Source: a virus. From it: a stretch of 38,249 nucleotides of DNA. A program made the position numbers and the translations under genes. Of the stretch, positions 1 through 38,249 are shown piece by piece. The notes below the pieces were generated by a model. That model was given only the letters and a program-made list of their open reading frames with translations. It did not search any database and had not been told where the DNA came from. Positions within the stretch are counted from its first letter, which is position 1. Every line of letters begins with the position of its first letter. The DNA lies in IMG/VR virus record IMGVR_UViG_3300007712_000001, positions 1 to 38,249 of that record; one strand, written 5' to 3'.

Positions 1-123
1 CATCGTTTGCTTTGTGGGGATAGTACAGATTCAGACCAAGTGGCTAAGTTGATGAATGGTGAAAAGGCTGATATGGTCTTTACAGACCCACCTTATAATA
101 TAGATTATCAAGGTGTAACAAAA
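1..123. repeat. terminal direct repeat, left copy
   Basis: These 123 bases are identical to 38127-38249. The identity begins exactly at the first base of the window and ends exactly at the last, which is what a circular or circularly permuted genome looks like when assembled as a linear contig. The repeat lies inside the methyltransferase gene, whose frame is kept across the join, so it is not a biological repeat with its own function. Unit length is about 38,126 bp. Confidence 0.93.
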
Positions 124-672
124 GGAAATCACGGGAAAATAGCAAATGATAAAATGAGTGATGAAGATTTTACTCAATTCCTTTACGATGCTTTAAATAT
201 AAATTCAGATACTTTTTATGTTTGTTGCTCTTGGCAATATTCTCATTTGTTTAGAAAAGCTTTAGAAGATTTACAAAAACCAGTTAAGGCATTTATTGTT
301 TGGGATAAAATAAACCCAGCACAACATTTAGATAAGTATTTTAAACAACACGAAATTATTTTATATCACGGAAAGTTCGGAGGTCAGAAAACTTTAAGGG
401 GTGATGTTTGGCAAACTAAAAGACAAAGAAATACTGTTCATCCTACTATGAAGCCGATAGAAATTATTGAAATGGCTTTAAATGATAATACTGATAAAAA
501 GAATATTTACGATGCGTTCCTTGGTAGTGGCTCAACAATGGTAGCATCGCACCAACTTAAAAGAAAATGCTACGGGATGGAATTAGACCCTAAATACTGC
601 CAAGTGATAATAGATAGAATGATAAAGCTAGACCCTGATTTAGTTATTAAGAAAAATGGAACTGTAATTTAA
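1..672 (+). CDS. DNA adenine methyltransferase, catalytic part (5' end at the other window edge)
   Basis: This is the C-terminal 223 codons of a gene that starts at 37593; the window edge cuts it. The joined protein is about 401 residues. Visible motifs are the catalytic DPPY (codons at 85-96; about residues 207-210 of the joined protein), then HPTMKP, then the AdoMet-binding FLGSGST (from about 517; residues 351-357). DPPY before FxGxG is the order of the beta class of amino-methyltransferases (N6-adenine or N4-cytosine), which methylate a short DNA target with S-adenosylmethionine. No cognate restriction endonuclease is seen nearby, so an orphan methylase protecting phage DNA or marking it for packaging or regulation is inferred. 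Four bases separate it from the next gene. Confidence 0.9.
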   Translation, partial: HRLLCGDSTDSDQVAKLMNGEKADMVFTDPPYNIDYQGVTKGNHGKIANDKMSDEDFTQFLYDALNINSDTFYVCCSWQYSHLFRKALEDLQKPVKAFIVWDKINPAQHLDKYFKQHEIILYHGKFGGQKTLRGDVWQTKRQRNTVHPTMKPIEIIEMALNDNTDKKNIYDAFLGSGSTMVASHQLKRKCYGMELDPKYCQVIIDRMIKLDPDLVIKKNGTVI

Positions 673-675
673 TTT

Positions 676-1431
676 ATGACAAAATCACCAGCAATTCAAA
701 AACAAATAGAAGATTTTATACAAATTGAAAAAGTTGATATTGAAAATAATATTGAAAATGATATTGAAATTTTTGGAGTAGAGAACTTTGCAGAAACTTT
801 AAGTATTGAAAATAAAGAACCTGGAATTTATAAAAAATTAGTCAAAGAGCAAGAAAAAGAATTAGCTAGGTATAAAAGAAAAGTAAAAAGATATGTCAAA
901 CCTAGTAATGCTAAGTTTATAAAAGATTATATACCTGAAACGAATCAAAGCAGTTTTTTATTAATGAATGGCAATTGTGAGTTTGTAGATTTTATAAATG
1001 AATTTATTAAAGAAGTTGGAGAAATTAAAGAAATTTATTTAACCACTTTAGGATTAAATCTTTACACTTTTAAAGTGTTAAACAAAACCCTAGGGAATAT
1101 TAAAAAAAATATCTTAGTATCAACCTTTTTTTATTCAACCGATAAACACAAGGTTTTAAAAAAAATGTTTAATAAAAATCAATTAAAAGGATATAAAATA
1201 GGTATTTTTAGAAATCATACAAAAATGGTTTTACTTAAAACAAAGTCAGATTTTTATTTATTTTCTGGGAGTGCAAATTTAAAAAGTTCAGGAAACATTG
1301 AGCAATTTACAATTTACAATTCTAAAAAACTTTATAATTTTAATAAAGACTGGATTAGTAGAGTTATAAAAACAAACTTATATAACCCAGACAGAAAAGA
1401 TTACAATCAATTAAAACCTTATTTAGCCTAG
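676..1431 (+). CDS. PLD-like (HKD-type) phage protein, putative nuclease
   Basis: A 251-residue protein with an acidic, probably helical N-terminal third and a C-terminal half that carries one phospholipase-D-like motif: H181-x-K183, then GSAN at 198-201, N207 and E209. This is the HxKxxxx...GSxN...E pattern of single-HKD PLD-family proteins, which act as dimers, often as nucleases. The fold assignment rests on the motif only. It sits between the methyltransferase and the small terminase and may process or protect DNA during packaging (inference). Its N-terminus shares the peptide AIQKQI, and an 18-base identical stretch, with the small terminase that follows. Confidence 0.6.
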   Translation: MTKSPAIQKQIEDFIQIEKVDIENNIENDIEIFGVENFAETLSIENKEPGIYKKLVKEQEKELARYKRKVKRYVKPSNAKFIKDYIPETNQSSFLLMNGNCEFVDFINEFIKEVGEIKEIYLTTLGLNLYTFKVLNKTLGNIKKNILVSTFFYSTDKHKVLKKMFNKNQLKGYKIGIFRNHTKMVLLKTKSDFYLFSGSANLKSSGNIEQFTIYNSKKLYNFNKDWISRVIKTNLYNPDRKDYNQLKPYLA

Positions 1432-1434
1432 TCT

Positions 1435-1956
1435 ATGTCAAACAAATCAATAGCAATTCAAAAACAAATTAATCAAGTTAAAATTTGGTTAAGCAAAGGT
1501 TTGACAACCCAAGAAATAGAAAATAAGTTTGCACAAATTTACATAGATTTACATTATAGCAAAAAGACAATAGCAAACCGTATTAGAGAGGCTAAATTAC
1601 AAGCACCGCCCACTTTAGACGATGAAACAAGTGAAGTTGATGCTGAGGTACTAGAAAGAGAAAAAGAGGCTAAAAAACGAATTAAAGAGGCATATTTAGG
1701 AATGATTGAATTACAAGCTGGAATTATGGAAGATTTGGCAAAAGTTATAGCAACAACTAAAGACCCTTTGAAACATTTAGTAGCTTTAAAAACAGCACAA
1801 AAAAACGGTGTTCAGATTAAAGATTTAGCTAGCAGTTTAAGATTAGAAAATGAGTTGCCAAATCAAATTGCTAAAAATGAAAACAAAACAGAAATCACAA
1901 CAGGAAAAACTCTAATTGAAGAATTAGAAAATCAAAAAGCTAAAAATGAGAAATAA
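1435..1956 (+). CDS. putative terminase small subunit
   Basis: A 173-residue protein called from position and architecture. The N-terminal 55 residues look like a helix-turn-helix (LSKGLTTQEIENKF, then KKTIANRIREA), the middle is a long charged helical region (residues about 70-140) suited to oligomerization, and the C-terminus is lysine- and asparagine-rich. Small terminases recognise the phage DNA and hand it to the large subunit; most have this HTH, oligomerization, tail order. The large terminase follows after one intervening gene. ATG follows the previous stop by three bases, with no Shine-Dalgarno. Sequence similarity to a named family was not recognised by eye. Confidence 0.65.
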   Translation: MSNKSIAIQKQINQVKIWLSKGLTTQEIENKFAQIYIDLHYSKKTIANRIREAKLQAPPTLDDETSEVDAEVLEREKEAKKRIKEAYLGMIELQAGIMEDLAKVIATTKDPLKHLVALKTAQKNGVQIKDLASSLRLENELPNQIAKNENKTEITTGKTLIEELENQKAKNEK

Positions 1957-1958
1957 AT

Positions 1959-2450
1959 ATGAATTATAAATTTTTATCTGAAGTAGATCAAAAAATAGTC
2001 AAAGAAGCGTATAAACTTTATTTAGACAGCTATTTAAATTGGGGAAACTCAACACCCCTAAACTTTGATGAATTCAAAGAAAGTTATACAAAGTCTAATG
2101 ATTATGAGCCGTCACTTGCTTTTTTTGTAGATAAAAAATTTATTGGATACGGGCTTATAATGTCAAATTACATGCAAAATAAAAGATTAGATATTGGGTA
2201 TTCTGTTGTTAAATCAGAAAGAAATAAAGGTTATGCGACTCAAATTATTAAACTTTTATTAGAGTTTGCAGATTCTAAATATTCACCAAATTTGATTTGT
2301 GCAGATACTTTTGAAAATTTAGCAAGCGAAAAAGTTTTAATTAAAAATGGGTTTGTAGAGTGCGGAGAAATACCAAATTTTAATCTAGCGACTGGGAAAG
2401 CAAGAAGCGTTAAATTTTTTTATATTTTAAGAAAAAATGAGGAAAGTTAA
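1959..2450 (+). CDS. GNAT-family N-acetyltransferase
   Basis: A 163-residue single-domain protein with GNAT hallmarks: the acetyl-CoA pyrophosphate-binding loop RNKGYA at residues 88-93 (consensus Q/R-x-x-G-x-G/A), preceded by the strand DIGYSVV, and a C-terminal NLASEKVLIKNGF that matches the conserved motif-B region. It transfers an acyl group to an amine; the substrate cannot be read from sequence. Its last 14 bases overlap the large terminase start, so the two are translationally coupled. A GNAT enzyme between the two terminase genes is unusual; acetylation of a host or phage packaging protein is one possibility (speculation). Confidence 0.85.
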   Translation: MNYKFLSEVDQKIVKEAYKLYLDSYLNWGNSTPLNFDEFKESYTKSNDYEPSLAFFVDKKFIGYGLIMSNYMQNKRLDIGYSVVKSERNKGYATQIIKLLLEFADSKYSPNLICADTFENLASEKVLIKNGFVECGEIPNFNLATGKARSVKFFYILRKNEES

Positions 2451-3993
2451 GCACGCTTTTGTAGAATTAGGTTATTTTACTGTTAAAGATGAACAAAGCG
2501 GTAAGATTTTGCCATACAAAAGAAATCCAGCACAAATCAAAATCTGGAACGCTTGCAAAGACTTTTTAGATGACGGTCAGCCAATAAGACTTTTAATTAT
2601 TAAAGGTAGACAAATGGGTTCGTCAACTGAAATTGACGAATGGGGTTTAGATTTATCTTTAATGAATAAAAATTTTAGTTTTTATATTCAAGCTCATACT
2701 GATGAAGACGCAAAAAAGCTTTTTAGAAAAAATGTTAAAAATGTTTTTGAAAGACTGCCAGAAAAAGTTAAAAATTGTTATAAAATAAAACAAGATAATG
2801 TAAAAGAGCTTTTAATTGAAGGGATTATTGACTCAAACGGAAATTTACAAAAATTCAACTCAGAAATTAAAGCTGGGGTAAGTGCAAGATCAGATCAGAT
2901 TGATCTTTTACACGCCTCGGAGTTAGGGGAAATTGGTAAAAGTCAACTTAAATTTGATGAATTTGTAGATGGGACACTTCAAGCGGCTGAACAAGGGCAT
3001 ATTATTTTAGAGTCCACGGCAAAAGGAAAAAACGCTTTTTATGATTTTTATTTATCAATCAAAGACAATCCAAAATGGAAAATTTTGTTTATCTGCTGGA
3101 CTGACAAAAAAGCTTATCAAGAAGAACCACCAGAAAATGATGATTGGATGCAAGAGTATAAGATTATAGCTCAAGATTATGATTTATGTTTAAATCCGAT
3201 GTTTAAGCATAGCCTAACAAAACCCCAATTTTATTGGTATTATTTAAAAGCTAAACAGCAAAAAGCAAGAATCAAGCAAGAATACCCTCTAACGATTGAA
3301 GAAGCCTTTTCTTCAAGTTCTAACAGTTTCTTTAATAAACGCTTAATAGCTGAGAGAGAAAAGCTTTTAATTGAAGCTAATTTTAAACCTGTGGAAATTA
3401 TAAACGATATTAAAATTTATCAGCCTCCAATTGCAGGTAAAGCCTATTTTTGCGGTGTTGACACAGCTGGCGAAGGATCAGATAATTATTCAATGCACAT
3501 TATAGACAGCCGAGGTAATGAAGTGTGTCACTTAGCTGGAACTTTCAAATCTGATGATGATGATGGAAGCGAAGAAAAATCATCCACTACCAATTTTGAA
3601 AATAAATTATGGGATGCTTTATTGATGTATAAACCATTCTTAGCTTTAGAGCTGAACAATGGTGGTGCGAATATTCAAAGGTGGTTAATCTCAAAAGGTT
3701 TCCCAACCTCTAAGATTTGGAGGGATACAAGTATTAAGCACTTAAAAGAAAGCCCTAATTTAAAATTAGGATGGCACACAAACAAAACATCAAGAGAAGT
3801 TTTACTTACTGATCTGCTAACTAGATTTGACGATGGGTTATTACAGATTTGTAGCTTAGAAACTTTAAGTGAATTAGACACATTTGTTAAGATAGACGGA
3901 AAATGGCAAGCTGAAGCTGGAAAAAAAGACGATCGTGTAATTAGCTTAGGTTTAGCGGTTCAAGCATTCTTTTTTGCTTTACAAAAAAAATAA
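2437..3993 (+). CDS. terL: terminase large subunit
   Basis: A 518-residue packaging motor. The N-terminal ATPase has a terminase-type Walker A, GRQMGSST, at residues 57-64, and the adenine-contacting region upstream (YKRNPAQIKIW). The C-terminal RNase H-like nuclease shows the expected acidic residues: D342 in GVDTAG, E405 in ALELNNGG, and D498/D499 in KKDDRVISLGLA. It cuts concatemeric DNA and pumps it into the prohead through the portal. Length and domain order are normal for the family. The ATG lies inside the end of the acetyltransferase gene (14-base overlap), so coupled translation is likely. Confidence 0.95.
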   Translation: MRKVKHAFVELGYFTVKDEQSGKILPYKRNPAQIKIWNACKDFLDDGQPIRLLIIKGRQMGSSTEIDEWGLDLSLMNKNFSFYIQAHTDEDAKKLFRKNVKNVFERLPEKVKNCYKIKQDNVKELLIEGIIDSNGNLQKFNSEIKAGVSARSDQIDLLHASELGEIGKSQLKFDEFVDGTLQAAEQGHIILESTAKGKNAFYDFYLSIKDNPKWKILFICWTDKKAYQEEPPENDDWMQEYKIIAQDYDLCLNPMFKHSLTKPQFYWYYLKAKQQKARIKQEYPLTIEEAFSSSSNSFFNKRLIAEREKLLIEANFKPVEIINDIKIYQPPIAGKAYFCGVDTAGEGSDNYSMHIIDSRGNEVCHLAGTFKSDDDDGSEEKSSTTNFENKLWDALLMYKPFLALELNNGGANIQRWLISKGFPTSKIWRDTSIKHLKESPNLKLGWHTNKTSREVLLTDLLTRFDDGLLQICSLETLSELDTFVKIDGKWQAEAGKKDDRVISLGLAVQAFFFALQKK

Positions 3994-4012
3994 AACTAAA
4001 TATTAAAAAAAT

Positions 4013-5485
4013 ATGTCTCAAACTAAAAATCTTTATAAAAAAGAATATGATTATAAACAGTTATATATCGACAATCAAAATCTCTATTTAGGAGATGCAC
4101 ATTTAGTTTTTCAAACAAATAAAATCAAAGCTAAAACTGATGAGTCTCAACAATATTTAAGCTATAATATTTTTAGCCAAATTACTGATACTTATTCTAA
4201 TTTGATATTAGAGGAAAACCCAAAAATTACGCTCGGTGATGGCAAAAATCAAGATGACTTTGAAAATTTAGCTAAAAAAATTAGTTTATGGAGCAAAGTT
4301 AGTGAAATTTTTGAAACCATGTCTTACGCTGGAGATTGTCCAGTTTATCTTAATTTTGATAAAAATCAAAACCCTGAAATTGTAGTTTTGCCAAACACTT
4401 CTTGGACGCCTCATATCAATGAATCAAGACCAGATTTAGAAGCAGAAAAGCATTCAATCACTCATAGTTTTAATATTAGTAATGTAGAATACATAGTCTA
4501 TCAAGATTTTACTGAGGATATGATAACTTTTAGATGTTATCAAGGTGATGATGAAGAAGTTTTAACAAAATTCCCTGAAGAAATTGTGGAAAAGCTGGGG
4601 ATTGAAGATTATACTGAGAATGAAGATTTTACTTTATCAAAAGAAATTGGCTACCCTTTATTTTTTAGATTTTTTAACCGAAAAATTACTGGTAAATATT
4701 TTGGAATTTCTGATTATTCCCAATCAATTAAAAACAAATCGAAATCAATGAATGATATTTTAGCTTTGTCTGAAAAGGTTCTAATTGAAACTGGTGACCC
4801 TATCAAGTTATTGCCAGAATCTTTGATCAAACAAACTATCAAAGAAATAAACGATTCTTCTGAAGTTGCTGGCGTGTTTGGATTAGAAAGAGAAAGAGAA
4901 GCTGGAATTTTTAAAAATACTAGCAACGAAGAATTTTTTGATGGGGTTTCTTTGCAATCAACTTTGGTTGCAAATAAGATTGTCCAAAAATCTAAAATAT
5001 TACCAGTGTCAATGAGCGATCAAAAACCTGAATATATCGAATATGAGGCACATATTGAAAAAATGGAAATGTTGTTTAATCAATTAAAAAGACTATGCTA
5101 TTATGAAGCAAGACTTAATCCTACAATTTTTGAAGAATCAATCCAAACTGGAAATCTATCTGGTGTAGCTTTAGAAAGACTAATGAAAGACACGATAGCA
5201 AAAGCTAAAGCAAAAATAACAAATTTTGAAGCCGTTTTTAGAAAAATGCTAAAATCACTTTTTAAGATGGCTGATATAAATTATGATGAAGAGATAAAAA
5301 TTGAATGGAGCATTGGAATTGTAGAAAGCAACCTTGAAAAACTTGAAAGAATTGAAAGGTTAGTTGCAAATAGATTTATTAGCCAAAAAGATGCGGTTAA
5401 AGAAATAAATGGCTATACTGAAGAAGAAGCTGAAGAAAAAATTGAAGAAATTGATCTGGAAGAAGGGAATCCTAATTTAGCTTAA
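4013..5485 (+). CDS. portal protein
   Basis: A 490-residue protein directly after the large terminase, the usual place and length for an SPP1 gp6-like portal. It is rich in helices with a long helical segment near residues 330-430, as in portal stems and wings, and has an acidic C-terminus. Twelve copies form the ring through which DNA enters and leaves the capsid and to which the terminase docks. The call rests mainly on gene order, size and general character, not on a catalytic motif (portals have none). Confidence 0.85.
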   Translation: MSQTKNLYKKEYDYKQLYIDNQNLYLGDAHLVFQTNKIKAKTDESQQYLSYNIFSQITDTYSNLILEENPKITLGDGKNQDDFENLAKKISLWSKVSEIFETMSYAGDCPVYLNFDKNQNPEIVVLPNTSWTPHINESRPDLEAEKHSITHSFNISNVEYIVYQDFTEDMITFRCYQGDDEEVLTKFPEEIVEKLGIEDYTENEDFTLSKEIGYPLFFRFFNRKITGKYFGISDYSQSIKNKSKSMNDILALSEKVLIETGDPIKLLPESLIKQTIKEINDSSEVAGVFGLEREREAGIFKNTSNEEFFDGVSLQSTLVANKIVQKSKILPVSMSDQKPEYIEYEAHIEKMEMLFNQLKRLCYYEARLNPTIFEESIQTGNLSGVALERLMKDTIAKAKAKITNFEAVFRKMLKSLFKMADINYDEEIKIEWSIGIVESNLEKLERIERLVANRFISQKDAVKEINGYTEEEAEEKIEEIDLEEGNPNLA

Positions 5486-5492
5486 TTTAAAA

Positions 5493-6353
5493 ATGGCAAA
5501 ACCTGAAATAACAGACAAAGATACTGAGTTTTTGAAACTCATAATAGATAAACTGCAAAAAGAATTTGATAGCGGTTTATTAAATGCTGATTTTAAAACT
5601 CCAAAAGCAAAAAATAGATTTGTAGAATCAATCAGAGAAATATTTGAAGAGTTAAATGTTGAATTCACTGAAGATTTATTTAAAAAAATAGATTTTGAGT
5701 TCAATCTTGGAAAAGAAGAGATGATTGATAAAATGAAGCCAATCCCTGAAACTTTTTTTAGGGAGCCTTCAAAGGATGTTTTGGAAAGCTTACTAACTTT
5801 AGGAGCAATCAAGGAAGGTGCAAAAGCTGAAATCGATGAGCTTTTTGGAGTTGCAATTTTGAAACTTAGACAGACATTAAATATTTTTGAGGCTCAAGCT
5901 AAAAGAGAAATTTTAGCAGAAATAACAAGCGGAGAAATTTTAGGAAAACCTTTTGAAAAAATTAATCAAAAAATCATTGAAAAATTTCAAAAAGGGGGGA
6001 TAAATAATTTTAAAATAAATTCTGGAAATGGTGAGCGAACTTATAGCTTAGAAGCTAGTGCCAATAGATTGACTAGGCAGACAATCGGAAATTCAAGGAG
6101 ACAGGGTCAAATAAACACTGTAATCAAAAAAGGTTACGATTTAGTAAAAGTAGCTAAACATTCTGATGAGTCTCCAATGTGTAAACCTTATTCAAATAAA
6201 ATTTATTCATTAACTGGAATCACTGAAGGTTACCCAGTTTTAGAAAAAATAATGTGGGACAGAAGCTACGAAAAAGGTTCTGGAATCGGTCACCCATTTT
6301 GTCGCCACACTTTTGATATTTATATACCTACAAAAATTAAATTCAACACTTAA
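5493..6353 (+). CDS. minor head protein (SPP1 gp7 / Mu gpF-like)
   Basis: A 286-residue protein after the portal. The C-terminal part has the arrangement typical of this family: an Arg-rich helix (ANRLTRQTIGNSRRQG), then AKHSDESPMCKPYS and a final HPFCRHTF motif with paired Cys/His residues. Family members are packaged in a few copies near the portal and influence DNA ejection. The gene ends just before a promoter (6355-6384) for the capsid block. Start chosen at the ATG 7 bases after the portal stop. Confidence 0.8.
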   Translation: MAKPEITDKDTEFLKLIIDKLQKEFDSGLLNADFKTPKAKNRFVESIREIFEELNVEFTEDLFKKIDFEFNLGKEEMIDKMKPIPETFFREPSKDVLESLLTLGAIKEGAKAEIDELFGVAILKLRQTLNIFEAQAKREILAEITSGEILGKPFEKINQKIIEKFQKGGINNFKINSGNGERTYSLEASANRLTRQTIGNSRRQGQINTVIKKGYDLVKVAKHSDESPMCKPYSNKIYSLTGITEGYPVLEKIMWDRSYEKGSGIGHPFCRHTFDIYIPTKIKFNT

Positions 6354-6354
6354 C

Positions 6355-6384
6355 TTGACAACATATTTTAAATAATCTTAAAAT
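6355..6384 (+). promoter_or_regulatory. sigma70-type promoter upstream of scaffold and capsid genes
   Basis: TTGACA at 6355-6360, an 18-base spacer and TAAAAT at 6379-6384 (5 of 6 matches). It lies in the only sizeable gap of the head operon. Transcription would start near 6391, a few bases before a stem-loop (TTGAGA at 6395-6400 pairing with TCTCAA at 6416-6421). The leader ends in GTAAAAATT just before the ATG at 6445, resembling the leaders at 26035 and 30497. It probably boosts expression of scaffold and capsid proteins. Confidence 0.65.
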
Positions 6385-6444
6385 TTGAATATCTTTGAGA
6401 TTATATCTTGCATAGTCTCAACGTAAATTAAGCAAGTAAAAATT

Positions 6445-7041
6445 ATGCCAAATACAGACGCACAAAATCCAAATTCTGAGGAAATCAAAAATGAGGTCAA
6501 AAGTCAAGAGCTAGAACCTGAAACAGATTTTAAAAAGCTAGAAGCTAACCAGGATGAAAAAGAGGATTTAAAAACTCAAGACAATCCTGACGCAGATGAC
6601 AATTTAGATGACGAATTAGGAGAAGCAGATGACAAAAAAAAACTTAGAAAAAGATTTAAAAAAATCTTAGATGAAAAAACTAAGAAATTTAAAGCTGAAA
6701 ATCAAAGTTTAGAAGAAAGGCTAAAAAATCTTGAATCTAAACAAGAGATTATTCAAAAACACTCAACGATCAAAGAAACGATGTTTGAAGCTGAAGTCAA
6801 TCCTAAGTATACTGATTTTATTTTTGAAAAACTTGAGAAAGCGGAAGATGTAAACGCTGAAATAGCAAAATTTAAGACGGACTTTCCTGAATTTTTTGGG
6901 AAAAAAGAGGGAAAACCAGAAAAAAAAGCGTTTTTTAAATCAACCTCTAAAACTGGAGATATTAAATCTTACAGTGAAGAGCAGATTCAAGAAATTTTAA
7001 ATTCTGGTGATCCACGCAAAATAGCAAAATTAAACTTATAA
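6445..7041 (+). CDS. capsid scaffolding protein
   Basis: A 198-residue, very acidic and lysine-rich protein between the minor head gene and the major capsid gene, the standard place of a scaffold. The first 70 residues are disordered and rich in Glu/Asp/Asn; residues about 70-110 form a probable coiled coil (KKLRKRFKKILDEKTKK); the C-terminus is basic (GKPEKKAFFKS), as expected for the capsid-binding end. Scaffolds guide prohead assembly and leave before or during packaging. Function is inferred from composition and position. Confidence 0.8.
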   Translation: MPNTDAQNPNSEEIKNEVKSQELEPETDFKKLEANQDEKEDLKTQDNPDADDNLDDELGEADDKKKLRKRFKKILDEKTKKFKAENQSLEERLKNLESKQEIIQKHSTIKETMFEAEVNPKYTDFIFEKLEKAEDVNAEIAKFKTDFPEFFGKKEGKPEKKAFFKSTSKTGDIKSYSEEQIQEILNSGDPRKIAKLNL

Positions 7042-7042
7042 T

Positions 7043-8044
7043 ATGTCAAATATTACAAACTTACCATCGACAACAGTAACTAAAATTAGGCAAGCCAAAA
7101 ACCTGGCAGAGGCTTTAGAGAGAGCTTTTTTAATTGCTCGACCACATTCATTTCTTAAAAATTCCGTTGCTAACTCCTATAAATCAGCAACGGAAGGGGC
7201 AGAAATTAAAGTAGTAGTAAATCCAAATTATTTGGAGGGAACTTCACTTACATCGTATGATACTACTGAACTAACTCAATCCGATTATGCGGAAGCCGCA
7301 TACGGTGCAATCCCTGTTAAGTTAGACTATATCGCAAATCAAAGATTTAAAATCAAAACTGCTGATTTATCTTTTACTGATCGTGATATGATCGGTGACG
7401 CTCTTAAATCTAATGTCAAACAAATTGTCAGACAAATTTTAAGAAAAATGAATGAAAGACTTAGAACTTCAGCTTTTGCGGTAAACTACGGAACATCAGG
7501 GACTGCTTTAAATGCTAAAGTATTTCAATCAATCAGAAACGCTGCAGATTTGCAGGGATATCAAGACAAAAGAATTGAAATCAGACTTTCGCCAGCTTAC
7601 TACAACGAGGCTGTAAATATCCCTGAATTTCAAAAAATTAGTGGATATGTCGGGGTATCTGGAAACAATGATGCCTCCAATACTTCAATCTCTTCAACGA
7701 TGTTTAGAGTTGAAGGTCAATATAATATTGATTTTATCAAAGATGATTTATTTGATATTCCCGTACCAGGAACTGATCCAGTTGGAGTTGCTTATACTGA
7801 TGTCTCAGCTACTCCAGCATTCAGAGGTTTAGAAGAAGGTGATGAAGCAGATGTCAAAATATTCGAGCCAACAACTGGTATCACTTTACTACTTCAACCT
7901 GATGAATTTAAAGTTGCAGCTGGAAGAGTTAAAGGCTGGTCACTCGAAGGTCTCTATGGTTTTTCTGAATTATCTGGAGATATTGATCAGGTCGGTGATG
8001 TTCAATCAGCACCAATATTTAACGTGCTAGGGGGGGAAGCATAA
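7043..8044 (+). CDS. major capsid protein
   Basis: A 333-residue protein after the scaffold; size, position and composition fit an HK97-fold coat protein. The N-terminus is helical (KNLAEALERAFLIARP), followed by strand-rich regions and a central helix (IVRQILRKMNERLR) that may be the spine helix. Its GC content is higher than that of its neighbours and its codon use looks optimised, as expected for the most abundant virion protein. The ATG follows the scaffold stop with one base between (TAA-T-ATG). A terminator hairpin overlaps its stop codon. Confidence 0.9.
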   Translation: MSNITNLPSTTVTKIRQAKNLAEALERAFLIARPHSFLKNSVANSYKSATEGAEIKVVVNPNYLEGTSLTSYDTTELTQSDYAEAAYGAIPVKLDYIANQRFKIKTADLSFTDRDMIGDALKSNVKQIVRQILRKMNERLRTSAFAVNYGTSGTALNAKVFQSIRNAADLQGYQDKRIEIRLSPAYYNEAVNIPEFQKISGYVGVSGNNDASNTSISSTMFRVEGQYNIDFIKDDLFDIPVPGTDPVGVAYTDVSATPAFRGLEEGDEADVKIFEPTTGITLLLQPDEFKVAAGRVKGWSLEGLYGFSELSGDIDQVGDVQSAPIFNVLGGEA

Positions 8045-8058
8045 CCTCCTAGTTTTTT
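8027..8058 (+). terminator. intrinsic terminator over the capsid gene stop
   Basis: The stem is CTAGGGGG (8027-8034) with CCTCCTAG (8045-8052), one G-U pair, loop about 10 bases, followed by seven T. The capsid stop codon (8042-8044) lies in the loop. It would let the capsid mRNA be made in excess of the connector and tail mRNA, with leakage into 8081. A ribosome reaching the stop would cover the hairpin, so efficiency may depend on translation. Confidence 0.7.
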
Positions 8059-8080
8059 TAAAAAATAATAATAATAATAT

Positions 8081-8389
8081 ATGAAAAACGAAGAAAAAAT
8101 CGCCTTTAAAAACTTAAAAAATGGAATTATTTTTGTAGTCCCTTTAAAAGAAGCAAAAATTTATACCCAAGGGAAGTTTGCAAAACACTACAAACAAGCT
8201 GAAGTTGAAGAAATGAAAAAATATTCAGTAGGTAAAGAATATTGGGATGAATTTTACAAAGAAAACCCTCAAGCTGTCCCAAATAAAACAGTTAATAAGG
8301 GTGCTTTTGATGATTTAATTGATGTAGAGTCAAAATCAAAAACCTTAAAAAAACAATCAAATGAGCCAAAAAAAGAAATATTTAAATAA
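8081..8389 (+). CDS. hypothetical head-region protein
   Basis: A 102-residue protein not recognised as a named family. It starts with a short beta-rich segment (KNLKNGIIFVVPLKEAKIY), has a helical middle (KQAEVEEMKKYSVGKEYWDEFY) and ends in a lysine-rich tail. It stands between the major capsid gene and the connector block, where phages place small decoration, head-maturation or fibre-anchor proteins. It is the first gene after the capsid terminator. Start chosen at the first ATG, after an A/T-rich leader. Confidence 0.7.
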   Translation: MKNEEKIAFKNLKNGIIFVVPLKEAKIYTQGKFAKHYKQAEVEEMKKYSVGKEYWDEFYKENPQAVPNKTVNKGAFDDLIDVESKSKTLKKQSNEPKKEIFK

Positions 8390-8396
8390 TTAAATT

Positions 8397-8567
8397 ATGC
8401 GAGTGTTACTGAAAAATTTGGCAGGTAAAATATTTTGGGCAGATGAAAAAGAAGTAAATTCTTATTTAAAAAAGGGATTTACTAAAGTTTCAAAACCTAA
8501 AAAAAAACAAGTCAAATCTACGACCTCAACAAAGACGGCAGATTTGACAAAAAAGACGGAAAAATAG
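8397..8567 (+). CDS. small head protein, zero-frame product
   Basis: A 56-residue product. The N-terminal 30 residues (VLLKNLAGKIFWADEKEV, then YLKKGFTKV) resemble the short domain found in small proteins beside phage capsid genes; the rest is a Lys/Thr tail. A nine-A tract lies at 8499-8507 after the CCT codon. In the -1 frame past this tract a very different, well-formed sequence follows (see 8507-8605), so the 56-residue form may be one of two products, or the result of a one-base indel. Confidence 0.65.
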   Translation: MRVLLKNLAGKIFWADEKEVNSYLKKGFTKVSKPKKKQVKSTTSTKTADLTKKTEK

Positions 8568-8605
8568 CAGGACAAGTTTTAGCAAGAATAAAATATGATT
8601 ACTAA
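8507..8605 (+). CDS. -1 frame extension with dockerin/EF-hand-like motif
   Basis: After a -1 slip on A9 (8499-8507) the small head protein continues for 32 codons in the other frame. This segment contains DLNKDGRFDKKD followed by GKIAGQVLA, the calcium-loop pattern D-x-N-x-D-G-x-x-D-x-x-D plus helix that is typical of EF-hands and of half a dockerin module. The -1 frame has a stop (8498-8500) just before the A tract, so the frame can only be entered there or later. The fused protein would have 69 residues. Its end overlaps the next gene's start (8595) by 11 bases. Either a programmed frameshift or an indel in the homopolymer; coding signal is clear, mechanism is inferred. Confidence 0.6.
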   Translation, partial: TSQIYDLNKDGRFDKKDGKIAGQVLARIKYDY

Positions 8606-9230
8606 ATCAATAACAGACCGACAATATATCTTAGCTAGTGATATTACAGACAATCCTGAAATTAGCTTGTCTATGTTCAACACTGCAGAGCGTATGATTG
8701 ACGATTTGTTACCTGAATTTAGATCATTGCATGTTTTTGCTAAATCTAATATTGAAGTGCTAACACTCAATGTTGATATTGTAAGTAATCAAATAGTTTT
8801 AGATTCTTCATATTCAAAAGAAAAAAATTATTTTGCTTTTTGTGTTGTGGAAATTTTGGAAGGAATAAATAGAGGTATTAAAATCCCTGTCGTTTCTTCC
8901 GAAAATAGTACTCTTATTCTAGGTGCAACTCTTAATGATATTTCTGATATTGATGTCAAAATATATCAATTAGGGAAAGCTCCTTTTTATTCTGATTATA
9001 AATCAGGCTATAAAACAATAAATGAGAATATTAGACAAGCGACAATTTATCAAGCTAAATATTTGACTGAAAATGAAGGTAATCTGAACGCTATTCAATT
9101 TAAATCTGAAACAGAATCTACAAGTAGTTATTCTTACACACTAGCTACTGAATCAGAATCACTAAATAATCTCTACCCATCAATTGTTAAAAAATTAATT
9201 AATTCCTTAGGATTTATTCAAGTTGTCTAA
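8595..9230 (+). CDS. head-tail connector / DNA packaging protein
   Basis: A 211-residue protein in the slot of the connector adaptor (SPP1 gp15 or HK97 gp6 type). The N-terminal 35 residues are helical (SMFNTAERMIDDLLPEF), followed by beta-rich segments and a C-terminal helical region ending NNLYPSIVKKLINSLG. Adaptors bind the portal ring from outside. Longer than the usual 100-150 residue adaptor, so an extra domain is present. Function is inferred from position. Confidence 0.55.
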   Translation: MITKSITDRQYILASDITDNPEISLSMFNTAERMIDDLLPEFRSLHVFAKSNIEVLTLNVDIVSNQIVLDSSYSKEKNYFAFCVVEILEGINRGIKIPVVSSENSTLILGATLNDISDIDVKIYQLGKAPFYSDYKSGYKTINENIRQATIYQAKYLTENEGNLNAIQFKSETESTSSYSYTLATESESLNNLYPSIVKKLINSLGFIQVV

Positions 9231-9232
9231 AT

Positions 9233-9544
9233 ATGTCACTTTTACAATATAAAAATATAGACTTTTACACGATCACTTCAAAAGATGATTATTCTGGAGA
9301 AATAACTACTTCACAAACTATTAGTTGCAAGTGTAGATTCTTTGATAAAAAAGCTATAAATTATAGTGGAGATGACAATTTTTTAGACTACGATGCAGTC
9401 GCTCATGTTTTGGAATACCAACCAGAAAACGGCTCTTTAGCAAAGTTTAAGGGAAGAGATTATAAAGTAGTTGACGTAAGACCTTTGCAAGCGTTAAAAA
9501 CTTCTAAAAGATACGCTGTAAGTTTAAGAAACGAAAATGTATAA
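9233..9544 (+). CDS. head closure / stopper protein (gp16-like)
   Basis: A 103-residue beta-rich protein with the look of head-closure proteins: a short N-terminus, YSGEITTSQTISCKCRFFDKK, then strands ending KVVDVRPLQALKTSKRYAVSL. Such proteins plug the connector after packaging and are followed by the HK97 gp10-like and tail-terminator genes, as here. It starts two bases after the previous stop and its end meets the next start. Confidence 0.65.
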   Translation: MSLLQYKNIDFYTITSKDDYSGEITTSQTISCKCRFFDKKAINYSGDDNFLDYDAVAHVLEYQPENGSLAKFKGRDYKVVDVRPLQALKTSKRYAVSLRNENV

Positions 9545-9545
9545 T

Positions 9546-9881
9546 ATGATAGACTACAAAGCAACCAAAAAAACAATTAAAGAAGTTGAAAAACAACTTT
9601 TAGAAATTAAAGGTGATGCTTTAAAGTCAGCAAGTCAAGCGATGGATGATACTGCTACAAAACTTTTAGAGTTATCAAGAGATAAAGTTCCTGTAATTAC
9701 AGGAAATCTGAAAGGGAGCGGTAAAACCAAAACTAGAGACTTGAAATCGTTCACTTCTTTTAATACAGATTATGCATCTAAAGTTGACGATCGCAGAGGC
9801 TACTTGTCAGGCGTGTATAATAACAACAAAAAACAACTTCAAGATTTTGCAAACGAAAGGTTTAACAAATACTTTTTTTAG
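9546..9881 (+). CDS. HK97 gp10-like tail-completion protein
   Basis: A 111-residue protein with the hallmark of the gp10-like family: an N-terminal helix with Lys/Glu, then a PVITGNLKGSGK segment (family pattern P-x-x-T-G-x-L-x-x-S), then YASKVDDRRGYL. It acts at the head-tail joint. The start at 9546 is preferred because it gives the TAA-T-ATG junction seen across this genome; an ATG at 9537 adds three residues. Confidence 0.75.
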   Translation: MIDYKATKKTIKEVEKQLLEIKGDALKSASQAMDDTATKLLELSRDKVPVITGNLKGSGKTKTRDLKSFTSFNTDYASKVDDRRGYLSGVYNNNKKQLQDFANERFNKYFF

Positions 9882-9884
9882 ATT

Positions 9885-10289
9885 ATGGATTTACTCAAAG
9901 ATTTACAGTCATTTTTAGAATTAACTTATTCAGATGTTAAAGTTTTACACTTTGACGCTGATTTAGATTCTAAAGTTTTTGATCAAGTAGCAATACTTGA
10001 CTTAGATGATGATAGAGAGCCAGAAAAATATTTCAATTATAAAAAATTTGGAATAGCTGTTAAAAGAAAAGAAAAATCTGAGGCAAAAAAAGTATGTCAA
10101 AATATTGAATACGCTTTAAATAAAAAAATGGGGAAATTAGTACCAACTGGTCAGGTTATTTTAGACACTATTAAATGCACTAAAAAAACCACTTTTTTAA
10201 CAAAAGCAGTAAGCGAAGATACTTACATTTTCAGCGTTGAGTTCGAAGCACTTTTTAAAGATAATAATTTACTAAATAATATAATATAA
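9885..10289 (+). CDS. putative tail terminator / tail completion protein
   Basis: A 134-residue protein just before the major tail protein, the usual place of the tail terminator (SPP1 gp17 or lambda gpU type). Mixed alpha/beta composition: an N-terminal helix (LLKDLQSFLELTY), strands around residues 20-60, and a C-terminal strand set (TYIFSVEFEALF) common in this family. It would cap the tail tube and set its end. Assignment is by gene order and size. Confidence 0.6.
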   Translation: MDLLKDLQSFLELTYSDVKVLHFDADLDSKVFDQVAILDLDDDREPEKYFNYKKFGIAVKRKEKSEAKKVCQNIEYALNKKMGKLVPTGQVILDTIKCTKKTTFLTKAVSEDTYIFSVEFEALFKDNNLLNNII

Positions 10290-10290
10290 T

Positions 10291-10917
10291 ATGTCACAAT
10301 TAGCAGGAATTACAGAAAAAGTTATGGTATGGATGGTGCTAGTAGCTCCTTATAATACTACTATTACTTTCCCAGATGTAACGACAGGAACTAGGAATAA
10401 TCTTTTTGGGCTTTTAGCAGATTCAGATTTTTCACCAGAAATTAATAACAATGAAGTCAGCCTTTTTAAACAGGCTTTTGGCGGTAACACTCCAACAGAT
10501 AAAGCGAGCGGAGGTCAATCAGCTGTTTTTAGCTTTGGCTTAAACACTATAGGAAAAGACGATGTTAAGAAAATCTTAAGTGATGTTGCAACTGAAACCC
10601 TAACTGGAGTGACTGATCCGACCGACGGAAAAGCTGGAACTTTAGAGGGTAATGCTGAAGCTGGTAGACAAATCTCATCTTATAGATTTTTATTTGTCCC
10701 TGCGTATGCTTTGGATGACGGAACTTACAAACCTTTAACTGATGAAACTAATAAAGATTTTTGGCACGAATTACCAAAAGCGAATATTAGGAATGGCTTT
10801 AATCCAACATTTTCATCAAGTGAATATGCAACTTACGATTTAGAAGTCGAAGCTTGGGCTGAATTAGATAACAAACTTTGGAGAGTTGGAAGCGAGATCG
10901 AGTTAGTAATTACTTAA
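10291..10917 (+). CDS. major tail (tube) protein
   Basis: A 208-residue beta-rich protein immediately upstream of the frameshifted chaperone pair, which fixes it as the tail tube subunit. It has alternating Thr/Gly/Asn-rich strands and loops and few Lys-rich stretches, and its composition, like that of the capsid protein, is richer in GC than the neighbours. It stacks as hexamer rings around the tape measure protein. TAA-T-ATG junction with the previous gene. Confidence 0.85.
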   Translation: MSQLAGITEKVMVWMVLVAPYNTTITFPDVTTGTRNNLFGLLADSDFSPEINNNEVSLFKQAFGGNTPTDKASGGQSAVFSFGLNTIGKDDVKKILSDVATETLTGVTDPTDGKAGTLEGNAEAGRQISSYRFLFVPAYALDDGTYKPLTDETNKDFWHELPKANIRNGFNPTFSSSEYATYDLEVEAWAELDNKLWRVGSEIELVIT

Positions 10918-10927
10918 AAAATAAAAT

Positions 10928-11542
10928 ATGAAATACGAAATATCAGAATTTAATTTAGGAGATAAAACTTTTACTTTAGAAATTGAAAATCCAAATGCTA
11001 GATTTTTTGCAGACTTTCCTGAAATGTTAAAAGGTTATGATGTAGAAAAAGTAGCAAAAGAAGTTGAAATTTTAAAAAAAGTAGCAAGAAAAATTTATCA
11101 ATGCTCAAATTTAAAAAGTGAGGGCTTTGATGATGATTTGTGTTTGCTTGAACTCCCAGAGGCTTTTATTTTCATGATTTTTTCAAAATATTTATTAGGT
11201 GAAAATCAAGAATTTGAATCAGAAAAAACAGGATTCAATTCTAAAACTCTTATATTTGAAGATTTAAAAGGAAATAAATACACTAAAGAAAAAGTTAAAT
11301 TTATTCCAGCTTTAAAAGCTATAAAATACAAAGATTTGACTTCAAAAATTAACGCAAAAAATCCAAATAAAAAAAATATTGAGTCATTTTTTGACGGAGT
11401 TTCTGCAATTCTTAAAAATGAAGTAAATTTAGACCTTCCTTTTGAAACTGGAGAAATATTAAATAATTTCTCTTTGTATACTACACTGAACTTATATAAA
11501 GCAGTTTCTAATGTAGAATATGAAGTTGAAAAAAAAATTTAG
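10928..11542 (+). CDS. tail assembly chaperone, G-type
   Basis: A 204-residue acidic, helical protein between the tube and tape measure genes. It ends in EVEKKI-stop, read through the A9 tract at 11529-11537 (GAA AAA AAA ATT TAG). In lambda-like tails the equivalent gpG coats the tape measure protein, and a few percent of ribosomes slip -1 near its end to make the longer gpGT. The same arrangement is visible here, with the continuation at 11536-11934. Confidence 0.85.
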   Translation: MKYEISEFNLGDKTFTLEIENPNARFFADFPEMLKGYDVEKVAKEVEILKKVARKIYQCSNLKSEGFDDDLCLLELPEAFIFMIFSKYLLGENQEFESEKTGFNSKTLIFEDLKGNKYTKEKVKFIPALKAIKYKDLTSKINAKNPNKKNIESFFDGVSAILKNEVNLDLPFETGEILNNFSLYTTLNLYKAVSNVEYEVEKKI

Positions 11543-11934
11543 AGGGATCTTATAACTATTTAGAAGCCCTTTTTATCTTAAAAAGCAAGGGCTGGAGCAG
11601 TGATGAGGTTAAAGAATTGAGTCGATTTGAGCTTGAAACTTTAATCAATATTTCAAATTTTCATAATTATACAAAAAAAATATTGTTATCTGAATACTCC
11701 AGCCTTGCAAATGCTGAATTTCAAGCTGAAAAAAAGCATAAAGATAAAATTACTAAAGCTAAAAATAAAATCCAAGAAAAGATTTTTAAAAATTTTTACG
11801 AATACACCAATAAATACGCAAACGCACAAGGGCTTTCAAAAACGATTGGTATGGAACTACCAAAAAATGTTAGAACTGCTAACAAAGAAGATATGCAAAG
11901 CATAATGTCACAATTTGCTAAAAAATTTAAATAA
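11536..11934 (+). CDS. tail assembly chaperone, T extension made by -1 frameshift
   Basis: After A AAA AAA (11530-11536) a one-base backward slip continues as AAT TTA GAG and stays open for 132 codons. The extension begins YNYLEALFILKSKGW and SSDEVKELSRFELE, the Leu/Gly/Trp pattern common at the start of T domains, and has a basic helical C-terminus. The fused GT protein would have 335 residues. T domains bind the tube subunits and bring them to the G-coated tape measure. No independent start with leader is present: the only early candidate is TTG 11617 inside the domain. Confidence 0.88.
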   Translation, partial: NLEGSYNYLEALFILKSKGWSSDEVKELSRFELETLINISNFHNYTKKILLSEYSSLANAEFQAEKKHKDKITKAKNKIQEKIFKNFYEYTNKYANAQGLSKTIGMELPKNVRTANKEDMQSIMSQFAKKFK

Positions 11935-11935
11935 T

Positions 11936-14215
11936 ATGTCAAAATCCGCTGGAAAAGTGCAAGTTAGTTTTGAAGCCCTTACTAAAGAGTTTGAGGGTGG
12001 AGTTAGCAATGCTGAAAAATCGCTTGATAGTTTTGATAAAAAAACTAAGAAAACACAAAAAGCCACTAAAGTTTTTGAAGGTGGGTTGACTTCAATTAAA
12101 GATTTGGCAAACGGTGCTTTTGTAGGAGCAATGGGAATTGCAACCGCTGGAGTCATCGGCTTAGCTGGAGTTTTGGGCGCAACTGGGGTAGCTTCTTTTA
12201 ATCTTTCTAAAGATTTTCAAGCTAGCCAAGGGGTTATCCAATCAGAGTTGGGCGTCACAGCTGATGAGTCTGAAAGACTAAATGAAGTAGTTGAGAAAGT
12301 TTGGGGAAATAATTTTGGTCAAAATGTAAATGATGTAACTACAGCAATTGTCGAGGCTAGAAGACAAACTGGAATTTTGGCAGATGATGAACTCCAAAGA
12401 GTAGCTGAAGGTGCTTTGGCTCTAAGAGATAGTTTTGAAGTTGATGTGGCTCAGTCAACTCAAGCCGTCAATGTTTTGATGGAAAAATTTGGGGTCACTT
12501 CTGATCAAGCTCTTGATATGATAGCTACAGGGTTTCAAAAAGGGTTAAATAATTCTGGAGATTTTTTGGATTCTGTAACCGAATATGGTGGGGTTTTCAG
12601 CGAGGGAGGTGCAAGTGCTGAGCAATTTTTTAGTCTATTAGAGACTGGTCAACAATCTGGAGTTTTAGGAACAGACAAAGTGGCAGACTCTTTTAAAGAA
12701 TTAAATGCCACTATTTTGGACGGTTCGCCTGCAAGAGCTGACGCCCTTAAAACAATTGGCTTAAATGCACCTAGTTTTTTAAGCGACTTGTCAACTGGAA
12801 AAATGACTACAATTGAAGCCTTTCAAGAGATTCAAAACGGTCTTAAGAATACAGAAAATGAGGCTGAAAGAAATCAAGCGTCGGTCGCATTACTAGGCAC
12901 TATGGTTGAAGATATGGGGTTTGATTCAGTAGACGCTATCAACTTAACTTCAGAAACATGGAAAGACAACGAAGGAGCGATTGACTCAGTGAGTGCAAGA
13001 TACACAGACTTTGACTCGATGGTTCGAGGATTGTGGCGTAAGATTTTACTAGAAGTCAAGCCTTTCACTGATGAACTCTTAGCAATGGCAAATGATTATA
13101 TGCCTCAGCTTGAAGTGGCAGTTGGTGAGATAGATACAGTGATTCAATCTGTAATTGATACAGGGCAAGGTCTACTTGATTTTTATAATCAAAATAAAAG
13201 TTTAATTGATACTTTAGCAATTGTAATCGGCTCAATGGTAACTGCCTATTACCTGGTGACTGCGGCGACTTGGCTGTGGACAACTGCAATGACAGCTTTA
13301 ACAGTTGCACAAATGATTTTTAATGGAACTCTTGCACTTTCTCCAATCGGATGGGTGATCATTGGAATTGGTCTATTAATAGCTGCAATAGTATTACTAT
13401 GGATGAATTGGGAAACAATTTCTAGCTGGATTCAAACTAACTGGTTTGATATGCTTATCAACGGTTTTCTATACTTATTAGGTCCAATAGGCTGGTTTGT
13501 GATAGCCTGGCAAAATAACCTTTTTGGCATTCAAGAACACGCTGGAAATGCATGGAACTGGCTAAAGGCTAACTTTATTGATATGCTAGTAAACGGACTA
13601 CTTTTTATTTTAGGTCCGATTGGTTGGCTGGTCATGGCTTGGCGTTCTAATTTTCTTAATATTCAAGGAATAACTGCCAACATAATTAATAATGTAATGG
13701 GATATTTTGATAAATTTAAAAACAAAGCTATTCAAATAAAAGACGCCGTTGTCGGAGCTTTTAGAGGCATTGCTACTGGAATTGGAAGTGGTATATCTAG
13801 CATGATTAGCCGATTAAAAGGAAATCTAAACAACGGAATTGATAGAATTAATAATTTAATTCGTAGGATTCCAAATAATCCAATTGGACAATTGCCTAGA
13901 CTCAATCAAGGGGGTGTAGTTTCGCCAGACATGCCTTATTTGGTTGGAGACAATCAAGACGGAACGCTAAACAGAAATACTGAAATGTTTGTGCCAAACC
14001 AGAGGGGAAGAGTTTTGAGTGCGAGTGATACAAGAGAAGCACTAAAACCTAATATTTCAAGTATTAAAACTCAATCTACGAATCAAAAACAAGCTTCAAC
14101 ATCTGAAAAAAGCCAAACCTTGACTTTGACAGATTCTAAATTTAGAGATTTTATGATCATGATCATGAGAGCTTACGGCTTCGACATTAAAAAAGCATTA
14201 AATATAAAAGTATAA
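11936..14215 (+). CDS. tape measure protein
   Basis: A 759-residue protein, starting at the ATG of a TAA-T-ATG junction. It has a helical N-terminus, a hydrophobic stretch near residues 60-85, a long helical middle, and strongly hydrophobic segments around residues 420-560. Two copies of a 44-residue unit lie side by side there (DMLINGFLYLLGPIGWF and DMLVNGLLFILGPIGWL, 132 bases apart). The C-terminus is polar. Tape measures set the tail length and open the cell membrane during DNA entry; this size predicts a tail of roughly 110 nm by the usual 0.15 nm per residue rule. Confidence 0.93.
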   Translation: MSKSAGKVQVSFEALTKEFEGGVSNAEKSLDSFDKKTKKTQKATKVFEGGLTSIKDLANGAFVGAMGIATAGVIGLAGVLGATGVASFNLSKDFQASQGVIQSELGVTADESERLNEVVEKVWGNNFGQNVNDVTTAIVEARRQTGILADDELQRVAEGALALRDSFEVDVAQSTQAVNVLMEKFGVTSDQALDMIATGFQKGLNNSGDFLDSVTEYGGVFSEGGASAEQFFSLLETGQQSGVLGTDKVADSFKELNATILDGSPARADALKTIGLNAPSFLSDLSTGKMTTIEAFQEIQNGLKNTENEAERNQASVALLGTMVEDMGFDSVDAINLTSETWKDNEGAIDSVSARYTDFDSMVRGLWRKILLEVKPFTDELLAMANDYMPQLEVAVGEIDTVIQSVIDTGQGLLDFYNQNKSLIDTLAIVIGSMVTAYYLVTAATWLWTTAMTALTVAQMIFNGTLALSPIGWVIIGIGLLIAAIVLLWMNWETISSWIQTNWFDMLINGFLYLLGPIGWFVIAWQNNLFGIQEHAGNAWNWLKANFIDMLVNGLLFILGPIGWLVMAWRSNFLNIQGITANIINNVMGYFDKFKNKAIQIKDAVVGAFRGIATGIGSGISSMISRLKGNLNNGIDRINNLIRRIPNNPIGQLPRLNQGGVVSPDMPYLVGDNQDGTLNRNTEMFVPNQRGRVLSASDTREALKPNISSIKTQSTNQKQASTSEKSQTLTLTDSKFRDFMIMIMRAYGFDIKKALNIKV

Positions 14216-14216
14216 T

Positions 14217-15395
14217 ATGATTTTAGAGGTCGCAAAAAACGAGTCCCAATTAAATAATTTAATCACAAACGGAAACTTCACAGACTGGACAAGTGATAAC
14301 CCTGATGGCTGGACAGTATTTGGTGAAAGCGGAGTTAATGAAGTGACTCAAAAAAGAGTACCAGAGGTAAATATAATATCAACAGATGGGTCTGTAGTTG
14401 GAATAATTCAAAATGCTATCACCCCAAACAAAAATTATGAGCTCACTTTTACAATTTCAGAAATTAGTGGAACTTTATTAATTCAAACTTTTATTGGATA
14501 TCTTGAAACTTTCACTCAACCTGGAACTTATACACGAACTTTTTCTGTTGGCGGAACTGTTCCAAGTGGGAACATTGAAATTCTAAGTCAAGGGGTTTCT
14601 AGTATCATATTGTCAAAAGTTAGCTTAGTTGACACATCAGCTCCGTCTGTTGAATTGATCACGAACGGAAACTTCACAAACTGGACATCAGACAATCCTG
14701 ACAGTTGGACAGTATTTGGTGAAAGCGGAGCTAATGAAGTGACTCAAATTTTAAAAAATGAAGCTAGAATAATAAGCGACGGAGGAAATGTTGGAATATC
14801 TCAAAATATTTTAAGCATAGGTAAAACTTACAAACTAAATTTTACAATTTCAGAAATTAATTCAGGAAGCTTAAGAGTGCAAAATACAGGAGGATACACT
14901 GAAGCTTTTTCAAAGATTGGAACATATACTAGAACTTTTGAAGCAAACGGAGCAAACGGAGTTTTAGAATTTAAAAGAAGCATTGGAGGCGCTGATATTA
15001 CAATTACTGATATTAGTGTCATAGAAGATAATCTAACTTTGTTAAATGTAGTTGAAGCTATCCCTGTCAATGAAAACAGGGAAGTTGAAGTCAAACGATC
15101 TAAAGACGGAACAAGTTGGGTAAATGTCACAGGTGTTTATTCTCCTTACTTTGTTTTGAATTTCCAGGAAATAGAGCAAGAAAGTGAAATCGACTCAAAA
15201 TTTAAACTGATCCAAAATTATGCAATTCCTGATTTTTTAGATTATGTGTTTGTTCGGTTGACAAGTGCAAATGCCACAAATAGCTATACCAGAGAAACTG
15301 TTTATGAGGGTAAAGCTAAGTTAGTTATATCCAATAAGATTTATGCTGAAACTTCAACAATTAGAGAATTTACACTTACAATTTATACAAAATAA
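14217..15395 (+). CDS. distal tail protein with duplicated carbohydrate-binding-like module
   Basis: A 392-residue protein after the tape measure. Residues about 14-140 and 146-270 are two copies of one beta-sandwich-like module that begins NLITNGNFTDWTSDNPDGW and LITNGNFTNWTSDNPDSW; such GNF-x-W starts are common in carbohydrate-binding modules. The copies share a 43-base stretch with one mismatch. The last 120 residues differ and may carry the tail-tip part. Place and size fit a distal tail (Dit-like) or adhesin-linked baseplate protein. Function beyond binding is inferred. Confidence 0.65.
   Translation: MILEVAKNESQLNNLITNGNFTDWTSDNPDGWTVFGESGVNEVTQKRVPEVNIISTDGSVVGIIQNAITPNKNYELTFTISEISGTLLIQTFIGYLETFTQPGTYTRTFSVGGTVPSGNIEILSQGVSSIILSKVSLVDTSAPSVELITNGNFTNWTSDNPDSWTVFGESGANEVTQILKNEARIISDGGNVGISQNILSIGKTYKLNFTISEINSGSLRVQNTGGYTEAFSKIGTYTRTFEANGANGVLEFKRSIGGADITITDISVIEDNLTLLNVVEAIPVNENREVEVKRSKDGTSWVNVTGVYSPYFVLNFQEIEQESEIDSKFKLIQNYAIPDFLDYVFVRLTSANATNSYTRETVYEGKAKLVISNKIYAETSTIREFTLTIYTK
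14310..14352 (+). repeat. intragenic direct repeat, copy 1
   Basis: 43 bases, repeated at 14706-14748 with a single T/C difference. It is the best-conserved part of a module duplication of 396 bases (132 codons) within the tail protein gene. The low divergence here compared with the rest of the module suggests a recent duplication or gene conversion. Confidence 0.85.
14706..14748 (+). repeat. intragenic direct repeat, copy 2
   Basis: Second copy of the 43-base unit at 14310-14352; see there. The encoded peptide WTVFGESGANEVTQ differs from copy 1 by one residue (V to A). Confidence 0.85.
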
Positions 15396-15397
15396 AT

Positions 15398-18300
15398 ATG
15401 CCAATTTCTGATTTAAATAATGAGATAAAAACTACATACCCAAAAACTTTAAAGGCAACTTATTCAAGCCGTTTTCAGATTTACCCTACTAATTTTTATA
15501 GAAGGTCAATCACTCTAAACAACACTGGAAAAAGTGTTAAAACAAATTATTATATAACCGTTCAACTTCCAGCTGAAGATTGGTATCATCAGCATAAAAT
15601 CAATGATTATTTTTCTAGCCTGCGAGTATATGATAGTGATGGAGTAACTCCTCTTAAATTTTATCTGGAAACTTGGCGAACAAACACAGCCGTTTTATTT
15701 ATCAAGATCCCCTCCCTACCAGATTCTAGTAAAACAATTTATATAGAATACGGAAATAATAGTTTATATTCTCAATCAATTGATGTTTTAAATTCACACC
15801 AAGAAGATTTTTTTGATTTTTCATCTCAAGATTTAAAATATTGGTATTCAGCAAATTCTTGGAGAAGAGATTTTGACGGTCTTAATCCACAGGGCGTCGT
15901 AGCCCAAAACTGGACAAATAAAGTTAACGATCAAAAATTTGGGATGTTTTTTAGTTCAAATTTTCCTACACATAACTATCCTTTGTCAGCCGTAAGTATA
16001 AATAATTTAGAAGTTATCAGATTTAATAATTCAGGAATGGCTATCGCCCTTGGAGAGGACGCTGTTGTTGACCATTCTTCTTTTTATTTTGCGACTGTTT
16101 TTCGTTCAACTTCAACTTTTCCCTCTGGCAGTTATAACTCTTTTTTTGGAGGAAAAGCTGGATCGTTAGAAATCAGAATAACTCCAGCTAGGCAAATTGA
16201 CGTTATTTTAACTAATACATCTGTTTTAGCAACTTCAACTCTTACAATAACAGACAACACTGATACTATCTTAGAAGTTTGGCTGAGGAAGACAGGTGGT
16301 AATAATTTTGATGTTAATTTTAGAATTAATGGTGTTTTGGAAACAGTCTCAGGGAGTAATTCAAATGTTAATTCTATAGATGGATTCAACAGAATAGCTT
16401 CAACCGAACGAACCCAAACTCGAACTTTTGATGATAGTTACACTGGTGACATTGCAGAGTTTATTTTCAGTGAAAATAAAAACACTTTAGCTTTTGAAGA
16501 TGTTTTGTTTAGAGACTCAATTTATAAATATTTAAATGCAAAATATAAAATAGTAGGGTCAGATTTTCCAATTGTAACTTTAAATTCTGAAACTGCTATA
16601 TCTCAAAACATAGAAGATGGTTTTTTAGCTTACAATTCAACTGCAAATTGGAACATAGAGAGAAAAATTGAAAATCAAGTCTCTGGTATAGAATCAAGTG
16701 CAAATTCCTTATCAATTTCCAAAGTATTTGATAAAATCGTTGTAAGTGGCTCAGAAAATTTTGACAATTCAACTATAGATAAAAATTACAAACTAAGTTC
16801 AAAAATATCACAATCTTACAACTCAACTAATTCAAGCCCTTTTACAACTTGCGATTTTAGACTTTTTGAAGGTTCTGAAAATTTGCACAGATTAGACAAA
16901 TTTAGCATAACTGATGTTATAGATTCTAGCTTATATAATTCAAACGATGAGGATTATATTAGCTTAGAGCTTAATATTCCAGATTTTACTTTAATTGATA
17001 AAACAAACTCTTTAATAGAATTTGGGGATTCAACTTTTACTAATTATTATAGCTCAAACTTAGAAAATGTGAATTTAAAAGATAGCTTGCAGAAAATCTT
17101 TATAAAGAAAAAAGATTTTGCTTTGATAGGGTCTTTAACTTGGCAGAATGCAACTCATTTTAGAACTAAAATTTTGTCTAGTTCAAATCAAACCATTTAT
17201 TTTGGCAATGGAAGATTAGTTGCTAACTACACACAATTAATTAAAAGTGGTGATTCAATAATTTTGGGTGATTATGTTTCTTTAGACAATTCAAGCTTTA
17301 GTTCTTTAAATTCTCAATATTGTATTACTACTTCTAATTTCATTAGTGAAAATTTTTTGGAAATTAAATCAAATAATATTTTAGATCAATTTTTAAATTC
17401 AAAGTTTGGTGATTTGCCTGGTTTTATCCAAGATGGCAAACCTTTTTATTCTTTAACTCAAAACCTTTTAGATTCAAGTGAATCAGGAGTCAAAAATTTA
17501 TTATTAAACATTTTTAAGTTGGCGTTTCCTTTTGAATTTTTAGATTTTGATGATTTGGATTTTGTTTCTGATTTTGCTGATATTAATAACTATTTAATTG
17601 TAGAATCTCCATTTGTCGCAAGACCTGAAGAAGTTGTCAAAAATAGGATAGAGCCAATTTTTAAAATTTTAGGGGCTAATTGTTTTTTTGATAATTTTAC
17701 TAATAAGATTAAAATAAAAACTGGATATTTTAATTATATTAATTTTTTAAATAATTTTTCTAATCCTTTAAAAATTCAAGATTCAGAAATACTACAATAT
17801 ATTAATAACACTTCAGATGATTCAGTTATATATAATTCAATTAATGTTCAATCTTATTTTTTGACACAAAATGCAATATTAGACCCTCAGTTTGTAGCTG
17901 ATTTTTTGCCAAAAACAGACTTGCAAACACCTTTTGAAATTCCTCCAAATTCTTCAGCTGAGTGTGTTATTAATTTAGAGCCTTATTTCAAAGCTAGTAA
18001 ATATATAATCTTAGATTACTTATCACGTAGTTATACTAGATATTCAATCAATGACGAACAAGGATCTCTTGTCACAGGAGCTTCGGCAGGAATTAAAATT
18101 TTAGGAATTAAATTAATTGACAATGAAACGATTGTTTTTAGATTTCAAAATACAAGTTTTAACACTGTTTATTTTAGACAGTTTAACTTATACTGTGCAT
18201 ATATTAAGTATGAATCAAGTCCTGCAGATATTGCAAGTGCTGATGATAGTGTGATGTCTTTTAGTTACCAGAATGAAAAATCTATAAAAATACATGGAGT

Positions 18301-19282
18301 CAAAGAATACGAAATTGGAGATTTAATTTTAAATGCTTGGTTTTGGCTTTCTTCTGGAGATACTGATATTTTCAAAAATTTCAAAAAATTCTGGACACGA
18401 TTCATTGATATTTTTAGCTTTAATACTGAATTAATTAGTTTTGAAGTCAATAACAATCCTGATTATAATTTAGGTCAAAAAGTGATTTTTAATAATAAAG
18501 AAGGTGTTGAAAAAACAGGAATTATTTTACAAATTAATCAAAATAATTCTGCTACAAAAGAATTAACAATTAAGACATTTACTCCAGGCTTTTTTGAAGT
18601 TGATTATTCTTTGAATTTTAACGGTGTTGGCAGTTATATTGATATGTTATCAAGTACATCAAATGTTCATAATTTGTCAAACTACACGATAGAATTTTGG
18701 GTAAAATCATTCCCGCAAATAGACAAAAGATTTTACTCAGAAGGTTCTTTTGTTTCAAACACCCCGCTTTTTACGATAGGTACAGATAATGGTAACGGAT
18801 TAAAAGTAAGAATATTTGCACGAGATGATGATGGCACTGTTAGATTAGATTTAGATTCTTCAGCTTCAATTTTTGACGGTCGGTGCCATCATGTTTCTTT
18901 TGAAGATTCTAACGGAAATTATAAATTATATATAGATGGCGTGCTTGATTCAAGTGGGACATATGTCAAAAATGCAAAAAGTTTTAATAAATATACGATC
19001 GGTGCAGTAGGTAGATCAACATATGCTGCATTTTACAAAGGTCAGATTTCAGATTTTAGATTTTGGACAAAATCAAGAACATTATCAGAAATTCAATCTG
19101 ATTATAAACAAAGATTAATAGGAACAGAAACAGGCTTAAAATCTTATTTCAAATTAAATGAAAGTTCGGTTTTTTCTCAATTTGGATATGAAGCTCGTGA
19201 TTTTGTAAATGGAAATAACGGAACTTTTTTTGGATTTTTTGGAAAAATTTGGATTGATAACTCGCCTTTTTTGCTTGACTAA
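15398..19282 (+). CDS. large tail protein with DUF2341-like and LamG-like domains (tail tip / receptor binding)
   Basis: A 1294-residue protein, the largest in the genome. Residues about 15-125 look like DUF2341 (FYRRSITLNN, then SKTIYIEYGN). Residues about 130-390 look like a concanavalin/LamG-type beta sandwich. The centre (about 680-1060) is a mixed region that is probably the tail-hub part, with PDYNLGQKVIFNNKEG near 1020, as seen in tail hub/endopeptidase proteins. The C-terminal 220 residues form a clear LamG-like fold starting YSLNFNGVGSYIDM, with FTIEFWVK-type and YKLYIDGVLDSSG segments. LamG-like folds bind glycans, so receptor binding is likely. No protease motif was found. Confidence 0.75.
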   Translation: MPISDLNNEIKTTYPKTLKATYSSRFQIYPTNFYRRSITLNNTGKSVKTNYYITVQLPAEDWYHQHKINDYFSSLRVYDSDGVTPLKFYLETWRTNTAVLFIKIPSLPDSSKTIYIEYGNNSLYSQSIDVLNSHQEDFFDFSSQDLKYWYSANSWRRDFDGLNPQGVVAQNWTNKVNDQKFGMFFSSNFPTHNYPLSAVSINNLEVIRFNNSGMAIALGEDAVVDHSSFYFATVFRSTSTFPSGSYNSFFGGKAGSLEIRITPARQIDVILTNTSVLATSTLTITDNTDTILEVWLRKTGGNNFDVNFRINGVLETVSGSNSNVNSIDGFNRIASTERTQTRTFDDSYTGDIAEFIFSENKNTLAFEDVLFRDSIYKYLNAKYKIVGSDFPIVTLNSETAISQNIEDGFLAYNSTANWNIERKIENQVSGIESSANSLSISKVFDKIVVSGSENFDNSTIDKNYKLSSKISQSYNSTNSSPFTTCDFRLFEGSENLHRLDKFSITDVIDSSLYNSNDEDYISLELNIPDFTLIDKTNSLIEFGDSTFTNYYSSNLENVNLKDSLQKIFIKKKDFALIGSLTWQNATHFRTKILSSSNQTIYFGNGRLVANYTQLIKSGDSIILGDYVSLDNSSFSSLNSQYCITTSNFISENFLEIKSNNILDQFLNSKFGDLPGFIQDGKPFYSLTQNLLDSSESGVKNLLLNIFKLAFPFEFLDFDDLDFVSDFADINNYLIVESPFVARPEEVVKNRIEPIFKILGANCFFDNFTNKIKIKTGYFNYINFLNNFSNPLKIQDSEILQYINNTSDDSVIYNSINVQSYFLTQNAILDPQFVADFLPKTDLQTPFEIPPNSSAECVINLEPYFKASKYIILDYLSRSYTRYSINDEQGSLVTGASAGIKILGIKLIDNETIVFRFQNTSFNTVYFRQFNLYCAYIKYESSPADIASADDSVMSFSYQNEKSIKIHGVKEYEIGDLILNAWFWLSSGDTDIFKNFKKFWTRFIDIFSFNTELISFEVNNNPDYNLGQKVIFNNKEGVEKTGIILQINQNNSATKELTIKTFTPGFFEVDYSLNFNGVGSYIDMLSSTSNVHNLSNYTIEFWVKSFPQIDKRFYSEGSFVSNTPLFTIGTDNGNGLKVRIFARDDDGTVRLDLDSSASIFDGRCHHVSFEDSNGNYKLYIDGVLDSSGTYVKNAKSFNKYTIGAVGRSTYAAFYKGQISDFRFWTKSRTLSEIQSDYKQRLIGTETGLKSYFKLNESSVFSQFGYEARDFVNGNNGTFFGFFGKIWIDNSPFLLD

Positions 19283-19346
19283 AATTTTTAAAAAAAATAA
19301 TTAAAAAATATGTACCAAAATAAAATCTTTAAAAAAATTGTATAAT

Positions 19347-19571
19347 ATGAAAAAACTATTTTTTCCAATCCAAGAAAATTTTAATTTAGCCATTTTTTGG
19401 TTTGGGCTTTTAACAATCAATTTTTCAATTGTCGGTTATTTAGATAAATTTAACGAACCTTTAATTTTTGAAATTAAAAATATATTTTTAACTTTTTCAT
19501 ATTATTTATTTTTTTTTGGCGTCGTAATATATATTATAAATTTAATTTTTGTTATTACTCTTTATGATTAA
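19347..19571 (+). CDS. small membrane protein (two helices)
   Basis: A 74-residue protein with two hydrophobic segments (about 15-33 and 47-70) joined by a short polar loop, basic at the N-terminus. First of four small membrane genes placed after the tail operon, where holins and other lysis proteins are often found. The two-helix topology fits a class II holin, but no family motif is seen. Start at the ATG after TATAAT; earlier TTG codons were not used. Confidence 0.6.
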   Translation: MKKLFFPIQENFNLAIFWFGLLTINFSIVGYLDKFNEPLIFEIKNIFLTFSYYLFFFGVVIYIINLIFVITLYD

Positions 19572-19746
19572 AAATAATTTAACAATCGAAGGTTTTTTTG
19601 TATTTCTTGATTATTTAAATTCAAGGTCAATTAGTTTTGACTTTGTTATTTTAAATTTTATTTGGGTTGCTTTTTGTTTAACCTCCTTTTTTATCGTTAA
19701 GAATCAAAAAGAAAAAGATGTAAAAGATAAACTTAAAAATTTGTAA
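19564..19746 (+). CDS. small membrane protein (one helix)
   Basis: A 60-residue protein whose ATG overlaps the stop of the previous gene (ATGATTAA), so the two are translated together. One hydrophobic segment (about residues 26-46), then a charged tail (KNQKEKDVKDKLKNL). Not recognised. The overlap suggests that it works as a pair with the preceding membrane protein. Confidence 0.6.
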   Translation: MIKNNLTIEGFFVFLDYLNSRSISFDFVILNFIWVAFCLTSFFIVKNQKEKDVKDKLKNL

Positions 19747-19747
19747 T

Positions 19748-20101
19748 ATGCAAAATATAAACTTAGCAGAAATAACAAATCAATTTCAATTTATAGTTGC
19801 AATTTTAATAATTTTAGCTGGATTTTTAGCTGGATTTTTAGCTTATATAAACAAAACAAACGCTAACTCTAAAGCTATAAACTTGAATTTACTTACAACT
19901 GAAGAATTAATTTTATTTTATAAAAAATCTTTAGAAACTCTAGAATCTAAAATCGAGAAAAAGGAAGGGGAAATTACTGAGTTGAAAAATGAAATTACTA
20001 AATTAACTAAAATAAATTTAAGTTTTGAATTTGAACTCAAAAGAAGAGGGTTTGAAAAAGAAATTAAAGAAATTAAAAAAGAATATGAAAGTGTTAAATA
20101 A
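19748..20101 (+). CDS. membrane-anchored coiled-coil protein, holin- or spanin-like
   Basis: A 117-residue protein with an N-terminal hydrophobic helix (about residues 14-33, containing a repeated AGFLAGFLA) followed by a long Glu/Lys coiled coil. One N-terminal membrane anchor plus coiled coil is the build of inner-membrane spanins and of some holin-like proteins. It lies in the small-membrane cluster after the tail operon. TAA-T-ATG junction with the previous gene. Function is inferred from topology only. Confidence 0.6.
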   Translation: MQNINLAEITNQFQFIVAILIILAGFLAGFLAYINKTNANSKAINLNLLTTEELILFYKKSLETLESKIEKKEGEITELKNEITKLTKINLSFEFELKRRGFEKEIKEIKKEYESVK

Positions 20102-20351
20102 TATTTTATATTACAATTTAGACAACTATTTACAAAATCAAATAATCAAAGAAATGACTGAAAAAAAAATGCACAAAATAGAAGACAAAAAAATAGAAAA
20201 AACAAAAACTTACTGGATAGTTAGACAAGCAATAAGAGATGAGATTGAAGAGTGTCACAAAAATGATACTTACAAGATTCCATTTTTTAGCTTACTAGGT
20301 TTTGTCGCTTTTTTATTCATAATAATTGGCATGTCACAACCTTATTTGTGA
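20085..20351 (+). CDS. small protein with C-terminal membrane anchor
   Basis: An 88-residue protein whose start overlaps the end of the previous gene by 17 bases; an internal ATG at 20154 would give 65 residues. The N-terminal two thirds are charged and helical (KKMHKIEDKKIEKTK), and the C-terminus has one hydrophobic segment (FFSLLGFVAFLFIIIG) two to four residues before the end, a tail-anchor topology. It ends with TGA, rare here. Last plus-strand gene before the convergent fibre cluster. Confidence 0.55.
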   Translation: MKVLNNILYYNLDNYLQNQIIKEMTEKKMHKIEDKKIEKTKTYWIVRQAIRDEIEECHKNDTYKIPFFSLLGFVAFLFIIIGMSQPYL

Positions 20352-20416
20352 TTTTATAAATTTAAAAAGAAATGAAAAAACGAACTGCAAACAGTGACGG
20401 AGCTATCGATGTGATA

Positions 20417-20442
20417 CCAAAAACAATTTGATAATTGTTTGG
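20417..20442. terminator. possible bidirectional terminator between convergent gene blocks
   Basis: A ten-base-pair inverted repeat with a two-base bulge: CCAAAAACAATT, loop TGAT, AATTGTTTGG. It falls exactly between the plus-strand membrane genes ending at 20351 and the minus-strand fibre gene ending at 20443. No long T run follows on either strand, so termination strength is doubtful. Confidence 0.45.
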
Positions 20443-21396
20443 TTAAATATAAGTTTTTCTGTCTAAAGTGCAAAGCATTGCTACACCTGATAATCCTGAT
20501 AATCTAGTTTGACTAGAGTCAGGATCTCTTATTGTAGCATATATGTAATCAGTAGTCCCATTTAATTCTTGGTCAAAAACAGCAGTCGCTGGGGCTCTCT
20601 TAATACCTCCAGTCCCAGCTTGAAAAAATAGATTTTCTGCTATTAATCCTGACTGGTTGTAGATTCTTACCCTAGGTTCTTCAATTAAATTTGATCCCCC
20701 TGCGAAAATATTTAAATTAAGAGTTATGGAATAAAAGCCTGAAACTTTAGGTCTAAATACTTTAGTCGATCCGAGGGGAGTAGTAACTGTTGCTAGTGAG
20801 TTTTGAATGTCAAAATTATAAGGTTGTCTAATACCTAAGTCGAAAGGGTCTTCAACCGATTGACTCACTGAATGAGTGCCAGAAAAAGGATCGAAATTTG
20901 CTATCTTACGAGGACTTGTATCGTATCCAACAACTGCCCAGGAGTTTACAGAGCTGGCTTTAAATCCTAAGTAATCTTTAGGCTGTGAGAGTGCCATGTA
21001 CACTTTAGCGTTCCCAGTAATTGGGTCTGAAATTTCTTCTGTGCTTGAATTGTTTACATAAATTTTAATTCTATTATAATCATTAGATATTTTTTGAATC
21101 TTTATTGGAAATTTGCTAGAAAAATTAGAACTGGCAGTCGGCAATTTAAGATAAATATCGCCACTCGAAGTATCGCAAAAAGTAACATTTCCTGTGACTT
21201 TGTTAGTTAATTGAATTGCATTAGCAAAGCTATCGCCTGCTCCAGAGCTTGGAGATAAAATTTGACTATCAAAAACTTGACTTGCTAGGATATCATTTTC
21301 AAGAGTTGCTAAATTTACCCCGTCTTTTGCATTGGTCGGGTCGCCTAAATTTACTATTTTATTGTTATTTAAATCTCTATCTACTAAACTTTTCAT
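20443..21396 (-). CDS. tail fibre protein with C1q/TNF-like C-terminal domain
   Basis: A 317-residue protein. The start (MKSLVDRDLNNNKIVNLGDPTNAKDGVNLATLEN in character: LDLN-x-NKI-x-N and DGVNLATLE) is the widespread N-terminal module of phage fibre proteins. The C-terminal half (about 180-317) is beta-rich with FRPKVSGFYSITLNLNIFAGG, which resembles C1q/TNF-like jelly-roll tips that trimerise and bind receptors. It is the last gene of the minus-strand fibre operon. Confidence 0.75.
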   Translation of the reverse strand: MKSLVDRDLNNNKIVNLGDPTNAKDGVNLATLENDILASQVFDSQILSPSSGAGDSFANAIQLTNKVTGNVTFCDTSSGDIYLKLPTASSNFSSKFPIKIQKISNDYNRIKIYVNNSSTEEISDPITGNAKVYMALSQPKDYLGFKASSVNSWAVVGYDTSPRKIANFDPFSGTHSVSQSVEDPFDLGIRQPYNFDIQNSLATVTTPLGSTKVFRPKVSGFYSITLNLNIFAGGSNLIEEPRVRIYNQSGLIAENLFFQAGTGGIKRAPATAVFDQELNGTTDYIYATIRDPDSSQTRLSGLSGVAMLCTLDRKTYI

Positions 21397-21400
21397 AAAA

Positions 21401-22204
21401 TTAATTTATTCTAACTGACCCGTCAATTTTGTTATTAGAGCTAATTGTTACTGTTCCGTCGGTGGCTACTGTAACATCTGCTATTACATTTTTATAGTCA
21501 CTTCCGCTCAATTCTTTGACTATTACACTTAAATCGGAATTCGCCCCTTTGCCGTGAGTTCCATTAGTATAAGTCAAAGTAAATGGTGCTGAAGCCCCTA
21601 CCCAATCAGCGATAACAAAAGTGTCAACATAAGCATTAGTTTGATAATTATCTTTAACCTTTTTAGGTGTCATTGCTTTTGTGTCATCAGTCCCCGCTGT
21701 AGCTTCTGAACTATCAGCTATTTGAATTTTACCCGCGACACTTTCAGTCGCAGTTGGAGTTACTGATTTTACTTTTACCCAGTCTGCAAAGCTTGAAGTT
21801 GAGGCGTTGTCTTCTTTAGCTATTAATTGATCGCCTTCTAAAAAGCTAATACCGTCTACAGTTCCAGCTACTGAAACAACATAGTAAAAGCCAGTATCAG
21901 CTCCAGATGGAAAAGAACTAGCTGAGGCATCCCAATCCCCCTTAAATTGTAAAGAGCCATCTAATGCAGAGCCCAAAGCATCTACATAAGTCTTAACTGC
22001 ATCAGCTCTTGCAAATTGACTTGAAGTTGCTGAGACATCTAAGTCTGTTGTTATAGCTCCAGAATCAAAATTGCTTAAAGCTACATTTGACAAAGTGTTT
22101 CCAGTTGCGGAAACATCAAAAGTCTTATTAGTAAATGTATTAGCCGAATCTTCAGTCACATAATCAGTCCCAGCTGTCGCTTCTTCTGGCACTCCAGAGA
22201 CTTC
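21401..22204 (-). CDS. tail fibre protein, C-terminal fragment (frame shifted)
   Basis: 267 codons open from GAA at 22204, just after an in-frame TAA; a GTG at 22192 is the first possible start and gives 263 residues. It opens with VSGVPEEATAGTDYVTEDS and TNKTF, which in phage fibres normally sits inside a longer chain after a GTGGKTIKKST-type segment. That segment ends the upstream fragment (22156-22494) in the +1 frame relative to this one. The middle has QFARADAVKTYVDALGSAL and ATAGTDDTKAMTPKKVKD, both typical fibre motifs. Product if unshifted: 364 residues with the upstream fragment. No upstream leader supports independent expression. Confidence 0.75.
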   Translation of the reverse strand, partial: EVSGVPEEATAGTDYVTEDSANTFTNKTFDVSATGNTLSNVALSNFDSGAITTDLDVSATSSQFARADAVKTYVDALGSALDGSLQFKGDWDASASSFPSGADTGFYYVVSVAGTVDGISFLEGDQLIAKEDNASTSSFADWVKVKSVTPTATESVAGKIQIADSSEATAGTDDTKAMTPKKVKDNYQTNAYVDTFVIADWVGASAPFTLTYTNGTHGKGANSDLSVIVKELSGSDYKNVIADVTVATDGTVTISSNNKIDGSVRIN

Positions 22205-22494
22205 TTAATTAATCCATTTTTAGTAGATTTTTTAATTGTTTTTCCACCTGTCCCAGAAAAAAGGACCGCTTGGTTGTCTACAGTCGTAGTTTCTATTGAA
22301 TTTACATCTCCAGAGCCACCTCCTGATCCTGCAACCCATTGAGTGCCGTCCCAAGTTCTAATCTCGTTAGCTACCGTATTAAAGTATGTTTGACCGACAA
22401 CTGGACTAGAAGGATTAGTTGCAAGCGGTTGAATTGCTACATTTTGAATCTCGTTCTGATTTAAATCTAAGTTTGTAATTATTTTTCTTGACAT
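22156..22494 (-). CDS. tail fibre protein, N-terminal fragment (frame shifted)
   Basis: A 112-residue open frame. Residues 1-60 form the common fibre start (IITNLDLNQNEIQNV, then NPSSPVVGQTYFNT and TWDGTQWV). The natural sequence runs to about residue 97 (GLIK), then shifts into an unrelated tail ending at a rare TGA. A -1 step at AAG AAG (22201-22206), equal to one lost base, restores a continuous fibre sequence with the next frame. No canonical slippery heptamer is present. Probably a natural one-base deletion, a polymorphic site, or an assembly error. Confidence 0.75.
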   Translation of the reverse strand: MSRKIITNLDLNQNEIQNVAIQPLATNPSSPVVGQTYFNTVANEIRTWDGTQWVAGSGGGSGDVNSIETTTVDNQAVLFSGTGGKTIKKSTKNGLIKKSLECQKKRQLGLIM

Positions 22495-22519
22495 ATTATA
22501 TTGTTTAATTTTATATTGT

Positions 22520-22825
22520 TTAATTTAATGCAACTGTTCCTGAAAAAGTTCCTTCCCAAAAAAGTTCTATCGTGTTGTTATTTATGTGTATCACCTCAGC
22601 AGTTACTTCACTTTTACTTGAATCAACTACTGTAATTGCAGAAATTTTGTTTAGATCATGGTTTACTATAATTCCACCAGTTGCGGAAGTAAATTCTTTT
22701 GAATAATGTTTATCGCTTCCAACCCCTCCTTCAATGTTTATTTTAATAGGATTGTCTTTTTTAATTTCAACTCTTACTTTTTCTTTTTCAGTTAGCTGAA
22801 CTTTTACACTTTCATGATTATACAT
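22520..22825 (-). CDS. small tail-fibre-associated protein
   Basis: A 101-residue beta-rich protein. The C-terminal half (IIVNHDLNKISAITVVDSS and NNTIELFWEGTFSGTVALN) matches the pattern of short phage baseplate or fibre-attachment proteins with an H-x-L-x-K-x-P/I...V-x-D-S motif. Second gene of the minus-strand fibre operon. It probably links the fibre to the tail tip (inference). Confidence 0.6.
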   Translation of the reverse strand: MYNHESVKVQLTEKEKVRVEIKKDNPIKINIEGGVGSDKHYSKEFTSATGGIIVNHDLNKISAITVVDSSKSEVTAEVIHINNNTIELFWEGTFSGTVALN

Positions 22826-22828
22826 ATA

Positions 22829-23218
22829 CTAATTTATTCTATTTGTAATTTCTTTTGTGATTGTAAAATCTGCTACTATAACAGTTTTAATTTTATCATT
22901 TACATCTTTGTATTGTATATCGTATTGATATTTTCTGAGAGCTAAATCTTTTGTATCATCATGATCAATTTCAATGGTAGCAATATTATTGTCAGCTCCA
23001 GTGAAGCTTGCTATTTTCTTTTTTATAATTGCGGAGTTGTCTGTTAAATCGTTGTCAGTACGTTGCTTGACAGTAAAAAACACTTCAGACCCAGCTAAAT
23101 TTAAAGGGTTACTATTAAAAGTAAATTCAATAGAAATTGACACATCGTCACCTTTCGTGACTGATATATTTCCAAACCTATCTCGTTGAAAATGTGGACT
23201 TTGTATTGTTTGCAACAT
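22829..23218 (-). CDS. baseplate upper protein N-terminal-like (BppU-type) protein
   Basis: A 129-residue beta-sandwich-like protein (RGNISVTKGDDVSISIEF in character, then DLALRKYQYDIQYKD and ADFTITKEI). This resembles the N-terminal domain of BppU-like baseplate proteins that anchor receptor-binding parts. The ATG at 23218 is chosen because the promoter at 23234-23263 lies over an upstream ATG at 23263; transcripts from it would begin only about 8 bases before 23218. First gene of the fibre operon. Confidence 0.65.
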   Translation of the reverse strand: MLQTIQSPHFQRDRFGNISVTKGDDVSISIEFTFNSNPLNLAGSEVFFTVKQRTDNDLTDNSAIIKKKIASFTGADNNIATIEIDHDDTKDLALRKYQYDIQYKDVNDKIKTVIVADFTITKEITNRIN

Positions 23219-23233
23219 GGCAAAATTAAAACA

Positions 23234-23263
23234 ATTATAAAAATTAATGTCAAGATTTGACAA
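23234..23263 (-). promoter_or_regulatory. promoter of the minus-strand fibre operon
   Basis: On the minus strand: TTGTCA (23263-23258), 18-base spacer, TATAAT (23239-23234). It would start transcription near 23227, giving a leader of about 8-10 bases. The -35 lies inside the TGTCAA-N3-TTGACA dyad at 23248-23262 and faces a plus-strand promoter that uses the other half of the dyad. Confidence 0.65.
23248..23262. promoter_or_regulatory. operator-like dyad, copy 1
   Basis: TGTCAA-GAT-TTGACA, a perfect 6-base inverted repeat with three bases between. It covers both -35 boxes of the divergent promoters. The same dyad (spacer GGG) lies at 23468-23482 over the -35 of the nuclease promoter. Two copies in one control region suggest a shared regulator, though part of the match reflects the -35 consensus itself. 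Confidence 0.45.
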
Positions 23264-23285
23264 AGCTAAAAAACAATGTTAAATT
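23257..23285 (+). promoter_or_regulatory. possible plus-strand promoter of a short transcript
   Basis: TTGACA at 23257-23262, 17-base spacer, TAAATT at 23280-23285 (4 of 6). Start of transcription is expected at 23290-23293, at a ten-codon ORF starting ATGGTAACC and ending TAA (23320-23322) in the loop of the terminator at 23307-23340. The RNA would be only about 50 bases. Confidence 0.4.
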
Positions 23286-23306
23286 AAAAATGGTAACCAT
23301 ACCTTC

Positions 23307-23340
23307 AAAACCGCTTTGCTAACATAGAGCGGTTTTTTTT
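23307..23340 (+). terminator. intrinsic terminator, plus strand
   Basis: Stem AAAACCGCT with AGCGGTTTT (23307-23315 and 23328-23336), loop about 12 bases, then a run of eight T after the GG. A strong plus-strand terminator although no plus-strand gene lies directly upstream; it ends either antisense transcription of the fibre operon or the short transcript from 23257. Confidence 0.75.
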
Positions 23341-23361
23341 AATAAAATTGCATAAAAATAA

Positions 23362-23388
23362 CCCCCTATTTAGGGGAATATTTTTTTT
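23362..23388 (+). terminator. second intrinsic terminator, plus strand
   Basis: CCCC (23363-23366), loop TATTTA-like, GGGG (23373-23376), then AATA and eight T. A second plus-strand stop signal 22 bases after the first. Just downstream lies a copy (23395-23411) of the start cassette TTGTAAAAAATTAAATA found before the early genes, here followed by an ATG (23416) and an 11-codon ORF only. Confidence 0.6.
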
Positions 23389-23394
23389 ACAGGG

Positions 23395-23451
23395 TTGTAA
23401 AAAATTAAATAGTTTATGATCCTATTTTGCCTTTCAGCTTTTTATTTATAA
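23395..23451 (+). promoter_or_regulatory. orphan copy of the early start cassette with an 11-codon ORF
   Basis: TTGTAAAAAATTAAATA is identical to the sequence before the ATGs at 26055 and 30517. Here it leads to ATG at 23416 and a peptide of 11 residues (MILFCLSAFYL) ending in TAA at 23449-23451. It may be the remnant of a lost gene or a leader peptide. The rest of the 23264-23511 gap contains the elements listed separately and nothing else that I can support. Confidence 0.4.
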
Positions 23452-23467
23452 CTTATAAATTTATTTT

Positions 23468-23505
23468 TGTCAAGGGTTGACTAAAACTGATTAGAAAACT
23501 TAAAT
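23468..23505 (+). promoter_or_regulatory. promoter and operator-like dyad before the nuclease gene
   Basis: TTGACT (23477-23482), 17-base spacer, TTAAAT (23500-23505), six bases before the ATG at 23512; the mRNA would be leaderless or nearly so. The -35 is the right half of TGTCAA-GGG-TTGACT (23468-23482), the second copy of the dyad at 23248-23262. Confidence 0.5.
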
Positions 23506-23511
23506 ACTCAA

Positions 23512-23868
23512 ATGTCTACCAGAAGCAAAGGTCGCAAGCACGAATTAGAATACAAGCTAGAACTAGAAAAACAAGGTTACATTGTAGAATTAGTCAAAGG
23601 GTCAAGTAGGTTCAGCAAATCAGTAGATTTTTTTGGGTTGTTTGACGGTTTCGCAATATCTAAAAAAGACTGTATTCTATTCCAAGTTAAAACTAACATA
23701 AGCATAAAAGACGGCGGTAAATCTAAACTTCTGACTGATATAACAAAGTGGGCAGTAAAAAACCCTCTAAACGACTGTTTTAAGCTTCAGGTTGTTGTTA
23801 GATATACTAAGCCAGATTTAAAAAAAAGGAACGGTGGAATTTGGAAGGTTATTGATCTAAAAAAGTAA
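23512..23868 (+). CDS. PD-(D/E)XK nuclease, Holliday-junction-resolvase-like
   Basis: A 118-residue protein with the restriction-nuclease fold signature: E11 in the first helix (RKHELEYKLELEKQG), a GSSRFSKSVDFFGLFD strand pair with D39, and FQVK with Q58-x-K60 as the (E/Q)xK element. Size, the early RSKG motif and the spacing fit Hjc-like or VRR-NUC-like resolvases, which cut branched DNA. A resolvase would process recombination or replication intermediates before packaging. Monocistronic: preceded by a promoter with an operator-like dyad and followed by 191 bases without a gene. The last catalytic acid being Q is a known variant. Confidence 0.75.
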   Translation: MSTRSKGRKHELEYKLELEKQGYIVELVKGSSRFSKSVDFFGLFDGFAISKKDCILFQVKTNISIKDGGKSKLLTDITKWAVKNPLNDCFKLQVVVRYTKPDLKKRNGGIWKVIDLKK

Positions 23869-23869
23869 T

Positions 23870-23898
23870 TTGACAAAAATAAAATGTTTGTTAATAAT
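23870..23898 (+). promoter_or_regulatory. promoter in the 23869-24059 gap, first of two
   Basis: TTGACA at 23870-23875, 17-base spacer, AATAAT at 23893-23898 (5 of 6). Transcription would start near 23905, just before the inverted-repeat arm at 23912-23922, and meet the terminator at 24022-24046, giving an RNA of about 140 bases or, after read-through, the early mRNA of the 24060 operon. Confidence 0.5.
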
Positions 23899-23911
23899 GT
23901 AAGTGTTACCC

Positions 23912-23995
23912 AGTTAACTAGCATTAATTGAGTAATTCCAGACTATAGCTTGACAAGATTAAAAAAGTATTGTATTTTTAAGTAGCTAGTTAACT
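23912..23995. repeat. 11-base inverted repeat flanking a promoter
   Basis: AGTTAACTAGC (23912-23922) and its exact complement GCTAGTTAACT (23985-23995). Each arm contains the palindrome GTTAAC. The arms enclose the promoter at 23950-23978. As DNA they could be two sites bound by one looping regulator; as RNA (from the 23870 promoter) they would form a stem around a 62-base loop. Confidence 0.7.
23950..23978 (+). promoter_or_regulatory. promoter in the 23869-24059 gap, second of two
   Basis: TTGACA at 23950-23955, 17-base spacer, TATTTT at 23973-23978. A transcript starting near 23985 begins at the right arm of the inverted repeat and reaches the terminator at 24022-24046 after about 60 bases; it may be a small RNA or the attenuated leader of the 24060 operon. 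Confidence 0.5.
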
Positions 23996-24021
23996 TGTTA
24001 AGCCGAAAGCTTAATTAAGAG

Positions 24022-24046
24022 CCGACCTGTCTGGGGTCGGTTTTTT
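24022..24046 (+). terminator. intrinsic terminator / attenuator before the replication operon
   Basis: CCGACC (24022-24027), short loop, GGTCGG (24035-24040), six T. It is placed after two promoters and 14 bases before the start of the next gene, so it either ends a small RNA or works as an attenuator controlling entry into the replication genes. Confidence 0.75.
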
Positions 24047-24059
24047 GTATATAAAAATT

Positions 24060-24305
24060 ATGAATTTAGAAATAATTATAAAAAAATCGGATCAGGGCTA
24101 TTTTTTATATATGCCAGAAAGAGAAACTTATTTATATGCTTATTACAAAGGCATTATAAAACCAGAACTTATAATTAAAGAATCAAAAACTCTTTTAGTT
24201 GTTGAAGGAGCTGTTTATTTTACTCTCGAAGAGGCAAAATTTGTTGGAAAAGAGTATTTTAAGAGATTAGGTGGTAAAGCTAAATTTGAAGAAATTAAAA
24301 AATAA
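24060..24305 (+). CDS. hypothetical early protein
   Basis: An 81-residue protein, not recognised. It looks like one small alpha/beta domain: strands at the start (NLEIIIKKSDQGYFLYMP) and middle (KTLLVVEGAVYFTLEEA), a helical end (VGKEYFKRLGGKAKFEE). First gene after the attenuator-like terminator and directly before the replication protein (two-base gap), so an accessory role in replication or early control is likely but not shown. Confidence 0.65.
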   Translation: MNLEIIIKKSDQGYFLYMPERETYLYAYYKGIIKPELIIKESKTLLVVEGAVYFTLEEAKFVGKEYFKRLGGKAKFEEIKK

Positions 24306-24307
24306 TT

Positions 24308-25201
24308 ATGCTACCATCACAATTTAAAAGATATACAAACGAATCTCAACCTTTAGTTATTGATCCAGAGGTTGCACAAAAAATAGGTTTGAATGAATCT
24401 ATAATAGTTAGACAACTACACTATTGGCTAAAAACCAATGAAAAAACAAAAAGAAACTTTTATGAAAATCAAGTCTGGTGTTATAATACAATAAGGGAGT
24501 GGAAACAAAATAATTTTAATTTTTGGTCAGAAAGCACGATTAAAAGAATTTTTCAAAATTTAAAAAAAATCAATTTAATCAAAACAATTAAGAACCCAAA
24601 AAATAAATGGGATAAAACAAATTGGTATACTATAAACTATAATGAATATGCTTTACTTTTTGAACCAAAAAACAAGGCAAACAGTGAACTAAACGATGAG
24701 TTCAAATTGAACCAATCAAGCGAGTCAAATTGCACCAATCAAGAAGCTCAAAATGAGCCGTTTATTAATATAACAGAGACTACTTCAGAGACTACCACAG
24801 AGAGACCCCCACTTCAAAAAAATGAAAATAATAATCAAGAAATTTTAGATAGTTTCTTAAATGTCCCTTTTTATCCAGAACAGAAATTGACTAGATTTCC
24901 AGATTTAACAGACCAAGAAATTAAATTAAAAATATTAAGCTTTACTTTAGATAGACCTTATACTAAGTTTGAATTGATGATGACTGTTTTAGCTGAAGAG
25001 AATACTAGAAAACTTAAAAGTCAAAAAACTAAAGAATGGTATGGTGATAAAACAGAAAAAGAAAAAGCAAAAGAAGATACTTACGAGATAGACGATAGGA
25101 CATTTTACAGTAGAGAAGCGTATGAAACTTATTTAAACAGCATTAAAAGAGATACTAGAAATAATAACTTGCCAAAGTTTGAAGCAAAAACGATTGATTG
25201 A
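24308..25201 (+). CDS. replisome-organizer-like replication initiation protein
   Basis: A 297-residue protein. The N-terminal 110 residues form a winged-helix domain with the pattern of phage replication initiators (GLNESIIVRQLHYWL, then ESTIKRIFQNLKKINLI), which bind the phage origin. A Ser/Thr/Asn/Glu-rich linker (about 125-165) follows, then a C-terminal helical part (about 170-297) that in such proteins contacts the host helicase or loader. No polymerase or helicase is encoded here, so the host replisome must be recruited. Ends with TGA, one base before the next ATG. Confidence 0.7.
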   Translation: MLPSQFKRYTNESQPLVIDPEVAQKIGLNESIIVRQLHYWLKTNEKTKRNFYENQVWCYNTIREWKQNNFNFWSESTIKRIFQNLKKINLIKTIKNPKNKWDKTNWYTINYNEYALLFEPKNKANSELNDEFKLNQSSESNCTNQEAQNEPFINITETTSETTTERPPLQKNENNNQEILDSFLNVPFYPEQKLTRFPDLTDQEIKLKILSFTLDRPYTKFELMMTVLAEENTRKLKSQKTKEWYGDKTEKEKAKEDTYEIDDRTFYSREAYETYLNSIKRDTRNNNLPKFEAKTID

Positions 25202-25202
25202 T

Positions 25203-25418
25203 ATGCTAATATTCTTAAAAATAACAGAAAAAGAAACAAACAAAAAAATCTTAGATAGATTAATAAATTTTAAAAAAATTCAATCTAAAGAAGATTTGCA
25301 AAATAAAATTATAAAATATGCTAGAGATAAAGTAAACTTTTCAAAACACTTACATGATCTCAAAGTTGAATTTTATGATCCTGAAGAAGCTAAAAAATTA
25401 AAAATATGTTTAAAATAA
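25203..25418 (+). CDS. hypothetical small protein
   Basis: A 71-residue, lysine-rich helical protein, not recognised; the last third contains FSKHLHDLKVEFYDPEEA. It starts one base after the TGA of the replication protein and overlaps the next gene by 13 bases, so it is co-translated within the early operon and probably assists replication. Confidence 0.6.
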   Translation: MLIFLKITEKETNKKILDRLINFKKIQSKEDLQNKIIKYARDKVNFSKHLHDLKVEFYDPEEAKKLKICLK

Positions 25419-25852
25419 GCTCATACCTACAATTTCGCAACACACCAGATGGCAAGCCTAAAGTTCTTGTCGAGGGTGTGGATTATGAATATACAGATAA
25501 AAATACTTTGTATGCTGATTTTAGAGCATTAGAAGACGGTGTTGGAATATCTAAAAAAGACTGTCGCCCACTTCTAACAGTTGAGGTTATCGGTGTAGAA
25601 TGGACTGAGGGACACATTGCAGTAGATAGAGGGCAGCTAAAAATAATTTACATGGTTGAAGAGAACGGTGTGTATAAAATGGCAGGAAGAAAACCAAGCG
25701 AATTATGGAATGATGATGATGAGGGTTTTATTTATAATTGCGAAAAACTAGGCTCTTTCTTTGACAATCCAAAAAAATACTCAAAACTACTTTGGAATTG
25801 CTCAGAAAAAGAAGGTTGGGAGAAAATTTTTGAATTATTAAAAATTAAATAA
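25406..25852 (+). CDS. hypothetical early protein
   Basis: A 148-residue acidic protein, not recognised. Residues 1-95 look strand-rich (LLTVEVIGVEWTEGHIAV, then QLKIIYMVEE), and the rest is Trp/Asp-rich (SELWNDDDEGF, KLLWNCSEKEGWEKIF). Its composition resembles phage inhibitors and DNA-mimic proteins, but this is weak. Last gene before a 200-base gap holding a strong promoter and a structured leader. Confidence 0.6.
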   Translation: MFKISSYLQFRNTPDGKPKVLVEGVDYEYTDKNTLYADFRALEDGVGISKKDCRPLLTVEVIGVEWTEGHIAVDRGQLKIIYMVEENGVYKMAGRKPSELWNDDDEGFIYNCEKLGSFFDNPKKYSKLLWNCSEKEGWEKIFELLKIK

Positions 25853-25927
25853 TTTATAAAACACAAACTAAAACACAGACTTTTATTGATTAAATAGGTA
25901 TTTACTAAATTCAAGGCTTAATAACTC

Positions 25928-25956
25928 TTGACAAAACTTTAAACATTTAGTATAAT
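25928..25956 (+). promoter_or_regulatory. perfect sigma70 promoter of the recombination operon
   Basis: TTGACA (25928-25933), 17-base spacer, TATAAT (25951-25956): full consensus. From the ACAA of the -35 through the -10 it matches the promoter at 30445-30473 at about 20 of 26 positions, including TTTAAAC in the spacer. Transcription would begin near 25963, three bases before the leader stem-loop. Confidence 0.85.
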
Positions 25957-25965
25957 TTAAATACT

Positions 25966-26054
25966 AATCAAAAAGAAGTGATGAGCTAAGTTGCTTGAAA
26001 ATTATAATAAGAACTTCCACATTTTCTTTTTGATTTGTAAAAAATTAAATATTT
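25966..26054 (+). promoter_or_regulatory. structured 5' leader with 5'-terminal stem-loop and A/T-rich start cassette
   Basis: AATCAAAAAGAAGTG (25966-25980) pairs with CAC and TTCTTTTTGATT (26018-26020 and 26024-26035) leaving a three-base bulge; the loop holds a smaller AAGTT/AACTT stem. The stem is followed at once by the cassette TTGTAAAAAATTAAATA (26035-26051) and the ATG at 26055. There is no Shine-Dalgarno. The 25853-26054 gap holds only this leader and the promoter. Confidence 0.65.
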
Positions 26055-26453
26055 ATGAAAATGCAAACACAACAAGATTTTGGACACAATCAACAAGTTG
26101 CAGATTTTGAAGTTAAACTTATTTTAACTTTATTAAAATCTCCAGCTTATAAGCAAGACACAGACAAAGTTTTAGCTTTAGCAGATAATTTAAAAGCTAC
26201 ATTTGAAGAATATTCAAAACTACCTTCAAAAATTCAAGAAGTAGTTTGGATTAGAATTGAAAATTCAAAATGGGCTATACAGTCAATTATTGACACACTA
26301 CTTGAAGAAGGAGGTGCTATTAAATCAGACGATTCTTATTCAGTTAACGGCAACTACGTTGAAGACGTTGTTTATACTGATGAATTTGAAGAATTACACC
26401 TTCAACTTGAAAAAGTAGAATTATTATTAGAAAAATTAGAAGAGGTTGAATAA
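26055..26453 (+). CDS. hypothetical early protein upstream of RecT
   Basis: A 132-residue acidic helical protein, not recognised. N-terminus with Gln/Asn (QTQQDFGHNQQV), helical core (VKLILTLLKSPAY, TDKVLALADNLKATFEEY), and a C-terminal Leu/Glu helix (LQLEKVELLLEKLEEVE) that could form a coiled coil. First gene behind a consensus promoter and the leader of the recombination operon, so high early expression is likely. It could be an accessory of RecT and the exonuclease. Confidence 0.65.
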   Translation: MKMQTQQDFGHNQQVADFEVKLILTLLKSPAYKQDTDKVLALADNLKATFEEYSKLPSKIQEVVWIRIENSKWAIQSIIDTLLEEGGAIKSDDSYSVNGNYVEDVVYTDEFEELHLQLEKVELLLEKLEEVE

Positions 26454-26482
26454 AACCTTTTTAAAAAATTAAAAAATTATTT

Positions 26483-27169
26483 ATGAAACAATTAACAAAT
26501 CAAAATCAAAACTTTTTGACAAATGGAGAAAAATTAGACAGTGCTTTTAGACTAGCCACAGCTTTTTTTAAATCTAAAACATTTAATCAAACAATTTCAA
26601 ACGAATACCAAGCACTTACTGTTTTAATCGCTGGAAATGAAGCAGGACTACAACCAATCGAATCAATGAATTCTTTTTATATGGTGAAAGGTAGTCTTGT
26701 AATGTACGGCTCAGCCCTATCCAAAGTGATAAGTAGGGCAGGAATTGATATTAAATTTTTAGAAAGGTCTAAAACTAAAATTAAAGTTCAATATTCAAAA
26801 AATGATGAAGTGGTTGATACTTTAGAATATTCTATTCAAGACTTGCCAAGCCAAAGTAAAGCAAAAGGGTTTGCACCTGAAGAAAAGCTTGTTTATCATG
26901 CTCATAGTAGATTCTTGAGATACAATGATGTTGGTGCAAGTGTACCTTATACTGATTATGATAACGAAGTGATTGAAGCTAACGAAGAAAAAAATAACAC
27001 AGTTATTGAGACAAAAGAAAATCAAACAAAAACAGCATTAATTGAATTTATTAAAAATGAGGCTGAAAGCGAAGAAATTTTAAAGAGTGTAGAAAAACAA
27101 GTTGAACAACTAAAAGATGAAGAAATTAAAAAAATCTATACCCAAGAATTAGAAAAATTTAAAAAATAA
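26483..27169 (+). CDS. recT: RecT-like single-strand annealing protein
   Basis: A 228-residue protein. Residues about 20-125 carry the RecT/Redbeta-type pattern seen in many phages: AFRLATAFFKSKTFNQ, ALTVLIAGNEAGLQPIES, then FYMVKGSLVMYGSALSKV. After residue about 165 comes a charged helical tail. Such proteins anneal complementary single strands made by a partner 5'-3' exonuclease. The next gene begins with a YqaJ-type exonuclease domain, the usual partner, which supports the call. Shorter than typical RecT (260-300 residues). Confidence 0.8.
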   Translation: MKQLTNQNQNFLTNGEKLDSAFRLATAFFKSKTFNQTISNEYQALTVLIAGNEAGLQPIESMNSFYMVKGSLVMYGSALSKVISRAGIDIKFLERSKTKIKVQYSKNDEVVDTLEYSIQDLPSQSKAKGFAPEEKLVYHAHSRFLRYNDVGASVPYTDYDNEVIEANEEKNNTVIETKENQTKTALIEFIKNEAESEEILKSVEKQVEQLKDEEIKKIYTQELEKFKK

Positions 27170-27174
27170 AAAAT

Positions 27175-29016
27175 ATGGACATTTCAAAAATAAAATTTAG
27201 AGCTTCAAAATTTGATACTCTATGCGGAACTTCAACTAAAGCAAACAAAATTTTAACAGATAAAGCAGAAAATTATCTGAATGAAATTTACGAAGAAACA
27301 ATTTTTGGCAAAAAACCAGAAATTTATACGCCTCAAATTGAAAAAGGAAAAAGGTGTGAAAAAGATGCAATCGCATTAGTAAGAAAAAAATATCAAAAGT
27401 TTTTTGCACCAGTTCCCGATTCAAATGAAGGTTTGATACAAAATAAATACGTAACTGGTCACGTTGACGGACTTTACACAACCCCAACTGGAGACCTAGA
27501 AGTTCATGAAATTAAAACTCCTTTTTTAAACGAGACTTGGTTTCGATACACAGAAAAAGAAAACAAAAAAAGAGGGTATATAACACAAGTCAAAATTTAT
27601 CTGTGGATTTTAGGGGCTGAAAAAGGTTATATTCATATATGCGGTGTAAATACACCAGAAGATTTGATTTTAAGAGATCTACAAAAAAACGGAAGCTATA
27701 ATAAAGAAACGTTTTTAACTTCTAAAGAATATCAAGAATGGGAAGAAGCAATGATAAGAAGACATAAATTTGATGTAATCCCTGAAAAACAGCGAGTTAA
27801 AACTTATGAAGTTATTTTGACAGAAGAAGATAAAACTTTTTTTGAGTCTAGGGCAAAAATTGCAATAGAATATTTACAAAAATTAGCTGATGCTGAAACT
27901 TTAGATCTTGCAATACAAAAAAAAGATGATGTTAGTTATATAGCAACCGAAAACGGTCAAAACTTATCTGTAGAAGATAAGATCGTTTCAAAATACAGAG
28001 AATTTGGAATAGAGTTAGCTTTTGAAGAAACAATTGAAAGTGCGAGTGTCAAACAATATAGATTTAAACCTCTTTCAGCTGGAGTTAAAATTGACAAAGC
28101 TAAAAGATACAATGCTGATATTCAATCCCTAATCCAGTCTGATTCTGTAATTATAGAAACCCCAATCAAAAATACCAATTTGATTGGTATTCAAACCCCA
28201 AAAAAATCTAGAGATATATTAAAATTTCCAAAATTAAAACAAAATTTCCAAAGTTTAAAAATTGAACTTGGAAAAACGATAAATAATGAAAAATATACTC
28301 TTGATATTGCAAAAGCTCCTCATATTTTAATCGGCGGCGCAACAGGAAGCGGTAAGTCAGTATTGATAAAATCAATTTTCAAACAATTAGAAAACAATAA
28401 AATAGATTTTAAAATATTAGATCCAAAATTTGAATTTGAAGATTCTATTAAAGAGCCGATAAAAATTTATAAAGAGCTAAAAGAAACAAAAGAACTGATA
28501 AAAGAGAGGCTTAAAATTCAAGATAAAACTAAAATATCACCCCTTGTTTTAATTCTTGACGAAATGGAAACATTATTAAGTGAGAATCAAAAATTAGATT
28601 ATGAAATTGATGAAAAACGATACCCAAAGTTTTTGACGGTCTATAATCAAACAACGAAAGGGATAACAACAAAACAAGTAAAAAATCCTGAATATTTAGA
28701 ACAGATTAAAATTCAAAAATCACAACCAAAAATTGGTGAAGCTTGTAAAGAAATAATTGAATATATCACCAGAATCGGAAGAAGTGAAAAAGTGCATTTA
28801 ATCTTAGCTACTCAAAATCCAACGGTCAAAAATGTTAGCTCAAGCATTAAAGCTAATTGCCCAACTAGAATTTGTTTAAGAGTAGCAACTCAAATAAATT
28901 CTAAAGTAATCTTAGATGAAGAAGGGGGTGAAAAACTTTTAGGTAATGGGGACATGCTAGTTAGATCACCTTTTTCAAACGACTTGACAAGAATACAATC
29001 ATACTTTGTCAACTAA
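27175..29016 (+). CDS. YqaJ-type exonuclease fused to an FtsK/SpoIIIE-type DNA motor
   Basis: A 613-residue two-part protein. Residues 1-215 are a YqaJ/lambda-exonuclease-like PD-(D/E)XK domain: E62 in KRCEKDAI, D98 in TGHVDGLY, E112-x-K114 in HEIKTP, and a helix with Q138 (YITQVKIYLWIL). Residues about 260-613 match the FtsK motor with its preceding alpha/beta segment: PLSAGVKIDKAKRYNADIQSL, IGIQTPKKSR, Walker A GGATGSGKS (387-395, K394), Walker B LVLILDEME (D462, E463), LATQNP (544-549) and RICLRVATQINSKVILDEEGG. An insert of about 45 residues lies between Walker B and LATQNP. No DNA-orienting gamma domain follows. One continuous frame, no internal start signals. It suggests a motor-driven end-resection enzyme that feeds RecT. 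Confidence 0.88.
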   Translation: MDISKIKFRASKFDTLCGTSTKANKILTDKAENYLNEIYEETIFGKKPEIYTPQIEKGKRCEKDAIALVRKKYQKFFAPVPDSNEGLIQNKYVTGHVDGLYTTPTGDLEVHEIKTPFLNETWFRYTEKENKKRGYITQVKIYLWILGAEKGYIHICGVNTPEDLILRDLQKNGSYNKETFLTSKEYQEWEEAMIRRHKFDVIPEKQRVKTYEVILTEEDKTFFESRAKIAIEYLQKLADAETLDLAIQKKDDVSYIATENGQNLSVEDKIVSKYREFGIELAFEETIESASVKQYRFKPLSAGVKIDKAKRYNADIQSLIQSDSVIIETPIKNTNLIGIQTPKKSRDILKFPKLKQNFQSLKIELGKTINNEKYTLDIAKAPHILIGGATGSGKSVLIKSIFKQLENNKIDFKILDPKFEFEDSIKEPIKIYKELKETKELIKERLKIQDKTKISPLVLILDEMETLLSENQKLDYEIDEKRYPKFLTVYNQTTKGITTKQVKNPEYLEQIKIQKSQPKIGEACKEIIEYITRIGRSEKVHLILATQNPTVKNVSSSIKANCPTRICLRVATQINSKVILDEEGGEKLLGNGDMLVRSPFSNDLTRIQSYFVN

Positions 29017-29064
29017 TTTAATCAACTTTAAAAAACGAATTTACAATAAAACCTAAAAATTAAT

Positions 29065-29610
29065 ATGACAAATAACAAATTTATTCAAGACTGTTTAGCT
29101 GAATTAGCTAATAGTGAAGAGGCTAGGGGGAGGTTTAATAAAGTTTCAACTTTATTTTGTAAATATTATTCAAATAAAGACTACTTATACTTTGAAGAAT
29201 ATATTGAACAAGTAAAAAATGATTTTGAAGAATCAAGCAAGCTTTGGAGAAAAGAAGTAACCCAAACCCTTCTTTCCATCACCCCAGACGGTCAAGCGGT
29301 TATGCCGTTTTTGGATGTGGAAACTAAAAGTTATAAAATAATTATAGAGGAGTACAATTACAGGAGAAGCATACAAAAGCAAAGCAGGGATAGAACAATT
29401 TACTCTTGCTCAGGTCTACCAAACGGACATTGGATGGATAGCCCCCAGAACCAAACTCAGGTTTGCGTGCTAAGTGAAAGAATAAAACACACCCCCAAAA
29501 CCCTTCGACAACTCCTACTTCAAGAATTTACAAGAGTCTGTTTTGATGAAGGGCAAGGGTTTGAAAAGGCTTTAGAAATTATTAATTCAATTTATTTACA
29601 AAATGTCTAA
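29065..29610 (+). CDS. hypothetical protein
   Basis: A 181-residue protein, not recognised. The first 80 residues are helical (QDCLAELANSEEARGRFNK, then EEYIEQVKNDFEESSKL); the region around residues 105-140 is unusual (RDRTIYSCSGLPNGHWMDS) and its DNA (29280-29530) is richer in G+C than the surroundings. The C-terminus is helical again (RQLLLQEFTRVCFDEGQ). Between 29357 and 29470 the +1 frame is also open and reads like ordinary protein, so a compensated frameshift cannot be excluded. It overlaps the next gene by eight bases. Confidence 0.65.
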   Translation: MTNNKFIQDCLAELANSEEARGRFNKVSTLFCKYYSNKDYLYFEEYIEQVKNDFEESSKLWRKEVTQTLLSITPDGQAVMPFLDVETKSYKIIIEEYNYRRSIQKQSRDRTIYSCSGLPNGHWMDSPQNQTQVCVLSERIKHTPKTLRQLLLQEFTRVCFDEGQGFEKALEIINSIYLQNV

Positions 29611-30112
29611 TCAATATACAATAACTAAAAAAATACACGATAACCTAAAAAAAGTCTGTGAAAAATATAATCTTGAAAAGCTAGAGATTGAGAGTGATTA
29701 TTACTTTGACAAAAAAGGTCAAGAATGGAGCAAAGACTATGAGTTGATATCGTGTGACGTTGACTTGTCGGCTTATACTCCAGCGATTCAATCCCCACAA
29801 ATCAGACAAATCTTGAAACATTTGCAGGAGGTTTTGGGTGAGAATCCTGAGTATAGCGTAATTGAAAAAAACTTAAAAGCAAATGTTAAAAAAGTTGAAG
29901 AACTAATAGATAAAAACGAGAATATCGATATTATATTAGCGAGAAACCAGGGAGAACTTTTTGCTTACTACTGGACTGTACCAGAAAAACTTTCAAAAGC
30001 CCTCTGTCAAAAATGGCTAAACTACAGACAAGACTACACACGAATGATTGACTCTGAGCCTGAAACGGTTTTAACAGAATTAAACAAAATTTTAGAAAAT
30101 AAAATTAATTAA
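29603..30112 (+). CDS. hypothetical protein
   Basis: A 169-residue protein, not recognised. Helical and strand segments alternate: ITKKIHDNLKKVCEKYNLEKLEIESDYY in character, a central CDVDLSAYTPAIQSPQI, and a C-terminal Trp/Tyr-rich part (LFAYYWTVPEKL, then CQKWLNYRQDYTRMI). Start overlaps the stop of the previous gene (AATGTCTAA), so coupled translation. Part of the recombination operon; role unknown. Confidence 0.65.
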   Translation: MSNQYTITKKIHDNLKKVCEKYNLEKLEIESDYYFDKKGQEWSKDYELISCDVDLSAYTPAIQSPQIRQILKHLQEVLGENPEYSVIEKNLKANVKKVEELIDKNENIDIILARNQGELFAYYWTVPEKLSKALCQKWLNYRQDYTRMIDSEPETVLTELNKILENKIN

Positions 30113-30114
30113 TT

Positions 30115-30402
30115 ATGAAAAACTTAAAAGAAAATTTAAAAAAAATTAAGGAAATAAGGGAAAAAGTTTATTCGCTTCAATCTCAAGATGCTAAAATTTG
30201 CAAAAAACTTGAAGAAAAATTTGGCTATGTAATGCCAAAAATAACAAAAAAAGTTAAAGATAAAAAAAATAAAAAGGCTGTTACCTTGTATTTACCAACT
30301 TCTGATTCTATAAGATACGAAAGAGAAGCCGAAAAAAAAGGTTTAAATTTAACTAATTACATAAGGTATATTCTTAAAACACAAACCAAAACACAAGATT
30401 AA
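30115..30402 (+). CDS. ribbon-helix-helix (CopG/Arc-like) DNA-binding protein
   Basis: A 95-residue basic protein. The N-terminal 50 residues form a Lys/Glu helical region; residues about 53-90 (KAVTLYLPTSDSIRYERE, then GLNLTNYIRYIL) have the strand-helix-helix layout of RHH repressors, with the strand KAVTLYL as the DNA-reading element. Last gene of the recombination operon, its stop lies inside a terminator, and it stands next to the second early promoter with its dyad operator, which it might bind (inference). Confidence 0.6.
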   Translation: MKNLKENLKKIKEIREKVYSLQSQDAKICKKLEEKFGYVMPKITKKVKDKKNKKAVTLYLPTSDSIRYEREAEKKGLNLTNYIRYILKTQTKTQD

Positions 30403-30423
30403 CCGCTATTTAATGCGGTTTTT
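30401..30423 (+). terminator. intrinsic terminator of the recombination operon
   Basis: AACCGC (30401-30406), loop TATTTAAT, GCGGTT (30415-30420) followed by a T-rich stretch. It overlaps the stop codon of the RHH gene and separates this operon from the promoter at 30445. Confidence 0.7.
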
Positions 30424-30444
30424 ATTTCAAGCACAAAATAACTA

Positions 30445-30473
30445 TTGACAAGTTTTTAAACTTGTATTATAAT
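30445..30473 (+). promoter_or_regulatory. perfect sigma70 promoter with a dyad in the spacer
   Basis: TTGACA (30445-30450), 17-base spacer, TATAAT (30468-30473). The spacer holds CAAGTTT-TT-AAACTTG (30449-30464), a perfect 7-base inverted repeat that would bring a dimeric repressor directly into the promoter. Transcription would begin near 30480. Confidence 0.85.
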
Positions 30474-30480
30474 TATATTA

Positions 30481-30516
30481 ACAAATCAAATTAGATTTGT
30501 AAAAAATTAAATACTT
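30481..30516 (+). promoter_or_regulatory. 5' leader with terminal stem-loop and start cassette
   Basis: ACAAATC (30481-30487), loop AAATTA, GATTTGT (30494-30500): a perfect 7-pair hairpin at the expected 5' end of the mRNA, followed by TTGTAAAAAATTAAATA (30497-30513, sharing the last bases of the stem) and the ATG at 30517. Same design as 25966-26054 although the stems differ. Confidence 0.65.
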
Positions 30517-30738
30517 ATGACAACACAAAACAATAACAGCAGGACTTTTATCATTTCTTTAAACGAGTGGGAAAATTTATTCAAACCAGGGTTTGAAGAA
30601 TTTGACCCATCCTCCGATTGCAAAATTCTTAATTACGATGAAGAAATAACAGACGGAAATTATTTATTAGAAATTGAAACTTCAAACAAAGAAGCAATTC
30701 AATTTTTTACTAGCAGAGAATTTGTAGAATTAATCTAA
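30517..30738 (+). CDS. hypothetical early protein
   Basis: A 73-residue acidic protein, not recognised: NSRTFIISLNEWENLFKPGF, then SSDCKILNYDEEITDG and NYLLEIETSNKEAIQFF. Probably one small alpha/beta domain. First gene behind the consensus promoter at 30445, so it should be made early and in quantity; many phages place small host-takeover proteins in such positions. Confidence 0.65.
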   Translation: MTTQNNNSRTFIISLNEWENLFKPGFEEFDPSSDCKILNYDEEITDGNYLLEIETSNKEAIQFFTSREFVELI

Positions 30739-30759
30739 ATAAAACAAAAAACAAAAATT

Positions 30760-30843
30760 ATGAATGACAACACATTAACACCCTCTGAGATTTTAGAAAT
30801 CAGAGGCGAAGCAGAGTACGAGTTAGACTTTTTAAACTTTTAA
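30760..30843 (+). CDS. micro-protein, 27 residues
   Basis: ATG after an A-rich leader (AAAAATT), 27 codons, acidic (LTPSEILEIRGEAEYELDF), TAA. It fits the gapless chain of small genes between 30739 and 31377. The codon choice is like that of its neighbours. Not recognised; real coding is likely but not certain at this length. Confidence 0.4.
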   Translation: MNDNTLTPSEILEIRGEAEYELDFLNF

Positions 30844-30861
30844 ATTCTTAAACAAAAATTT

Positions 30862-31008
30862 ATGTTATACACTAAATTAAAAGAAGCTAATTTACTAGAT
30901 TACCTAGAATTAGCAGAAGAAATCCAAAGTAGTTTTAATTACTACATGATTTACGGATTTGAGGATTTGATAGTAGATATAATTAAATTAATTAAAAAAA
31001 ATGACTAA
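30862..31008 (+). CDS. micro-protein, 48 residues
   Basis: 48 codons starting with LYTKLKEANLLDYLELAEE, a helical and acidic first half with a hydrophobic C-terminal stretch (FEDLIVDIIKLIKK) that could be amphipathic. Leader AAAAATTT before the ATG. Its last bases overlap the next start (AATGACTAA). Not recognised. Confidence 0.45.
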   Translation: MLYTKLKEANLLDYLELAEEIQSSFNYYMIYGFEDLIVDIIKLIKKND

Positions 31009-31075
31009 AAAACAATTTATAACAAAGTTAGAATCAATCAAAAGTTCGGATATTCCAGAAATTACAAAAAAATAA
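31001..31075 (+). CDS. micro-protein, 24 residues
   Basis: 24 codons whose ATG overlaps the previous stop. Basic and polar (TKKQFITKLESIKSSDIPE). Too short to judge; kept because of the tight overlap on one side and the seven-base gap to the next gene on the other. Confidence 0.3.
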   Translation: MTKKQFITKLESIKSSDIPEITKK

Positions 31076-31082
31076 AAAATTT

Positions 31083-31226
31083 ATGACAACAAACAAGGTT
31101 TCAATGCTTATTTTAATCTTAGCAGTATTTGCATACTCTATTTTAGCATTAGCAACTTATCAATCAGAAAAAACTAATTATAATCAGCCGTCAATTACAA
31201 GCGGTGTAACTTCAAGAATTAAATAA
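31083..31226 (+). CDS. small membrane protein, 47 residues
   Basis: One hydrophobic segment (VSMLILILAVFAYSILALA, about residues 6-24) followed by a polar, probably exported tail (QSEKTNYNQPSI). Overlaps the next gene by one base (TAATG). One of at least nine small membrane or exported proteins in 31083-37540. Confidence 0.5.
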   Translation: MTTNKVSMLILILAVFAYSILALATYQSEKTNYNQPSITSGVTSRIK

Positions 31227-31375
31227 TGACTACAAAGCAAGTCAAAAAAGAAGTCCAAGCACTTCTTGACGAAATTAAATTTATTAGAGGTACTGAACCA
31301 ATTTCAAACTCGAGAAACAAAAGAATTTCAGAAATTCAAAAAGAAATTGAATTATTACTAAATTTAAATAAATAA
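31226..31375 (+). CDS. micro-protein, 49 residues
   Basis: A charged, helical protein (TKQVKKEVQALLDEIKFI, then RISEIQKEIELLLNLNK), probably a helical hairpin. TAATG overlap with the gene before it. Not recognised. Confidence 0.5.
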   Translation: MTTKQVKKEVQALLDEIKFIRGTEPISNSRNKRISEIQKEIELLLNLNK

Positions 31376-31377
31376 GT

Positions 31378-31596
31378 ATGAAAAACATTTTAACAATTAT
31401 CATTACAGCAGGAATTACAGCAGGATTTATGTTTACAATTCAAACACAAGCGTCCCCTTCACTTTGGCATATTATAGACGCTAAAGGCAAATACTCTAAC
31501 GATGTAATTAATGTTTTTGCATTTGAAGATAGAGATAATCTTTGCTACATTTATGATGGCAACAGATCGGGAGGAATTTATTGCACAAAAAAATAA
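31378..31596 (+). CDS. small exported protein
   Basis: A 72-residue protein with a signal peptide: basic MKN, hydrophobic ILTIIITAGITAGFMF, likely cleavage after TQA-S near residue 26. The mature part of about 46 residues has two cysteines (LCYIYD and GIYCTKK) that could form a disulfide in the periplasm. Not recognised; superinfection exclusion or lysis accessory are possibilities. Confidence 0.6.
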   Translation: MKNILTIIITAGITAGFMFTIQTQASPSLWHIIDAKGKYSNDVINVFAFEDRDNLCYIYDGNRSGGIYCTKK

Positions 31597-31606
31597 AAAT
31601 AAATAT

Positions 31607-31954
31607 ATGACTAAAAATAACATACTAATTAGCTTCGGAATTATTACAATTATTGTTATCAGCTTATTAGCTTTTAGCAATTCTAACCAACCAAATAATG
31701 CTGGAGCAGACCAGCCAAAAGATTTTTTTCTAGAGATCCAAATTCAATCAGAAAAGATTGACTTGAATGAATCAAAGAAAAAAGAGCAAGAGCAAGCTAT
31801 AGAGCAAGCTCAAGCTAATATCAAAACTTTAGAGAGTCAAAAAGAATCTTTAGATAAAGAATTAAAAGACATTACTAATCAGTGTTTATCTGATTCAGAA
31901 TGTCAAAAAAAATTAGAAGCTGGTCAAAAAGCAAGTAAAACAATTGAAAAATAA
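31607..31954 (+). CDS. membrane-anchored coiled-coil protein, spanin-like
   Basis: A 115-residue protein with an N-terminal transmembrane helix (NNILISFGIITIIVISLLAF) and a long coiled coil (SEKIDLNESKKKEQEQAIEQ, then ANIKTLESQKESLDKEL), with two cysteines near the end (NQCLSDSECQ). This is the build of an inner-membrane spanin (Rz-like). The GH19 endolysin lies two genes downstream, which supports a lysis role. No outer-membrane lipoprotein partner with a lipobox was found, so the call remains tentative. Start at the ATG after ATAT; longer readings overlap the previous gene. Confidence 0.55.
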   Translation: MTKNNILISFGIITIIVISLLAFSNSNQPNNAGADQPKDFFLEIQIQSEKIDLNESKKKEQEQAIEQAQANIKTLESQKESLDKELKDITNQCLSDSECQKKLEAGQKASKTIEK

Positions 31955-31972
31955 AATAACACTATATAATTT

Positions 31973-32617
31973 ATGTTTATAACAACTTCAACAGGATACC
32001 GCTCTACGGGAAATTACTCTACAGGCAACTATTCGACAGGCTCCCATTCTACAGGATACCGCTCTACAGGTCACAGCTCAACAGGCTATCGATCTACAGG
32101 AAATTACTCTACAGGAGACTGTTCGACAGGATACTGTTCAACAGGTCATCGCTCAACAGGACGTCGCTCCACAGGCGACTGGTCAATATCTAACTATTCT
32201 TCAGGTCACTTTTCAACAATTGATTACTCAGGCTTTGGGGCATTTAACAAACCTTGCACCCCTGAAGAATGGGGACATACAAAAATACCTAATTGGTTTT
32301 ATTTTGATTTAACCGAATGGATAGAAGAAGATGAAATGACAGAAAAAGAAAAACAAGAAAATCCAAGCTATAAAACAACAGGTGGGTATTTAAAAGTTTA
32401 TGGCTACAAAGAAGCTTGGAGAAGGTCTTATGATTCAGTAAGCAGGAAAGAGCAATTAGAAGCTTTAGATGTTCTTAATTTTGATTCAAATGTGTTTTTT
32501 GAAATTACAGGGATCAGAGTTGAAGAGGAAGAAAAAACTATAAATATTGATGGTAGAGATTACACTTTATCAGATATTAAAAAATGTTTAAAACTTTTAA
32601 ATGATAAAAACAACTAA
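31973..32617 (+). CDS. STG-type pentapeptide-repeat protein
   Basis: A 214-residue protein. Residues 6-70 are 13 uninterrupted copies of S-T-G-x-x (YR, NY, NY, SH, YR, HS and so on), then about three decayed units (SISNY, SSGHF, STIDY). The rest (FNKPCTPEEWGHTKIPNWF, KTTGGYLKVYGYKEAW, NFDSNVFFEITGI) is the domain that regularly follows such repeats in phage and prophage proteins (DUF7666-like, from memory). The repeat probably forms a beta-helix; the molecular role of the family is unknown. It stands before the endolysin. Confidence 0.75.
   Translation: MFITTSTGYRSTGNYSTGNYSTGSHSTGYRSTGHSSTGYRSTGNYSTGDCSTGYCSTGHRSTGRRSTGDWSISNYSSGHFSTIDYSGFGAFNKPCTPEEWGHTKIPNWFYFDLTEWIEEDEMTEKEKQENPSYKTTGGYLKVYGYKEAWRRSYDSVSRKEQLEALDVLNFDSNVFFEITGIRVEEEEKTINIDGRDYTLSDIKKCLKLLNDKNN
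31988..32182 (+). repeat. 15-base tandem repeat array (13 units)
   Basis: Thirteen units of 15 bases with core TC(A/T)ACAGG followed by variable bases, encoding STGxx. The units share the core but differ in their variable positions, so they are old enough to have diverged. Copy number can be expected to change by slippage or recombination. Confidence 0.9.
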
Positions 32618-32622
32618 ATAAT

Positions 32623-33447
32623 ATGTCTAAAAAATTAAAACAAAAAGAAAATATTAAAAAAATTCAATCAAGGGCGAGCTACAGTTTTATAATTTGTATA
32701 ATACTATTCAGCTTTATTTATATTTTTGGATTGAGCAAATATAATCAAATGCAAAATCAAGAACCAGTAGAGCCTCCAAAAATTGAATACTCAGATGAAT
32801 TGGTTACAACTCCAGAAATTGAAAAAATTGATGGGGTAATCTTTGATGACCAATCTGAGATTATAGCAGAGACGGTTGTGGAAAATAAAAACAATCAGCC
32901 AGAAATTGAGACGGTAAGTGTAAAGCCTAAAATTGACTACCTTAGAAATTTAAACAATCACGAAAGAATTATTTTTAAAGAATGTCAATCACTTGATATG
33001 AGTATTGAAGAGACCGCTTTTGTTTTAGCAAATGCTAATCATGAAACCGCTCAATTCAAGTTTCTGGAAGAAATAAATGGCGAAGCTCAAGCTCTGAGAT
33101 TAGGATACAAAGGAGGCAAAAATTGGTATGGAAGAGGTTATATTCAGTTAACACATATAACTAACTACCAGCAATGGTCGAAATGGACAAATAGAGACTT
33201 AGTTTCTAATCCAGATATTTTGACAAAAGATTTACAACTTTCAGCGTTTATAGCTTGCAGCGGTGTTAAGCATGGAAGCTTTACAAATAAAGGAAAGCTA
33301 GCAGATTATAAAAAAGATTGGTATAATGCAAGAGCTTTAGTAAACGGAGATAAAAATTACAGGGCTGGTTGCAACTCAAACGGTTGCTGGACAATCGGCA
33401 CAAAAATTAAAGATTTAACTAATCAATATATTGCTAAAATTAAATAA
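32623..33447 (+). CDS. membrane-anchored GH19-like endolysin
   Basis: A 274-residue protein. Basic N-terminus (KKLKQKENIKKIQSR), one strongly hydrophobic helix (about 19-38), an acidic Pro-rich linker (about 45-105), then a glycoside hydrolase 19-type domain: ANANHETAQF with probable catalytic E141, second acid E149 or E150, and YGRGYIQLTH (169-178), NY at 182, DLVSNPDIL. GH19 endolysins cut the glycan strands of peptidoglycan. The helix would place the enzyme on the outer face of the inner membrane through the Sec route, so it may act as a signal-anchor endolysin. The helix is more hydrophobic than classic SAR domains. TAAATAATATG junction with the previous gene. Confidence 0.88.
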   Translation: MSKKLKQKENIKKIQSRASYSFIICIILFSFIYIFGLSKYNQMQNQEPVEPPKIEYSDELVTTPEIEKIDGVIFDDQSEIIAETVVENKNNQPEIETVSVKPKIDYLRNLNNHERIIFKECQSLDMSIEETAFVLANANHETAQFKFLEEINGEAQALRLGYKGGKNWYGRGYIQLTHITNYQQWSKWTNRDLVSNPDILTKDLQLSAFIACSGVKHGSFTNKGKLADYKKDWYNARALVNGDKNYRAGCNSNGCWTIGTKIKDLTNQYIAKIK

Positions 33448-33448
33448 T

Positions 33449-33973
33449 ATGTCTAATAACAAAACACACAATAAAACATTAATTTTTATGTTCAAAAAAC
33501 TTATTACAACCGCACTTTTACTTTTAATTTTTACATCCATTAACGTTCATGCTTATGATGATCTCACAGACAAGCAGGAAATGGATTTAAACAAAGCGTG
33601 TAATAACCAGTATGATCAGCATGACGAGAATTTACATGCGTATACAGCGAATTACTCTGATCCCTGGAGTTGGGAATGCCGCAATAGCGACCAAAAAATC
33701 TTGGGAGGCGTTGATTTACACGCATACTGTAAATCGCGAGGACACTTAAGTTATTTTTTATTGGGCGATACAGCATATAATTTTGTCTGTGCGAAACCTT
33801 GCTATAATGTAGTTCATGTCGAGTCTGCTACTAGATACACAAGTAGCACTGTTATTGTTGGTGGTAGAGTATACGTTCATAGAATACCGATGAATGAATA
33901 TATTCACACACTCTCAAACGGCAGTCAAATAACTTTAGAGCGTTCTCATATAAATGAATGTATAACATTATGA
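33449..33973 (+). CDS. secreted cysteine-rich protein, probably recently acquired
   Basis: 174 residues from the TAA-T-ATG start; an ATG at 33488 gives 161 residues with a textbook signal peptide (MFKKLITTALLLLIF, cleavage near VHA-Y). The mature part contains ACNNQYDQ, SDPWSWECR, GGVDLHAYCKSRGH and CAKPCYNV: six or more cysteines and a pattern A-C-x3-Y...W-x-C...D-L-x-x-Y-C seen in secreted proteins of several bacteria. The DNA is clearly richer in G+C and in rare codons (CGA, CGC, CCC) than its neighbours, and it ends in TGA, so horizontal gain is likely. Function unknown. Confidence 0.65.
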   Translation: MSNNKTHNKTLIFMFKKLITTALLLLIFTSINVHAYDDLTDKQEMDLNKACNNQYDQHDENLHAYTANYSDPWSWECRNSDQKILGGVDLHAYCKSRGHLSYFLLGDTAYNFVCAKPCYNVVHVESATRYTSSTVIVGGRVYVHRIPMNEYIHTLSNGSQITLERSHINECITL

Positions 33974-34052
33974 TTTTACCAAAAACAGTGGTGGCAAAAA
34001 ATAATTAAATAAATTTAATTCACAAATCAATATATTAATAAAATAAAATAAT

Positions 34053-34658
34053 ATGTCAGAAATTTTAAAAAAAATAGAAAAAGAGGTACGAGAAGAAGCT
34101 AGAAATCATGTTAGTAGTTATTTAGAACAAATATATAAAGCTATTAATAAAAATTACAATGCTTCAAAAATTATATACGCTTATAATGAAAAAGGAGAAA
34201 AAATTTATTTAAATGGAAATTTTCATGATCAAGCTTTAATTAAAGGAAATTCAGACGAATATATTGTAGGTATTCCAGAAGTTCAAACAAAATTAGAAGA
34301 ATCGTTTTTAAATGCAATTTTAAGAAGCTCTTCAATTGAAAGTAGAATATTAAAACAAGAAGATGATAAAAAAGAGACTGATGAATTTGAATTAAGAGTA
34401 GAAAAAGAAGTAGAAAAAAAACTTAAAACAATTAAAGAAAAAAAAGATTATGAAATTATAAACCAATATTTAGATAAAAAACTTGAAGACGCAGTGTATA
34501 GTATTAGTCGAGATGTTGCACCAGACGCATGGATAAGAAGATGTGAAAAAGTGATTGCATCTATACCATATTTAAAGATAAATATACCTGCCTTGAAGAA
34601 GAATAAAAAGAGTTTTTCAACTAAAAATGTCACTAAAAATACCCTTGACAAAAACTAA
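34053..34658 (+). CDS. hypothetical helical protein
   Basis: A 201-residue, highly charged, mostly helical protein, not recognised (KKIEKEVREEARNHVSSYLE at the start; KEVEKKLKTIKEKKDYEI in the middle; a basic end KKNKKSFSTKN). Unlike its neighbours it has no membrane segment. A 79-base gap without visible promoter precedes it. An inverted repeat spans its stop. Confidence 0.6.
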   Translation: MSEILKKIEKEVREEARNHVSSYLEQIYKAINKNYNASKIIYAYNEKGEKIYLNGNFHDQALIKGNSDEYIVGIPEVQTKLEESFLNAILRSSSIESRILKQEDDKKETDEFELRVEKEVEKKLKTIKEKKDYEIINQYLDKKLEDAVYSISRDVAPDAWIRRCEKVIASIPYLKINIPALKKNKKSFSTKNVTKNTLDKN

Positions 34659-34671
34659 AGTTGAGGGTATT
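34638..34671 (+). terminator. hairpin over the stop codon
   Basis: AATACCCT (34638-34645) pairs with AGGGTATT (34664-34671); the loop of 18 bases contains the stop codon at 34656-34658. A few T-rich bases follow after a gap, so it is a weak terminator at best. Confidence 0.4.
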
Positions 34672-34696
34672 ATTCGTTTAGAAAGTTTTTAGATTC

Positions 34697-34746
34697 GAGG
34701 GGGTTGCCTAAACATTTAGCCCCCTCAAACCTGAAAATTTTTCAGG
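34697..34746 (+). terminator. two hairpins before the antirepressor gene
   Basis: GAGGGGG (34697-34703) pairs with CCCCCTC (34720-34726), then CCTGAAAA (34730-34737) with TTTTCAGG (34739-34746). No T run follows the first. The second hairpin is followed by GTAAAAAATT and the ATG at 34771, the stem-loop plus A/T-rich start layout seen at 25966 and 30481. It may separate the antirepressor from upstream transcription or act as its translational leader. Confidence 0.5.
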
Positions 34747-34770
34747 CATTAAAAAAATGTAAAAAATTAT

Positions 34771-35526
34771 ATGAATACTTTGTATAAAAAACCTAGCGAC
34801 CTTGAAAAAGGTTTATTTTCGGATGTAGAAAACAAAACTTTTGACTTTAGCTTAATTGAAGTCAAAGACGGTAAAGTAAATGCAAGAAATTTACAAAAAT
34901 TTTTAAATAATAAAAGAGAGTTTGCACACTATATTAAAGACAGGCTTATCGGTTTTGAAGAAGGAATTGACTTTGACAAAATTGTCAAACCGCATAAGAA
35001 TAACAAAAAAGAGTATTTTTTGACTGTTGAGACTGCTAAACATTTGGCAATGATTGAAAGAAATAAAAGGGGTAAGCAAGCCAGAAACTATTTTATTCAA
35101 GCAGAAAAAAAACTTAGACAATTGCAAGGCGTAAAACCTTTAACAAAAATAGAAATTTTAGAATTAGCTTTACAAACTGAAAAAGAAAATATCAAACTTA
35201 AAGCTGATAATGCTAAATTAGCAACTAGAGATCTTGAAGTAAATACTTTGAAAGAATACAAGTGGAAAAAGCAAATTTCCAAAAACGATATTGGCAACCA
35301 AATTAATCAGCATGTAAGAGATAAATTCTTACCCAAAATTCCAGATTTTAAAATTGACGAAAATGGTCAACAGATTGAATTAAATTCAGGGCATAAAATA
35401 GCAAAAGCACAAAAACTAGCAAGAGAAAGCTATAAAAAAGCGACTAACTGTCCAATGCCTAAATCCAAAAATAGAACTTTAAATCAATATAAGTCTTTTT
35501 TGACTTATTTAATTAAATATAAATAA
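34771..35526 (+). CDS. AntA-type phage antirepressor
   Basis: A 251-residue protein. Residues about 33-115 match the AntA/AntB domain: KVNARNLQKFL, EFAHYIKDRL, GFEEGIDFDKI, EYFLTVETAKHLAMIERNKRG and ARNYFIQAEKKL. Then a coiled-coil linker and a C-terminal domain ending KNRTLNQYKSFLTYLIKYK, which may bind DNA or a partner. Such proteins inactivate phage repressors, of the same phage or of a resident prophage. No CI-like repressor or integrase is recognised in this genome. Confidence 0.85.
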   Translation: MNTLYKKPSDLEKGLFSDVENKTFDFSLIEVKDGKVNARNLQKFLNNKREFAHYIKDRLIGFEEGIDFDKIVKPHKNNKKEYFLTVETAKHLAMIERNKRGKQARNYFIQAEKKLRQLQGVKPLTKIEILELALQTEKENIKLKADNAKLATRDLEVNTLKEYKWKKQISKNDIGNQINQHVRDKFLPKIPDFKIDENGQQIELNSGHKIAKAQKLARESYKKATNCPMPKSKNRTLNQYKSFLTYLIKYK

Positions 35527-35529
35527 ATT

Positions 35530-35670
35530 ATGCCAAAACGACTAATCAAATTCACCGCAGTTTTAATCGCCTTCCCTTTGGCGATTTACCCACTAGCTTT
35601 AATCATCGCACTCATTGATCCAGAGAGAGTAGTTTTCTCGGAATTTTTAAAATCTAAAAAGTCTAAATAA
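35530..35670 (+). CDS. small membrane protein, 46 residues
   Basis: A basic N-terminus (PKRLIKF), one hydrophobic segment (TAVLIAFPLAIYPLALIIAL) and a basic tail (LKSKKSK). Its TAA shares a base with the next ATG (TAATG), so both are translated together. It opens a run of four tiny genes (35530-36213) before the M23 peptidase; holin-like by size and position only. Confidence 0.55.
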   Translation: MPKRLIKFTAVLIAFPLAIYPLALIIALIDPERVVFSEFLKSKKSK

Positions 35671-35840
35671 TGTCAAACAAAATCTTAAAAATAATGGCAA
35701 AAATGGCTTTCTACTTAGCTATTGTGTTGGTATCCCCTTTTCTATTTATGGAAATGCTTTTTCAAATAATTAATAATTTCAGAAATTCAGGTCTAGACTA
35801 TGCCTATGAAGAATTTTTGGAGAGTTTAAATTTAAAATAA
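35670..35840 (+). CDS. small membrane protein, 56 residues
   Basis: One hydrophobic segment (MAFYLAIVLVSPFLFMEMLF, about residues 12-31) and an acidic C-terminus (YAYEEFLESLNLK). Start overlaps the previous stop by one base, which suggests that the two membrane peptides act as a pair. Confidence 0.55.
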   Translation: MSNKILKIMAKMAFYLAIVLVSPFLFMEMLFQIINNFRNSGLDYAYEEFLESLNLK

Positions 35841-35842
35841 TT

Positions 35843-36088
35843 ATGAATAAAATACTAAAACAATCCATAGCTATTATAAAAGAGATACTTCAAGCAGGAA
35901 ACTCAATTTTAAACTTAATTTATTTTAATATTTTTTATGCAAAAATAACGCCAGGAATAATCGAAAAAATAAATAAGCTTGACATAATTGATCAAGACTG
36001 GTCTAGTGACGTCCCAAAAACTTATGAAGAATATTTAGATTTAATTATTTACTTAAAATTAAAAGGGGAAAAAACTAAAATAAAATAA
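35843..36088 (+). CDS. hypothetical protein, 81 residues
   Basis: The N-terminal half is moderately hydrophobic (QSIAIIKEILQAGNSILNLI, then YFNIFYAKI) and could be amphipathic or membrane-associated; the C-terminal half is charged (TYEEYLDLIIYLKLKGEK). Two bases after the preceding stop. Not recognised. Confidence 0.55.
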   Translation: MNKILKQSIAIIKEILQAGNSILNLIYFNIFYAKITPGIIEKINKLDIIDQDWSSDVPKTYEEYLDLIIYLKLKGEKTKIK

Positions 36089-36090
36089 TT

Positions 36091-36213
36091 ATGAATAATA
36101 TAATATTATATACAATAGTTGTCGTGTTTTTTTATTCATTAACACAAAGCAGTATCTTGACATTGTTTTTAAGTTTGGCTATAGCTTGGATATTATTTGA
36201 CAAATTAAGATAA
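36091..36213 (+). CDS. small membrane protein, 40 residues
   Basis: Almost wholly hydrophobic, with two short segments (ILYTIVVVFFYSL and ILTLFLSLAIAWILF) and an end DKLR. Two bases after the preceding stop. A candidate holin-like or regulatory membrane peptide. Confidence 0.5.
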   Translation: MNNIILYTIVVVFFYSLTQSSILTLFLSLAIAWILFDKLR

Positions 36214-36222
36214 TATTAGATT

Positions 36223-37440
36223 ATGAAATTACCAATAAAAAATGCAGTACTGAAAAATTCCTGGAACGAGGGTGGAGATATAACTCAATTTTTTGGACAG
36301 AATAATCCTATTGATTATAAAAAATGGGGATTAAAAGGACATAACGGTTTAGATTTGGTAAATAAAAATAATCCAGATGATTCAATTTATTCGGTAGAAA
36401 AAGGGGTTTTAATTAAACAAGAGTATAAAAAAAACAGTTACGGCAACTTAGCAACGGTTTGGAATAAGGAGAACTCAAGAGCTTGGGCTTATGCACACCT
36501 TGCCAATTTCGACAATGCTTTAAAAGTTGGTTCTGAAGTAAAAGAAGGTCAAAGAATTGGAAAAATGGGTAACACTGGGAATTCATCAGGTAAACATTTA
36601 CATTTAGAGTTAATCCCAGTAGATAAAAACGGTGTAAGAACTCAAAGGAATAACGGTTATGGTGGAGTAATTGATCCTCTGCCGTTCCTTAAAAATATAA
36701 ACAATAATATGAAAAATTATTTAGAAGTTAATAAAAAAATTATAGAAGATTTCACAAAACATCACAGCGACGTTTTTGGTAGCAGGACAGCTGATTATAT
36801 TCACCTAGAGACAAAAATAGCAGGTGAAGGAATTAGAGAACGATTCAGAGTTTTAATTCGAAAAATTCGAGATTTGAGAGGTAGAGAAATTCCAAATTCT
36901 AATTTAATCCAAAAAGAATTAAAAAAAGTTAAAGAAGAAAATGAAATGTTAACTAGTGATATTGTTAACAATATCAATGCGTGCAACATTGACAAAGCTA
37001 ATTTAAATGAACAGATTGAAAAACTCCAAAAATTAAACGGAAAATGGGCTAAAGATTTTAATGGAGAATTAGAAAAAGCTAAAAATTCATTAGAGGTTAA
37101 ATATTTAAATCAAATTAGAGAATTGCAAAAACAAATTCAAAATACTCAGTCTTTTGATTTTAATAAACTCTTCATCGGTATTTCAAGATGGTGGACAAGC
37201 GAGGGGGGTTCTGATTTAGTTTTGGGGGGTGTTTTGTCTTTGATTATAGCTTTATTGCCGTCTCTGTTGCAACTCATAAACCAAAACGTACCAGAAGAAA
37301 TAATTTATTTTTCAATCTTACCACTTCTTAATTCATTAGTGGCAACGTTTAGAAAAAACTCATCAAAAGAAGTTATTAAAAAATATGAGTCACAGATTGA
37401 TAACATTGAAGCAATAATTAAAAATAATAAAATAAAATAA
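36223..37440 (+). CDS. M23-family peptidase with coiled coil and C-terminal membrane helices
   Basis: A 405-residue protein. Residues 1-155 form a LytM-type zinc peptidase with all ligands: H40-x3-D44 in GHNGLDL, H92 in AYAHL, and H125-x-H127 in HLHLEL. Residues about 160-310 are helical and coiled-coil. Two hydrophobic segments follow (LVLGGVLSLIIALLPSLLQL and IIYFSILPLLNSLVATF), then a charged tail. M23 enzymes cut peptide cross-links in peptidoglycan. No signal peptide is present, so a membrane hairpin in the same chain may take part in delivery to the wall or in holin-like pore formation (inference). With the GH19 enzyme it gives the phage two bond specificities. Confidence 0.85.
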   Translation: MKLPIKNAVLKNSWNEGGDITQFFGQNNPIDYKKWGLKGHNGLDLVNKNNPDDSIYSVEKGVLIKQEYKKNSYGNLATVWNKENSRAWAYAHLANFDNALKVGSEVKEGQRIGKMGNTGNSSGKHLHLELIPVDKNGVRTQRNNGYGGVIDPLPFLKNINNNMKNYLEVNKKIIEDFTKHHSDVFGSRTADYIHLETKIAGEGIRERFRVLIRKIRDLRGREIPNSNLIQKELKKVKEENEMLTSDIVNNINACNIDKANLNEQIEKLQKLNGKWAKDFNGELEKAKNSLEVKYLNQIRELQKQIQNTQSFDFNKLFIGISRWWTSEGGSDLVLGGVLSLIIALLPSLLQLINQNVPEEIIYFSILPLLNSLVATFRKNSSKEVIKKYESQIDNIEAIIKNNKIK

Positions 37441-37441
37441 T

Positions 37442-37540
37442 ATGATAGAAAATTTAGAAGCACTTTTGATAATCTTAACTATTTTTAGTTCGGTACCTTT
37501 TGCGGTTTGTTTAATATTAATTTTGATTAGTTTGTTTTAA
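37442..37540 (+). CDS. micro membrane protein, 32 residues
   Basis: MIENLEA followed by one hydrophobic helix to the end (LLIILTIFSSVPFAVCLILI). TAA-T-ATG junction with the peptidase, so it is translated with it. A small-holin or holin-regulator role would fit, unproven. Confidence 0.5.
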   Translation: MIENLEALLIILTIFSSVPFAVCLILILISLF

Positions 37541-37555
37541 AATAATTAGTTGAAA

Positions 37556-37584
37556 TTGACAAAATAGTTAAATAAAAGTAAATA
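37556..37584 (+). promoter_or_regulatory. possible promoter of the packaging operon
   Basis: TTGACA at 37556-37561 with a 17-base spacer and a weak -10, TAAATA (3 of 6). The following A-rich repeats of TAAA(T)AAAG lead to the ATG at 37593, so the mRNA would have almost no leader. It would start the late operon at the methyltransferase. Confidence 0.4.
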
Positions 37585-37592
37585 AAGTAAAC

Positions 37593-38249
37593 ATGAGACA
37601 AATCCAAAATAAAATAATCAAAACTGAATTAGTAAATTGGCAGGAGCTAAAAGATCTGCAACCAACTAATCTTAAAAATCCTTACCATAATGAAAAGACT
37701 AAAAAAAGTTTAATTAAAAATGGTTTTAGCTTTGCTTTTTATGTTTGGCAAAGTGAAGGAGATATTTATATTTTAGATGGACATTTAAGAACTGATTTGT
37801 TAAGAGAATTAGTAAATGAGGGTTTTGATGTTCCAGAAAAACTAACCTGCACTTTTTTAGATTTAAAAAATAGAAAAGAAGCGGTTAAATATTTACTAGA
37901 GGTTTTTAATACCAAAAAAAATCCTATTGACGAAACGGCAATGATTGACTGGATTGAGATTGAGGATATTGATATTGAAGAGGTTGAGGTTGATAGTTTG
38001 GATGTGGAAGTTGTAGAGCAAGAAAATGTTGAAGAGTTAGAAGCAGAAGAGGATGATTTTGAAGTTGGAGACACAAACCAAGTTAAAACAGATATTGTTT
38101 TAGGTGATTTGTTTGAGATTGGTGAGCATCGTTTGCTTTGTGGGGATAGTACAGATTCAGACCAAGTGGCTAAGTTGATGAATGGTGAAAAGGCTGATAT
38201 GGTCTTTACAGACCCACCTTATAATATAGATTATCAAGGTGTAACAAAA
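37593..38249 (+). CDS. ParB-like domain/methyltransferase fusion, 5' part (continues at position 1)
   Basis: 219 codons, open at the window end; codon phase at 38127 equals that at base 1, so the full protein has about 401 residues. Residues about 10-110 look like a ParB/Srx N-terminal domain, with [19 protein letters not shown] and the hallmark [12 protein letters not shown] (D-G-H-x-R). An acidic linker (about 120-165, many Glu/Asp) joins it to [18 protein letters not shown] and the methyltransferase with DPPY at 207-210. ParB-methylase fusions are common in phages and integrated elements; the ParB domain may steer the enzyme or act as a CTP/DNA switch (inference). Confidence 0.88.
38127..38249. 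repeat. terminal direct repeat, right copy
   Basis: Identical to bases 1-123. Marks the closure of a circular or circularly permuted genome; see the left copy. Confidence 0.93.

Follow-up and report, generated by a model that had tools for sequence, protein, structure and literature searches.

A half-dockerin-like module on a small phage head-region protein, apparently reached by programmed -1 recoding on a conserved A9 tract

The nearest known kind to the gene described here is that of the Ig-like extensions, such as those of the phage T3 coat protein and of Lactobacillus phage A2; Ig-like domains occur on different phage proteins, where they are in frame or are reached by frameshifting (PMC5009743). 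Phage T7 gene 10A/10B makes a minor form of its head protein with a C-terminal extension by a -1 shift at a ribosomal G_GU-type site that has a distant stimulator (PMC5009743), and in the lambda G/GT pair a structural-region gene undergoes -1 recoding close to its 3' end, the extension working in tail assembly. Frames can also be shifted at the level of transcription: runs of nine A or T cause highly efficient RNA polymerase slippage in bacterial cells, Thermus dnaX undergoes programmed slippage on a nine-T homopolymer, and in Shigella spa13 the C-terminal extension of the minority product runs into the start of the following gene (PMC5009743). With the E. coli RNA polymerase, slippage is undetectable on fewer than 8 A (PMC6260861).

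The locus studied here has in common with the Ig-like kind a promiscuous C-terminal module, either in frame or frameshifted, and a putative two products per gene, but its module is a short calcium loop plus helix rather than an Ig fold, its site is a pure A9, and the protein that bears the module is a small one encoded next to the capsid gene rather than the major coat protein. It resembles T7 gene 10A/10B in the presumed minor form of a head protein extended by a -1 shift; the 10B extension, however, is not dockerin-like and its carrier is the major coat protein. The lambda G/GT pair is a different gene, and the phage analysed here has a G/GT-type chaperone of its own that shifts on A9, a site that varies in the chaperones of its relatives while the head-gene A9 is constant. 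The tract is similar to that of dnaX and the extension overlaps the next gene start as in spa13, but those two are cellular or plasmid genes.

The window, the whole stretch of DNA that was analysed, is the 38,249-base virus record IMGVR_UViG_3300007712_000001 (30% G+C). The record is probably complete, whether circular or terminally redundant, because its 123-base repeat sits in an ORF that runs across both ends. Its relevant features are as follows:

1-123 and 38127-38249: terminal direct repeat of 123 bases, inside a ParB-like/DNA methylase ORF that spans the record ends
7043-8044, plus strand: major capsid protein candidate, named by position; no family match
8081-8389, plus strand: small gene whose start aligns with the N-domain of 8397-8567; without the module
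8397-8567, plus strand: zero-frame ORF of 56 aa, consisting of the N-domain MRVLLKNLAGKIFWADEKEVNSYLKKGFTKVSKP, then KKK, then a Lys/Thr tail
8498-8500, plus strand: TAA of the -1 frame, made with the T that precedes the tract; shuts the -1 frame to upstream entry
8499-8507, plus strand: putative A9 slip tract, CCT AAA AAA AAA C; exactly nine A in 8 of 8 group contigs (below)
8501-8605 including the stop, plus strand: -1 frame extension, one dockerin-like calcium loop plus helix, GKIAGQVLARIKY
8511-8548, plus strand: 9-bp stem GTCAAATCT/AGATTTGAC, beginning 3 nt past A9; in the window only, not conserved
8522-8557, plus strand: predicted calcium loop DLNKDGRFDKKD, within the -1 frame extension
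8595-9230, plus strand: head-tail adaptor gene (PHROG match); the -1 frame, stop included, reaches 11 nt into it
10928-11934, plus strand: tail assembly chaperone pair of the G/GT type, named by position and architecture

The initial annotation had described a small head protein whose C-terminus lies in the -1 frame after the A9. Its coordinates for the ORF, the tract and the -1 frame were all exact on recheck, DLNKDGRFDKKD and GKIAGQVLA can both be read in the translation, and the TAA does confine entry to the tract or the bases downstream of it. After this TAA the -1 frame is open to the stop at 8603-8605 and reads KKTSQIYDLNKDGRFDKKDGKIAGQVLARIKYDY, so the slip-prone A9 falls in the overlap between the zero and -1 frames, and the T-A9 arrangement is identical in all relatives of the window phage. 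In the group sequences examined, the stretch from the -1 TAA to the module contains no ATG, GTG or TTG; short of a rare start codon, the module could therefore be produced only in fused form. The window has two further A9 tracts (at 6634 and 20161), and after each of these the -1 frame stops within a few codons; for this reason, and because all eight contigs of the group keep both the A9 and the module, the tract at 8499-8507 is beyond chance.

Two small genes sit between the capsid candidate and the head-tail adaptor, and the second of these is 8397-8567. The capsid candidate is 47% identical to the corresponding gene of contigs L050/L051/L052, and its position makes it probably the major capsid protein. 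From alignment, the 8081-8389 gene is possibly a paralogue of the N-domain of 8397-8567; an upstream gene that aligns with the N-domain is also found at L020 1722-1895 and L015 7145-7390 (reverse strand), and in the window, L020 and L015 the two genes may represent a tandem duplication. By its position, the 8397-8567 product would be a head or neck accessory protein. None of 38 genes of the window has an SD-like site upstream, and their leaders are A/T-rich. Missing SD sites are common in Bacteroidota, and these gene starts suggest that the host of the window phage belongs there.

A search of IMG/VR with a degenerate DNA pattern for the loop plus helix matched 21 contigs. In 4 of these 21 (L015, L017, L020 and L023) the module lies in a short frame that lacks a start codon; in each of the four, CCT or TCT precedes a tract of exactly A9, the -1 frame encodes the module, and head and tail genes relate the contig to the window phage. 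Three more contigs (L050, L051 and L052), found through alignment of the portal protein alone, a gene unrelated to the module, show the same two features, a tract of exactly A9 and a module encoded in the -1 frame. With the window these make a group of 8 contigs in six lineages, whose portal identity is 28-44% where comparable. The module is in the -1 frame via A9 in all 8 and in the zero frame in none, so that site and downstream frame have been kept together across diverged relatives. The earlier annotation had proposed looking for the extension in related phages: every member of the group has it, and the putative optional calcium-loop-like C-terminus would in each be reached only via a -1 shift on A9. 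An uninterrupted frame in relatives, which had been named as evidence against the proposal, was seen only outside the group. In the available sequence of L050, L051 and L023 this tract is the sole coding-strand A9, while both A9 tracts of L020 and two of the three in L015 are putative slip sites.

Does the -1 frame behave as coding sequence? In the core of this frame L050 and L051 differ at 7 first, 3 second and 13 third codon positions, and 16 of 22 residues are identical in the -1 frame versus 8 of 21 and 6 of 21 in the other two; by this comparison the -1 frame is evolving as protein. The spacing to the next gene was compared in the window, L023, L020 and L015, in which the start codon is confirmed (L050 and L051 were left out): the -1 frame stop lies 11 nt inside the next gene in the window, 1 nt before it in L023, 5 nt before it in L020 and 47 nt inside it in L015, and the zero-frame stop leaves 27-90 nt to the next gene in the same four lineages. 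The loop and helix residues are conserved, and the -1 frame is without stops, in all six lineages. Searches with peptide patterns for the major capsid protein, portal, TerL and fused protein found no close relatives in the viral or genome contig collections. No match to the small protein, major capsid protein, portals or tail protein was obtained by tblastn in cultured phages, where TerL gave only ~25% identity, and a portal search of four bacterial genomes, an uninformative negative, gave none.

The module itself is more widespread. In the 17 other contigs matched by the pattern, all outside the group, it forms the C-terminus of a small protein and is read in the zero frame, and the N-terminal parts of these 17 carriers mostly look unrelated to one another; this is why we regard it as a promiscuous C-terminal module. 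PHROG matches, where checked, put the in-frame carrier beside or near a major head protein in L003 and L018, and adjacent to a tail protein in L007, L014 and L016. In L007, L012, L014, L016, L019 and L038 the small protein with the module at its C-terminus is encoded immediately upstream of a tail-tube-like gene, an assignment with PHROG support in L007, L014 and L016. L005 has an A9 (8077-8085) directly before a module that is read in the zero frame; slippage there would remove the module rather than add it.

An alignment of 23 modules shows D, N, D, G, D, A and L unchanged throughout, and the loop follows D-x-N-x-D-G-x-x-[DN]-x-x-D, the D, N, D, G and last D of which are the same in all 23. 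A profile of these modules matches PDB dockerins through the calcium loop (best E 3e-8), and AlphaFold2 models the module as the loop plus one helix (mean pLDDT 88). The AlphaFold2 model of the in-frame homologue L016, made from three sequences only, has a folded N-domain, a linker and a low-confidence module. Foldseek found no match to the 34-residue module model, which is too short to be informative. A sequence query built from an idealised module gave nothing; motif matches in bacterial genomes, among the matches listed, are dockerin-like parts of longer proteins. In PHROGs and Pfam the small protein has nothing above the cut-off, the Dockerin_1 score being below that of Pfam. Dockerin type I (PF00404) has the same calcium loop, DxNxDGxxDxxD, with a helix behind it, but it has two copies of this unit in tandem where each protein here has one loop-helix; the helix here is a different one (SIAGKVLA with a basic tail), the module scores below the Pfam cut-off, and no cohesin partner is known for it, unlike for dockerin type I. 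The description "dockerin/EF-hand-like" therefore stands as to a loop plus helix and needs narrowing to a single F-hand-type loop; the predicted module is thus half a dockerin in form. We infer that it folds around calcium, the loop being recognised by sequence only.

Are the tract and the frame behind it real and in use? Homopolymers are error-prone and the module is in frame in contigs from outside the group, both of which favour a sequencing or assembly error that hides a module truly in frame; exactly nine A are present across six diverged lineages, however, and the near-identical pairs L017/L023 and L051/L052, from separate metagenomes, agree on that number. Because A9 is conserved in this way across the group we regard an assembly error as ruled out and give it practically no credence. 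Hardly more credible is a decaying gene or frozen frameshift with the -1 tail as a relic, which is countered by the loop and helix residues kept in six lineages without a stop, by the codon-position pattern of the -1 frame and by an operon spacing that suits it; conservation rules this out as well. Variation of tract length within a population, which would toggle the module at the DNA level, has a precedent in that slipped-strand mispairing can alter poly-A tracts (PMC3711429). All eight contigs read A9 and none A8 or A10, and given this conservation of exactly A9 we consider such phase variation eliminated but for a slight chance. From these comparisons the A9 and the module look like a genuine conserved expression switch and not a sequencing error, and at the sequence level the optional calcium module is a well-supported hypothesis.

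The tail assembly chaperone offers a second slip site for comparison. In the window its zero frame is 10928-11542, with an A9 at 11529-11537 and a -1 frame that runs on to 11934, which confirms in the sequence that it continues in the same direction as the head gene. In the window, L015 and L020 the chaperone A9 is equal in length to that of the head gene and differs from it in codon phase. The L050 and L051 chaperones have A AAT TTT and then a hairpin, and the L023 chaperone has G GGT TTT (sites assigned by inspection); the head gene of all three keeps A9. At L050 12954-12990 and L051 7461-7497 the A AAT TTT is followed by a spacer of ~5-6 nt and a G+C-rich hairpin of differing sequence; this looks like a canonical ribosomal frameshift site. 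A9 as a general -1 site, as first suggested, is thus borne out for both genes in three lineages (window, L015 and L020) and not for the chaperones of L050/L051 and L023; because the chaperone sites vary while the head-gene A9 stays, a group-wide A9 rule for -1 shifts is rejected.

Is it, then, the polymerase or the ribosome that would shift frame in the head gene? A_AAA_AAA is a ribosomal slip heptamer. It has the form X_XXY_YYZ, is in frame at 8501-8507 and is likewise in frame in every group member; this, the stable 9-bp stem just past the window's A9 (z -4.6) and the apparently canonical ribosomal site with hairpin in the L050/L051 chaperone all speak for programmed -1 ribosomal frameshifting on this heptamer, which would give the same product pair with no polymerase slippage. 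However, no stem is common to the group (zero consensus pairs downstream of the A9), and neither a conserved downstream stem-loop or pseudoknot nor an SD-like stimulator was found, the latter being unlikely because none of the 38 gene starts shows an SD-like site. Rfam gave weak matches only, below gathering scores. A conserved stem or SD-like stimulator is not required at every ribosomal frameshift site, so their absence makes a ribosomal shift less likely rather than excluding it outright, and we judge it unlikely overall. Programmed slippage calls for a homopolymer of at least 8-9 A or T, and exactly A9 has been kept in all members though A7 would be enough for the ribosome. This constancy is only moderate evidence, because, given KKK, Lys codon bias alone keeps AAA AAA AAA in six lineages with a probability of ~0.03. 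We favour RNA polymerase slippage, A9 being read as A10, because constant tract length goes together with the lack of a shared stimulatory structure, and because SD sites do not appear to be used and the chaperone has an A9 of the same length in another codon phase.

We therefore think it fairly probable that programmed -1 recoding at the A9 gives this gene two protein products, the shift being mainly RNA polymerase slippage. The polymerase would copy A9 as A10 in a fraction of transcripts, and both forms would be made: the 56-aa zero-frame product as the short form and, as a fraction, a 69-residue form in which KKK continues into the C-terminal dockerin-like module. The protein may be present in the virion as a minor component, close to the head or neck, a placement for which its position beside the head genes is no proof. 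The module, displayed on a subset of the copies, would then most likely act as an accessory contact or adsorption element, as has been proposed for phage Ig-like domains. A broader reading, possible but doubtful, is that an unrecognised promiscuous half-dockerin is carried, in the style of Ig-like domains, by phage head and tail accessory proteins, and that one phage group doses it on the particle through polymerase slippage on A9, a tract length also employed by the tail chaperone of some group members.

In the literature searched there was no report of programmed transcriptional slippage in a phage head-region protein and no relevant paper on dockerins with phage frameshifting or phage heads. 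That an optional module set by slippage would be new is true of the module and of the pure A9 site, and less so of the principle, since Ig-like coat extensions made by frameshifting are known (PMC5009743). As with the Ig-like domains, the module is found on different phage proteins, in 17 contigs in frame and in 8 via the -1 shift, and it appears to be a promiscuous C-terminal phage module that one phage group reaches by apparently programmed -1 recoding. The conserved recoding site is known in kind and new in its module.

If the polymerase reading is true, this would be an unusual mechanism for a phage head-region protein, and the constant A9 in an AT-rich phage without visible SD use makes the locus a natural test of polymerase versus ribosome. 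Gene callers that read uninterrupted frames alone would miss the module in every member of the group. Beside the Ig-like domains it would be a second promiscuous C-terminal module on phage structural-region proteins, in frame or recoded, in keeping with the published idea that recombination brings such modules in and frameshifting sometimes rescues them.

Follow-up and report, generated by a model that had tools for sequence, protein, structure and literature searches.

Locus and phage genome

The window analyzed here is the whole of a 38,249-nucleotide stretch of DNA, IMG/VR virus record IMGVR_UViG_3300007712_000001. On its plus strand, a gene for a RecT-like protein is followed by a gene that joins an exonuclease domain to an FtsK-type motor. 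The features of the window that bear on this gene pair are listed below, with residue numbers referring to the fusion protein.

1–123 and 38127–38249, no strand assigned: 123-base terminal direct repeat, seen in the sequence
26483–27169, plus strand: RecT-like ssDNA annealing protein, 228 aa (phrog_4171, 3.4e-7)
27175–29016, plus strand: nuclease–FtsK fusion gene, ATG start, single frame, 613 aa
27190–27675, plus strand: YqaJ/lambda-exonuclease-type PD-(D/E)XK core, residues 6–167 (phrog_5715, PF09588)
27676–27948, plus strand: remainder of the exonuclease domain and linker, residues 168–258 (alignments, tblastn ranges)
27949–28200, plus strand: FtsK alpha domain, residues 259–342 (PF17854, 7.9e-8)
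28207–29013, plus strand: FtsK motor (beta, RecA-like) domain, residues 345–613 (PF01580, phrog_1358, PDB 2iuu/6t8o)
28333–28359, plus strand: Walker A motif GGATGSGKS, residues 387–395 (sequence, alignment)
28558–28563, plus strand: Walker B residues D462–E463 (sequence)
28582–28728, plus strand: insert of about 49 residues separating Walker B from the arginine finger, with approximate limits (spacing comparison)
28780–28815, plus strand: arginine finger R536 and sensor-1 Q547 (ATQ), invariant in the alignment

The terminal direct repeat marks the record as a complete genome of 38 kb. The genome encodes a terminase, a portal, a tape measure protein, and lysis genes; the proteins scanned include replication, head, tail, and lysis functions, and for the terminase and the antirepressor all matches are distant. 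No DndFG or PT-modification genes were seen among the window proteins scanned. Phage replication genes surround the fusion gene, and a DnaD-like loader is encoded upstream of it.

The gene starts of the window have nearly no Shine–Dalgarno motifs and an A-rich leader, and in 28 of 33 the base at position −1 is T (TATG). Missing Shine–Dalgarno motifs and T at −1 are shared with phages L092, L093, L094, L095, L114, and L125, which carry the related fusions described later. A recoded genetic code (table 25) was considered and rejected, because with table 11 the window genes are open and contain almost no in-frame TGA. Three further observations concern other genes of the window. The protein encoded at 31973–32617 has an N terminus made of many short STG-containing repeats. 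On the minus strand, at 21401–22494, two overlapping tail-fibre-like ORFs look like one gene with a frameshift or sequencing indel. The 118-aa protein of 23512–23868 has an Hjc/PD-(D/E)XK-like look (GSS..D..QVK), perhaps that of a resolvase, and gave no match in Pfam or PHROGs.

Domain architecture of the fusion protein

A reading of the DNA made from the sequence alone (hereafter the sequence-only reading) had described one uninterrupted 613-codon frame, and this stands: the ORF starts with ATG and contains no internal stops. The same reading had proposed a domain search of each half, and Pfam and PHROGs assigned both, one as an exonuclease and the other as FtsK. The exonuclease part matches phrog_5715 (residues 6–167, 8e-21) and Pfam YqaJ, PF09588 (residues 10–148), at 22.0 bits, which exactly reaches the cut-off of 22; by sequence, its PDB match is a weak one to the phage exonuclease 3k93 (residues 6–165, E 0.023). 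Relatives of the exonuclease align up to about residue 240 of the fusion, in both alignments and tblastn. The motor half matches the FtsK/SpoIIIE-like family phrog_1358 (residues 245–612, 9e-43), Pfam FtsK_SpoIIIE, PF01580 (from residue 349, 1e-12), and, by sequence, FtsK structure 2iuu (residues 271–612, 4e-32), and its fold matches the FtsK structures 2iut and 6t8o.

The putative catalytic residues E62, D98, E112-x-K114, and Q138 lie where they had been placed from the sequence, and all fall on conserved columns in an alignment with 13 other exonucleases. E62, D98, K114, and Q138 are invariant in all 14 aligned proteins, the window's included; most of the others have aspartate in place of E112. 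Walker A, D462–E463, and the LATQNP motif (residues 544–549) are likewise found at the positions given for them, and the roles of the arginine finger and the sensor glutamine were assigned following PMC10853773. Most catalytic and motor residues of the fusion are thus invariant among relatives in these alignments.

Two parts of chromosomal FtsK are absent from the fusion: the gamma domain, as the chain stops after the motor, and the membrane N terminus, whose place is occupied by the nuclease. The best matches of the motor are FtsK proteins, with a weaker match to DUF87, the model of the HerA central domain. The protein has no NurA match, and no SF1 helicase was assigned above cut-off in Pfam, PHROGs, or the PDB, the P-loop matches being of the FtsK/HerA class. 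In an AlphaFold model of the window protein, pLDDT is below 50 over residues 46–183, in the nuclease domain, so the nuclease fold is assigned from sequence. Profile matches and alignments together confirm the protein as a YqaJ-type exonuclease joined to an FtsK alpha domain and a complete FtsK motor. The GC content is even across the joint (29.7% in the exonuclease part, 28.8% in the motor part), and a chimeric assembly is very unlikely because about 59 other loci have the same domain order.

Distribution of the YqaJ–FtsK chain

A search of 50,697 phage records gave no match spanning 80% of the fusion protein; the matches were FtsK motors or, separately, exonucleases, and plasmids likewise gave only separate FtsK-motor and exonuclease matches. 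The closest exonucleases in IMG/VR, at least 154 loci from two scans, had no FtsK motor in the fetched flanks, and their open frames were at most 284 residues long among the matches listed. These figures cover only the matches listed, so further YqaJ–FtsK fusions may exist. Single-sequence scans of viral contigs returned no close relatives of the whole protein, the motor alone, or the portal, and a single-sequence scan of genome contigs returned none of the whole protein. Cultured Leeuwenhoekiella and Riemerella phages have a related exonuclease beside RecT without a motor, and such a motorless pair is the usual arrangement for relatives of the window exonuclease. The YqaJ–FtsK chain therefore seems, among the matches listed, to be unique to the window record.

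A sister family with a different nuclease

When the motor was aligned with FtsK from phages and bacteria, FtsK proteins of IMG/VR phages with about 300 extra N-terminal residues came to light. Nine of ten that were scanned consist of a PDDEXK_1 nuclease (PF12705; exonuclease families phrog_1218/phrog_69), followed by FtsK_alpha and then the motor; one of the nine, L096, is N-terminally short and falls just below the PF12705 cut-off. The tenth, L122, was rejected as a fusion because it is a complete FtsK of the cellular type that includes the membrane part and the gamma domain. After two more scans and a scan of GTDB, the sister fusions total 57 virus contigs and two bacterial MAGs, counted as distinct contig names and including a few near-copies. 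Their nuclease is PDDEXK_1/Cas4-like and thus of another family than YqaJ, and their motors are truncated at the same place as that of the window. When the nuclease alone was used for searching, all 33 viral loci found carried the motor, three of them being cut by the contig end. Sister fusions were absent from the cultured-phage records searched.

The predicted structure of one sister fusion, L098, has a pLDDT of 90; the model resembles FtsK hexamer subunits on dsDNA, and its nuclease part resembles Cas4-like ACE1 and AdnAB. Of the two MAG fusions, L172 lies in a Candidatus Saccharibacteria prophage beside cell-wall genes and is the only fusion for which a host was assigned; L171 sits in a 0.7-Mb bacterial genome. 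Among 380 Patescibacteria genomes sampled, the fusion was found in one, the L172 genome itself, and the nuclease alone in three. Stand-alone sister nucleases of 291–300 aa (L208, L209, and L210) occur in three genomes of this phylum with no motor in the surrounding 1.5 kb, and they possibly reflect loss or domestication.

The sequence-only reading knew of no described system of this exact build. This holds in that none was found in phage records and that a literature search found no paper naming a nuclease–FtsK and RecT system; the nuclease–FtsK fusion as such is, however, widespread among environmental phages.

Kinship and peculiarities of the fused motors

Among the FtsK motors tested, that of the window is nearer to the fusions than to the cellular ones or the unfused phage ones; the 30 best of its 93 matches were all fusions, a ranking with some bias, as the window motor had served as query in finding many of the fusions. 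In the best tree, the window motor groups inside the sister fusions on a long branch, and the AU test is compatible with its being placed elsewhere, that is, with a motor captured separately from the sister fusions. Taken together, the motors suggest that the two fusion types are one family. For the nucleases, profile comparison gave no support for a common origin of the two families (hhalign probability 2.7%). The two types may have arisen by a nuclease swap, by fusion on two occasions, or by divergence of the halves beyond recognition.

The long branch of this diverged motor, together with a short Walker A–Walker B spacing (68 residues vs about 99 in cellular FtsK), would fit a motor that has lost FtsK pumping and serves purely as a structural scaffold for an exonuclease working independently of ATP, like lambda exonuclease. 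We consider this very improbable, as Walker A, D462–E463, R536, and Q547 are all kept and a near-equal short spacing of 72–73 residues occurs in the Saccharibacteria prophage and in a related virus contig.

The sequence-only reading had also pointed to an unusual insert in the motor. The insert is real: Walker B and the arginine finger are 74 residues apart in the window fusion, compared with 25 in cellular FtsK (n = 24), where the insert is almost absent, and 24–37 in unfused phage motors (n = 30). It is not peculiar to the window, since the median spacing in fusions is 49 residues (n = 37), four spacings being left out as unreliable because the wrong Walker B had apparently been picked. Some fusions do not have the insert, which is therefore a common and not a defining feature of fused motors. 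In the L098 model, two predicted strands (547–556 and 562–572) lie inside the insert and resemble a β-hairpin; as a guess, the insert may contact DNA or the nuclease.

Linkage to RecT

The RecT-like gene that had been claimed upstream of the fusion is present, its stop codon lying 5 bases before the start of the fusion gene. The encoded protein has no Pfam match, and PHROGs places it with phrog_4171; it shares a blast cluster with the upstream genes of other fusion phages. An exonuclease gene thus lies directly beside a RecT-family gene in the window, as in an exonuclease–RecT pair. Pfam RecT matches 35 of 42 annealing proteins (the window's and 41 others), and PHROGs names annealing families for members missed by Pfam, including that of the window.

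Whether nuclease–FtsK fusions co-occur with RecT, a check suggested along with the claim, could be answered from the sister loci. Of 57 distinct fusion loci tested, 56 have a gene of the RecT family on the same strand and no more than 2.4 kb away; in most of them it abuts the fusion gene or is separated from it by a few hundred bases at most, and the sole locus without one is cut by its contig end. Near unfused FtsK, a RecT-family gene was found at none of 53 loci (37 and 16 in two tests); the annealing-protein queries were taken from fusion loci, so that a very different annealing protein near unfused FtsK could escape. This linkage is the strongest evidence that the fusion probably works in recombination.

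The linkage also bears on two other possible roles. One is that the fusion helps to position, segregate, or package DNA, with the FtsK pump moving phage DNA, the nuclease trimming or resolving ends, and the RecT neighbor being unrelated. In cells, FtsK pumps do serve DNA segregation, and phages such as LittleE have FtsK as a stand-alone gene. RecT, however, is found near fused FtsK almost always and near its stand-alone phage counterparts at none of the 53 loci, the window phage has a terminase and portal of its own, and the fusion lacks the KOPS-reading gamma domain as well as the membrane part; we regard such a role as unlikely. Slightly less likely still is a weapon, an ATP-driven nuclease destroying the DNA of the host or of competing phages in the manner of DndH-type HerA/FtsK capture proteins. 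DndH and other nuclease–HerA/FtsK fusions have been proposed as anti-invader systems (PMC10853773), but the close and conserved linkage to RecT and the position of the fusion among replication genes, downstream of the DnaD-like loader, argue against this role here.

Proposed mechanism of end resection

The reading that we prefer, with a probability of roughly 0.7, is that the fusion resects DNA ends as a single-chain, ATP-driven enzyme, in partnership with the adjacent RecT-like protein. The FtsK part would assemble into a hexameric ring, engage an end of dsDNA, and pump the duplex. Each ring could bear as many as six N-terminal exonuclease domains; placed at the entry or exit of the pump, they would cut one strand, and cutting would depend on ATP. 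Enzymes of the lambda-exonuclease/YqaJ family usually cut 5′ to 3′, which yields the 3′ tail needed by RecT. Cutting by the fusion is most likely also 5′ to 3′, as in this class, and the remaining 3′ single strand could then be handed over physically to RecT for annealing. The phage might use such an enzyme for recombination-dependent replication, concatemer formation, or break repair. That a motor of the HerA/FtsK class can drive end resection is known from HerA–NurA (PMC9960219).

The sequence-only reading had spoken of a self-contained, ATP-driven resection and annealing system in a phage, and the comparison of loci lends strong support to this proposal through the sister fusions and their proximity to RecT. 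On balance, we also lean toward the wider view that environmental phages, some of them infecting Patescibacteria, hold a recombination system of a class not yet described, where a hexameric FtsK pump equipped with a nuclease of its own serves instead of a helicase for end resection and feeds RecT, the nuclease coming from at least two unrelated families by domain swap or separate fusion. An explanation of this arrangement by hosts that lack RecBCD was rejected: the sampled Patescibacteria genomes hold RecB/AddA-like frames, which score below the RecB cut-off.

Comparison with known systems

The motors for end resection that have been studied well are either SF1 helicases or HerA, whose nuclease is a separate protein. 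RecBCD, AddAB, and AdnAB resemble the fusion in coupling a motor to a PD-(D/E)XK nuclease and in making 3′ tails, but their motors are SF1 helicases, whereas that of the fusion is an FtsK-type dsDNA pump. Phage exonuclease–RecT pairs are thought to work without a motor. The Red alpha/beta, RecET, and YqaJ/YqaK-type pairs have, like the window, an exonuclease of the same broad family adjoining a RecT-family gene; their exonucleases have no motor, in contrast to the window exonuclease with its FtsK pump. A RecT and YqaJ exonuclease pair of the Bacteroidota-phage type (L218) was seen on a contig of a Patescibacteria-phylum genome, which is either a phage or a mis-binned contig.

HerA–NurA of archaea and Deinococcus is similar in resecting dsDNA ends with a nuclease driven by a HerA/FtsK-class ring motor (PMC9960219, available text), and it differs in being cellular and consisting of two separate proteins, with NurA as nuclease and a HerA rather than an FtsK motor; a RecT partner is not reported in that portion of the source. 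DndH and other HerA/FtsK capture proteins also combine a nuclease with a HerA/FtsK motor, some with FtsK alpha, but the nuclease is of the restriction type and encoded in defence gene clusters, and the available text of PMC10853773 does not mention RecT.

A single chain that carries both an FtsK pump and an exonuclease, and that dozens of phage lineages keep next to RecT, would represent a further design for resection. Its novelty would lie in the FtsK-based form, motor-driven end resection itself being already known. Since few known DNA motors are faster than FtsK, the fusion enzyme could resect very fast and aid recombineering. The fusion also offers a view of recombination in Patescibacteria phages, whose genetics are almost unknown.

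Stand-alone phage FtsK proteins, such as that of mycobacteriophage LittleE and its relatives, share with the fusion the FtsK alpha domain and motor and the absence of a membrane part, but have no nuclease domain and no RecT nearby. Two records filed as phages, L005 and L007 (MT838360 and OR846645), carry complete FtsK genes that look cellular and encode hydrophobic segments at the N terminus; these records are likely bacterial contamination of the phage collection.
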